Below, piece by piece: positions 1 to 36,497 of a stretch of 36,497 nt of DNA. Source of the stretch: a virus. A program made the translations under genes and the position numbers. The stretch is taken from IMG/VR virus record IMGVR_UViG_3300048017_000050, positions 1-36,497 of that record; one strand, given 5' to 3'. Position 1 is the first letter of the stretch, and every line of letters begins with the position of its first letter. The notes under the pieces are model-generated. The model was not told where the DNA came from. It saw nothing but the letters and a program-made list of their open reading frames with translations, and did not search any database.

Positions 1-127
1 AAACGAGCCAAGGACGCAGGCCAGCTCACCACTGCGGCAAAGGTGCTAGGGTATCCGGTGCTGATCGTCGGCTACGCGCTGGACTGCTTTGTAAACGTCA
101 CGGTTATGACTGTGCTGCTGCTTGAGA
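1..127. repeat. Terminal overlap, left copy (circular closure)
   Basis: These 127 bases are identical to the last 127 bases of the window (36371-36497). The reading frame of the membrane-protein gene that begins at 36284 continues without a break into base 1. This is best read as assembly overlap of a circular or circularly permuted genome of 36,370 bp, not as a biological direct terminal repeat. Confidence 0.93.
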
Positions 128-258
128 TTCCAGAAGAAACCACGGTGACTTCACGGCTCAGTAGGCATTTAAACCACGGCGAAGGCTGGCGCAAAGCCGT
201 TGCAGTCTGGGCAGCACCACTACTTGACCCCTACGACCCATCTGGAAGGCATCTGTAA
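1..258 (+). CDS. Two-helix phage membrane protein, 3' part (5' part at 36284)
   Basis: This is the C-terminal 85 residues of a 114-residue protein whose first 29 codons lie at the right end of the window. The full protein has a hydrophobic helix near residues 4-29, a short charged loop (KRAKDAG), a second hydrophobic helix from about residue 44 to 72, and a soluble tail with the motif TARLSRH-like 'TSRLSRH' followed by 'DPYDPSG'. Similar two-helix proteins are common in phage structural regions; their function is unknown to me, and a holin accessory or membrane-anchor role is only a guess. The stop codon overlaps the next start (TAATG), so the two genes are probably translationally coupled. 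The internal GTG at 43 is not the start. Confidence 0.85.
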   Translation, partial: KRAKDAGQLTTAAKVLGYPVLIVGYALDCFVNVTVMTVLLLEIPEETTVTSRLSRHLNHGEGWRKAVAVWAAPLLDPYDPSGRHL

Positions 259-536
259 TGGCTGAACCAATTGAAAAGCACCAAAAAATGCGCTTTGATA
301 ACACTATTACGATGGGCAATGTTTTAACCGCTGTTGCTATGGTTGTGGCTGGCGGGGCAGCTTGGTTGAATATGAGCGAACGTGTCACACGCACCGAGCA
401 AGCGCAGGCTGTATTGCGAGAGGCCGACACGCGCCATGAGTCAGACCTTCGCACCATCAAGTCTGACAACCGCGAGTTAATGCTTGAAATCAAGGCCGAT
501 ATTAAAGAGCTTCGTAACGATATAAAGCGAAAATAA
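258..536 (+). CDS. Small membrane protein with coiled coil (possible spanin/XhlA-like)
   Basis: The 92-residue protein has a short cytoplasmic N-terminus, one membrane helix at about residues 20-37 (GNVLTAVAMVVAGGAAWLN) and a long charged helix of heptad character to the end (ERVTRTEQAQ to LRNDIKRK). The ATG overlaps the stop of the upstream two-helix membrane protein. The topology is that of an N-in, C-out single-span protein with a periplasmic coiled coil, as in inner-membrane spanins and XhlA-like haemolysis proteins. No other spanin candidate was found near the holin and endolysin, which makes this protein worth considering. Function is inferred from topology only. Confidence 0.8.
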   Translation: MAEPIEKHQKMRFDNTITMGNVLTAVAMVVAGGAAWLNMSERVTRTEQAQAVLREADTRHESDLRTIKSDNRELMLEIKADIKELRNDIKRK

Positions 537-537
537 A

Positions 538-777
538 ATGAATCCAGAACTGCAAAAGTATTATGAAGACCGTTTTGATATGTTCTCAAGACCCGGTTGG
601 GCTGAATTGATGGAAGATATTGACAACATGCTCATCCCACTTAACAATGTTGAAACCGTTAGGGATGAAAAACACCTACAATTCCGCAAAGGCGAGATTT
701 CTATTCTTATTTGGCTGAAAACGCTTAAAAGCGTCAGCGAAAGAGCATACGAGGACTTGAATGAAAAGAATTTATGA
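538..777 (+). CDS. Conserved podophage protein of unknown function
   Basis: The 79-residue acidic, helical protein begins MNPELQKYYEDRFDMFSRPGW and contains the stretch FRKGEISILIWLKTLK. Short proteins of this type occur in podophages between the packaging genes and the scaffold, but I know no function. It starts one base after the preceding stop and overlaps the following zinc-ribbon gene by 17 bp, so it sits inside the late operon. Location suggests a head-assembly or packaging accessory; that is inference. Confidence 0.82.
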   Translation: MNPELQKYYEDRFDMFSRPGWAELMEDIDNMLIPLNNVETVRDEKHLQFRKGEISILIWLKTLKSVSERAYEDLNEKNL

Positions 778-988
778 ATTTGTCTGCTTATGTGGACAAC
801 GCACTGAGGCATTTACCGATTATGAGACGGCTAGTGTGCAGTGTTCGTGCGATGGGCTTGCCCACCGCGTTATTAGTGCTCCGTCGATTAACTTAGAAGG
901 GTGGTCTGGCAATTTTCCGTCTTCATGGCTGAAATTTGACCAAAAGCACCGCGACAAGTTAAAGGCAGAGCGTAAAGCTAACCAATAA
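761..988 (+). CDS. Zinc-ribbon protein, FmdB-like
   Basis: The 75-residue protein has an N-terminal CxC...CxC pair (Cys9, Cys11, Cys28, Cys30) in a sequence like regulatory FmdB-type zinc ribbons: 'YEFVCLCGQRTEAFTDYETASVQCSCDG'-like spacing followed by a conserved polar tail. Short zinc-ribbon proteins of this kind are frequent just upstream of phage scaffold and coat genes. A GAGGAC ribosome-binding site precedes the ATG at 761, inside the end of the previous gene. The role is unknown; zinc binding is predicted from the four cysteines. Confidence 0.82.
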   Translation: MKRIYEFVCLCGQRTEAFTDYETASVQCSCDGLAHRVISAPSINLEGWSGNFPSSWLKFDQKHRDKLKAERKANQ

Positions 989-1040
989 GCGCAATGCGCC
1001 TGGTTAAATATCCTACAACCATTTTGGCAGGAAAAACATT

Positions 1041-1790
1041 ATGTTGATTGACAATGAAGACGAGACGCTAAGTGAGTTAGATGTAGTCGAGCAAAAACAG
1101 CTTGATGCAACACCTATTTCCGAGATTCCTGACAAGTACAGGCAAAAATCTCTTGAAGAAGTGGTCAAGATGCACCAAGAGGCTGAAAAAGTAATTTCTC
1201 GCCAAGGCAACGAGGTAGCAGAAGTTAGGCGACTTGCAGATGAGCTTATTAAGCAGAATCTTGGCTCAAAGCAGCAACAAGTAGAGGTAGAACCTGAAGT
1301 TGACTTTTTTGAGAATCCTCAAAAGGCAGTTCAAGCGACGATTGATAGACATCCTGATGTTCTCGCGGCCAGACAAGCTGGACAAGATTTCAAAAAGATG
1401 CAGATTCAACAGAAGCTAACGCAAGAGCATCCTGACTACTCACAAGTAGTTAATGACGCTGAGTTTCAAAACTGGGTGAAATCCTCACCTATTCGTTTGG
1501 GGCTTTATGCAAAGGCAGATGGTGAGTTTGACTATGATTCGGCTAATGAATTGTTGTCCACATACAAAGAATTGCGCGGCGTTAAGGCTCAACAATCTGA
1601 AAAAGCGTCTGACGCTTCACGGACAAAGAGCATGAAAGCAGCGCAGGTCGATGTAGGTGGTTCTGGCGAGAGTTCAAAACGAGTTTACCGACGCGCCGAC
1701 CTCATTCGTCTCAAAATGACTGACCCTTCACGTTACGAAACGCTGAATGATGAAATACTCGCAGCATACGCTGAAGGTCGTGTTCGATAA
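1041..1790 (+). CDS. Capsid scaffolding protein
   Basis: The 249-residue protein is highly charged and predicted mostly helical, with coiled-coil segments (EEVVKMHQEAEKVISRQGNEVAEVRRLADELI at about residues 34-66, written here in part). It lies 17 bp upstream of the major coat gene, the standard place for a podophage scaffold. The 'IPDKYRQKSLEE' segment is typical of scaffolds in this phage type, as far as I remember. The C-terminal part contains a basic segment 'SSKRVYRRADLIRLKM', consistent with a coat-binding end. The ATG at 1041 follows an AGGAAA ribosome-binding site. No protease gene is adjacent, so scaffold exit without cleavage, as in P22, is likely. Confidence 0.88.
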   Translation: MLIDNEDETLSELDVVEQKQLDATPISEIPDKYRQKSLEEVVKMHQEAEKVISRQGNEVAEVRRLADELIKQNLGSKQQQVEVEPEVDFFENPQKAVQATIDRHPDVLAARQAGQDFKKMQIQQKLTQEHPDYSQVVNDAEFQNWVKSSPIRLGLYAKADGEFDYDSANELLSTYKELRGVKAQQSEKASDASRTKSMKAAQVDVGGSGESSKRVYRRADLIRLKMTDPSRYETLNDEILAAYAEGRVR

Positions 1791-1807
1791 TTTAACTGGA
1801 GCTTAAT

Positions 1808-2749
1808 ATGGCCTATCCCACCCCCCAAGTAACAAACGCAACCGCCGATAAATTCATCCCTGAAATTTGGTCTGACGAGATCATTGCCGCATACAAGAAA
1901 AATCTTGTTATGGCAAACCTTGTTATGAAAATGAATTTCAAGGGTAAAAAAGGCGATATGATTCACATCCCAGCCCCGACCCGTGGTTCTGCTACCTTGA
2001 AAGCCGCATCTACGGCTGTCACGTTGATTGCTGATACCGAGACTGAAGTTTTGGTGAGCATTAATCGCCACTTTGAGTACAGCCGTTTCATTGAGGACAT
2101 CACCGAGGCACAAGCTCTGTCGTCTATGCGCCAGTTCTACACTGCTGATGCTGGTTACGCGCTGAGCCGCGCTGTGGACTCTGACCTGATTAACTTGGGT
2201 CGTTCGTCTAACGGTGGTGCTGGTACTAACGCCTACGCAACTGGTGCATTCATCGGTGGTGACGGTACGACTGCCTATGTTGCTGGCAGCAACAACGAGT
2301 CAGCCCTGACGGATGCTGCTATTCGCCGCACCATTCAGCGTTTGGACGATAATGACACTGCAATGGATCAGCGTTTCTTTGTCATCCCACCATCGAGCCG
2401 TAACACGCTGATGGGTCTTGCCCGGTACACCGAGCAGGCATTCGTGGGCAACGGCAACGCAATCCGTAACGGTGAAATTGGTAATCTGTACGGCATCCCC
2501 GTGTTCACCACCAGCAATGCTGATACGACCTCTGGCAGTGCTGCTGCTCGTGTTTGCCTGATGGGTCACAAGGACTCGATGGTTCTGGTCGAGCAGATCG
2601 GTATCCGTTCGCAGATTCAGTACAAGCAAGACTACCTGTCTACGCTGTTCACCTCTGACACCCTGTACGGTGTTGCAGGCCTGCGTAATGCAGCGACTGT
2701 TGGTGCTGCCAAGTCTGCATCATTGTTTGCACTCGTAGTGCCAGCCTAA
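1808..2749 (+). CDS. Major capsid (coat) protein
   Basis: The 313-residue protein has the features of HK97-fold podophage coat proteins: an N-terminal arm (IPEIWSDEIIAAYKKNLVMANLV), a basic 'KGKKGDMIHIP' loop, a long central helix region with 'EYSRFIEDITEAQ', and a C-terminal strand region with 'GIRSQIQYKQDYLSTLFTSDTLYG'. The length is normal for the family. It follows the scaffold gene directly and has a strong GGAG ribosome-binding site (leader TGGAGCTTAATATG). A rho-independent terminator lies 6 bp after the stop, so a coat-ending transcript is likely to be abundant. Confidence 0.93.
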   Translation: MAYPTPQVTNATADKFIPEIWSDEIIAAYKKNLVMANLVMKMNFKGKKGDMIHIPAPTRGSATLKAASTAVTLIADTETEVLVSINRHFEYSRFIEDITEAQALSSMRQFYTADAGYALSRAVDSDLINLGRSSNGGAGTNAYATGAFIGGDGTTAYVAGSNNESALTDAAIRRTIQRLDDNDTAMDQRFFVIPPSSRNTLMGLARYTEQAFVGNGNAIRNGEIGNLYGIPVFTTSNADTTSGSAAARVCLMGHKDSMVLVEQIGIRSQIQYKQDYLSTLFTSDTLYGVAGLRNAATVGAAKSASLFALVVPA

Positions 2750-2755
2750 CCTCAA

Positions 2756-2782
2756 GCCCCCAGCAATGGGGGCGTTATTTTT
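2756..2782 (+). terminator. Rho-independent terminator after coat gene
   Basis: GCCCCC (2756-2761) pairs with GGGGGC (2768-2773) around a 6-base AGCAAT loop, followed by GTTATTTTT. It lies in the 46-bp gap between the coat and the next gene and is probably partial, because + strand genes continue downstream without a visible new promoter. Confidence 0.85.
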
Positions 2783-2795
2783 AAGGAGTTAAAAA

Positions 2796-3119
2796 ATGGC
2801 TGCTGCAACCGCAATTACTGCCCGTCGGGGCAATGACCAATTTAGAGGTCTGTTTTCGGATACTTGGGACGTTAGCTGTACTCTTGATAGTGCCTCAGTC
2901 GCTATTGGCGGCACAGGTACTGATACGGTCGCTGTACCAGGTGTGGCTTTAGGTGACAAAGTGCTTGGCATGTCTGTTGGCGTAAGCGAGGCTGGTTTGG
3001 TTCGCCGCGCTTATGTTTCTGCTGCTAATACAGTCACTATCGTGACCTACAACCCAACGGCTGGCGCTGTTGATTTGGCATCGACTCGGCTGCAACTAAC
3101 TATTGCACGGTCGGTGTAA
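2796..3119 (+). CDS. Probable head decoration or structural protein
   Basis: This 107-residue protein has no membrane segment and is rich in Gly, Ala, Thr and Val, with alternating hydrophobic residues that suggest a beta-sandwich. Its sequence (LGMSVGVSEAGLVRRAYVSAANTVTIVTYNP) resembles the small beta proteins encoded directly after phage coat genes, many of which decorate capsids. It has its own AAGGAG site and lies between two terminators, so it is expressed as a separate unit alongside the coat. The product name rests on position and composition, not on a recognised motif. Confidence 0.78.
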   Translation: MAAATAITARRGNDQFRGLFSDTWDVSCTLDSASVAIGGTGTDTVAVPGVALGDKVLGMSVGVSEAGLVRRAYVSAANTVTIVTYNPTAGAVDLASTRLQLTIARSV

Positions 3120-3123
3120 CTAA

Positions 3124-3149
3124 AGAGGGGCTAATAGCCCCTCTTTTTT
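3124..3149 (+). terminator. Strong rho-independent terminator after decoration gene
   Basis: AGAGGGGC (3124-3131) pairs perfectly with GCCCCTCT (3137-3144) around a TAATA loop and is followed by six T. It begins 5 bp after the stop codon of the preceding gene. Confidence 0.92.
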
Positions 3150-3160
3150 GGAGTTTTAGT

Positions 3161-3358
3161 ATGGCAACTTTTCGCTGTTTACAGTCTGGCAACACTGTGA
3201 CTTTCACCCAGCCAGTAGACATTGACTCAATGCGTGGGCATTCTGGTTATGTGCGCTTGGATGATATTGAGCAAGCCAAGCCTGAAGTTAAGCCATTGCC
3301 AATGCTTGCCCCGCCTAAGAAGATGGGTAGGCCACGTAAAACAATGGTGACAGTATGA
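3161..3358 (+). CDS. Small basic-tailed protein, unknown
   Basis: The 65-residue protein begins MATFRCLQSGNTVTF and has a beta-like first half and a proline- and lysine-rich C-terminus (APPKKMGRPRK), an AT-hook-like GRPRK motif that could contact DNA. A GGAG site precedes the ATG. Its stop overlaps the next start in an ATGA junction. Proteins with this plan occur after coat genes in other phages; function is not known to me. Confidence 0.72.
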   Translation: MATFRCLQSGNTVTFTQPVDIDSMRGHSGYVRLDDIEQAKPEVKPLPMLAPPKKMGRPRKTMVTV

Positions 3359-3762
3359 AAGATGGTCTTTTATCTGGTGTTGTCTGCCCTATCGCAACGC
3401 GGGACATTTCGGTCAATTTGAAAAATCGCAACCATGCGTTTGCAGATTACGGATATGGCCCACCAAACCCAGATGAGCCTAATGAGGCATTTTGGCTGAA
3501 GAAAGCCAAGATGTACAACGCGCCAACTACCGCCATTAAAGGTATGCGCTGCGGTAATTGCGCGGCGTTTATTCAGACACCAAAGATGATGGAGTGCATT
3601 ATTGGTGGGCTTGAGAAAGACGAAAACAAAGACGAGTTATCTTATGATGAACAGTTCGTAGCTGCTGCTGATTTGGGCTACTGTGATCTGTTTCAATTCA
3701 CTTGTGCAGCGGCTCGCACTTGTGATGCTTGGAAATCTGGTGGGCCAATTACTAAGGATTAA
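3355..3762 (+). CDS. HiPIP-like iron-sulphur protein
   Basis: The 135-residue protein carries a C-terminal domain with cysteines in the order found in high-potential iron-sulphur proteins: C66-G-N-C69-A-A-F, then G-Y-C110-D-L-F, then T-C123-D-A-W. In bacterial HiPIPs these four cysteines (CxxC, C, CxAW) hold a [4Fe-4S] cube. Cys11, Cys81 and Cys117 are extra. No Tat or Sec signal is visible, unlike periplasmic HiPIPs. The gene starts in an ATGA overlap within the structural operon, so the product may be made late and could be a virion or assembly component. The fold match is by eye; the role in a phage is not established. Confidence 0.7.
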   Translation: MKDGLLSGVVCPIATRDISVNLKNRNHAFADYGYGPPNPDEPNEAFWLKKAKMYNAPTTAIKGMRCGNCAAFIQTPKMMECIIGGLEKDENKDELSYDEQFVAAADLGYCDLFQFTCAAARTCDAWKSGGPITKD

Positions 3763-3764
3763 TC

Positions 3765-3911
3765 ATGTACGGAAAAGCACCAAAAATGTCTTCAGCAAAA
3801 AAAGCCACTCCGGTAACTGTTATGGTTGCGATTGGCAAACCAAAGCCACTGCCAAAACGCGGGCAGCGCACTGCTACTAACATGGCGACTAAAGCTAAGC
3901 GAGGCAAGTAA
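3765..3911 (+). CDS. Very small basic protein (48 aa), unknown
   Basis: This 48-codon frame starts MYGKAPKMSSAKKA and ends ATKAKRGK. It is strongly basic (Lys/Arg about one quarter of residues), with a hydrophobic patch TVMVAIGKP in the middle. It fills the gap between two structural genes exactly: its ATG is 2 bp after the preceding stop, and its stop is directly followed by the next ATG. It is the first of several small basic proteins here. Function unknown; DNA or coat contact is a guess from charge. Confidence 0.68.
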   Translation: MYGKAPKMSSAKKATPVTVMVAIGKPKPLPKRGQRTATNMATKAKRGK

Positions 3912-4229
3912 ATGTCAATTTTTCAACTTGACCCCAACAATGTGGCACTTGGCGTTCCTAGTTTAGGCACAGCACAAGTGTTTACAGTCACTAACTCTAG
4001 CGTTCAATCGACAGCCTTTGGCGCGTCTACAACTATGGTTAGATTATCTTGTTCGCTAGGACATTGCCATTTTCAAGTTGGCGCAAATCCAACCGCAAGC
4101 CTGACAACATCGTCCATGATGCCTAACAATTTTTCTGAGATTATTCGGGTTAATCCTGGACAGAAAATTGCGCTTATCAAAGATGCTGCGGTTACTGCAT
4201 CAACATTTTCAGTCACGGAATTGATATGA
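3912..4229 (+). CDS. Small beta-rich structural protein, unknown
   Basis: The 105-residue protein has no charged clusters and looks like a beta-sandwich (TAQVFTVTNSSVQSTAFG, MVRLSCSLGHCHFQVG, SEIIRVNPGQKIALIKD). Small proteins of this type in phage head genes, with the FSVTEL-like ending, usually sit on the virion surface or at a joint, but I cannot name a family. The stop overlaps the next ATG in an ATGA junction, placing it in the same transcript as the basic-protein cluster. Confidence 0.75.
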   Translation: MSIFQLDPNNVALGVPSLGTAQVFTVTNSSVQSTAFGASTTMVRLSCSLGHCHFQVGANPTASLTTSSMMPNNFSEIIRVNPGQKIALIKDAAVTASTFSVTELI

Positions 4230-4381
4230 AAAAGACCAAAACTCAAGCCAAGATTAGTAAAGTCATGCGTGAGTACAAAGCAGGTGATCTGCACTCTGGA
4301 AAAGGCGGCAAGGTCGTCAAGAACCCCAAGCAGGCAGTTGCCATTGCACTGTCTGAAGCTGGAAAGGCAAAGAAAAAATGA
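4226..4381 (+). CDS. DUF6496-like small basic protein (51 aa)
   Basis: This 51-residue protein reads KVMREYKAGDLHSGKGGKVV, then KNPKQAVAIALSEAGKAKKK. It matches the pattern I know as DUF6496: a 'vM.E.k.G.LhSG' segment followed by 'v.n.kQAiAIALsEAg'. Such proteins are common in phages and environmental bacteria and have no known role. Both ends lie in ATGA overlaps (start 4226, stop 4379-4381), so it is translated with its neighbours. Confidence 0.78.
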   Translation: MKKTKTQAKISKVMREYKAGDLHSGKGGKVVKNPKQAVAIALSEAGKAKKK

Positions 4382-4551
4382 AAAGCAAAGTCAACCAAGC
4401 GGCGGTCTATACCAAGCCCACCATGCGGAAGGCTTTGTTTGAAAAGATCAAGGGTCAAGCTGTGCAAGGCACTGGTGCTGGCGAATGGTCTGCGCGTAAG
4501 GCTCAACTATTGGCTAAAGAGTACAAGGCCAAGGGTGGAGGTTATAAATGA
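4378..4551 (+). CDS. Small basic protein (57 aa), conserved in phages
   Basis: The 57-residue protein begins MKSKVNQAAVYTKPTMRKALF and ends in 'EWSARKAQLLAKEYKAKGGGYK'-type sequence. The segment 'GEWSARKAQLLAKEYKA' followed by a GGGY tail is a pattern I have seen next to DUF6496-like genes in other phages. ATGA overlaps on both sides tie it to its neighbours. It is strongly basic and small enough for an internal virion peptide, but function is unknown. Confidence 0.78.
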   Translation: MKSKVNQAAVYTKPTMRKALFEKIKGQAVQGTGAGEWSARKAQLLAKEYKAKGGGYK

Positions 4552-4781
4552 AAGCCACGCAGCAAAGCCTTAAAGATTGGGGCGACCAGAAATGGCGTAC
4601 AAAAAGCGGAAAACGGTCATCTGATACAGGTGAGCGCTATTTGCCCGAAAAAGCTATTAAGGCACTGACTTCTGCTGAGTATGCCGCGACTACCAAAGCA
4701 AAGCGTGAAGGCACAAAAGCTGGTAAACAATTTGTTAAGCAACCTAAAAAAATAGCAGCAAAAGTGGCGGGGTATAGATGA
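4548..4781 (+). CDS. DUF5872-like basic protein (77 aa)
   Basis: The protein contains QSLKDWGDQKWRTKSGKRSS, then ETGERYLPEKAIKALTSAEYAATTKAKR-like sequence and GKQFVKQPKKIAAKVAGYR. This pattern (W..QKWrT.sGk.S..tGeRYLP.kAi..L...eYaatt.akR) is the one I associate with DUF5872, found in viruses and some bacteria, with no known function. It is very basic. It is part of the ATGA-linked string 4226-5068. Confidence 0.78.
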   Translation: MKATQQSLKDWGDQKWRTKSGKRSSDTGERYLPEKAIKALTSAEYAATTKAKREGTKAGKQFVKQPKKIAAKVAGYR

Positions 4782-5068
4782 AAACAGCAGCCTGGCAGCG
4801 TAAGGAAGGCAAGAATCCTAAAGGTGGTTTAAACGCTGCTGGACGGGCTAGTTTGAAAGCCATTGGGCAAAATATCAAGCCGCCAGTCAAAGCAGGCGAT
4901 AATCCTCGCAGGGCTAGTTTTTTAGCGCGGATGGCTGGCAACCCAGGCCCAGAGTACAAGGATGGCGAACCTACTCGCTTACTTTTGTCCTTGAAGGCAT
5001 GGGGTGCAACATCCAAAGTAGATGCTAAATCCAAGGCCAAGGCAATTAGCGCAAGGAACAAGAAATGA
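4778..5068 (+). CDS. DUF6321-like basic protein (96 aa)
   Basis: The N-terminus, AWQRKEGKNPKGGLNAAGRAS, is the conserved core of a family I recall as DUF6321, followed by 'RRASFLARMAGNPGPEYKDG' and a C-terminal 'LSLKAWGATSK' segment. The family is common in phages and giant viruses and remains uncharacterised. This is the last member of the basic-protein string; its stop overlaps the ATG of the head-tail adaptor gene, so its expression is tied to virion assembly. Confidence 0.78.
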   Translation: MKTAAWQRKEGKNPKGGLNAAGRASLKAIGQNIKPPVKAGDNPRRASFLARMAGNPGPEYKDGEPTRLLLSLKAWGATSKVDAKSKAKAISARNKK

Positions 5069-5712
5069 CCTACCTACAGCTTATAAACAATGTGCTTATT
5101 CGCCTGCGAGAGACTCAAGTCTCAACCAATAATGATACTGCTTACTCGTCTTTGATCGGTCTGTTTATAAACGATGCCAAGCGTCAGATTGAGGATGCTT
5201 TTAGTTGGAATGTTTTAGGTAAGGATATAACTATCACTACTGTAGCCGGAACATACAGCTATTCAATGACTGGTGCAGGACAGAAGTTTCAAGTATTAGA
5301 TGCACTAAATACTACTTCTAACATTGGGATGCAAAACATCACATTTGTAGAGATGAACCGCTACCAAAACCTTGTGCCGACTACAAATGGAATTCCACAA
5401 TATTACTCATTTGGTGGAGTAGATACTAACGGCGACACCAAAGTGACGTTGTTTCCACGTCCTGATGGGGTCTACAACATCCCGTTCTCTGTGACAGTAC
5501 CACAAGCCCCATTATCTGTTGATGGCACGTCTGTGCTTGTACCTGATTTTTTGGTGGTGCAAAACGCTTATGCAAGGGCATTGGTAGAGCGCGGTGAGGA
5601 CGGCGGCTTGAACTCATCCGAGGCGTATAACTTGTACAAGGGTATGTTGGCTGACCAAATCGCGCTGGAAGGCACACGCTACCCGGAGAACCAAGAGTTT
5701 GTTGCAATATGA
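5065..5712 (+). CDS. Head-tail adaptor (tail tubular protein A type)
   Basis: The 215-residue protein begins with a helical segment (TYLQLINNVLIRLRE), includes 'LFINDAKRQIEDAFSWNVL', then a beta-rich middle and a C-terminal helical region with 'NAYARALVERGEDGG'. This order (N-terminal helices, 'iN.a...v...w.W' motif, beta insertion, C-terminal helix) is typical of podophage adaptors such as T7 gp11 and P22 gp4-like rings that bind the portal. The length is close to that of T7 gp11. It lies directly before the nozzle gene with a 4-bp overlap, as in other podophages. Confidence 0.82.
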   Translation: MTYLQLINNVLIRLRETQVSTNNDTAYSSLIGLFINDAKRQIEDAFSWNVLGKDITITTVAGTYSYSMTGAGQKFQVLDALNTTSNIGMQNITFVEMNRYQNLVPTTNGIPQYYSFGGVDTNGDTKVTLFPRPDGVYNIPFSVTVPQAPLSVDGTSVLVPDFLVVQNAYARALVERGEDGGLNSSEAYNLYKGMLADQIALEGTRYPENQEFVAI

Positions 5713-7268
5713 GCCAAACCTTACAAACTGTTAGTATTTCAGCACCAGGTTTCTTTGGGCTGAATACGCAAGATTCGCCGTTGGACTTGGCAGCTGGCTT
5801 TGCGCTGGTTGCAACTAACTGCGTGATTGACCAGTTTGGTAGGATTGGATCGCGCAAGGGATGGGTTAGGGTTAACTCAACTGCGGGTAATTTGGGTGCG
5901 AATGCTCCGGGGGTAATTCACGAGCTAGTTCAAACTGACGGGACTTTGACAATCCTCTTTGCTGGCAACAACAAACTGTTTAAGTTAGACAGCGCTAACG
6001 CAGTCGTTGAGCTGACCTATGGCGGTGGCGGCACTACCCCTACCATCACGGCTAATAACTGGGCTTGCGCCTCGTTGAACGGCATCACTTTCTTTTTCCA
6101 AGACGGGCATGACCCGCTGATCTTTGACCCAACTGTTAGCACCACGACCTTCAGGCGCGTCAGTGAGAAGACTGGATATGCTGGTACTGTGCCTTCAGGC
6201 AACATCGCCATCAGCGCGTATGGTCGATTGTGGGTAGCAGATACAGCATCAGATAACACCACCGTATTTTTCTCTGACTTGCTTTCAGGCCACGTTTGGA
6301 CGGGTGGCACTTCAGGTTCACTGAACATCAACCAAGTTTGGCCTAATGGCGCAGACAACATCACTGGCTTGTCAGCGCACAACAACTTCCTGATTATCTT
6401 TGGTCAACGTCAGATTTTGGTTTATTCTGGTGCGACTACGCCATCGACAATAACACTGGCTGACACCGTGGCGGGCATCGGTTGCATCGCCAGAGACTCT
6501 ATTCAATCAACGGGCAAAGACGTTCTATTTTTGTCAAATTCAGGTGTACGTTCATTTGCAAGGACTGTAATCGAGAAGTCTGTGCCAATTGGTGACCTGT
6601 CCAAGAACGTGCGTAGTGACTTTATGAACATTGTGGCGGGTGAAACGCTTGCAAACCTTAAGTCGGTATACAGTGAAAAAGAAGCGTTCTACTTGATAAC
6701 ACTGCCATTTGTCAAAGAGGTATTCTGCTTTGATACCCGTGGGCAGTTACAGGATGGCTCGTTTAGGGTAACTAGCTGGGATTCTATACAACCGTCAGCT
6801 TTACTGTCGAGAAGAAATGGCGATTTGCTATTGGGCAAGACAAGCTATATTGCCAAGTACAGCGGTTCGCAAGACGATACAGCAGCATATCGGATGCTGT
6901 ATTACACCAACCATGCTGACTTGGGCAATGCCAATGTTACCTCGCTGCTCAAGCGTTTGAAGGTAATCGTGATTGGCGGTACAAACCAGTTTGTAACGCT
7001 AAAGTGGGGTTTTGACTTCAGTGCAAATTATCAGTCAATAAACGCGCAAATTCCAAAACAAAAAGTTTCTGAATTTGGAATCGCTGAATACGGTTCTAAC
7101 GCTACCGTAGTATCTGAGTATGCCAACGGTATCGCTTTACAAATATTAAGCGTTTCAGCAAGCGGAAGCGGTAAAATTGTACAAACTGGTTACGAATCAA
7201 ATATTAACGGTTCGGCGCTTTCAATTCAGCGAATTGAAATCCAATCAAAAGACGGGAAAATATCGTGA
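5709..7268 (+). CDS. Tail nozzle / tubular protein B type
   Basis: The 519-residue protein begins with 'APGFFGLNTQDSPLDLAAGFALVATNCVID', the signature I associate with podophage tail-nozzle or stabilisation proteins, followed by 'GRIGSRKGW' and a long beta-propeller-like body with repeated aromatic and Gly-rich strands ('AYGRLWVADTASDNTTVFFSDL', 'LIIFGQRQILVYSG'). The position after the adaptor supports the call. The nozzle would close the portal channel and carry fibres. It starts in an ATGA overlap and ends overlapping the GTG of the fibre gene. Confidence 0.84.
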   Translation: MSQTLQTVSISAPGFFGLNTQDSPLDLAAGFALVATNCVIDQFGRIGSRKGWVRVNSTAGNLGANAPGVIHELVQTDGTLTILFAGNNKLFKLDSANAVVELTYGGGGTTPTITANNWACASLNGITFFFQDGHDPLIFDPTVSTTTFRRVSEKTGYAGTVPSGNIAISAYGRLWVADTASDNTTVFFSDLLSGHVWTGGTSGSLNINQVWPNGADNITGLSAHNNFLIIFGQRQILVYSGATTPSTITLADTVAGIGCIARDSIQSTGKDVLFLSNSGVRSFARTVIEKSVPIGDLSKNVRSDFMNIVAGETLANLKSVYSEKEAFYLITLPFVKEVFCFDTRGQLQDGSFRVTSWDSIQPSALLSRRNGDLLLGKTSYIAKYSGSQDDTAAYRMLYYTNHADLGNANVTSLLKRLKVIVIGGTNQFVTLKWGFDFSANYQSINAQIPKQKVSEFGIAEYGSNATVVSEYANGIALQILSVSASGSGKIVQTGYESNINGSALSIQRIEIQSKDGKIS

Positions 7269-7942
7269 GTAACTATATACAAAGTACCAACTTCGCTACT
7301 AAAGATGCACTAACCTCTGGTGACCCCTTGAAAATTGTCAAGGGTACGGAGATTAACATAGAGTTTGTCAACATTGCCGTTGCAGTGGCAACTAAGGCTG
7401 ACTTGGCATCGCCTACGTTTACGGGTACTCCAACGCTGCCATCAGGCACGGTTGCAACGACTCAGACATTTGGCAACAGTAGCACATTATTGTCAACGAC
7501 TGCTTTTGTGCAAGCAGCAATGGCAGCTTTACATCCAGTAGGCAGTATCTACACAAGCACTTCGGCAACTAATCCAGGCACGTCATTCGGGTTTGGTACG
7601 TGGGTAGCTTTTGGTGCAGGTAAGGTTCTGATTGGGGATGGCGGTGGCTATGCTGCTGGCGCAACGGGCGGTAGTGCAGACGCTACTTTACCAAGTCACA
7701 CGCATACGGCAACAACACCAAACCACAGTCATTCTTATCAAGCACATACCGATACTAATGCTCAATCTATTTGGTACGGGAGTGGAAGTTATACAGGTTA
7801 TTCTGGGCCAGTTAGCAATGTTACTGGTCAAACTACTGGCGCTGTCGCTCAAACAATAACAGTTAGCACGGCAGGTTCAAGTGCAACAAACGCCAACCTC
7901 CAGCCATACGTGGTAGTTTATATGTGGAATCGCACAGCATGA
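7265..7942 (+). CDS. Tail fibre / collar-domain protein
   Basis: The 225-residue protein starts at GTG 7265, inside the nozzle stop. It has an N-terminal attachment region, then fibre motifs 'LASPTFTGTPTLPSGTV' and 'LLSTTAFVQAAMAAL', a 'HPVGSIYTSTSATNPGTSF' collar segment with 'GFGTWVAFGAGKVLIG', a histidine-rich 'LPSHTHTATTPNHSHSY' stretch, and the ending 'NLQPYVVVYMWNRT'. This order is that of short tail-collar receptor-binding proteins. The HxH pairs may bind metal, as in T4-type fibre tips. It is much shorter than the collagen-like fibre at 31653, so the phage may carry two types of fibre. Confidence 0.85.
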   Translation: MSNYIQSTNFATKDALTSGDPLKIVKGTEINIEFVNIAVAVATKADLASPTFTGTPTLPSGTVATTQTFGNSSTLLSTTAFVQAAMAALHPVGSIYTSTSATNPGTSFGFGTWVAFGAGKVLIGDGGGYAAGATGGSADATLPSHTHTATTPNHSHSYQAHTDTNAQSIWYGSGSYTGYSGPVSNVTGQTTGAVAQTITVSTAGSSATNANLQPYVVVYMWNRTA

Positions 7943-8232
7943 TTACGCACCACTTCAGTGATGGACTGTATGCCAAGCAAACGGTTATATCCGCTGGCAC
8001 AGCCATCTTGAAGCATACTCATAGCTTTAGCCACTTGTCTATCCTCGCATCAGGCAAGGTTGCAGTGATGAAGGGCGATGATATTGAGGTAATCGAAGCA
8101 CCAGCCTGCATTGAGATTAAGGCTGGACTAACGCATGGCGTTAAGGCTATAACGGATTGTGTTTGGTTTTGTATTCACGCCACTGACGAGACTGACCCGT
8201 CAAAAGTGGACGACATTTTGATTGGAGCTTAA
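7939..8232 (+). CDS. Cupin-fold (RmlC-like) small protein
   Basis: The 97-residue protein is a single cupin barrel: 'HTHSFSHLSILASGKVAVMKGDD' matches cupin motif 1 and 'IEIKAGLTHGVKAITDCVWFCIHA' motif 2, with His residues at the usual metal sites. Small cupins of this kind are frequent in phage tail regions and may process or bind a surface sugar, but no substrate is known. I chose ATG 7939, which overlaps the fibre stop (ATGA), over GTG 7924. Confidence 0.78.
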   Translation: MITHHFSDGLYAKQTVISAGTAILKHTHSFSHLSILASGKVAVMKGDDIEVIEAPACIEIKAGLTHGVKAITDCVWFCIHATDETDPSKVDDILIGA

Positions 8233-8233
8233 T

Positions 8234-9259
8234 ATGCCTTGGATTGGTGCAGCAATTGGAGCAGGTGCTGGTTTACTTGGTGGCATGATGCAGGGGGACT
8301 CTGCGGCAAGTGCAGCCCAAGCACAAGCCGCCGCGCAAACAGAGGCAGCACGTCTAGCTGCTGAAGAATCGCGGTTCAGGCCTGTAGGCATCACGACCCG
8401 CTTTGGTCAGTCTAATTTCCAGACTGATGCTAATGGTAGAGTTAGTGGTGCTGGCTACACACTAGACCCTACGCTGAGAGCCTATCAAGACCGATTTCTT
8501 GGGTTAGCTGGCGGTGGGTTGTCTCAGGCTGAACAAGCCCAACAGCAGTTTGCGCCACTGCAAGGCGCAGCGCAGGGTCTGTTTGGCCTTGGTCAGCAGT
8601 ACCTAGCTCAGTCGCCACAACAGGCAGCGCAACAGTACATGACAAGCCAACAAGAGTTGTTAGCCCCAAGCCGCGAGCGCCAGTTCTCGCAGCTACAAAA
8701 TCAGTTGTTCCAGACAGGTCGTGGTGGTTTGGCAGTAGGTGCTACTGGAGCGCGTCCAAGCGGTGCAGCGGGGCTAGGTGCAGCAAGCCCTGAGATGGAA
8801 GCCTATTACAACGCATTAGCACAGCAAGATGCTTCATTGGCAGCAAACGCTCAACAAGCTGGTCAGCAGCAAACAGCCTTTGGCGCTGGTTTGTTTGGTA
8901 CAGGTGGCAACTTGCTTACGCAAGGCTACGGTGGTCAGGTCAGTGCCTTGTCGCCTTACCAGGCTTATCTACAAGGTGCTACGGGTCTTGAGAGTCTGGG
9001 TCAAGATGCTTTAAATATGGGCGCTGCAATTGGTGGGCGTAATGTAAACCAAACTGGCGCAAATGCTTTGTATTCTGGCGGTATGGCTGCGGCAGGTACT
9101 ACAGCAGCAGCCAATGGCTACAATCCGTTTGCACAAGCCTTGATGCAAGGTAGTCAGAACCCAGCGCTGCAAAGAGGATTGAGTAACGCCTTTAGCCCAA
9201 GCTACAACTACGCGCCTTTTGGTGGTGGTAGCGGCACGTTTGGTGAAGGGAACTATTAA
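8234..9259 (+). CDS. Ejection / internal virion protein 1 (glycine-zipper type)
   Basis: The 341-residue protein starts with a membrane-active glycine-rich segment (WIGAAIGAGAGLLGGMMQGD) followed by an Ala/Gln-rich helix and long Gln/Gly/Ala low-complexity sequence. It is the first of three consecutive proteins, the usual number of P22-like pilot proteins (gp7, gp20, gp16). A Gly-zipper start followed by helical Gln-rich sequence is typical of proteins that leave the virion and cross the outer membrane. I chose ATG 8234 because a GGAG lies 6 bp upstream in the same leader used by the coat gene (TGGAGCTTAATATG). Function is by position and composition. Confidence 0.75.
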   Translation: MPWIGAAIGAGAGLLGGMMQGDSAASAAQAQAAAQTEAARLAAEESRFRPVGITTRFGQSNFQTDANGRVSGAGYTLDPTLRAYQDRFLGLAGGGLSQAEQAQQQFAPLQGAAQGLFGLGQQYLAQSPQQAAQQYMTSQQELLAPSRERQFSQLQNQLFQTGRGGLAVGATGARPSGAAGLGAASPEMEAYYNALAQQDASLAANAQQAGQQQTAFGAGLFGTGGNLLTQGYGGQVSALSPYQAYLQGATGLESLGQDALNMGAAIGGRNVNQTGANALYSGGMAAAGTTAAANGYNPFAQALMQGSQNPALQRGLSNAFSPSYNYAPFGGGSGTFGEGNY

Positions 9260-9261
9260 TC

Positions 9262-10536
9262 ATGGCAACCGACATCGTTCAATCCTTATTCGGCGTGACA
9301 CCCGAGGCGTACCAACAAGCGCAACAAGCCAGATCGGATGCTCAAGCCTTGCAGTTTGCACAGCTAACACCATTTCAGCAAGCCAACTACTCCATTGGGC
9401 GCGGCGCGTCTGGCTTGGCTGGGGCGATAGGCGGCGCTTTAGGTGGGCAAGACCCGCAGCTAAAAATGATTGGTGTGCGTCAGGCTGTAGCTAAACAGAT
9501 TAACCCAGGCGACCCTGCATCCGTACAGCAAGGCATTGCTGCACTGCAACAAGCTGGCGATGCTCAAGGCGCGTTTATGCTGCAAGAAGAATACCGCAAA
9601 ATGCAAGAAAGCGGCGCTTTGGTAAGCCAACGCGAAGCGTCCGCAAAAGCGTCTTTGGCGCAAGCTGGGCGAGAGCGTCTACAAGGTATTCCAAACGATA
9701 TTCAATTGGCGCGTGAGATTTCCAATCTAGAAGAACAAGTAGCTCAATATACTAATCTGCCTCCAAGTCCAGAACGAGATCAAGCCCTTCGCCGTGCGTC
9801 CGGTGAGTTGGCTCAACTAGAACGCCTGACGACTAAAGAGGTCAAAGGGCCAGGCTTCGGTATAGACCGCGAGGCTGTATCCGCAGAACTATATAACAAG
9901 ACATTTGCACAACTTACGCCTACTGAACGCGCCGTAATCAATAAGCGTGTTGAAGCTGAACAAGGCCGTAAGGCTTCTGCTGGAGCTGCTAAATTAGTAT
10001 TGCCTGGAGACAAGGCTTTAGTAGATATTCCGGGATTCCGTGCGTCAGTTCAAAAGACTATCGAACCACAAGCCAGAACTGTGTTTGCGGCTGATAATGC
10101 GCTGACTACTATTGAAGACTCAATTAAGACTAATAACTTTGCGTCGTTCCGTGCGGCTCAAGTGCAGTTTGCTAGGGCTATTTCAGGAGCTGGCGACTTG
10201 AGCCAAAAAGAGTTGAAGGCGGCTGGTGCTGACCCAGCATTGCTTGGCGGTACGGCTGATTACTTGTCCAACTTATTCACGTCAACCCCGACACTGGATA
10301 CGCAAAACAAAATTAAAAGCACATTGCAAGCTATTAAGAAAGTGTCTATTGATAAAGCAAGGGCTGAAATTGAAAGCCAGCGCAGTATTGCTAGGCTTAA
10401 CAAAGGTTACGATCCTGCTGCCATTGATACGGCGCTAAACTTTCCCGAGCTTCAGACTACGCCCGTTACTAACGCTACAGCGCGGTCTTCATCCGATCAA
10501 AGTTTGCTAGATAAATACGCTCCAAAGGCAAAATAA
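9262..10536 (+). CDS. Ejection / internal virion protein 2
   Basis: The 424-residue protein is mostly helical and Gln/Ala-rich, with 'QQANYSIGRGASGLAGAIGGALGGQDPQ' near residues 37-60 (a second glycine-zipper, quoted in part) and coiled-coil stretches such as 'ISNLEEQVAQYTNL'. It follows the first ejection-type protein with a 2-bp gap and is followed by the third with a TAATG overlap. No enzyme motif was seen. Pilot role in DNA delivery is inferred from its place between the tail fibre and lysis genes. Confidence 0.72.
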   Translation: MATDIVQSLFGVTPEAYQQAQQARSDAQALQFAQLTPFQQANYSIGRGASGLAGAIGGALGGQDPQLKMIGVRQAVAKQINPGDPASVQQGIAALQQAGDAQGAFMLQEEYRKMQESGALVSQREASAKASLAQAGRERLQGIPNDIQLAREISNLEEQVAQYTNLPPSPERDQALRRASGELAQLERLTTKEVKGPGFGIDREAVSAELYNKTFAQLTPTERAVINKRVEAEQGRKASAGAAKLVLPGDKALVDIPGFRASVQKTIEPQARTVFAADNALTTIEDSIKTNNFASFRAAQVQFARAISGAGDLSQKELKAAGADPALLGGTADYLSNLFTSTPTLDTQNKIKSTLQAIKKVSIDKARAEIESQRSIARLNKGYDPAAIDTALNFPELQTTPVTNATARSSSDQSLLDKYAPKAK

Positions 10537-13199
10537 TGGCTACTTACGAACAAGTCATGGATGCGCTGCGTCAAGCAGATGCAGCAGGTAATACAGATGA
10601 TGCACGTCAATTAGCTGCAATGGCTATCGAGTTGCGTCCTGCTGACCGTCCTAGCGTACCTACGGGAGACTATCGTGTTGAGGCGCTTCGTAAAGGCTTG
10701 GCAGGCAGTGCTGGAATGGTATCTGGAACAGCCAATGTAGTTTTTGATACGCTGGGCAGGTTTGGTGTAAACCCCGTAGAACTTGGTATGCGCGCTGCTG
10801 GAGCGCCACCACAAGCACCTGCTACTGGAGTAGTTGATTCTTATCAAACAGGCCGAGAGGCCGTGCGCCAGCCGCTGATGCAAGCACTTGGTACGACAGG
10901 AGCGCAGCCACAGGGCGGTGGTCAGAAGATTATTGCTGCTGGTATTGAAGCGGCCGCAGCACCTGAGTCGTATTTGTTTCCCGCGCTAGCTGCAACTCGA
11001 CGTATGGGGATGTTTGGACAAGCCATCATGCGCCCCGCTGAACAAGCCGTAGTTGGCAGTGGTGCTGAAGGCGGTGGCCAAGCTGGTGGGGCTTTTGGCG
11101 AGAAAGTAGGTGCGCCTGTAGTCGGTCAAGTTGCAGGCAGCTTGTTGGGCGGAGGTTTGTCAGCCTACGGTATGGGTACGACGCTCAAGGCTACGCCTTT
11201 GGCTGGTAAAGGTTTTGATCTGGTTAAGGGGCAGTGGGATAGGGTGCGCGGCACAGTTCCTGAAGATGAACTGCTAAAAGATGTGGATAACCGCATCAGC
11301 AACATTTTTGTTGCGGCAGGTGCGGCTGACCCTAACTTTATGAAGGCGTTGACTGATGCAGCCAAAGCTCAAGAAAGTGTGTCCTTAAAAGCACCGGGCG
11401 GCGCAAAGGTCAATATGCCTGTGTCGGCTTTGCTGGCCGATAACCCGGTCATCAACAACTTTATCCAAAATTTGTCGGCGCGTGACCCTGTTTTCCGCGC
11501 TCAATATGGAGCGCAGTATGAATCAGCCAAAGCTGCACTGCTACAAAACCAAATTCGTTTATTTGGCGACCCAACCAAAGCTGTAGTTACGGCTGTTGGC
11601 CCTGACTTAGCCGCAGCACAAGTTCGCAAAGTGCGTTCTTTAGAAGAGCAAATTGCTGACGCTTACAAAAGCCAATCTGTTGACCCGAATGTATTTGGTC
11701 AACGTGTGGCCAACTTAGTCGCACAGAAAGAAAAAGCGGCATATGCAGAAGTAAAGCCACTGTACGCCGAGGCATTTGATATTGCAAAAGCCAAGAATGT
11801 AGAACTTCCCGCTGGTTCAGTAGACGACATTTACAATTTTGTAGCTGGTGAACGAGCATCCGACGTGTTCAAGACGTTTCCGTCCATTTATAGTCGGGTG
11901 CAATCGCGGTTCAAACCAACCGCTATAGAGCCAAGCGCCATTCTGACCGCTGAAGGCAAGCCTATGACACCTGGCGGCAAAGATTTTAGCGCCGCTACAG
12001 TTGAAGACTTGGATTCGCTCAAACGCGAGATCAACCGCCAGTTGAGCAAGACTGATGTGCCAACTGATATTCGATTATTGTCCGAGTTGAAAGCGCGTGT
12101 TGGCGGTCACATCGACAACCTCGACCCGGACTTTGTGACCGCTTACCGCAATGCTGACAAAGCCTATTTGCAAAAGGTGGGCCTGCCATTTGATACAGCT
12201 ACCTTAGCGGCTGTAGACCGCAAGAAGTTTGCGGAGCAAATTGCCCCCGCCATTATTGGCAATAAGTCTAATGTCAGCGAGTTTGTCAACGCTACTGGCC
12301 CGGAAGGTATTAAGTTGGTTCGTTCGGCTTTTTTGGATAGCTTTACTAACTCAGCGCTCAAGAATGATGTACTAGACCCTAAAGCAGCAGCTAAATGGCT
12401 CAAGAAAAATGAGGGCGGTGTTTCGCTTGTTCCTGGTTTGCGCGACGAATTGCAAAGTGCAACAACTGACGTACAAAAACTACTAGCAGAACGCACCCGT
12501 CTTAACGCCGACTTCCAGCGTGTGGCTGGAGAACAAATCATTAGCGCTCAAGGTATAGGCAGCGCTCAGGAATTGGTCAATAAGATGTATGGAGATGTGA
12601 ATTTCACTAACAAATTCATGCAGCAATACGGCGCAAATAAAGATTCCGTTAACGCTGTACGCTCATTCATGCTGGACGACTTAGTATCTTCTAAAGACCC
12701 AATAGCTGCGCTGTCTGACCGTAATAACGCCGCTGTGTTCAACCGCGTGTTTGGCCCAACCTATGCTCAGAAGGTGCAGGACTTTGTGACTGTCTCTGAC
12801 CGCATGACAAAAGACTTGAGTAACGTCGCTTTTAAAGGTGAGACTGTTCCAAAAACGGGTTTTGAAATGCTGACCGGACTACCACCGGAGCAGGTACTTT
12901 CGCGTATTTATAACCCTGTATCGGGCGCGACTTACGCCATCACTTCACTATTTAGCAAATTCTGGGCAAAAAAAGCGTCGGAAGCTACCGAATCACGTCT
13001 TAAAGAATTGTTGCTTAACGCTAGCGATGCAGTTAAGGTATTCCAATCTGTACAACCTAGAGCGTCTGGGTTTGACCAGAAGAAAATACAAGATGCTATA
13101 GAAATTGGACGCAAGTATGGCATCCAATGGGTTGCAGATGCTGTTAATGATGTAGCTACTGGCGCGGCTAGAGGCGCGGTACAACAACCACAGGAGTAA
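10536..13199 (+). CDS. Ejection / internal virion protein 3 (large, 887 aa)
   Basis: This is the largest protein in the genome. The N-terminus, 'YEQVMDALRQADAAGNTDDA', is a TPR/SEL1-like helical start seen in many phage internal virion proteins. The rest is helical with Ala/Gly-rich amphipathic segments (GGGQAGGAFGEKVGAPVVGQV and VGQVAGSLLGGGLSAYG) and coiled coils in the middle ('VRSLEEQIADAYK'). I see no lysozyme or transglycosylase catalytic motif. The length and last position among three pilot-type genes fit a P22 gp16-like or T7 gp16-like role. It is followed by the holin gene. Confidence 0.75.
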   Translation: MATYEQVMDALRQADAAGNTDDARQLAAMAIELRPADRPSVPTGDYRVEALRKGLAGSAGMVSGTANVVFDTLGRFGVNPVELGMRAAGAPPQAPATGVVDSYQTGREAVRQPLMQALGTTGAQPQGGGQKIIAAGIEAAAAPESYLFPALAATRRMGMFGQAIMRPAEQAVVGSGAEGGGQAGGAFGEKVGAPVVGQVAGSLLGGGLSAYGMGTTLKATPLAGKGFDLVKGQWDRVRGTVPEDELLKDVDNRISNIFVAAGAADPNFMKALTDAAKAQESVSLKAPGGAKVNMPVSALLADNPVINNFIQNLSARDPVFRAQYGAQYESAKAALLQNQIRLFGDPTKAVVTAVGPDLAAAQVRKVRSLEEQIADAYKSQSVDPNVFGQRVANLVAQKEKAAYAEVKPLYAEAFDIAKAKNVELPAGSVDDIYNFVAGERASDVFKTFPSIYSRVQSRFKPTAIEPSAILTAEGKPMTPGGKDFSAATVEDLDSLKREINRQLSKTDVPTDIRLLSELKARVGGHIDNLDPDFVTAYRNADKAYLQKVGLPFDTATLAAVDRKKFAEQIAPAIIGNKSNVSEFVNATGPEGIKLVRSAFLDSFTNSALKNDVLDPKAAAKWLKKNEGGVSLVPGLRDELQSATTDVQKLLAERTRLNADFQRVAGEQIISAQGIGSAQELVNKMYGDVNFTNKFMQQYGANKDSVNAVRSFMLDDLVSSKDPIAALSDRNNAAVFNRVFGPTYAQKVQDFVTVSDRMTKDLSNVAFKGETVPKTGFEMLTGLPPEQVLSRIYNPVSGATYAITSLFSKFWAKKASEATESRLKELLLNASDAVKVFQSVQPRASGFDQKKIQDAIEIGRKYGIQWVADAVNDVATGAARGAVQQPQE

Positions 13200-13202
13200 G
13201 CC

Positions 13203-13613
13203 ATGTTCCCACTAACCGCACTTCTAGGCATCGGTTCACAGCTTATCGACAAGCTGATACCAGATCCTGCTGCCGCAGCCAAGGCGCAGCTTGAACTGGC
13301 TAAAATGGCTCAAGACGGTGAGCTGGCTAAGATGGCTAACGACACCAAGCTGTACGAGGTAGAGCAGACAGCCGTTACTGACAGATGGAAGTCAGATATG
13401 GGCAGCGACTCTTGGCTGTCCAAAAACATCCGACCTATGGCTTTGATTGCTATTTTTGTAGCCTACTTTATTTTTACCGCAATGTCAGCTTTTGGCTATA
13501 ACGCGCAAGAGTCTTACGTCCAACTGCTAGGCCAATGGGGTCAAATAATCTTCCTTGCCTACTTTGGTGGCCGGACAGTCGAAAAGCTGGCTGATATGAG
13601 AAGTAAAAAATGA
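13203..13613 (+). CDS. Holin (GTA_holin_3TM type)
   Basis: The 136-residue protein begins 'LLGIGSQLIDKLIPDPAAAAKAQLELAKM', a pattern I associate with the 'holin of 3TMs, for gene-transfer release' family, and continues with two hydrophobic helices at about residues 77-100 (RPMALIAIFVAYFIFTAMSA) and 107-128 (GQWGQIIFLAYFGGRTVEKL), plus a weaker N-terminal hydrophobic segment. It opens the inner membrane so that the endolysin can reach the wall. The GGAG site lies within the end of the previous gene. The endolysin starts in an ATGA overlap with it, forming a lysis cassette. Confidence 0.85.
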   Translation: MFPLTALLGIGSQLIDKLIPDPAAAAKAQLELAKMAQDGELAKMANDTKLYEVEQTAVTDRWKSDMGSDSWLSKNIRPMALIAIFVAYFIFTAMSAFGYNAQESYVQLLGQWGQIIFLAYFGGRTVEKLADMRSKK

Positions 13614-14020
13614 CCCCTCACTTCACCCTGGCTGAACTAACGGCCACCAGTCACCGACAATTTGACAACACGCCTAATGAATCAGAACTTGCTAACCTCC
13701 AACGTCTTGCAGAATTTCTTGAACAAGTCAAAACTGTACTTGGAGACAAACCCGTCATGGTTAACAGTGCCTTCAGGTCAAAGGCCGTCAACGACAGCGT
13801 GGGCAGCAAAGACACTAGCCAACACCGCACGGGCTGCGCTGCCGACATTCGAGTGCCAGGCATGACACCTGATGAAGTTGTCAAAGCCATCATTGCTGCG
13901 GGTTTACCCTATGACCAACTTATACGTGAATTTGACGCTTGGACACACGTTAGCATCGCTGACAAGCCGCGCCGACAGGTGCTGATTATTGACCGCGCTG
14001 GGACTCGTGTATTCGCATAA
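13610..14020 (+). CDS. Endolysin, M15-family peptidase
   Basis: The 136-residue protein matches peptidase M15 (VanY/L-alanyl-D-glutamate endopeptidase-like, M15_3): 'NSAFRSKAVNDSVGSKDTSQHRTGCAADI' spans about residues 52-80 (in part), with zinc ligands His72 and Asp79 in SxHxxGxAxD and a third ligand His113 in 'WTHVS'. It would cut peptide bonds in the peptidoglycan stem. No signal or SAR segment is seen, so release depends on the holin directly upstream. It is the last + strand late gene: the - strand block begins inside its end, with 35 bp of tail-to-tail overlap and no clear terminator between. Confidence 0.88.
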   Translation: MTPHFTLAELTATSHRQFDNTPNESELANLQRLAEFLEQVKTVLGDKPVMVNSAFRSKAVNDSVGSKDTSQHRTGCAADIRVPGMTPDEVVKAIIAAGLPYDQLIREFDAWTHVSIADKPRRQVLIIDRAGTRVFA

Positions 14021-14159
14021 GCGCCCGATACGCTTCAATAGCGTCCTTCAAGTCGCGCTGTAGGTGCTGAATATTCTCATTTTGAGCAATCATCTTATCG
14101 TTTGCTTCTTGAGCAAACTTGGCTAAATTTTCTTGTGTCCAAGTAGTAAAGGTTGTCAT
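13986..14159 (-). CDS. Small helical protein (57 aa), unknown
   Basis: This reading frame starts MTTFTTWTQENLAKFAQEAN and contains heptad-like helix 'NENIQHLQRDLKDAIEAYRALM'. It overlaps the upstream gene's stop in an ATGA junction and the 3' end of the endolysin gene by 35 bp on the other strand. It is the last gene of the leftward block. Coiled-coil prediction by eye only; function unknown. Confidence 0.62.
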   Translation of the reverse strand: MTTFTTWTQENLAKFAQEANDKMIAQNENIQHLQRDLKDAIEAYRALMRIHESQRGQ

Positions 14160-14344
14160 TGTTTAAGTTTTGGTAAGGGTGACCAGTGTGTCCAAAACGG
14201 GTCGCCATAGTATGTGCCATAAGTTGCAACATTCCCAGCCCCGAGTAATTGCAATTTTACGCCCCGTGGCGCTGTCTCAATCGGTTGCCAGTACACGTCG
14301 GTCGCCACGGCTACCGTGCCTGCTGCGTTGATTGTGTGTGTCAT
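14156..14344 (-). CDS. Small protein with DUF551-like WQPIETAP motif
   Basis: The 62-residue protein contains 'YWQPIETAPRGVKLQLLGAG', then 'ATYGTYYGDPFWTHWSPLPK'. The motif W.PIeTAPrg......l....... W..lP is that of the DUF551/Eaa-type small proteins common in phages, which have no known function. The start is supported by the leader AAAGGATTGATATG, a version of the ribosome-binding leader used by several genes in this block. Its stop overlaps the next gene in an ATGA. Confidence 0.78.
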   Translation of the reverse strand: MTHTINAAGTVAVATDVYWQPIETAPRGVKLQLLGAGNVATYGTYYGDPFWTHWSPLPKLKQ

Positions 14345-14380
14345 ATCAATCCTTTAGTTAGGTGCTCGTCTCTCCGACTG

Positions 14381-14473
14381 TCACGCATTTGCCACCCGCG
14401 TTTGATGCACTTTCCCCGCCCCATCGGAAATCACGTTAAAAGCCTTGGGGCAGGTTGCAATCTTTATCTCCAC
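14381..14473 (-). CDS. Possible 30-aa micro-ORF (GTG start)
   Basis: In the 119-bp gap between two genes a 30-codon frame reads MEIKIATCPKAFNVISDGAG from a GTG, overlapping the upstream stop. It is followed by a 15-codon frame from ATG 14388 that ends in an ATGA with the next gene. The continuous overlap pattern fits the style of this operon, but both are too short to trust. No ribosome-binding site is obvious. Confidence 0.3.
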   Translation of the reverse strand: MEIKIATCPKAFNVISDGAGKVHQTRVANA

Positions 14474-14703
14474 GCATTGAAAGCGTCGAGGCTTGTTACC
14501 TTCACGCTGGGTTCTGTCTCAGCGCGTTTTGCAATCTTATCTGGCCTTTCGCGCTTCATCACGATAGACGCATCGGGTACTTCGCGGGTGCAGAAGCCCT
14601 TACCGCAGTGGCCGCAAGCACGCTTGCGAATGATGGAGTCCTCCTGCTTGCGCGTCTCTAGCACCACCCCTTTGCTTTCAGTGTGGCAGTGGGGACAGTT
14701 CAT
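14464..14703 (-). CDS. NrdR-like zinc-ribbon protein
   Basis: The 79-residue protein has a zinc ribbon with CPHC (Cys3, Cys6) and CGHC (Cys30, Cys33) around 'DSIIRKRACGHCGKGFCTRE', very similar in layout to the N-terminal DNA-binding ribbon of the ribonucleotide-reductase repressor NrdR. The ATP-cone that follows in NrdR is missing; instead there is a short basic tail. A DNA-binding regulator of phage or host genes is possible. I chose ATG 14703 because it overlaps the upstream stop (ATGA) and puts the zinc ribbon at the N-terminus; a longer start at 14742 would run into the upstream gene. Confidence 0.75.
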   Translation of the reverse strand: MNCPHCHTESKGVVLETRKQEDSIIRKRACGHCGKGFCTREVPDASIVMKRERPDKIAKRAETEPSVKVTSLDAFNAWR

Positions 14704-15116
14704 GCGTTGCGCTCCTTGAGCTTGGCTTCTATAGCACTCCATGTTTTAACTGCGCTGGTTGACCAACATTTAGCAGCCTCCGCATCCGTCAGCCCTACCC
14801 ATTGGCGCTGGGGTGGTGATGTGTCATGCGAAGTCTGGTCAAACATCACTGTACGAGCTAACGCCTCGCACGTCGGGCAGGGTTTTGGCTCTGAGTAAAG
14901 TGCAGTCCATCTGTCTGGGTGGCGATCAAGATCAGCGGGTCGATGGGTTATCGCAACATCAGACAATTGCGTGTGCATCCACGCCACAGGCTCCTGTTGT
15001 GCCAAGGCCATGCCGCCAACCACGTCAATCAGCCTTTTGATTTCAGCCACAAGTGCTGATGTTGTTTCAACATCCACCGGAACAATTGCTCCGGGGAATA
15101 GCCATTCTTCTTTCAT
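14700..15116 (-). CDS. Eaa-like phage accessory protein (138 aa)
   Basis: The protein reads 'EEWLFPGAIVPVDVETTSAL', then 'PVAWMHTQLSDVAITHRP' and 'RWTALYSEPKPCPTCEALAR'. The 'PVAWmh.....t....p......ytALY' arrangement is typical of Eaa-type and related prophage accessory proteins. The C-terminus has 'VGLTDAEAAKCW' and a helix 'WSAIEAKLKERNA', a common ending in these phage proteins. I chose ATG 15116, preceded by GGGGGTATTGAC; a TTG or other start further upstream would overlap the small gene at 15118. Function unknown. Confidence 0.75.
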   Translation of the reverse strand: MKEEWLFPGAIVPVDVETTSALVAEIKRLIDVVGGMALAQQEPVAWMHTQLSDVAITHRPADLDRHPDRWTALYSEPKPCPTCEALARTVMFDQTSHDTSPPQRQWVGLTDAEAAKCWSTSAVKTWSAIEAKLKERNA

Positions 15117-15117
15117 G

Positions 15118-15255
15118 TCAATACCCCCAACGAATCGTAAAACACACCAGCCATAGGTGCAGGCAGAATTCTTGACCACTTGCAAAGAATCCAATAGCGA
15201 AGCACGGCCACTTACGCGGCCAAAACTCGACCTTCAGGTTTAAACTTTTTCTCAT
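15118..15255 (-). CDS. Small tryptophan-rich protein (45 aa)
   Basis: The 45-codon frame starts MRKSLNLKVEFWPRKWPCFA and ends 'LHLWLVCFTIRWGY'. It has five tryptophans and hydrophobic stretches, so it may associate with membranes. It exactly fills the gap between two longer genes: the ATG overlaps the upstream stop (ATGA at 15252-15255) and its TGA ends one base before the next ATG. That arrangement, repeated throughout this block, is the main reason to accept it. Confidence 0.65.
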   Translation of the reverse strand: MRKSLNLKVEFWPRKWPCFAIGFFASGQEFCLHLWLVCFTIRWGY

Positions 15256-15824
15256 CTGTCTTCCCCTTCAAGGTTTTCAATGTGTGTCTGCAAGTCAACG
15301 ATTCGCGCAATGTGCTTCTCGTTAGCGTGTCTGGCTTCTTTCAAGTCAGCCTGCGCTTCACGCAATTCGTCGAGTGTTTCGCAATGCAGGTCTACGCTTT
15401 TTAAATATTCGGCTTTCCAGTCCGGCTGTAAAAGTCTTGATTGGCAAGCATCGCAGTCGTGACCGATGCAACCCAGTTTTGGTATGCCTGAATCTACCAG
15501 CAACTCAGGCTCGTGCTCTTGCGCCAAATGCGGATAGTCCTCCGGCGACTTAATCGCCGCCACGATCTTCGGAATGTTCAGCCACCCGCCTTCTGTGCGG
15601 TAAGTGTCCGGGTCAAGACGCAACGCGGTAAGTAGCTGGTCTGCTTCGTTTGCTGGCTGCTTCTTCACGCTGTTGATAAGCGAATCGTAGTTTGCTTCGT
15701 TTGGATGCACTGGCTTTGCCAATGCTTCTTTGATTGCGGCGATGGCTGCTTGCATATCGCTATCAATTTGTTCTGCACCCTCCAGCGCTTCAAGAGCCAA
15801 CTTCAGTGCTTCGTCTTTAGTCAT
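15252..15824 (-). CDS. Phage accessory protein with MTKDEALKLALEALE start (190 aa)
   Basis: The N-terminus, MTKDEALKLALEALEGAEQI, then 'DMQAAIAAIKEALA', is a frequently reused phage module: a helical hairpin before variable sequence. A middle part has 'GGWLNIPKIVAAIKSPEDYP', then a Cys motif 'CIGHDCDACQSR' (CxxxxCxxC), and the C-terminus is a long coiled coil ('LREAQADLKEARHANEKH'). The ATG follows AGGAAAGGT. Function unknown; the domain layout suggests a mosaic of three parts. Confidence 0.78.
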   Translation of the reverse strand: MTKDEALKLALEALEGAEQIDSDMQAAIAAIKEALAKPVHPNEANYDSLINSVKKQPANEADQLLTALRLDPDTYRTEGGWLNIPKIVAAIKSPEDYPHLAQEHEPELLVDSGIPKLGCIGHDCDACQSRLLQPDWKAEYLKSVDLHCETLDELREAQADLKEARHANEKHIARIVDLQTHIENLEGEDR

Positions 15825-16063
15825 GTACCTTTCCTAATCAACTGTAAAACAGTAATGACGCTGACGTTGTGAGCAGCGATTAACTCGCACCGCTCCCGCT
15901 CTTTTAGTGTTGCGGCTTGCCAAAATTGCCAGCCGTTTTGCACCCACGATGTTTCGTAGTCGCCAGCTTCGTCACGCTGCAACGCAATTTCTAGCCCTGC
16001 CTCACTGGAAATCATTTCGTCAATATGCGCTTCAAACCGGGCGCGTGTTTCATTGTTAGTCAT
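15821..16063 (-). CDS. Small phage protein (80 aa), unknown
   Basis: The protein begins MTNNETRARFEAHIDEMISS and includes 'NGWQFWQAATLKERERCELIAAHN'-type sequence. The piece 'W..nGWqFWqAA' followed by 'ere' is a hallmark of small phage proteins of unknown function that I have often seen near Eaa-type genes. ATG 16063 has the leader TTAGGATTGAC. It overlaps the following gene in an ATGA. Confidence 0.75.
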   Translation of the reverse strand: MTNNETRARFEAHIDEMISSEAGLEIALQRDEAGDYETSWVQNGWQFWQAATLKERERCELIAAHNVSVITVLQLIRKGT

Positions 16064-16070
16064 GTCAATC

Positions 16071-16268
16071 CTAATTCCCAAAAGCTGCAATTGAAATAAA
16101 CGAGTCGTAGGCTATCGAAGCCGCGTGCAGGGTGCTGCCTTGGTCTTTAGCTTCTTCAAACCAATCACCGCCCATCTGCCCCGTGCTGCGCATGATGTGT
16201 TGCCACGCTTTGATTGGAATTCTGACAACTTGGTCGCCGTAAATAACAATAACTTCGTCTTTAGTCAT
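16071..16268 (-). CDS. Small phage protein (65 aa), unknown
   Basis: The protein starts MTKDEVIVIYGDQVVRIPIK and ends 'YDSFISIAAFGN'. The first 16 bases of its gene (ATGACTAAAGACGAAG) are identical to the start of the 190-residue gene at 15824, and the upstream leader AAAGGATTGAC matches others in this block. It overlaps the upstream Cys-rich gene in an ATGA. Function unknown. Confidence 0.7.
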   Translation of the reverse strand: MTKDEVIVIYGDQVVRIPIKAWQHIMRSTGQMGGDWFEEAKDQGSTLHAASIAYDSFISIAAFGN

Positions 16269-16726
16269 GTCAATCCTTTAATGTTGTAGGCGGCCACAAG
16301 CGCATCAGCAGCTTCATCACACAAGCAAACTAATTGAGCATTCGCTTGCCTCACCGTCATGTCGGGCATGGTGTCTGTTTTGTCGCGCAGGCGGTCGATT
16401 AGCTCGGCAATGTACTGATCTAGCGGCACTGCGATTGCTGTGGAGCGCCGACTTACCCTTGCATGTTCTGCGCTGTGTCCCAGCTCTCCACACGGCTCCC
16501 AGCACTGATGCCTGTTCTGGCACTGGTGTGGCCGCATCGCTTCATTTTGGCAGGGCTGCATAGCTGTACCGCTTGCATATTTACAATCAGGGTGATGGTC
16601 AGTCCAGACGCAGTTGGCATCGCAGAACCTATCTTTTGGCGGCTCTGCTTGCGCTGCGGCTTGAACGCGCTGCGCTACACACGCGGGACGCTTGCACTGA
16701 TGCGAGCATGAATGAATGTCGGTCAT
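16265..16726 (-). CDS. Cysteine- and histidine-rich protein (153 aa)
   Basis: From ATG 16726 the protein reads MTDIHSCSHQCKRPAC, then 'FCDANCVWTDHHPDCKYA' and 'HQCQNRHQCWEPCGE'; about ten cysteines and many histidines lie in the first 80 residues, so it probably binds zinc. The C-terminus is helical ('AELIDRLRDKTDTMP' to 'CDEAADALVAAYN'), so the gene may be a fusion of a Cys-rich head and a helical tail. The ATG overlaps the stop of the Ala-repeat gene (ATGA). A longer frame continues upstream, but that sequence is the reverse reading of the repeat tract and is not accepted. Confidence 0.72.
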   Translation of the reverse strand: MTDIHSCSHQCKRPACVAQRVQAAAQAEPPKDRFCDANCVWTDHHPDCKYASGTAMQPCQNEAMRPHQCQNRHQCWEPCGELGHSAEHARVSRRSTAIAVPLDQYIAELIDRLRDKTDTMPDMTVRQANAQLVCLCDEAADALVAAYNIKGLT

Positions 16727-17325
16727 ACCGCTACTCCTTCGCAAACGAGCCGTAGCTGCGCTTCTTGTGCGGCCCCCGCAGCAGCACCCGCAGCAGCCTC
16801 CGCAGCATCCCCCGCAGCATCCCGCGCAGCCCTCGCAGCAGCCCCCGCAGCAGCACCCGCAGCAGCCTCCGCAGCATCCCCCGCAGCATCCCGCGCAGCC
16901 CTCGCAGCAGCCCTCGCAGCAGCCCACGCAGCAGTCCCCGCAGCAGCACCCGCAGCATCCCTCGCAGCATCCCCCGCAGCAGCCCACGCAGCACCCGCAG
17001 CATCCTCCGCCGCAGCCAACTCATTTTTTGTTGCCTCGCCGTTTGCAAAGCGTTCGGCCACGTCTAGCGCGTCTAAGCTGCTCTTGTTCGTCATCAGGTG
17101 CTGCACCTGACGAGCGCACCAGACCGCATAGAGTCGTATTTCTCGGTCGTGGCCGTCAACTGCACGCAAGCACCACAAAGCATCGTCCAAGCCATTGCTG
17201 TCGAGAATGGTTGTGATTGCTAACGGCTCGTCATCTGCTGCCGTTTTACCTAAGTACTCTAATAGTTTTTTCCAGCCATCGGCGCAAGGGCTGTGTTTGC
17301 GGATTTTGTTAAGGGTTGTTTTCAT
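16723..17325 (-). CDS. Imm5-like protein with alanine-rich repeat
   Basis: The 200-residue protein has a conserved N-terminal part: MKTTLNKIRKHSPCADGWKK, then 'DDEPLAITTILDSNGLDDALW' and 'EIRLYAVWCARQVQHLM'. It then carries a long alanine-rich helix of repeats such as 'AARDAAGDAAEAAAGAAAG' (about residues 107-190). This is the layout of the phage and prophage proteins annotated as 'putative immunity protein' (Imm5-like). An antitoxin or immunity function has not been shown for phage copies, to my knowledge. I chose ATG 17325 because it overlaps the upstream stop (ATGA). The tract is built from GCN codons, so it is open in nearly all frames and spawns long false ORFs on both strands. Confidence 0.8.
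   Translation of the reverse strand: MKTTLNKIRKHSPCADGWKKLLEYLGKTAADDEPLAITTILDSNGLDDALWCLRAVDGHDREIRLYAVWCARQVQHLMTNKSSLDALDVAERFANGEATKNELAAAEDAAGAAWAAAGDAARDAAGAAAGTAAWAAARAAARAARDAAGDAAEAAAGAAAGAAARAARDAAGDAAEAAAGAAAGAAQEAQLRLVCEGVAV
16772..16913 (-). repeat. Tandem duplication of 69 bp inside the alanine tract
   Basis: Bases 16772-16840 are repeated directly at 16841-16909, with 3 to 4 further matching bases. The unit is 69 bp, or 23 codons, so the duplication keeps the frame. Both copies encode the same series of short Ala/Arg/Asp/Gly motifs. A wider periodicity of 3 and 12-15 bp is present around it, typical of slippage or unequal crossing over. Confidence 0.85.
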
Positions 17326-17489
17326 AACAGTGCTTTCCATTTAGTCTTAGGCTCGTTAGCCCGTTCGACGTAGAAGTGAATTAAGAAATTGAACAACTGA
17401 ACGTAGGTCATCTCCACGCCAGTGTCCTGCTTGAGCCTTGCCCGTATCTGGTCGATGTCCGGGCTGATAGGTACGGTGATGCGTTTCAT
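17322..17489 (-). CDS. Small protein with ribbon-helix-helix-like start (55 aa)
   Basis: The protein begins MKRITVPISPDIDQIRARLK and continues 'TGVEMTYVQLFNFLIHFYVE'. A short strand followed by two helices is the plan of ribbon-helix-helix DNA-binding proteins. It links to the upstream gene and to the Imm5-like gene by ATGA overlaps at both ends. A small transcription factor is possible; the fold is a guess from pattern. Confidence 0.7.
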   Translation of the reverse strand: MKRITVPISPDIDQIRARLKQDTGVEMTYVQLFNFLIHFYVERANEPKTKWKALL

Positions 17490-17674
17490 GGTTGCTTTGC
17501 CTCTTGTAGTAGTTCAATTCGTTCGCGGCTGACGCGCAGCGTGTTGTACCGTTGATGCAGCCGTTGCAAGACCGATACGCGGCGATCTCCCATGCGTTCT
17601 TCAGTCAGCATCTCCAGCACCCGCGCCTCGTTTAGTGTTCGCAATTGAGCGTTAAGACTTCGCCATGTAGTCAT
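17486..17674 (-). CDS. Small helical basic protein (62 aa)
   Basis: The protein starts MTTWRSLNAQLRTLNEARVL and contains 'ERMGDRRVSVLQRLHQRYNTL'. It is helical and basic and similar in tone to phage proteins of unknown function that carry the segment 'LN..Ea.v..mL..E..g.RR...L.R.H.RyN.lR..rER'. Its ribosome-binding site GGAAG lies within the end of the overlapping gene upstream, which it overlaps by 23 bp in another frame. Confidence 0.72.
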   Translation of the reverse strand: MTTWRSLNAQLRTLNEARVLEMLTEERMGDRRVSVLQRLHQRYNTLRVSRERIELLQEAKQP

Positions 17675-17813
17675 ATATCTTCCTTTCTAGTTCAATAATT
17701 ATTTTGTGTAGCCTGGCGACAGTACGCACCGCCGCGTTTGCTTCCCTGCCGCGTATCTTCATTTCGGCTTGCGCCGCTTTTAGCTGCGCTTTCCATAATT
17801 CCACTCGTTTCAT
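17652..17813 (-). CDS. Small coiled-coil protein (53 aa)
   Basis: This 53-codon frame, MKRVELWKAQLKAAQAEMKI and ending 'IIIELERKIYDYMAKS', is almost entirely one amphipathic helix. It starts in an ATGA overlap with the helicase stop and overlaps the next gene by 23 bp in a different frame. The ATGA coupling is the main support. Confidence 0.62.
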   Translation of the reverse strand: MKRVELWKAQLKAAQAEMKIRGREANAAVRTVARLHKIIIELERKIYDYMAKS

Positions 17814-19090
17814 TTCAAAGCCTCCAATGCGATGTCAGACAATGTGCGCTTATCGTGTAGCGCGCGCCAGATTTTTTCATCAATCGTTTTGCGAGTCAGC
17901 AAGATGTAGCACCATACGGCGTGCTGCTGGCCGCTGCGGTGCAGCCGCCCGATGGTCTGCTCGTACAGTTCCAACGACCAAGGCAACGACAGAAACACAA
18001 TATGATGGCTAGCTGCCTGTAAGTTCAGGCCGTGGCCAGCCGATTTTGGATGAACCAGCAGCAACTCAATCTGGCCAGCATTCCACCGTTCAATCGCCCG
18101 GTCGTCGTCCAGCGTCTGCGCGTGCGGTAGGCGGCGCTTGAGTTCGGCCAGTTCTTCTTGGTAGCTATAAACCACTAAAGTATTGGCGCGCTGGTTCTCG
18201 GCCAGCAAGTCATCAAGGCGGTCAAATTTGTGCGGCGACAGCCAGACAGGGCCGTTGTCGGTATACAGAAAGCCGCTGGCCATCTGCTGCAACTTCTGGG
18301 TAACTACAGCCGCGTTGACCGCCACCACATCGTTCAAAACAAAGTCTTTTTTCATGGTGTTGTAGTCAACCATATCCATGTCGCATTGCAATTCGACCGT
18401 GTGCAGCGGCGGCAGCTTGTCCTTGTACTCGCCTGGCTCTAACAAAAACGTGGCTGGCTTGATACGTTCCATAACCTGTGCCAGTGAACCGGGGCGTGGA
18501 GCCCAGTCGCCGTACTCTTTGTTAATCAGGATAAAGTACTGCTGCTGGAACGCGCCCTTGCTGCGCCCCAGCAGCGTCTGGTCAACGATCTTGCACTGGC
18601 CGAATACATCTTCCAAGCCATTGCTGGTAAACGAGCCAGTCAAGCCCCAGCGGATGTTGATCTTGTCGATCACTTTATTAAGCGCCTTGAACCTAGCACC
18701 GGACGGGTTCTTCAGCTTAGTCAGCTCGTCGTAGACGATGCCGTCGATGTGCGATAGGTTCTGTGTCGCCAGCCATTGAATGTTGTCGTAGTTAGTCACA
18801 ATGATCTGCGCGCCGCCGCCGAGCGCTGCCGCCCGTTGCGCTGGTGTGCCCACCGCCACCGCCATCGTCGTACCTTTTGCCCACTTAGGTTGCTCAACTG
18901 GCCACACGTCCGTGCAAACACGCTTGGGCGCTAGCACCAAGAACCGCTTGACCACGCCGTCAGCCAGCATATCTTGCATGGCCGTCAGCGTGATGGCGGT
19001 CTTGCCTGCACCGACTGGCGCTAGGATCATCGCCCGGTCGTGTTCGTACAGGAAGTCAGCCGCAATTTCTTGATAGTCACGCAATTTCAT
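17810..19090 (-). CDS. SNF2/DEAD-like superfamily 2 helicase
   Basis: The 426-residue protein has SF2 helicase motifs: Walker A PVGAGKT at about residues 25-31, the DExx motif as 'YDELTKLKN' near 117-125, 'WGLTGSFTSNGLEDVFGQ' (motif III region), and motifs V and VI as 'SAGHGLNLQAA' and 'QTIGRLHRSGQ'. The SNF2-like 'RLHRSGQ' ending places it with phage DNA translocases. It probably works in replication or recombination together with the adjoining VRR-NUC nuclease. I chose ATG 19090 (MKLRDYQ, the usual family start); TTG 19105 or ATG 19102 would lengthen it by a few residues. Confidence 0.9.
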   Translation of the reverse strand: MKLRDYQEIAADFLYEHDRAMILAPVGAGKTAITLTAMQDMLADGVVKRFLVLAPKRVCTDVWPVEQPKWAKGTTMAVAVGTPAQRAAALGGGAQIIVTNYDNIQWLATQNLSHIDGIVYDELTKLKNPSGARFKALNKVIDKINIRWGLTGSFTSNGLEDVFGQCKIVDQTLLGRSKGAFQQQYFILINKEYGDWAPRPGSLAQVMERIKPATFLLEPGEYKDKLPPLHTVELQCDMDMVDYNTMKKDFVLNDVVAVNAAVVTQKLQQMASGFLYTDNGPVWLSPHKFDRLDDLLAENQRANTLVVYSYQEELAELKRRLPHAQTLDDDRAIERWNAGQIELLLVHPKSAGHGLNLQAASHHIVFLSLPWSLELYEQTIGRLHRSGQQHAVWCYILLTRKTIDEKIWRALHDKRTLSDIALEALK

Positions 19091-19352
19091 GTAGCCACCC
19101 ATCAATTTGTTCTTTGTTCCACAGGCAAACGTAGTTCTGTTTCATGCGTGCCATATCCGACATGAAAACCTTTTGCAAGGGCGACAGCCTGCCGCCCTCA
19201 GTCTTAACCTCGACAAACCATGTTTGGCCGTCTGGCAGGCAGACGATACGGTCAGCTACCCCGCGATGCTGGGGGCTGGTAAATTTGTAGGCCATCCCGC
19301 CAAGCTCTTTGACGCGCTTGATAAGGTAGGCTTCGACTTGTTTTTCTAGCAT
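19077..19352 (-). CDS. VRR-NUC nuclease
   Basis: The 91-residue protein is a stand-alone VRR-NUC (PD-(D/E)XK) domain: 'EKQVEAYLIKRVKELGGMAYKF', then 'HRGVADRIVCLPDGQTWFVEVKTEGGRLSPLQ', quoted in part. The 'GVADRI' and 'FVEVKTEGG' strings carry the catalytic Asp, Glu and Lys. Such nucleases act on branched DNA and usually pair with the SNF2-type helicase found directly downstream, which overlaps it by 14 bp at the chosen start. It is the first gene of the leftward block. Confidence 0.9.
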   Translation of the reverse strand: MLEKQVEAYLIKRVKELGGMAYKFTSPQHRGVADRIVCLPDGQTWFVEVKTEGGRLSPLQKVFMSDMARMKQNYVCLWNKEQIDGWLHEIA

Positions 19353-19382
19353 GGCCTAAATTCTACACCATGTAAAAAAGAT

Positions 19383-19411
19383 TTGCACAACAATTATTTT
19401 GGTGCTACACT
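19383..19411 (+). promoter_or_regulatory. Sigma-70 promoter for the replication block
   Basis: TTGCAC (19383-19388), a 17-bp spacer and TACACT (19406-19411) match the sigma-70 plan closely. It lies about 30 bp upstream of the ATG at 19440, in the 87-bp gap between divergent genes. A leftward promoter in the same gap (for VRR-NUC) is less clear: TTGTGC, a 19-bp spacer and TAGAAT on the - strand. Confidence 0.75.
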
Positions 19412-19439
19412 GAACACCTCATCAACTAAAGGACAATAA

Positions 19440-20534
19440 ATGCAACACTCAAAAATAGTAGGCGGTAGCACCGCCAAGCGCGTTATAAATTGCCCTGGCA
19501 GTGTGGCGCTGGTGGCCGAGATGCCGCCGCAACCCACCAGCTCTTACGCAGAGGAGGGCACGCTGCTTCACGACGAGATAAGCAAATTTCTTGGTGAGTT
19601 GGAATATCGGTTTACTTGCAGCCAAGACCTAATTGTTGATAAGCTCAAACCAGCTTTAGACTTGCTGGACGAGGTAGACCCTGACAAAACAATGGAATAC
19701 GAGGTCGAAACCCGTGTTGGCTTTGGTGACTTGCTGCCCGGCGTGTTTGGCAGCACCGACCTGATGGGTCGTATAGGCAACAAGGCCATCATTTTGGACT
19801 GGAAGTTTGGTTCGGGCGTGCCTGTGCCTGCTGAAGAAAACGAACAGCTTATGTTCTACGCTGCTGCTGCCATGCGTACACCAGCAGCAAAATGGGTGTT
19901 TGATGGCGCGACAGAAGTTGAGCTTATTATCATCCAACCGCCAGCTATAAAACGCTGGACGACCACCATTGAGCGTATCAAAGAGTTTGAGCAGACGCTG
20001 GTTAGGGCTGTGAAGATTGCACAGCAACCAGACGCGCCCCTCAAGCACGGTGACCACTGCCGCTGGTGCGCCGCCAAGCCAACCTGCCCCGTTATCACTG
20101 GCGCAGTAGACCGGGCTATCGTAATGAAAATGGAAAAGATTGACGTTGACAAGATAGGCGCGTATCTACACAATGCAGACCTTCTTGAAGACTGGATCAA
20201 AGACTTGCGTTCGCTTGCCGAGGAGATGATGAAAAAAGGCAAGCCTGTACCAGGATGGAAAATGGTTCCAAAACGGGCGACAAGATCGTGGGCAAACGAA
20301 GCAAACGCAAAGGCTGCGTTGCTAGTTAGCCTCAAAGAATCTGAGGTGGTTGAATCGAAGATGGTTAGCCCGGCTGCTGCCGAGAAGCTGCTTAAAGCGC
20401 AGAAGCTCAAGCTGCCAGATGGCCTGACCGTTTCAATCAGTTCAGGCAACACAATTGCACCGGAGAGTGATCCCCGGCCAGCAGTTGTGTTAATCGGAGC
20501 GCAGTTAAATGCAGCTCTTTCTAAAATCATGTAA
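19440..20534 (+). CDS. DUF2800-type PD-(D/E)XK nuclease
   Basis: The 364-residue protein contains 'STAKRVINCPGSVALVAEMP', 'SYAEEGTLLHDEI', the PD-(D/E)XK strand 'GRIGNKAIILDWKFGSGVPV' (catalytic Asp and Lys near residue 118) and a cysteine cluster 'HCRWCAAKPTCP' near residues 206-217 that may hold an iron-sulphur or zinc ion. This is the layout of DUF2800 proteins, related to RecB and Cas4 nucleases. It starts the replication block with an AAAGGA site. Probably a recombination nuclease; substrate not known. Confidence 0.85.
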   Translation: MQHSKIVGGSTAKRVINCPGSVALVAEMPPQPTSSYAEEGTLLHDEISKFLGELEYRFTCSQDLIVDKLKPALDLLDEVDPDKTMEYEVETRVGFGDLLPGVFGSTDLMGRIGNKAIILDWKFGSGVPVPAEENEQLMFYAAAAMRTPAAKWVFDGATEVELIIIQPPAIKRWTTTIERIKEFEQTLVRAVKIAQQPDAPLKHGDHCRWCAAKPTCPVITGAVDRAIVMKMEKIDVDKIGAYLHNADLLEDWIKDLRSLAEEMMKKGKPVPGWKMVPKRATRSWANEANAKAALLVSLKESEVVESKMVSPAAAEKLLKAQKLKLPDGLTVSISSGNTIAPESDPRPAVVLIGAQLNAALSKIM

Positions 20535-20543
20535 AGGTAAATT

Positions 20544-21197
20544 ATGTTAACTGTTTTTAAATCCGCTGGTCTGCCAGCCGTGTCTTCCCTCGCAACTTCC
20601 TTACGTTCTATTGCCGCCGATGTTGGCCCGGCTGGTGTTGTCATCCTCAAGATGGACAAGACTGGCCATTGGGTATTTGGTGCTGACCAGACCGAGGTGG
20701 AAGAAGATACGACTTGGGCAATCAATCCTTTCTCCTTTGTCCACGGCTTTATCGCTTGGGGCGACGGTGAAGTGTTGGGTGAGAAGATGGCTAGCGTCAG
20801 CCAGCCGCTGCCTGAGTTGGACGTGTCGCCACCCGGCGCTAAGAAAGGCTGGGAGACACAAGTGGGCATGAGCCTGAAATGCTTGTCTGGCGAAGACAAG
20901 GGTATGGAAGCCCGTTTCACCACCACGTCAGTGGGCGGGAAGCGTGCGGTGCAAGCCTTGGCAGTCGCCCTGGCCGAGCAGGTCGATAAAGACCAGACCA
21001 AGCCAGTCGCTATCGTCAAGCTGAAGAAGGATCACTACGCGCACAAGAGCTACGGCAAAATTTACACGCCCGTGTTCCAAGTGGTCGAATGGGTAAGCAT
21101 GGACGGAGAAGAACCAACGCCTGAAAGTGCGTTGACTGCTAGCGTAGAGGCTGATGAAGCTCCCACGCCAGCAGGTCGCCGCCGCCGCGCAGCGTAA
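20544..21197 (+). CDS. Probable single-stranded DNA-binding protein
   Basis: The 217-residue protein is soluble, with strands 'GVVILKMDKTGHWVFGAD', 'WETQVGMSLKCLSGEDKGME' and 'VAIVKLKKDHYAHKSYGKIY', and an acidic-then-basic C-terminal tail (EEPTPESALT and AGRRRRAA). It occupies the place that DUF2815-like ssDNA-binding proteins take between DUF2800 and DNA polymerase in other phages. I did not recognise a specific OB-fold motif. The leader AAAGGTAAATTATG is identical to the leaders of two - strand genes at 26227 and 26714. Confidence 0.65.
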   Translation: MLTVFKSAGLPAVSSLATSLRSIAADVGPAGVVILKMDKTGHWVFGADQTEVEEDTTWAINPFSFVHGFIAWGDGEVLGEKMASVSQPLPELDVSPPGAKKGWETQVGMSLKCLSGEDKGMEARFTTTSVGGKRAVQALAVALAEQVDKDQTKPVAIVKLKKDHYAHKSYGKIYTPVFQVVEWVSMDGEEPTPESALTASVEADEAPTPAGRRRRAA

Positions 21198-21237
21198 GCC
21201 TTTCCTGATGCCCATTCGCAAGAGTGGGCATTGGAAA

Positions 21238-23187
21238 ATGCTCCATATTGATTTTGAAACCCGAAGCCGCTGTGACCTTAAAAAGCATGGTGTTTACAAC
21301 TACGCTCAGGACGCAAGCACCGAAGTGCTGTGTATGTCCTACGCTTTTGACGATGGCCAGGTCAGCACATGGTTGCCCGGCCAGCCGTTCCCTGCCGAGG
21401 TCAAAGACTACACAGGCATGATCTACGCCCACAATGCGGCGTTTGAGCGTCTGATTTTTTGGTATGTCTTACAGATTGACTTCAAGCTGGCGCAGTTCTA
21501 CTGCACCGCAGCACAAGCCCGTGCTAACTGCGCGCCTGGAAGCCTCGAAGACGCGGGGCGCTTTGCTGGCGCTAGTATGAAGAAAGACCACCGGGGCAGT
21601 CAACTGATTCGGTTGCTGTCAATCCCGCAGGCCAACGGCGAGTTTAGACAAGATGCTATCCTGATGGCCGAGATGGTCGCTTACTGTGAACAGGACGTGC
21701 GCGCCATGCGTGCCATCAGCCAAGCCATGCGCCCACTCAGTCAGGATGAGCTGCTGGACTACCACGTCAACGAGCGCATCAACGACCGTGGCGTGCTGGT
21801 CGATGTGCCGCTGTGCGCTGCGGCTGTGCGCTTTGCCGCCGCTGAGACTGAAGAAATCCAGCAGATCGTGGCCGAGGTGACCGAGGGCGCTATCACCAGC
21901 GTCCGGTCGCCCAAGATGCGCGAATGGGTGCTGGAGCGTGTCGGTGAGCAGGCCAAGAAGCTGATGTGGACGGGCGAGAAGTATTCGATTGACAAGACCG
22001 TCCGGGCTAACCTGTTAGCGATGGACGACCCGGAAGAAATACCGCCGCACGTTGCTGATGTGATCCAGTGCGCCGACGATTTATGGGCCAGTTCTGTGGC
22101 CAAGTTTAGCCGCTTGGAGCAGCTAGCTGACGAAGAAGACCACCGCGTCCGGGGCGCGTTTGTTTTCGCTGGTGGTGCTGCTACTGGACGGGCATCCAGT
22201 TATGGAGCACAGGTACATAATTTCACGCGCAAGTGTGCCAAGCAGCCCGATGATGTGCGCCAGGCAATGGTGCGTGGCCATAGCATCACACCCCAATTCG
22301 GCAAGCGTATTACTGACGTTCTAAAGGGTATGCTACGCCCCGCACTGATAGCCAAGCCCGGTCACGTCCTGATTGCCTATGACTGGTCAGCCATTGAAGG
22401 CCGCGTGCATCCTTGGCTGTCTAACTGCCCAACAGGTGAGGCCAAGCTGGACGTGTTTCGCTCTGGCCTTGACCCGTATATCGTGAACGCCGTAGCTACA
22501 TATCGACAATCTTACGAACATATTGCAGCCGAACATGAAGCCGGGCGCAGTGATATGCGTCAGGTAGGCAAGGTTCAAGAGTTGGCGCTAGGTTTTTTAG
22601 GTGGCGCTGGAGCATTTGAGGTGTTCGGTCGCGTTTACGGTATCCATCTATCGGTCGGTGAGATGGCCAGGGCCGTAGACGGCTGGCGTAGGGCAAACCC
22701 TTGGGCGATGCAGCATGGCCAGCAGCTGGAGGGCGCTTATCTGCGCGCCATGAGAAATAAAAACCATGAATTTAGTGCTGGTCGGGTTACCTATATGTTT
22801 GACGGGCAGATGCTCTGGTACAGTCTTCCCTCTGGCCGGGTGCTGTGCTATCCGAATGCGAAATTTGATGAAGAAGGCAACGTGACTTATACAAAAGCAG
22901 CATGGAAACCCGCCGCCGATGCCAAAGAATGGCCACGCGCTCGTCTGTGGCGTGGGCTGGCTGTCGAGAATGTGACACAAGCAGCCGCCCACGACATCCT
23001 GCGCTATTCCCTGCGCCAGATTGATGGCGTTGTATTACACGTCCATGATGAAATTGTTGTCGAATGCCCGTCCGATCAGGCCGAGACAACCGCCGCGCTG
23101 ATGCACCGCGTAATGTGCGAACCACCAGCATGGGCAGAGGGTTTACCCCTAGCTGCCGAGGGTGTGACTACTACCCGTTATTCGTAA
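21238..23187 (+). CDS. DNA polymerase I (family A) with 3'-5' exonuclease
   Basis: The 649-residue protein has an N-terminal 3'-5' exonuclease: DFETRS (residues 4-9, motif I), 'YAHNAAFERL' near 63-72 (motif II) and 'YCEQDVRAM' near 149-157 (motif III). The C-terminal polymerase has motif A 'YDWSAIEGR' near 380, motif B 'RQVGKVQELALGFLGG' near 440-455 and motif C 'HVHDEIVVE' near 601-609. This is the phage T7/PolA layout without a 5'-3' exonuclease. I chose ATG 21238 because homologues start MLHxDFETRS; ATG 21208 and 21154 are alternatives, the last overlapping the previous gene. Confidence 0.92.
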   Translation: MLHIDFETRSRCDLKKHGVYNYAQDASTEVLCMSYAFDDGQVSTWLPGQPFPAEVKDYTGMIYAHNAAFERLIFWYVLQIDFKLAQFYCTAAQARANCAPGSLEDAGRFAGASMKKDHRGSQLIRLLSIPQANGEFRQDAILMAEMVAYCEQDVRAMRAISQAMRPLSQDELLDYHVNERINDRGVLVDVPLCAAAVRFAAAETEEIQQIVAEVTEGAITSVRSPKMREWVLERVGEQAKKLMWTGEKYSIDKTVRANLLAMDDPEEIPPHVADVIQCADDLWASSVAKFSRLEQLADEEDHRVRGAFVFAGGAATGRASSYGAQVHNFTRKCAKQPDDVRQAMVRGHSITPQFGKRITDVLKGMLRPALIAKPGHVLIAYDWSAIEGRVHPWLSNCPTGEAKLDVFRSGLDPYIVNAVATYRQSYEHIAAEHEAGRSDMRQVGKVQELALGFLGGAGAFEVFGRVYGIHLSVGEMARAVDGWRRANPWAMQHGQQLEGAYLRAMRNKNHEFSAGRVTYMFDGQMLWYSLPSGRVLCYPNAKFDEEGNVTYTKAAWKPAADAKEWPRARLWRGLAVENVTQAAAHDILRYSLRQIDGVVLHVHDEIVVECPSDQAETTAALMHRVMCEPPAWAEGLPLAAEGVTTTRYS

Positions 23188-23192
23188 AAAAA

Positions 23193-23216
23193 AGCCCCTG
23201 CGGTAAGGCAGGGGCT
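23193..23216 (-). terminator. Hairpin between polymerase and primase, terminator only for - strand
   Basis: AGCCCCTGC (23193-23201) pairs perfectly with GCAGGGGCT (23208-23216) around a 6-base loop. The 8 A before it give a T tail only on the - strand (23186-23193), where it is a good rho-independent terminator. For the + strand it lacks a tail and would be a stable stem in the mRNA just before the primase ribosome-binding site. Confidence 0.75.
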
Positions 23217-23244
23217 AACTCATCAACTAGAAGGAGAATGAAAC

Positions 23245-25530
23245 GTGTCCGATTTTATAGAGTTTTTAAGCAATTTAGCCCCCGAGGGTGAAACATTTTT
23301 ACTGGTGCGTCAGAAACCCATTGGCAATACGTTGCAGTTCCACGCTGACGGTGCTGTCAAAGCCACTTGGCCAGCTTTTCTGCCTACACATAAGATCAAA
23401 CCCGGCCAGTCATGGTACGGCAACACCGCCAGCTTTATCGTGGACAGGTTCAAAGATGGCCACGTCAGCGCCAGCGCCGCTAACTGCGAGTACATCCTGG
23501 CGATGATGCTGGACGACATTGGAACGAAAAGTAAAACCCCGCCGCTGCCGCCAACTTGGATCATGGAGACATCCCCCGGGTCTTTTCAATGGGGCTATGC
23601 GTTTAGCGTACAACCCGGCAAGGGTGATTTTGCCGCCGCCATACGCGCCATCGCAGACGCTGGTTACACTGACCCCGGCGCTTGCAACCCAGTGCGTAAC
23701 TTCAGGTTGCCCGGCTCTGTCAACTTGAAACCGGGGCGCGATAATTTTGAAGCCCGGCTAATCGAGTTTCACCCTGAGCGCGAGTACACCCTAGAAGAAA
23801 TCTGCACCGCCTTAGACGTTGTACCAGGCCCTGCCATCACTGGCTATAAACCTATTCATATCGCCGATGATGGCACTGATGATGTGCTGGCCTGGCTGTC
23901 TAGCGAGGGTCTGCTGCTGACCAAACCCAATAACGAGGGCTGGGCTGGCGTAGTTTGCCCTAATGCTAACGAGCATACCGACGGCAACCCAGAAGGCCGC
24001 TACATGCCCGCTAACCGGGCCTACTGCTGCCTGCACTCGCACTGTGTTGATTTTGGTAGCCGCTTGTTCTTAGACTGGGTAGCCGAGCAGGGAGGCCCAG
24101 ATCATGCCCCTGGCCTGCGCGATGAACTGCTGGTTAGTGCCATGTCCAGCGCGTTGGCCAAACTGACCCCCACTACTATGTACACCGACGTAGCCGCCGC
24201 CATCGTACTGGAAACCGAGCGTAAGGAACTAGGCCGTGTCGAGCGTGAAGACTGGTACGAGCGTTTCGCGTATGTACAAGAAGATGAGTCTTATTTTGAT
24301 ATGCAAGACCGCCGCGAAGTGTCCCGCGCTACCTTTAATGCGCTATACCGACACATCAGTTGCAAGTCGATCCATACCGGGCGCAAGATTGAAGCGTCCG
24401 TGTGCTTCGACGAAAACCGACAGGCCAAGGGCGCGCAGGCACTGGTCGGCATTACCTACGCTGCTGGTGAGTCTGTCCTAGTGAACCGAGACGGTGACCT
24501 GTACGGCAACCGCTGGCGCGATGCCCGGCCCCCTGCTGCCGTGGGTGACGTTGAGCCTTGGCTGGCGCACTGCCGCGTACTTGTACCCGAAACCGAGGAG
24601 CTAGACCATGTTCTAGATGTGATGGCCTTCAAGCTACAGCACCCCGAGATCAAGATCAACCATGCCGTGCTGCATGGCGGTGACCAAGGCTCAGGCAAAG
24701 ATACGATGTGGGCGCCCTTTATCTGGTCAGTCTGTGGCCCACACCTTAAAAACCGTGGATTGCTAGATAACGACACTATGTCCTCGCAGTTTGGCTATGC
24801 CCTTGAGTCCGAGATTCTGATATTGAACGAACTAAAAGAGCCAGACGCTAAGGAACGCCGCGCCCTGGCCAACCGCCTTAAACCTATTATTGCCGCGCCG
24901 CCCGATATGCTGACCATTAACCGTAAGGGTTTACACCCATACCAGATGGCGAACCGGGTATTTGTACTGGCGTTCTCTAACGATCCCGTGCCAATCTCGC
25001 TAGATTCACAAGACCGCCGCTGGATGTGCATCTGGTCACATGCCCCTAGAATGAGATCCGAAACCGCAGCTCAGATGTGGGCTTGGTATCGGGCAGGCGG
25101 CTTTGAGGCCGTGGCGGCTTGGCTACTGGCTCGTGACGTGTCAGCCTTCAACCCAGGCGCTACCCCGATGGTCACTGAATTTAAACTCAACCTTATCGAG
25201 CATGGCATGAGTACCGCCGAATCGTTTTTAATCGACGCTATGCGCGCGCGGTCGGGTGAGTTTGCGCGTGGCGTGATTGCATCGCCCTTCCACTCGATAT
25301 GCGACCGATTGGCAGGTATTGCCCCCTCCGGCGTGAAAGTACCCCAAGCTGCGCTACTTCACGCCCTGCGAGAAGCTGGATGGCTCGATTGTGGTCGCGT
25401 AGCAGCACGCGAAACCCCCAATAAAAAACACTTGTTCTGTGCGCCTGAAATGGCTAACAAGCCCAAATCTGAACTAAGACGCATGGTAGAAGACAACCCG
25501 CCTCCCACTGGCTTGGTACGGGTGAAATAA
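23245..25530 (+). CDS. Primase-helicase (AEP primase plus D5/SF3-type ATPase)
   Basis: The 761-residue protein starts at GTG 23245, 8 bp after AAGGAG. The N-terminal half looks like an archaeo-eukaryotic-type primase ('METSPGSFQWGYAFSVQPG', then 'RNFRLPGSVNLKPGRD'). A Cys/His segment follows near residues 238-270 ('VVCPNANEHTDG', 'AYCCLHSHCVDFG'), likely a zinc finger. The C-terminal half is a D5/DUF5906-type helicase with Walker A 'GGDQGSGKDTMW' near residues 478-489 and Walker B-like 'ILNELKEP'. It would prime and unwind at the origin. Last gene of the replication block. Confidence 0.87.
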   Translation: MSDFIEFLSNLAPEGETFLLVRQKPIGNTLQFHADGAVKATWPAFLPTHKIKPGQSWYGNTASFIVDRFKDGHVSASAANCEYILAMMLDDIGTKSKTPPLPPTWIMETSPGSFQWGYAFSVQPGKGDFAAAIRAIADAGYTDPGACNPVRNFRLPGSVNLKPGRDNFEARLIEFHPEREYTLEEICTALDVVPGPAITGYKPIHIADDGTDDVLAWLSSEGLLLTKPNNEGWAGVVCPNANEHTDGNPEGRYMPANRAYCCLHSHCVDFGSRLFLDWVAEQGGPDHAPGLRDELLVSAMSSALAKLTPTTMYTDVAAAIVLETERKELGRVEREDWYERFAYVQEDESYFDMQDRREVSRATFNALYRHISCKSIHTGRKIEASVCFDENRQAKGAQALVGITYAAGESVLVNRDGDLYGNRWRDARPPAAVGDVEPWLAHCRVLVPETEELDHVLDVMAFKLQHPEIKINHAVLHGGDQGSGKDTMWAPFIWSVCGPHLKNRGLLDNDTMSSQFGYALESEILILNELKEPDAKERRALANRLKPIIAAPPDMLTINRKGLHPYQMANRVFVLAFSNDPVPISLDSQDRRWMCIWSHAPRMRSETAAQMWAWYRAGGFEAVAAWLLARDVSAFNPGATPMVTEFKLNLIEHGMSTAESFLIDAMRARSGEFARGVIASPFHSICDRLAGIAPSGVKVPQAALLHALREAGWLDCGRVAARETPNKKHLFCAPEMANKPKSELRRMVEDNPPPTGLVRVK

Positions 25531-25558
25531 AAAAGGGCCTCATGGCCCTTTATTTTTT
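25528..25558. terminator. Bidirectional rho-independent terminator
   Basis: AAAGGGCC (25532-25539) pairs with GGCCCTTT (25544-25551) around a TCAT loop and is flanked by A and T runs, so it can end the + strand replication block and the - strand block that arrives from 27006. It overlaps the primase stop codon. Confidence 0.9.
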
Positions 25559-25599
25559 ACCTAGTATGACGCGGATTAGTAGCGCGATGCAGGCGTAAA

Positions 25600-25794
25600 T
25601 CACCGCCACGCCGCCCGGCGTTCCAGCTCTTGTATAACCAGCAAGCTCATAACTGGCGCGATATCAACCCCGCCCAGCTTGGCGCTAGTTAGTGTGTATA
25701 TAGCTGGCCAACCGGGATCATCGAATGCCGCTGGCTCTGCTGGCTCATATTCAAACTCGCAGTCAAGGGTTAACCCGCATATGATGGTATTCAT
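25600..25794 (-). CDS. Small acidic phage protein (64 aa)
   Basis: The protein reads MNTIICGLTLDCEFEYEPAE, then 'AFDDPGWPAIYTLTSAKLGGVDI'. The 'DPGWPA...l' motif with a preceding 'cefey.pgepa' segment recurs in small phage proteins of unknown function. It overlaps the upstream gene in an ATGA. It is the last gene of this leftward block. Confidence 0.72.
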   Translation of the reverse strand: MNTIICGLTLDCEFEYEPAEPAAFDDPGWPAIYTLTSAKLGGVDIAPVMSLLVIQELERRAAWR

Positions 25795-25949
25795 TTAGTC
25801 ACCCTCGCCGGTGCTGCATAGGCATCCCGCCCCCGGCGCTTGAACCATGATACAACTCGCTGGGCGCGATGCCTGGGCATCAGCCGCTGGCTAATGGCTT
25901 GGCTGTATATCGCGCCTGGCGCGAATAATTGAACTGTGTATAGTGTCAT
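25791..25949 (-). CDS. Small basic protein (52 aa)
   Basis: This 52-codon frame, MTLYTVQLFAPGAIYSQAIS then 'RVVSWFKRRGRDAYAAPARV', is strongly basic in its second half (RxxRAQR, FKRRGRDA). ATGA overlaps at both ends (with the 93-residue and 64-residue genes) fill an otherwise empty 151-bp gap. No other feature was seen there. Function unknown. Confidence 0.62.
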   Translation of the reverse strand: MTLYTVQLFAPGAIYSQAISQRLMPRHRAQRVVSWFKRRGRDAYAAPARVTK

Positions 25950-26227
25950 AGTTCCACCTCAAAAATATCTTCGCCTTGGGGCTGTGTGACGTGTTCACTC
26001 AAGGGTTGCCAATCCCAAGCGCCTATGTTAACGAAATGATTCAGCTTTTCATACATTTTGACGTAATCGGCTGTGCTCATGCTCGCGCCGTATGGCGAGT
26101 AAACGCGCTTTTCTACGCCCTTGCTTTTTTGCCGCTTATGCTTGCCTGTGCATTTGGCGTGTTCTGCCAGAAACTTGGCCGGGTTTAGCGTTTTGTATGT
26201 GGCTTTGCCAATAGTGATTGTTTGCAT
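25946..26227 (-). CDS. Unknown protein (93 aa) with two-hairpin leader
   Basis: The protein begins MQTITIGKATYKTLNPAKFL and contains a basic middle 'CTGKHKRQKSKGVEKRVYS' and 'MSTADYVKMYEKLNHF'. No family recognised; lysine-rich and soluble. Its leader (26228-26285) repeats the structure found before the 139-residue gene, ending in AAAGGTAAATTATG. Confidence 0.75.
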   Translation of the reverse strand: MQTITIGKATYKTLNPAKFLAEHAKCTGKHKRQKSKGVEKRVYSPYGASMSTADYVKMYEKLNHFVNIGAWDWQPLSEHVTQPQGEDIFEVEL

Positions 26228-26285
26228 AATTTACCTTTGGTCTTACCGGGACGAATTGCCCGCATATGGCCACAGCATGGCCATA
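26228..26285 (-). promoter_or_regulatory. Two-hairpin leader, copy 1
   Basis: Read on the - strand it has an 8-bp stem (TATGGCCA/TGGCCATA, 26265-26272 and 26278-26285), then a 4-bp stem CGGG/CCCG (26247-26262) with a CAATT loop, then AAAGGTAAATTATG. Copy 2 at 26715-26774 has the same plan with a different first stem. It fills the gap between two genes. Confidence 0.7.
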
Positions 26286-26294
26286 CACTGACAG

Positions 26295-26714
26295 TCAGAG
26301 CGTTGCAAGGGTGCGGTACTTAGCTACGCGGGCGGCACTGGCGGCCAAGCGTGCCACGGCTGCGCGGTACTCAGTAGGCCAGTATTGGCCAATTGTGTAG
26401 TCAATGGATAAATCAGCGCCCAAGGTTAGACGCCCGCCCCGGCTGCATTCAATTAAGTCCGCGTCAGTCACGCCCTGAGCATAGGCGGCGGCCAACGCTT
26501 CGCGCACATCGTCCAGTTGTTTACTGATAGCACGCGCTTCGCTAAAATACGCGGCGCGGCCGTTAATATCGCGGTAATCGCTGCAATAGTCCCGAAAGTC
26601 AAGGCCGGGGCGCTTGGCCGCGTACATGGCCAGAGCGCGGATACCGTCTGGCACGTTGTCAAGAACTGCCCATTTTGGCAACAGTGAAGCGGCGCGGGGT
26701 GTTAATTGAACCAT
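26295..26714 (-). CDS. Unknown helical protein (139 aa) with two-hairpin leader
   Basis: The protein begins MVQLTPRAASLLPKWAVLDN and contains 'PDGIRALAMYAAKRPGLDFR' and 'ISKQLDDVREALAAAYAQGV', with an alanine-rich C-terminal helix. No motif recognised. Its leader (26715-26774) has the same two-hairpin structure as the one before the 93-residue gene. Confidence 0.75.
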   Translation of the reverse strand: MVQLTPRAASLLPKWAVLDNVPDGIRALAMYAAKRPGLDFRDYCSDYRDINGRAAYFSEARAISKQLDDVREALAAAYAQGVTDADLIECSRGGRLTLGADLSIDYTIGQYWPTEYRAAVARLAASAARVAKYRTLATL

Positions 26715-26774
26715 AATTTACCTTTACTGTTATCGGGTGAAATTGCCCGACTATGCGCATGATGTACGCGCATA
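26715..26774 (-). promoter_or_regulatory. Two-hairpin leader, copy 2
   Basis: Read on the - strand it has a 7-bp stem (TATGCGC/GCGCATA, 26752-26758 and 26768-26774), then a 5-bp stem TCGGG/CCCGA (26733-26750) with a CAATT loop, then AAAGGTAAATTATG. The first stem differs from copy 1 but keeps its pairing, so it is covariant. Confidence 0.7.
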
Positions 26775-26785
26775 AGCTGGAAATA

Positions 26786-26881
26786 TCAAAGGCTGAACAA
26801 AACGAACGTAATGATGTACAGCGCGACAACGAACGCGGCAGCACCTAGCCATATGGCTAGTTCGCTAGGTTCGCGGCTCAT
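26786..26881 (-). CDS. Membrane peptide (31 aa)
   Basis: The 31-codon frame MSREPSELAIWLGAAAFVVA plus 'LYIITFVLFSL' is one membrane helix after a short polar start. It overlaps the 42-residue membrane peptide's stop (ATGA at 26878-26881), so the two are probably co-translated. Possible toxin, superinfection or holin-like peptide; function unknown. Confidence 0.62.
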   Translation of the reverse strand: MSREPSELAIWLGAAAFVVALYIITFVLFSL

Positions 26882-27006
26882 ATCTGGCCTTCAAAATAGG
26901 CCATGAGCGCTACCGTGCCGCCAGCGGCCAGCGTTACGAAATACACAACACCTAAGACTAGGCGACGTGTGCGCCTGCGTTGGGTTAGAAAAATATATCG
27001 TGTCAT
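26878..27006 (-). CDS. Membrane peptide (42 aa), first gene of leftward block
   Basis: From ATG 27006 the peptide reads MTRYIFLTQRRRTRRLVLGV and ends 'YFVTLAAGGTVALMAYFEGQI': a positively charged N-terminus, then one membrane helix. The AAAGGCAAACC site and the promoter just upstream support this start; the frame also continues upstream to 27120 but that part crosses the promoter. Function unknown. Confidence 0.65.
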   Translation of the reverse strand: MTRYIFLTQRRRTRRLVLGVVYFVTLAAGGTVALMAYFEGQI

Positions 27007-27034
27007 GGTTTGCCTTTCTGTTGTTGATGTATCT

Positions 27035-27062
27035 AGTGTAAACGATTCCTTTGCATTGTCAA
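27035..27062 (-). promoter_or_regulatory. Sigma-70 promoter for the leftward block
   Basis: On the - strand TTGACA (27057-27062), a 16-bp spacer and TACACT (27035-27040) lie about 30 bp upstream of the ATG at 27006. The -10 hexamer is the same as that of the replication promoter at 19406. Repeat-array sites begin about 35 bp further upstream of the -35. Confidence 0.8.
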
Positions 27063-27097
27063 CAAATATTTTATAGGTGGTTTCCCTAGGTTTCGAG

Positions 27098-27423
27098 TTG
27101 TGGGTCATTTTGTGGGTCATGTTGCCAAAATGTTGTCACTTTGTGGGTCAAGATTACTCATCAATTTGATAGCAAGGTATTAGCGTGGGCGTTGACGTGC
27201 GGGGATTTGTGGGTCATGTTGCCATTTATATTCTAGACACTATCAATAAAATTATAAATATAGGTTAGTGGGCGAATTGACCCACAACACCACGCGGACG
27301 CCGGACGTGCTCAAAAAAAGTGACAACATGACCCACAAAGGCCTTTTTTCGGGCTAGTGCGTTGATTTATAAGGGTTTTTTGTTGTCATTTAGGGCTAAA
27401 ATTATGACAACATTTTGACAACA
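27098..27423. repeat. Iteron-like array, candidate origin or operator
   Basis: TTGTGGGTCA occurs on the + strand at 27098, 27110, 27141 and 27207 and in inverted form (TGACCCACAA) at 27278 and 27329. TGTTGTCA occurs at 27131 and 27381, inverted at 27321, 27405 and 27416. The joined form TTGTGGGTCATGTTGYCA is found at 27110, 27207 and, inverted, at 27321. An AT-rich stretch (about 27223-27266) lies between direct and inverted sites. The 419-bp gap holds no other gene. This is the layout of an iteron origin with a DNA-unwinding element, or of a regulator-binding region between divergent genes. Confidence 0.78.
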
Positions 27424-27425
27424 CA

Positions 27426-27647
27426 ATGACCTACACTTTAGCTATGGTTAGACCTTGCAAAATTGATACAGTTAATTTCTTCCGTCGCATCAGCGACGAC
27501 GAGCGAGCTATTTTGTTAGCTGCTGGCGCGGGTGACTTATCGCGTGGTTTTCGGGATATGCTTGCCCTTTATGCTGCATTGCACAATGCCGGTTTTCGCC
27601 CTGGTGACGATATAAGTGATTGGCTAATAGTTGCTAAAGTTAAATAA
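27426..27647 (+). CDS. Small protein next to iteron-like array (73 aa)
   Basis: The protein begins MTYTLAMVRPCKIDTVNFFR and contains 'ISDDERAILLAAGAGDLSRGF', a possible helix-turn-helix-like segment, then 'DMLALYAALHNAGFRPGDD'. It starts 2 bp after the last TGACAACA copy and no clear ribosome-binding site is present. A DNA-binding protein acting on the array would fit its place, but no family was recognised. If real, it is the only rightward gene before the terminase. Confidence 0.58.
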   Translation: MTYTLAMVRPCKIDTVNFFRRISDDERAILLAAGAGDLSRGFRDMLALYAALHNAGFRPGDDISDWLIVAKVK

Positions 27648-27730
27648 CTTTTAGTCATATAGACTATGTGGCTAGGTATGCGGATAAAGCACCGCCCGGA
27701 TCCCGTTCCTTTTGCATAGTGTTTTCTGTC

Positions 27731-27815
27731 ACCAGGCCACCAGGCCACCAGGCCACCAGGCCACCAGGCCACCAGGCCACCAGGCCACCAGGCCACCAGG
27801 CCACCAGGCCACCAG
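27731..27815 (+). repeat. Ten tandem copies of ACCAGGCC
   Basis: Ten exact 8-bp copies are followed by ACCAG. It lies 200 bp upstream of the small terminase gene in a 364-bp gap without a convincing gene. Every unit contains CCAGG (a Dcm site) and a GGCC palindrome. Because 8 is not a multiple of 3, translated frames repeat every 24 bp and are all open, which creates a false ORF on the - strand. Confidence 0.95.
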
Positions 27816-27823
27816 CTACATGT

Positions 27824-27839
27824 TAGTAAGCGCTTACTA
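27824..27839. repeat. Perfect 16-bp palindrome
   Basis: TAGTAAGCGCTTACTA is its own reverse complement. It lies 8 bp after the ACCAGGCC array and has the size and symmetry of a protein-binding operator or a small cruciform. It has no T tail and so is not a terminator. Confidence 0.85.
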
Positions 27840-27882
27840 TTAGATATGTAAGTGAGTGCTGACTGGGTGGCCTTGATTGCAT

Positions 27883-27899
27883 GGGGGGGAGGGGTAGGG
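27883..27899 (+). other. G-quadruplex motif
   Basis: G7-A-G4-TA-G3 gives four runs of at least three G within 17 bases. GGGTAGG (27892-27898) can instead pair with CCTACCC (27927-27933) in a hairpin, so the two structures compete. It lies about 110 bp upstream of the small terminase start. Confidence 0.75.
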
Positions 27900-28011
27900 C
27901 TGTCAGTCAAAAAATTACAGGAGCCACCTACCCTCTGAAAAAAGCAAAATAGCAATTTTTGTAGTCAGGCTATTTGACCTACAATTCCAGCAACTTCCCG
28001 AAAGGATAAAA

Positions 28012-28353
28012 GTGGAAAAGAAAAAACGTGGTCGGCCTATTAAGATGACGATTCAGCGGTACGCCGATAACCCGCCGCTGGTACTTCCAAAGACCGACCA
28101 CCAGCGCGTCAAGGAACTCAAAGAGCTGATGATTCGATCTGGCGGCAAGGACGTAGCCGAGAAGGTAATCCAGATTGCCTTGAACGACGAACACCCCGGT
28201 CAGATGGCGGCGCTTAAGATGTGCATGGATAGGACGCTACCAGTCAGCATGTTTGAAAAAGACAAGCACCAGCGCAGTGCAGTGACGATTAACATAACCG
28301 GGCTGGGGCAAACCCCTACGGTTATTGACCAAGAGGATGTGACTGATGTCTGA
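28012..28353 (+). CDS. Terminase small subunit
   Basis: The 113-residue protein starts at GTG 28012 after AAAGGA. It has a basic GRPIK-type start and 'SGGKDVAEKVIQIALNDEHPGQMAALKMCMDRTLPVSMFEKD', quoted in part, which is the conserved helical core of small terminase-like proteins in podophages. It lies 8 bp into the large subunit gene. It would recognise the packaging start on the phage DNA. A -10-like TACAAT lies at 27980-27985 with only a weak -35, so the late promoter is not certain. Confidence 0.85.
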   Translation: MEKKKRGRPIKMTIQRYADNPPLVLPKTDHQRVKELKELMIRSGGKDVAEKVIQIALNDEHPGQMAALKMCMDRTLPVSMFEKDKHQRSAVTINITGLGQTPTVIDQEDVTDV

Positions 28354-29605
28354 CCTCAACTTTTCATTGCTGCCGTGGCAGCAAGAGGTTTACACCGACC
28401 AGACGCGCTTTAAAGTGATTGCCGCTGGGAGGCGTTGCGGCAAGTCAAGGCTGGCGGCTACCACCCTGATTATCGAGGGATTGCGCTGCCCACCGGGTTC
28501 TGCGGTGCTATACGTGTCGCCAACAATGGGGCAGTCGCGGCAGATTATCTGGGATTTGCTGCTGGACTTGGGGCGTGAGGTAATTCAAAGCAGCCACGTT
28601 AATAACTTGGATATAACGCTGATTAATGGCGCAAGGATATACGTACGCGGAGCTGACCGCCCGGACACGCTGCGCGGCGTTTCCCTAACCTATGCCGTTT
28701 TGGATGAGGTGGCTGATATTAAGCCTGAGGCTTGGGAACAAGTTATTCGAGCATCTTTGTCGGACAGGAAGGGCCGGGCGATGTTTATTGGCACGCCAAA
28801 AGGCAGAAACTGGTTTCACGACCTGTGGAATCTTGGCCAGGACAACCAAGACCCAGACTGGAAGTCTTGGCACTTCACCACGGCAGATAACCCATTGATT
28901 GATGCGTCTGAGATTGAGAGCGCCAAGAAGACGTTATCTAGCTTTGCGTTTAAGCAGGAGTTCTTAGCCAGCTTCAGCAATGCGGGTTCTGACCTGTTTA
29001 AAGAGGAATGGATTAAGTACGGTGTCGAGCCTGAGCACGGCAGCTACTTTATCGCGGTTGACTTGGCTGGCTTTGAGGAAGTGGCGAAACAGGCCGCTAA
29101 TAGTAAGAAGCGGCTAGACGAAACTTCTATTGCCATTGTTAAGGTGACGGACGATGGGGTCTGGTTTGTCAAAGAGATTCAGCATGGGCGGTGGGATATT
29201 CGGGAAACCGCAGCTAATATACTGCTGGCTATGCGCGAGTACAGGCCGCAAAGTATTGGGATTGAAAAGGGCGCGCTGAAGAATGCGGTGCTGCCGTATC
29301 TGAGCGACCTGATGCGTAAGAATAACGTATACGGTCACATCCAAGACCTGACGCACGGCAACCGTAAGAAGGCAGATAGGATTATCTGGTCGCTACAAGG
29401 GCGCTTTGAGCATGGTCGGATTATCTTGAACAGGGAAGAAAAGTGGGATGTTTTTGTAGACCAACTTATAATGTTCCCATCGCCTGGCGTTCACGATGAC
29501 CTGCCAGACTCGCTGGCCTATATCGACCAGTTGGCGGTTACATCGTACTTTGAGCAAGCCGATGAAGACGAATGGGAGCCTGTAGATATAATCGCGGGTG
29601 TTTAG
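28346..29605 (+). CDS. Terminase large subunit
   Basis: The 419-residue protein has a packaging ATPase with Walker A 'AGRRCGKS' (residues 27-34), Walker B 'YAVLDEVAD' (about 116-124; Asp120, Glu121), the coupling motif 'GTPKG' (149-153), and a C-terminal RNase H-like nuclease: 'FIAVDLAGFEE' near 231, 'IGIEKGAL' and 'HDDLPDSLAYID' near the end, supplying the acidic metal ligands. It packs the concatemer into proheads through the portal and cuts it. The family resembles podophage terminases that use headful packaging, in line with the circular assembly. Confidence 0.93.
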   Translation: MSDLNFSLLPWQQEVYTDQTRFKVIAAGRRCGKSRLAATTLIIEGLRCPPGSAVLYVSPTMGQSRQIIWDLLLDLGREVIQSSHVNNLDITLINGARIYVRGADRPDTLRGVSLTYAVLDEVADIKPEAWEQVIRASLSDRKGRAMFIGTPKGRNWFHDLWNLGQDNQDPDWKSWHFTTADNPLIDASEIESAKKTLSSFAFKQEFLASFSNAGSDLFKEEWIKYGVEPEHGSYFIAVDLAGFEEVAKQAANSKKRLDETSIAIVKVTDDGVWFVKEIQHGRWDIRETAANILLAMREYRPQSIGIEKGALKNAVLPYLSDLMRKNNVYGHIQDLTHGNRKKADRIIWSLQGRFEHGRIILNREEKWDVFVDQLIMFPSPGVHDDLPDSLAYIDQLAVTSYFEQADEDEWEPVDIIAGV

Positions 29606-29625
29606 CCACCAATAAGAGGTCTAGC

Positions 29626-31656
29626 ATGGATCAAAACGAATTCGATGAACCAACAGAGAATGACAAAGAGCTAACCGCCTTTGTTGTTGACCATTGCGAC
29701 CGCTGGCGCGATTGGCGTGATACCAACTATCTGTCTGACTACCTAGAATACGAGCGTATTTTCCGTGGTGAGTGGGCTTCTGAGGACAAAACTCGGGAAT
29801 CTGAGCGTTCAAGAATCGTAACTCCAGCTACCCAGCAGGCTGTAGAGACACGCCACGCTGAAATCATGGAAGCTATCTTTGGTCAGGGTGACTTTTTTGA
29901 TATTGAAGATGACCTGAAAGACATAGACGGTAATCCATTAGACGTTGAGATGCTCAAAGCCCAGCTAATGGAAGACTTCAAGCTCGACAAGATCAGGAAG
30001 GCCATTGACCAAATTGAGCTGATGGCTGAAATCTACGGTACTGGCATTGGCGAGATCGTAGTCAAGACCGAAAAGGTGTTTGAGCCAGCAACGCAGGCAA
30101 TACCTGGTCAGATGGGTCAGGCAGCGATTGGTGTGGTTGAAAAAAGCCGCATTGCAGTAAAAATCATGCCCGTCAACCCCAAGAACTTCCTATTTGACCC
30201 TAACGGCACAAGCATTGACGACTGCATGGGCGTGGCAATTGAGAAGTATGTTGGCGTTCATAAGATTGTGCAAGGTATGGAAAAGGGTATCTACCGCAAG
30301 GTTGACCTTGGCACTGATTCAGAAGACAACGACCTAGAGCCAACGCAGGAAGTGACGCAGTATAAGGACGAAAAGGTTAAATTGTTGACCTATTACGGTC
30401 TTGTACCGCGTGAGTATCTTCAGAACCTTGAGAACAACGAAGAAGTTGTTGACTTGTTTCCCGAAGACTCGGTGGCTGATGATTACAGCAACATGGTTGA
30501 GGCCATTATTGTGATTGCCAATGATGGTTTGCTGCTCAAGGCAGAAGAAAACCCATACATGATGAAGGACAGGCCAGTCATTTCGTACCAAGACGACACT
30601 GTGCCTAACCGCCTATTAGGGCGGGGGACGGTGGAGAAGTCCTACAACATGCAAAAAGCGATTGACGCTCAGGTGCGTAGCCATCTTGACTCGCTGGCGC
30701 TGACTACTAGCCCCATGATGGGCATGGATGCAACCCGTTTGCCTCGCGGTGCTAAGTTTGAGGTGAAGCCAGGCAAGGCATTCATGGTCAACGGCAACCC
30801 TGCTGAAATTCTGTACCCGTTCAAGTTTGGTGAGACAAGCCTGAACAATCTGAACACAGCAAAAGAGTTTGAACGTATGTTGCTACAGGCCACAGGTACG
30901 ATGGACAGTCAAGGCATGGTTAGTCAAGGAAACCGTGACGGTGCTGGTTTGAGTATGGCAGTTGCTACCATCATTAAGAAATACAAACGCACCCTGGTGA
31001 ACTTCCAAGAGGACTTCCTGATTCCGTTCATTCAAAAGGCGGCATTTCGGTATATGCAGTTTGACCCTGAGCGTTATCCATCAGTGGATATGCGCTTTAT
31101 TCCTACCGCTACGCTAGGCATTATTGCCCGTGAGTACGAGCAGCAGCAGTTCATTGGGTTGTTGCAGACACTTGGCCCTAATACTCCAGTGTTACCGCTA
31201 ATTCTTAAAGGTATTTTGACCAATTCCAGCTTGTCTAACAGGTATGAATTAATGGCGGCGCTTGATAAAATGAGCCAGCCAGACCCGCAAGCCCAGCAGA
31301 TGAAGCAAGCGCAAGAACAACTGGCAATGCAGGCAGCGCAGGCTCAGATTGCTGTCAATACCACTCAAGCAGAACAGAATCGGGCAGAGGCGCAGAAGTT
31401 GATGACTGAGGCGCAGCTTATGCCTGCTGAAACGCAAGCTAAACTAAGCGCTAGTCTTACCAAGAACTTGCCAAATGAAGATGCAGCTAATGCAAGAGAG
31501 TTTGACAAGCGTGTCAAGATTGCCGAGCTTATGCTTAAAGAGGCCGACATTAAGAACAAGTCCAAGATCGTCGAGTTGCAGATGGCAAACAAGCAAGAAA
31601 ACTTACAAGCCGTTGAAAACGACTTTCTTGACCAACTTTCTGGGGCGTTGAAATGA
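29626..31656 (+). CDS. Portal protein
   Basis: The 676-residue protein is the size of P22-like portals. Its N-terminus contains '[20 protein letters not shown]', a DNA- and scaffold-facing core, then '[20 protein letters not shown]', '[21 protein letters not shown]' and a long C-terminal coiled-coil barrel (Gln/Ala-rich, '[20 protein letters not shown]'). It follows the large terminase and is the ring through which DNA enters and leaves. I chose ATG 29626, 6 bp after AAGAGGT; an upstream GTG would overlap the terminase. Confidence 0.9.
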
Positions 31657-33422
31657 TTGATATTAATTCAATGTCTGATGACGAAAAATTGGCCGCGCTG
31701 GAGTCAATCCATAAGTCCATCGCCGAAAGCAAAGAAATTCAAAAGCGCAAGATTGGCGAAAATGTCGATCTGGTTGTACAAGCCCTAAAGAAAATTGAGG
31801 CTGACATTCGTGACCGCTTTGATTCCGTAGGCAATGCTATTGAAAAACGTGTATCAACCATCAAGGATGGGCGCGATGGCATTAGCGGCAGCGACGGGCG
31901 CAACGGTAAAGATGGCAAGCCAGGTCGTGATGGCATAAATGGCAAGCAAGGATTACCAGGAACGTCAGGCAAAGATGGTACGGATGGTAAAGATGGTGTG
32001 TCCGTAAGCGATGCTAATATTGACTTTGATGGCAGTTTGATTATTACGCTGTCGGATGGCAGAGTATTAAATGTTGGTGAGGTGGTTTCTCAGGATGTCG
32101 CTGAAAAAATCAGAGTCATCAGCACCATGTCTACCAATGCAGCTATAGCTGTACAGGACGAAGGAACTACGCTAACCAACGGTGTCAAGAGCATCAACTT
32201 TGTTGGCCCAGGGGTTGCGGCAACTACATCAGGTAATAACGTAACAGTCACAATATCAGGCGGTTCTGGTTCTGGTACTGTCACATCAGTGGCGGCAACA
32301 GTCCCGACGTTTCTATCGGTTACCGGGTCACCAATCACGACTAGCGGAACGCTTGCGATTGGCTTATCGGGCACTGCGCTCCCTGTTGCCAACGGTGGCA
32401 CTGGTAACACGACAGGCACTGCCACAATTAATGCCAACTTGACTGGTGATGTAACTTCTGTCGGTAACGCATCAACGCTTGCAACGGTCAATGCCAATGT
32501 TGGCGCGTTCACTAATGCAAGTGTTACCGTCAATGCTAAAGGTCTTGTAACTGCTGCCTCAAGCGGGGCAGCACCAATAACGTCTGTTACTGGAACATCG
32601 CCTGTGGTGTCCAGCGGTGGTACAACCCCTGCAATTAGCTTGGCCTCCGGCTATGGCGACACACTTAACCCATACGCATCCAAGACGGCTAATTTTGTTC
32701 TGGCCGCGCCCAATGGTGCGGCTGGCGTACCAACATTCCGCGCAGTTGTCGCAACTGACATTCCTACGCTAAATCAGAACACCACTGGCAACGCCGCCAC
32801 GGTAACGACAAATGCCAATCTCACTGGCGCGATTACGTCTGTTGGAAACGCAACCTCACTTGGCTCGTTTACATCGGCTCAATTTGCTACAGCTTTGACT
32901 GACGAAACTGGAACAGGTGCAAACGTATTTGCCACCAGCCCAACTTTGGTCACTCCGCTGCTTGGCACGCCTACATCGGGCGTAATGACCAACGTAACTG
33001 GTTTGCCGCTAACTACTGGAGTAACGGGAAATCTACCAGTTACCAACCTCAATTCTGGGACTGGCGCTTCTGCTGCAACTTTCTGGAGGGGCGATGGCGC
33101 TTGGGCAGCAGTTGTATCTGGCGCGTCTATCGCAAACGACACAACAACCGCATCATTTATATACCCGTTATTCGCCGCTGCTACCAGCGGCACACCAACT
33201 ACTATCTATACAGGCAACGCCAAGCTGCTGTACAAGCCAAGCACGGGCGAGTTTCAGTCCAGCGGTATCACAGCCCTCAACGGCTTGGTGTTCAACGCCA
33301 ACACGCTGGTTGCCAGCACCACAGTAGCCACTGGCTACAACGCATCTTCTGTTGGCCCGTTCACCGTGCCTTCAGGTTTGACAGTCACCGTATCCAGCGG
33401 CTCACGCTGGATGGTTTTATAG
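31653..33422 (+). CDS. Collagen-like tail fibre
   Basis: The 589-residue protein has an N-terminal coiled coil (residues 10-70, '[20 protein letters not shown]'), then about 14 collagen-type G-X-Y triplets at residues 73-116 ([18 protein letters not shown] and so on), then Gly/Thr/Ser-rich beta repeats such as '[15 protein letters not shown]' and '[15 protein letters not shown]'. Triple-helical stalks of this type are known from phage fibres. It starts in an ATGA with the portal stop. Placing it between portal and coat is unusual. The C-terminal '[13 protein letters not shown]' probably ends a receptor-binding head. Confidence 0.88.
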
Positions 33423-33432
33423 AGGATTCGAT

Positions 33433-33957
33433 ATGCCAATGACAATTAATGGCAACGGGACAATTTCAGGCTTGACTGCTGGCGGGTTGCCTGCGGGTTC
33501 AGTGATTCCAGCGACTACTCAGGTGGGGGCTTCGCCCTCGATGGTTCGGTTGGTAACTATGAACGGGGCAGGAAGCACCAACACCGCAATTCGACGTTTT
33601 ACCACCACTGTAATCAGCCAAGGCACAGATATCACATACGCGGATTCCGCGACCCTTGGCGCTACTTTTACGGTAAACGCCAATGGTGTTTACGCAATTA
33701 GCTACTGCGACGCATTTGGCTCAAGCCAGTACGTTGGCCTGTCTCTCAACAGTACACAGCTTTCAACATCAATAGATAGCATAAACAATGCCGACAAACT
33801 TATTTACGGGGACACAGCCGCTGCGAACGTAATTAGCGCAGTTGCGTGGTCTGGTTATCTCGCTTCTAGTTCTGTCGTTAGAGCGCATGGAATCGCCGGT
33901 CTGAGCAATAGTGCGGTACTAAATCGTTGCAGTTTCACAATCACAAGGGTGGCATAA
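33433..33957 (+). CDS. Fibre-type protein (174 aa)
   Basis: The protein begins MPMTINGNGTISGLTAGGLP, a start used by phage tail-fibre or tip genes, and continues as a beta-rich domain: 'VNANGVYAISYCDAFGSSQY' and 'VVRAHGIAGLSNSAVLNRCS'. This looks like a C1q/TNF-like jelly roll fold often found at the end of fibres. It lies directly after the collagen-like fibre and before two related genes. Exact role unknown; probably a receptor-binding module or alternative fibre tip. Confidence 0.8.
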   Translation: MPMTINGNGTISGLTAGGLPAGSVIPATTQVGASPSMVRLVTMNGAGSTNTAIRRFTTTVISQGTDITYADSATLGATFTVNANGVYAISYCDAFGSSQYVGLSLNSTQLSTSIDSINNADKLIYGDTAAANVISAVAWSGYLASSSVVRAHGIAGLSNSAVLNRCSFTITRVA

Positions 33958-34497
33958 ATGGCATCACTAATCAATCAAGCCAGCGCATCCGGGACAGGTT
34001 CAGTCACCCTGCTTGCCCCTGTCACAAACTCAACGCAGACATTGACGCTGCCTGATGCTACGGGGACTTTGTTTGTCACAGCAGCGGGTACTGTTTTGCA
34101 GGCAGTTAGCTTTGCGAACGATGCGGGCGGCTCTACAAGCGCAACAAGCCTTACAAACACTAGTGCCAGTGTAAAAACCATCACACCTAAAAGTACCAAC
34201 TCAATATTGCTGGTCACCGCTCAATTTACAGGACAGTCTGGGTTTCTGGGGGCAGTGAATACAGCGGCTACTTTTCAGCTAATGGAAAGCGCAGTGGGCA
34301 TTGGCATTTCGACACTAATTGAAATTGCAAACAATTCTGGTGGCAACCGTATTACAGCCCCATGCTCAATTTCAGCGAGACTGACAAACACGGCGTTAAC
34401 TGCCCGTTCGTTTACTTTGGGCGCTTTGACAAGTAACGCAAGTGCGTCTGCGGCTGCAACAAACCAAATCTTCACAATCATGGAGATACAACAATGA
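33958..34497 (+). CDS. Fibre-type protein (179 aa)
   Basis: The protein begins MASLINQASASGTGSVTLLA and includes 'TNSTQTLTLPDATGTLFVTA', a beta-strand pattern from phage fibre bodies, followed by a jelly-roll-like domain. The ATG is directly after the stop of the previous gene (no gap). It is one of three consecutive fibre-like genes that could form a fibre of several chains or a set of exchangeable tips. No enzymatic motif is visible. Confidence 0.8.
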   Translation: MASLINQASASGTGSVTLLAPVTNSTQTLTLPDATGTLFVTAAGTVLQAVSFANDAGGSTSATSLTNTSASVKTITPKSTNSILLVTAQFTGQSGFLGAVNTAATFQLMESAVGIGISTLIEIANNSGGNRITAPCSISARLTNTALTARSFTLGALTSNASASAAATNQIFTIMEIQQ

Positions 34498-35297
34498 CAA
34501 CATCTCTCTCAGACGCAGGGCTAACCTTTGCTGACAACAGCGTGCAGCCTAGCGCAGCAGCACCCCAAATCAACGCCTTCACTGCAACCGCAGCGGCCAG
34601 CGCACTGACGGTTTCAGAAACCCAGATTAGTCTTGCATTTCGCTCGACAACGCTAGGCTCAGGCGCAGTCACTTACGTCACGGGTACACCTACCAACTTG
34701 GTCATCCCAAGCGGTGCAACCCTCGGCACAGTCTCAGCCGTTCAATCCCGCATTGTCGTCCTCGCGCTGAACAACGCTGGCACGATAGAACTCGCTGTCG
34801 TCAACATCGTAGGCGGTAACGACCTGAGCGAGACGGGCCTTATTAGCACCACGGCTATCAGCGCAGGCTCAACATCGGCCAGTGTGGTCTACAGCAACAC
34901 CGCAAGAACGGGTGTGGCTTACCGGGTGGTGGGCTACATCGAAAGCACACAAGCAACTGCTGGTACATGGGCAACTGCACCGTCAACGATTCAAGGTGTG
35001 GGCGGTCAGGCGCTGACGGCCATGAGCAGCTTGGGGTATGGGCAGAAATGGCAGGCTGTCTCGCGCACTATCAACACGGTTTACTACAACACGACAGGTA
35101 AGCCTATCGTGTTGTCCGGTTTTACCGGGAGCGTTTCTACCCCTGGAGTCATAACTATTGTCGTAAACGGTGTGAACGCTTGCCAAGTTTATGCCGCAGC
35201 AGCAACATTTTTAGGTGTTGCAATTATTCCCCCCAACGCATCGTACAACTGGACGAATAGCGGAAGCTGTTCAGAGGTCTGGCAAGAACTCCGCTAA
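34494..35297 (+). CDS. Fibre-type protein (267 aa)
   Basis: The protein begins MTTSLSDAGLTFADNSVQPS, a common start of phage fibre tips, and has a beta-rich body ('AGTIELAVVNIVGGNDLSET', 'TGVAYRVVGYIESTQATAGTW') and a C-terminal domain with two Cys and aromatic residues ('FLGVAIIPPNASYNWTNSGS'). It starts in an ATGA with the preceding gene. The body resembles virion proteins that carry 'DNSVQPSA..' linkers. Receptor binding is inferred. Confidence 0.8.
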   Translation: MTTSLSDAGLTFADNSVQPSAAAPQINAFTATAAASALTVSETQISLAFRSTTLGSGAVTYVTGTPTNLVIPSGATLGTVSAVQSRIVVLALNNAGTIELAVVNIVGGNDLSETGLISTTAISAGSTSASVVYSNTARTGVAYRVVGYIESTQATAGTWATAPSTIQGVGGQALTAMSSLGYGQKWQAVSRTINTVYYNTTGKPIVLSGFTGSVSTPGVITIVVNGVNACQVYAAAATFLGVAIIPPNASYNWTNSGSCSEVWQELR

Positions 35298-35306
35298 GGA
35301 ATCAAA

Positions 35307-35570
35307 ATGAACTACAAAGCTCCCGACAACTCCCTGCACGTAATTGAGCCTGAATTTGCTCACATGCTGCCCGAAGGCTGCATTGCCATCACCGACGAGG
35401 AGGCCGAAGCCCTGCGACCTGTACCGCCAGAACCAACCTACCAGCAACTTCGCGCAGCCGCGTACCCGCCCGCCACCGACTATTTGGATGCCATTGTCAA
35501 AGGCGACCAAGAGCAGATGCAGGCGTATATCGATGCTTGCTTGGCCGTCAAAGCCAAGTACCCAAAATGA
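35307..35570 (+). CDS. Tail-fibre assembly-like protein (87 aa)
   Basis: The protein reads 'YKAPDNSLHVIEPEFAHMLP', then 'ITDEEAEALRPVPPEPTYQQ' and 'RAAAYPPATDYLDAIVKGDQ', ending in 'AYIDACLAVKAKYPK'. The 'AAYPP..DyLDaivKGD' motif is the core of XkdW/tail-fibre-assembly-like chaperones encoded next to fibre genes. Its stop overlaps the ATG of the 16-codon remnant discussed at 35567. Confidence 0.82.
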   Translation: MNYKAPDNSLHVIEPEFAHMLPEGCIAITDEEAEALRPVPPEPTYQQLRAAAYPPATDYLDAIVKGDQEQMQAYIDACLAVKAKYPK

Positions 35571-35617
35571 ACTTCCTCTACGCCGTTCTTGTGGGCTTGG
35601 GCAGCACCTATGCTTAG
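35567..35617 (+). pseudogene. Remnant of the original start of the membrane-protein gene
   Basis: The frame MNFLYAVLVGLGSTYA plus TAG follows the upstream gene in an ATGA overlap. Its end GLGSTY matches the start of the membrane protein at 36284 (MLELLIFYVGIGLGSTY). The HNH gene begins at 35610, inside it. The simplest reading is that this is the 5' end of the old gene, cut off by insertion of the HNH unit. Confidence 0.62.
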
Positions 35618-36299
35618 TTGCCGAATATGCCTGATGGATAAGCCGCAAGCCTTATTCGAGAAGGTTGGAAATATTTATCGAAAACTTTGTCGTGTTTGTC
35701 GCGGAGCGCAGCATAAGGCGTGGACTGGTCTTAACAAAGAGAAAGTGGCTGCGGGTCTTAAAAAGTGGAACGACGCACACAAAGACGAATTGATTGAGTA
35801 CCATAAAAAGTATCGTGAAACCAATAAGGAAAAGCTCCGGTTGTCTTGTAAAAACAAACCACTTGCTCAGCGTATCAAGCACAATGCGGCAAGGGCTTTG
35901 AAAAATAGACTAAATCCTGAAGCTACGGCAGCGGCTCAAAAGGCTAACTATGAAAAGCACCGCACCAAACGAATTGCAAGCATGAGGGCTTACGCCATTG
36001 ATAATCCTGAAATAGTGGAAAACATAAAAGCCGCTAGACGGGTAAGAACCGCTGTCGCAGCAATTCCTTGGCACAAAGAACTAACCGATTTTGTAGTTCA
36101 AGAAGCCGCTAATTTACGGAGACTTCGTAATGTTACTACGGGTATCTCATGGCACGTAGACCACGTTATCCCGTTAAAGGGGAAGCTAGTTACAGGGTTT
36201 CATGTGTATAACAATTTAGCCGTTATACCTGAGGCCGCAAACAGGTTTAAGAAGAATAAACACAACCCGAATAAGGAAACACCATGCTGGAGCTTTTAA
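35610..36299 (+). CDS. HNH homing endonuclease
   Basis: The 229-residue protein starts with a CxxC zinc pair (MLSCRICLMDKPQALF and 'KLCRVCR') and has a basic helical middle ('KWNDAHKDELIEYHKKYRET'). The C-terminal HNH domain is 'HVDHVIPLKGKLVTGFHVYN' followed by 'NLAVIPEAANRFKKNKHN', with the Asp-His pair, Asn and His of the metal site. It lies between a fibre-assembly gene and the membrane-protein gene, and its start overlaps a broken copy of the latter's first codons. No intron hallmarks were seen, so it is free-standing. I chose ATG 35610; a GTG 7 codons upstream is less likely. Confidence 0.85.
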   Translation: MLSCRICLMDKPQALFEKVGNIYRKLCRVCRGAQHKAWTGLNKEKVAAGLKKWNDAHKDELIEYHKKYRETNKEKLRLSCKNKPLAQRIKHNAARALKNRLNPEATAAAQKANYEKHRTKRIASMRAYAIDNPEIVENIKAARRVRTAVAAIPWHKELTDFVVQEAANLRRLRNVTTGISWHVDHVIPLKGKLVTGFHVYNNLAVIPEAANRFKKNKHNPNKETPCWSF

Positions 36300-36497
36300 T
36301 TTTTTACGTAGGTATTGGGCTTGGGTCAACGTATTTACTCTGGCTGTTATTCATTTGTGTCATGGGCCTTAAACGAGCCAAGGACGCAGGCCAGCTCACC
36401 ACTGCGGCAAAGGTGCTAGGGTATCCGGTGCTGATCGTCGGCTACGCGCTGGACTGCTTTGTAAACGTCACGGTTATGACTGTGCTGCTGCTTGAGA
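36284..36497 (+). CDS. Two-helix phage membrane protein, 5' part (continues at 1)
   Basis: From ATG 36284 (overlapping the HNH gene end by 16 bp) the frame runs MLELLIFYVGIGLGSTYLLW to the window end and continues in frame from base 1 to the stop at 258. The first 29 codons form the first hydrophobic helix. The preceding AAGGAAAC is a fair ribosome-binding site. Codons 12-17 encode GLGSTY with different codons from those in the remnant at 35567. Confidence 0.8.
   Translation, partial: MLELLIFYVGIGLGSTYLLWLLFICVMGLKRAKDAGQLTTAAKVLGYPVLIVGYALDCFVNVTVMTVLLLE
36371..36497. repeat. Terminal overlap, right copy
   Basis: Identical to bases 1-127, as described for the left copy. Confidence 0.93.

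Follow-up and report, generated by a model that had tools for sequence, protein, structure and literature searches.

Two copies of a structured leader, A (26225-26300) and B (26712-26791), lie on the minus strand of a 36.5-kb virus contig, the whole of which (36,497 nt) is referred to here as the window. The leader is about 75 nt long. It contains helix 1 (8 to 13 bp), with helix 2 (4 to 5 bp) coming directly after it, and comparison of related copies gives good support for its having been selected to fold as RNA. Among uncultivated phages of one group, it precedes some twenty small genes that are unrelated to one another. As far as we have found, it is an RNA family that is absent from Rfam and has no existing description. 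The explanation that we favour, while stopping just short of calling it probable, is that the leader is an RNA module located where gene junctions are shuffled, and that it would allow translation of the downstream gene to begin without reliance on the upstream gene. Three features were missed by the initial annotation of the DNA, namely a stop codon at a fixed position, a second fold, and the recurrence of a single leader beside many different gene families.

Leader A, which is a member of both covariance models described below (R1 score of 96.1 bits; R2, E = 1.1e-15), runs from the stop codon of a 139-aa gene through a 5' box, helix 1, helix 2 and a Shine-Dalgarno sequence to the ATG of a 93-aa gene, all on the minus strand. 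The 5' box reads TGACTGTCAG (26288-26297) and contains, at offset 3, the TGA at which the 139-aa gene ends (26295-26297). Helix 1 is formed by TGTATGGCCAT - GCT - GTGGCCATATG (26263-26287) and helix 2 by CGGG - CAATTCGT - CCCG (26247-26262), and these are followed by the Shine-Dalgarno sequence AAAGG (26234-26238). Leader B, also on the minus strand, is recognised by R1 at E = 7.5e-9 without being part of that model. In its sequence can be read a 5' box, TGATATTTCCAGC (26776-26788), with a TGA that ends a 31-aa reading frame (26786-26788), helix 1 as TTATGCGCGT - ACATC - ATGCGCATAG (26751-26775), helix 2 as CGGG - CAATTTCA - CCCG (26734-26749), and again the Shine-Dalgarno sequence AAAGG (26721-26725).

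The genes around the two leaders are likewise on the minus strand. The 93-aa gene behind leader A (25946-26227), of unknown function, has relatives that lack the leader, and the 139-aa gene between leaders B and A (26295-26714), also of unknown function, has one leaderless relative, in L012. Ahead of leader B is a 31-aa hydrophobic reading frame (26786-26881), a relative of which precedes the leader in L020. The other junctions close to the leaders in this operon are ATGA overlaps, found between the 93-aa gene stop and the next start (25946-25949), at 25791-25794, and between the start of the 31-aa frame and the stop of the frame preceding it (26878-26881). Elsewhere, the record encodes a family A DNA polymerase, a primase-like protein, a large terminase subunit and a portal protein. 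Between leftward and rightward genes of the window, TTGTGGGTCA boxes are repeated in both orientations (27097-27340) and are perhaps an origin or operator, and a tandem repeat of CACCAGGC with about ten units is present at 27730-27817.

Much of what had been read from the window alone was borne out. The stems first described, TATGGCCA/TGGCCATA in leader A and TATGCGC/GCGCATA in leader B, are located on the minus strand where they had been placed, and after helix 1 both copies carry CGGGCAATT..CCCG and then AAAGGTAAATTATG. The stem that had been called outer does exist, but it is a separate hairpin directly before the CGGG..CCCG hairpin and does not enclose it. The proposed duplication of the leader is confirmed by a search of the record, in which A and B match at 80% over 44 nt (E = 2.3e-6), and the downstream proteins of 93 and 139 aa showed no similarity on comparison, in keeping with the claim that they are unrelated. 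The string AAAGGTAAATTATG is also present before a gene at 20544 (20533-20546 of the window, plus strand), where the hairpins are absent.

To look beyond the window, 80 related loci were fetched using the primase-like protein, and covariance model R1 was built on leader A, L034 and L081, with leader B left out. R1 detects the element in 24 of the 80 loci (the model members L034 and L081 being among the 24), oriented alike and located downstream of the primase-like gene, and in none of the remaining 56. Searches of viral contigs with two degenerate DNA patterns returned 69 and 13 stretches, nearly all of which are recognised by R1, and a second model, R2, added a copy in L154. The covariance-model search that the initial annotation had proposed as a check has been run in this way, with 69 distinct elements read overall in related phage contigs, 68 of which have an unbroken helix 1 of 8 to 13 bp that ends 0 to 2 nt before helix 2. 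When reverse-strand echoes of the palindrome are discounted, most of the longer element-bearing contigs carry one copy, and the window carries two. A divergent copy at L034:10914 (minus strand) precedes a gene with ArdC N-terminal and M78 peptidase domains, which is likely an anti-restriction protein because of this pair of domains.

Searches in other directions returned little. Pattern matches in L004, L005, L086, L088, L090, L091 and L092 were dismissed as chance. One pattern gave 29 matches in bacterial genome contigs, none of which is supported by the model (best E = 0.35), and annotated phages gave short, chance-level matches only. By its primase-like protein, the nearest annotated phage is MW202483.1 (55% identity), and the 14-kb stretch of it that was searched contains no copy. 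No Rfam 15 family matches the whole window at or above gathering score, and the one weak match in 26150-26850, to isrG (E = 1.3), is inside the 139-aa gene.

Selection on RNA pairing is seen most clearly when the copies are aligned. Among 65 copies, in an alignment (A7) that was itself fitted to the covariance model, 99.6% of 775 paired cells pair as compared with 80.2% after shuffling, 156 cells have both sides changed, and the covariation score is 0.484, against 0.156 for shuffled alignments and at most 0.085 when the pairing is slid. The first set of 20 copies gave the same picture. Layers 2 to 10 of helix 1 contain, over 51 distinct helices, 418 Watson-Crick pairs, 30 G-U, 0 A-C and 5 others; these copies are related, helix 1 was anchored mainly by its flanking letters, with the better-pairing anchor taken where several were possible, and the search pattern fixes some letters in layers 1 and 3 to 6. 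In the layers that the pattern left free, 2 and 7 to 10, there are 25 G-U and 0 A-C pairs. Helix 2 is unbroken at columns 63-72, where AU occurs 54 times and GC 11 times. A palindrome acting in DNA should tolerate G-T and A-C alike, and the excess of G-U without A-C therefore argues for folding on the mRNA strand. The idea that bases changed while pairing was kept, originally drawn from two copies, is thus upheld across 65, and the further copies, the compensatory changes and the G-U signature together support the view of an RNA element under selection.

The position of the leader relative to its neighbouring genes is tightly defined on the upstream side. In nearly all copies, the upstream stop codon (mostly TGA) is at offset 3, the fourth base of the element, and it is separated from helix 1 by 7 nt in 57 of 67 copies and by 8 to 9 nt in the other 10. 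The downstream start is located 66 to 85 nt past the element's first base. Since these offsets occur in all three frames, fusion of the two genes by readthrough or frameshifting at the stop codon was ruled out. Three kinds of 5' box are found: TTTTCAG; CAATGCCAG; and TATTTCCAGC and the like. The 5' box (mostly UUUUCAG) and the loop of helix 2, which in many copies reads AAUCC or AAUCG, show sequence conservation. A mini-hairpin of 5' CTGA with TCAG was discarded, as it is broken in several copies, e.g., L108, L117 and L096.

In a second possible fold, the same 5' box pairs with the 5' half of helix 2, and the GA of the stop codon takes part. The paired fraction of this fold is 96.4% vs 90.4% when shuffled, and it has 10 doubly compensated cells vs 2.7, with 0 of 2000 shuffles as high, in a comparison where the shuffles ignore relatedness and one class had a bulged base removed by hand. 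In L096, where the stop UGA has become UAA, the partner base in the extended fold has also changed. Stacked on helix 1, the 5' box extension gives a predicted long fold of about 18 to 20 layers with two internal mismatches. The helix 2 fold and the long fold are mutually exclusive, and both covary. Over 67 copies, calculated energies favour the helix 2 fold in 41 and the long fold in 25, with the two within 2 kcal of each other in 40. The cost of opening the Shine-Dalgarno sequence is 1.60 vs 1.85 kcal/mol between the folds (P = 0.012 on non-independent sequences), and a Shine-Dalgarno switch was rejected in view of this small effect. A consensus scan of 26225-26300 and 26712-26791 detected no promoter-like and no terminator-like site; a transcription attenuator, one of the kinds of element first offered, is not favoured as neither leader contains anything resembling a terminator.

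Crude reading-frame calls place about 17 gene families upstream of the leader and about 22 downstream, in 36 combinations, with the upstream count inflated by single-member families and short frames. Some families are found on both sides. Where relatives of these flanking genes lack the leader, they often extend by a few more codons and are joined to the next gene by an ATGA overlap or a short gap. Likeness between leaders tracks the upstream and the downstream family about equally. This fits recombination within the leader and indicates that the leader does not simply accompany the downstream gene, so that movement with that gene only is unsupported. A common gene ahead of the leader, in L017 and other loci, matches Pfam GP88 (PF17338), which is of unknown function.

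Hairpins shortly after stop codons are not limited to this leader. A strong hairpin begins no more than 14 nt after the stop in 39 of 317 non-leader gaps vs 3.1 when shuffled, as judged with mononucleotide shuffles and crude gene calls on related sequences. Two further hairpin types in the same operons begin 5 to 9 nt, mostly 7 to 9 nt, after the stop codon, a shared placement that suggests a generic role and not the site of one protein. One of these, again with two hairpins, is made up of TAG, CACGCGAC, a helix of TTATGCGGCC/GGCCGTATAG, a helix of GCGCGC/GCGCGC, TATAACC, a Shine-Dalgarno sequence and ATG, and is found at L030:9145 (minus strand) and also in L031, L036, L037, L038, L042, L047, L051 and L085. 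The other is made up of TAA, about 7 to 8 nt, a GGCC..GGCC hairpin of varying stem, an AU-rich stretch, a Shine-Dalgarno sequence and ATG. It has 38 pattern matches, some of them due to chance, including L021:9544, L028:6762 and L081:6502 (all minus strand), and it co-occurs with the leader reported here in the loci L021, L028 and L081.

It is from this geometry that the module would derive its function. The leader is presumably part of the leftward operon mRNA and has the stop codon of the upstream gene at its 5' edge, 7 to 9 nt ahead of helix 1, so that ribosomes translating the upstream gene can finish without entering it. Just behind that stop, the folded block may hold post-termination ribosomes back from the next start while leaving the ribosome-binding site clear, and with a new Shine-Dalgarno sequence and start codon just behind helix 2, the downstream gene could begin on its own. 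Such a gene would be exchangeable regardless of how strongly the upstream gene is translated, and homologous recombination inside the shared leader could shuffle genes on both sides. Besides the geometry, this reading draws on the contrast with ATGA junctions, as junctions of these operons other than those with a leader are often overlaps or nearly touching genes, and on a review according to which predicted structure just downstream of an upstream stop goes with weaker translational coupling (PMC12548453). Insulation by itself would require neither the letter conservation seen in the 5' box and helix 2 nor the second covarying fold, and 278 junctions with a gap of at least 25 nt (on crude gene calls) carry no such hairpin.

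Behind an insulated start, the rivals that remain are ranked as RNase processing, then a translation-sensing switch, then factor binding or antitermination. Early genes of phage T7 are separated by RNase III sites in structured intergenic RNA, and the leader resembles these in being structured RNA between early operon genes. It is possible, if unlikely, that the long fold is a cleavage site for RNase III or protects the ends of mRNAs, with neighbouring mRNAs being separated or stabilised. The paired fraction and double compensation of the extended fold, L096 included, are what one would expect here, and the free variation of helix 1 letters would suit an enzyme that reads shape. Unlike the T7 sites, however, the leader has a second conserved hairpin in competition with the long fold: helix 2, whose own conservation includes compensatory changes, cannot form together with the extended fold. 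In addition, helix 1 varies in length from 8 to 13 bp. The two exclusive covarying folds of near-equal energy, and a stop codon that belongs to the outer helix, could instead be explained by a switch in which a ribosome at the embedded stop keeps the outer helix from forming, with helix 2 favoured, and the long fold forms otherwise, so that downstream expression differs. This we consider somewhat less likely again, as the Shine-Dalgarno sequence is nearly equally open in both states and no clear switch output was found.

A site for a phage or host factor on the RNA, e.g., for antitermination like that at nut or at HK022 put, or for a translational repressor, is slightly more doubtful still. 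In shape, the nearest known element is put RNA, which is about 70 nt long with two tandem stem-loops in phage transcripts and non-canonical A-G pairing (PMC9378689). The leader likewise has two tandem stem-loops in about 70 nt, with A-G pairing predicted in its long fold, and the letters of its 5' box and helix 2 loop are conserved as a factor might require. On the other hand, put is located downstream of early promoters and acts on RNA polymerase, by way of the polymerase's zinc-binding domain (PMC9378689), whereas the leader is intergenic, tied to stop and start codons at varying junctions, mostly present once per genome, and often absent, as in the 56 loci without an R1 copy. Antitermination would need neither a fixed stop ahead nor a start behind. 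Least probable, and already disfavoured, is a DNA-level element, that is, a recombination linker or palindromic binding site kept for gene exchange and not as RNA. The many gene combinations, with the leader as the sequence common to shuffled junctions, would suit such an element, but the 30 G-U vs 0 A-C pairs of helix 1 do not, and no tyrosine integrase was found in the record. A check against integron attC sites found no PF00589 match in the record, with its controls positive (14/14), for a record that may be incomplete and for integron integrases, which act in trans. A record search for a T7-type phage RNA polymerase gave no match, with its positive control silent too.

Two other phage systems also invite comparison. 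The promoter-early stem-loop elements (PeSL) of T4-type phages are small repeated intergenic stem-loop cassettes at which genes are shuffled, and which contain a strong sigma-70 promoter and a terminator. The leader shares the cassette form and the location at gene-shuffling sites, and differs in that the consensus scan gave leaders A and B neither of these sites. In arrangement, the nearest known system is the extended SAS of cluster K mycobacteriophages, where SAS and extended SAS repeats are found just upstream of the starts of many unrelated non-structural genes (PMC3203893). In both systems, a start codon is preceded by inverted repeats that have a variable spacer. The inverted repeats of the extended SAS have little support for RNA pairing, and its authors favour a DNA-binding protein (PMC3203893), whereas the leader keeps pairing by compensation, has another sequence and includes a fixed upstream stop. 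On reading the sequence, the 13-bp SAS sequence GGGATAGGAGCCC is next to the start codon in neither leader.

None of the annotated phages searched is a near relative of the group from which the leader family comes. The family would link independent translation of tightly packed phage genes, a stop codon within an RNA fold, and the swapping of small early genes, three topics that are usually studied separately.

Follow-up and report, generated by a model that had tools for sequence, protein, structure and literature searches.

Few phages have mapped packaging sites. In SPP1, according to the part of the published account cited here (PMC6316719), the small terminase subunit (TerS) binds pacL and pacR, and the large subunit (TerL) cuts pacC between them; a review, in the sections cited, calls the DNA-binding mode of small terminases unclear and controversial (PMC9611059). 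The a sequence of duck plague virus, as the cited section of PMC10763189 has it, comprises direct repeats of variable copy number, pac1 (C-runs around an A-run), 32 + 32 bp with the cut, and pac2, which starts with an A-run; the repeat copy number varies among strains and progeny, and replication is unaffected. Human mitochondrial CSB II, G5-6AG7-8, forms DNA, RNA and hybrid G-quadruplexes (G4) (PMC8780183, in part), and in pSM19035 Omega/parS, a ribbon-helix-helix (RHH) protein occupies 7–10 consecutive 7-bp repeats (PMC9499535, in part).

Here, we describe an element consisting of a G-run, a spacer and an A-run, which many uncultured phages carry ahead of their packaging genes and which probably marks the packaging start. 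No description of such an element was found in the literature (open-licence PMC papers). It resembles SPP1 pac in that two recognition blocks would lie around a cut region beside the small-terminase gene; however, the SPP1 site overlaps with gene 1 and its promoters, the cited part of that account mentions no G-run/A-run pair, and the present site is predicted from sequence (PMC6316719). The herpesvirus a sequence matches our locus (array, G-run, fixed spacer, A-run) in order and logic, but its spacer measures 64 bp against 41–49 bp here, its pac2 includes a CG block beyond the A-run, no sequence homology is claimed, and the cut at our locus is predicted (PMC10763189, in part). Lambda- and PaP3-type cos sites are likewise cis sites read by TerS and cut by TerL (PMC9611059, in the sections cited), whereas no cohesive-end sequence was recognised at the locus in question. 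With CSB II (PMC8780183, in part) it shares a run of G, one A and a run of G, but the phage element has the longer run first (G7-9AG4-6), an A-run at a near-fixed distance, and a place before terminase genes. Omega/parS provides a model for a small protein encoded upstream, ORF73, on arrays of 7–9-bp units, although the RHH fold of ORF73 is predicted and the phage arrays are often absent (PMC9499535, in part).

The terminase region of the window and its relatives

The window, that is, the whole stretch of DNA analysed, is a 36,497 bp uncultured virus record with an exact 127-bp repeat at its ends, 127 bp being a common size for an assembly k-mer overlap. An earlier, sequence-only reading spoke of a circular assembly, which it took to imply permuted or concatemeric ends; such a repeat does not distinguish headful from fixed ends. 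On the + strand, TerL (28346–29605; phrog_2, 1.7e-47; PF03237, 4e-14) and the portal protein (29572–31656; phrog_1216, 2.2e-38; PF23899, 5.7e-16) are securely assigned. Read from its first start codon, the portal ORF would share 34 nt with the end of TerL; a later start is likely. The putative TerS (113 aa; 28012–28353, + strand) is named for its place and for a 48-member family. Its earlier designation as the small terminase is favoured by its position before TerL; on the other side, a profile search gave no PHROG or Pfam match, and the structure model (pLDDT 57) was too poor for a fold search. Pfam and PHROG scans of the family returned weak, scattered matches only, with a weak match to Pfam AT_hook in 14 of the 48 members. 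The N-terminus carries a KKRGRP stretch which, those weak matches apart, we take to be AT-hook-like.

Before the putative TerS lies a gap of 364 bp (27648–28011), bounded by the stop of the upstream ORF at 27647 and the next start at 28012. All parts previously noticed there, ten full copies of ACCAGGCC, a 16-bp palindrome and a G motif, were confirmed. The gap also holds a TACAAT word, between the conserved element described below and TerS, and a TGACCTACAATT word (27975–27986, + strand; repeat family D4), a possible promoter or operator word, which is repeated as TGACCTACACTT at 27427, before ORF73.

By DNA similarity, the window has no known phage relatives, and no cultured close relative was found; matches to its TerL in 50,697 phage records were all below 60% identity. 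We therefore refer throughout to a set obtained by TerL search, the best 80 of at least 600 relatives, which with the window makes 81 loci: six have no TerS homolog in the available DNA and six begin at most 60 nt from TerS, leaving 69 usable loci. MW202524 (L260, Manatee Spring), in which a G-run occurs at the end of the terS gene, was left out of the element counts. In the cellular genome collection, the sole close TerL match (82%) is a beta-proteobacterial MAG contig (L256), which has the G element and hints at a beta-proteobacterial host.

A conserved element upstream of the terminase genes

The G motif GGGGGGGAGGGGTAGGG (27883–27899) opens a core that extends from 27883 to 27943. Its left half, G7-A-G4 (27883–27894, + strand), has counterparts at most 1.5 kb upstream of TerS in 67 of the 69 loci; in the two others, L048 and L093, the element is found at about 1.6 kb, so that it is kept in all 69 usable loci (from the best 80 of at least 600 relatives, and the window). 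The spacer (43 nt; 27895–27937), our predicted cut region, is near-constant in length and variable in sequence, and ends with a C-rich block (27924–27935). The right half is an A6 run (CTCTG-AAAAAA; 27938–27943, + strand).

Throughout the window family, the pattern is G7-9-A-G4-6, a spacer mostly of 41–43 bp, then A5-6. In the alignment of 44 sequences, G7-9 A G4-5 is followed by a middle part ending in AATTTRYRGG..CC plus a C-rich stretch, and this by GAAAAAG. Measured from where the second G-run stops, the A-run comes after 41–43 nt in 57 of 67 loci and after 39–44 nt in 62; one member has 69 nt, and four lack an A5. The distance from the core to TerS is as a rule 71–185 nt, but 259–954 nt in eight relatives and about 1.6 kb in two, a variability more readily reconciled with a DNA site than with a leader RNA.

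Over 60 relatives, the 70-nt G element is 0.69–0.82 identical, against a shuffled baseline of 0.48. The 150 nt upstream of the G-run have a mean identity of 0.53–0.64 in pairs with TerS genes less than 95% identical (shuffled, 0.52), and are at or near the shuffled baseline where the terminase genes are less than 80% identical. Between the window and its nearest relative in this set (TerS gene, 0.82), the values are 0.51 for the upstream 150 nt and 0.80 for the element.

The G- and C-runs could pair in a hairpin. A 151-nt stretch folds as RNA with -46.2 kcal/mol (z -2.1) and as DNA with z of only -0.6, for which reason the DNA hairpin is unremarkable. This hairpin shows no covariation (score 0.147 versus 0.148 for shuffled alignments; no compensated pair by RNAalifold), and Rfam yielded no family, with one chance match at E 4.8. 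A structured RNA element or leader was rejected on the absence of covariation and of an Rfam family. Of the earlier idea that a G4 competes with a hairpin, the G motif stands, and its partner is the unremarkable DNA hairpin just described.

The tandem array and the variable interval

The array consists of 10.8 copies of CACCAGGC (27730–27815; TRF period 8, 100% matches, score 172), with ten full ACCAGGCC units at 27731–27810; overlapping 16-mers of the unit occur nine times in the window and not at all on the opposite strand. Chance as its origin was ruled out by the TRF score and by the frequencies of such arrays: scores of at least 50 were reached in 21 of 59 segments upstream of the G-run, versus 5 of 295 control segments from the relatives and 1 of 295 shuffled segments (300 nt). 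Between the array and the core lies the perfect 16-bp palindrome TAGTAAGCGCTTACTA (27824–27839); similar dyads occur in some relatives, and in L060, L067 and L317–L320 they form arrays spaced by about 22 bp.

Two array units were found in at least 38 viral loci, the L325 contig among them. L047 is the only near-identical strain found to bear the window's own array; this contig, with a TerL 100% identical, begins inside the region with a fold-back, in which the G-run side is joined to the array end (L047:1-150). Unit sizes among relatives are 7, 8, 9, 11, 14, 20 and 22–23 bp, the last in many arrays; several arrays are GGCC-rich, some consist of dyads and some of DnaA boxes. Many relatives have no array at all, including the two with the shortest interval (156 nt). 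The expectation that copy number may vary between isolates holds in relatives: L324 has 79.8 and L325 45.8 copies of ATGGCCTG, with flanks 98% identical. By inspection, ATGGCCTG differs at one base from the window unit read on the opposite strand. As these comparisons indicate, the array is a fast-changing, optional, slippage-prone stretch, specific to its lineage, in the variable interval between ORF73 and the core.

ORF73 (67–73 aa, starting at 27426 or 27444; 27444–27647, + strand) always lies upstream of that interval, and a homolog was present in all 55 relatives with at least 600 nt upstream of the G element. Conversely, a search with ORF73 gave 46 relatives (some contigs shared with the TerL set), and, the window included, 46 of 47 loci have the G element after ORF73; in the 47th (L321), the DNA ends 259 nt after ORF73. 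Among 278 ORFs before the element in other lineages, no ORF73 homolog was found. ORF73 has no convincing match in Pfam, PHROG or PDB (family scans gave weak, scattered matches), and its fold none by Foldseek or VIA. In the AF2 model (pLDDT 86), residues 1–17 are extended and helices span 18–27 and 32–48; DSSP assigns no N-terminal strand in the monomer, and the strand-helix-helix order fits that of RHH DNA-binding proteins, a label we presume. ORF73 is the likeliest phage-encoded binder of the variable interval.

The array, taken by itself, is quite plausibly, though not preferentially, a functionless by-product of slippage, due to a polymerase-stalling G-run or to a site repeatedly cut and rejoined. 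The near-identical strains with 46 and 80 copies, and the freedom with which unit length and sequence change, are what such an origin would give; the arrays built of DnaA boxes or dyads speak against it, as does the slight tendency of array sequence to follow ORF73 (partial Mantel r 0.16, p 0.008; 38 relatives, kinship partly removed). A by-product of this kind is compatible with the core being a packaging site.

The element in other phage lineages

A scan of viral contigs for ATG8AG5 gave at least 120 stretches, of which 119 elements could be placed. Among the matches listed, 80 of the 119 accompany window-family terminase genes (tblastn), and 89 are followed within 3 kb by a TerL open frame on the same strand (86 from the open-frame check and the three family loci L060, L105 and L125), 13 lie less than 1.5 kb before the DNA end, and 17 have none. 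The open-frame check of these placed elements found no TerL within 3 kb on the opposite strand; in L181, phrog_2 matches one there.

Another pattern (G7AG5, 36–47 nt, C4TTA5) occurs in 26 stretches, 21 of which have a same-strand TerL 748–2082 nt downstream. In two further loci (L269, L273), the DNA ends before TerL and the small-terminase gene is kept; L267 and L283 have no terminase, and the element and DnaA boxes of L275 resemble those of the window family. G-run groups E, F and G and nine single matches have no terminase nearby. All told, the element stands near terminase genes in a fixed orientation in 69 of 69 window-family loci, 21 of 26 of the second type and, among the matches listed, 89 of 119 of the open scan.

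The TerLs of the second type form a family of their own: BLASTP against the window TerL gives nothing below E 0.06, and the main sub-lineages are only 29–46% identical to each other. PHROG labels the neighbouring genes of lineages A and B as TerL, and phrog_2 also matches the records of L164, L151 and L185; in phage C75C1, the element lies 175 nt before the putative TerS gene. The small subunits of the second family are down to 18–24% identical among themselves, and homology between the TerS proteins of the two groups was not detectable (hhalign probability 0.1, from thin alignments); recognition by TerS would therefore be convergent, or the reading would be done by TerL or a host factor.

A G/C-run block and an A-run block at fixed spacing were found in the second family too. 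The spacer, variable in sequence, is constant in length within each lineage: 47–49 nt in lineage C, 48 in C75C1 and lineage H, 46 in L212 and 45 in lineage A. In lineage B, the position expected for the A-run shows only AAA (as four window-family members lack an A5), and in lineage D the spacer is 41 nt where measurable, L221 being without an A5.

Some elements have other neighbours. In lineage D (L197, L228 and relatives), G8AG5, 41 nt and A5 stand beside replication genes; in L197, the element precedes a replication-gene cluster with DnaB, and a second-family TerL follows 5.6 kb downstream. L177 and L209 have G8AG7 with a DnaA box 148 nt upstream; in L209, the element precedes a ribonucleotide reductase gene, and no TerL was found in the available DNA.

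A proposed packaging site and its alternatives

For an element that is conserved in sequence and strand, near-fixed in spacing, found together with two terminase families and devoid of RNA covariation, we propose, with moderate confidence, that the core (27883–27943: G7AG4, a 43-bp spacer, A6) is the cis site, of pac or cos type, where terminase begins packaging. Cis sites tend to travel with the protein that reads them, and we assign the core to packaging because it stays before the terminase genes of two families though the replication genes differ; the variable interval, by contrast, we assign to replication or regulation, since ORF73 and the arrays do not stay with terminase across families. 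That two simple blocks keep a near-constant distance points to a measured cut between them, as in SPP1 pacL-pacC-pacR and at the herpesvirus pac1/pac2 junction, where repeats of variable copy number likewise lie outside pac1. We infer that a protein binds the core, that this protein is terminase and that it cuts within the spacer. Terminase would make two contacts, with the G-run and, at the opposite side, with the C-rich/A-run block, the fixed spacing would position the nuclease, the concatemer would be cut in the spacer, and packaging would then proceed into one side. The ACCAGGCC array would be part of the neighbouring variable interval, dispensable and prone to slippage; in some relatives, that interval would be built from words that proteins bind (DnaA boxes, dyads), and it may serve as an origin or a regulatory module.

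Several findings count against a role in packaging: the elements with no terminase nearby (17 of 119, among the matches listed, as well as L267 and L283), the opposite-strand TerL of L181, the place of the lineage D element beside replication genes with TerL 5.6 kb away in L197, the presence, in 18 of 67 relatives, of DnaA boxes beside the core, a pointer to replication, and the unrelated small subunits of the two terminase groups.

Contig left ends were also inspected. Of the 55 contigs with a left end at most 6 kb before TerL (from the best 80 of at least 600 relatives), six end within 50 bp at the G-run, where about 0.3 would be expected from a background of 47 contigs (the eight others being L055, L074, L079, L080, L093, L095, L116 and L122). 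The first bases of these six, L094, L068, L069, L059, L065 and L083, fall in a stretch from 18 nt before to 32 nt after the start of the G-run, those of L065 and L083, by inspection, inside the spacer. We give this excess little weight, because assembly breaks at a G-run or repeat predict the same.

If the core is a packaging site, a simple sequence rule would mark the packaging start and allow the genome ends of uncultured phages to be predicted from their sequences. More speculatively, the locus could represent a widespread equivalent, in phages, of the herpesvirus a sequence, with a two-block terminase cut site (G-run, fixed spacer cut mid-way, A-run) and an outer hypervariable array, used by two BLAST-unrelated terminase families and moved with the terminase genes as one module. 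Terminase would then gauge the distance between two homopolymer-rich blocks rather than read a complex sequence, and the parallel would be relevant to the question whether phages and herpesviruses have not only the packaging motor but also its cis side in common.

It is possible, but rather unlikely, that the whole interval is instead a replication origin, in which the arrays bind an initiator (host DnaA in some lineages, and in others ORF73 or a different protein) and the G-run core is an opening or priming element; an R-loop or hybrid G-quadruplex at G8AG5 would supply the primer, as at mitochondrial CSB II, whose G5-6AG7-8 it resembles (PMC8780183, in part). DnaA boxes of the form TTATNCACA, which we take to be the consensus, number 40 in 18,165 nt upstream of the core, where 0.7 would be expected, versus 21 in 555,274 nt elsewhere, an enrichment of 55-fold over the 300 nt ahead of the core. 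They occur in 18 of 67 relatives, in several arrangements, and not in the window. The 22-bp array unit of L312 contains the word TGTGGATAA, and many other arrays have 22–23-bp units. A window-type DUF5906 gene lies upstream in 12 of 33 long loci, and AAA_25/Toprim or DUF1376 genes in some others; DnaA boxes occur in none of the 12 loci with this primase versus 7 of 21 without (p 0.03, kinship uncorrected), and L058, L111 and L089, which have boxes, carry an AAA_25 primase-helicase-like gene in place of DUF5906. As a shared replication gene, PolA was found in 1 of 17 records tried, by a search that may be insensitive. The variable interval may therefore also be an origin in view of the boxes in some relatives. 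Against the origin reading of the core, it also precedes terminases in lineages A, B, C and H, where DnaA boxes are absent, the near-constant spacer to the A-run has no reason under an R-loop primer, and the + strand showed nothing promoter-like from ORF73 to the core. Should the core belong to an origin after all, it would be a phage G-run priming element like mitochondrial CSB II.

We consider it improbable that the core acts in transcription of the late operon, whether as leader, pause, terminator or activator site. It nearly always shares the coding strand with the terminase operon and usually precedes TerS by 71–185 nt, and the TACAAT word stands between the two, but its distance to TerS varies up to 1.6 kb, neither an intrinsic terminator nor a sigma-70 promoter was found between ORF73 and TerS in the window, and the folding analysis gave neither covariation nor an Rfam match beyond the one at E 4.8.

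Very unlikely, lastly, is that the ACCAGGCC array is itself the site recognised by TerS: its position before TerS and the recurrence of GGCC-containing arrays in several relatives would suit this, but TerS proteins 84–92% identical to that of the window coexist with unrelated arrays or none, so that the array is not a general sequence-specific TerS site, and array distance, which tracks ORF73, shows no association with TerS distance (r 0.07, p 0.17; the same 38 relatives, kinship partly removed). The sequence-only reading, which had the small terminase recognise the repeats of a candidate pac region, was thus probably right about the place and probably wrong about the array, the conserved element being the adjoining G motif.

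Other repeats in the window

Ahead of ORF73, at 27097–27430, TTTGTGGGTCATGTTGCCA and ATGACAACAT recur in several copies, direct as well as inverted, like the operators or iterons of a divergent promoter region. Two small minus-strand genes are each preceded by a 44-nt repeat (26225–26268 and 26712–26755), the two copies being 80% alike. An imperfect 12-bp/69-bp tandem repeat at 16772–17017 lies within a minus-strand ORF that reads as a Gly-Cys-rich protein.
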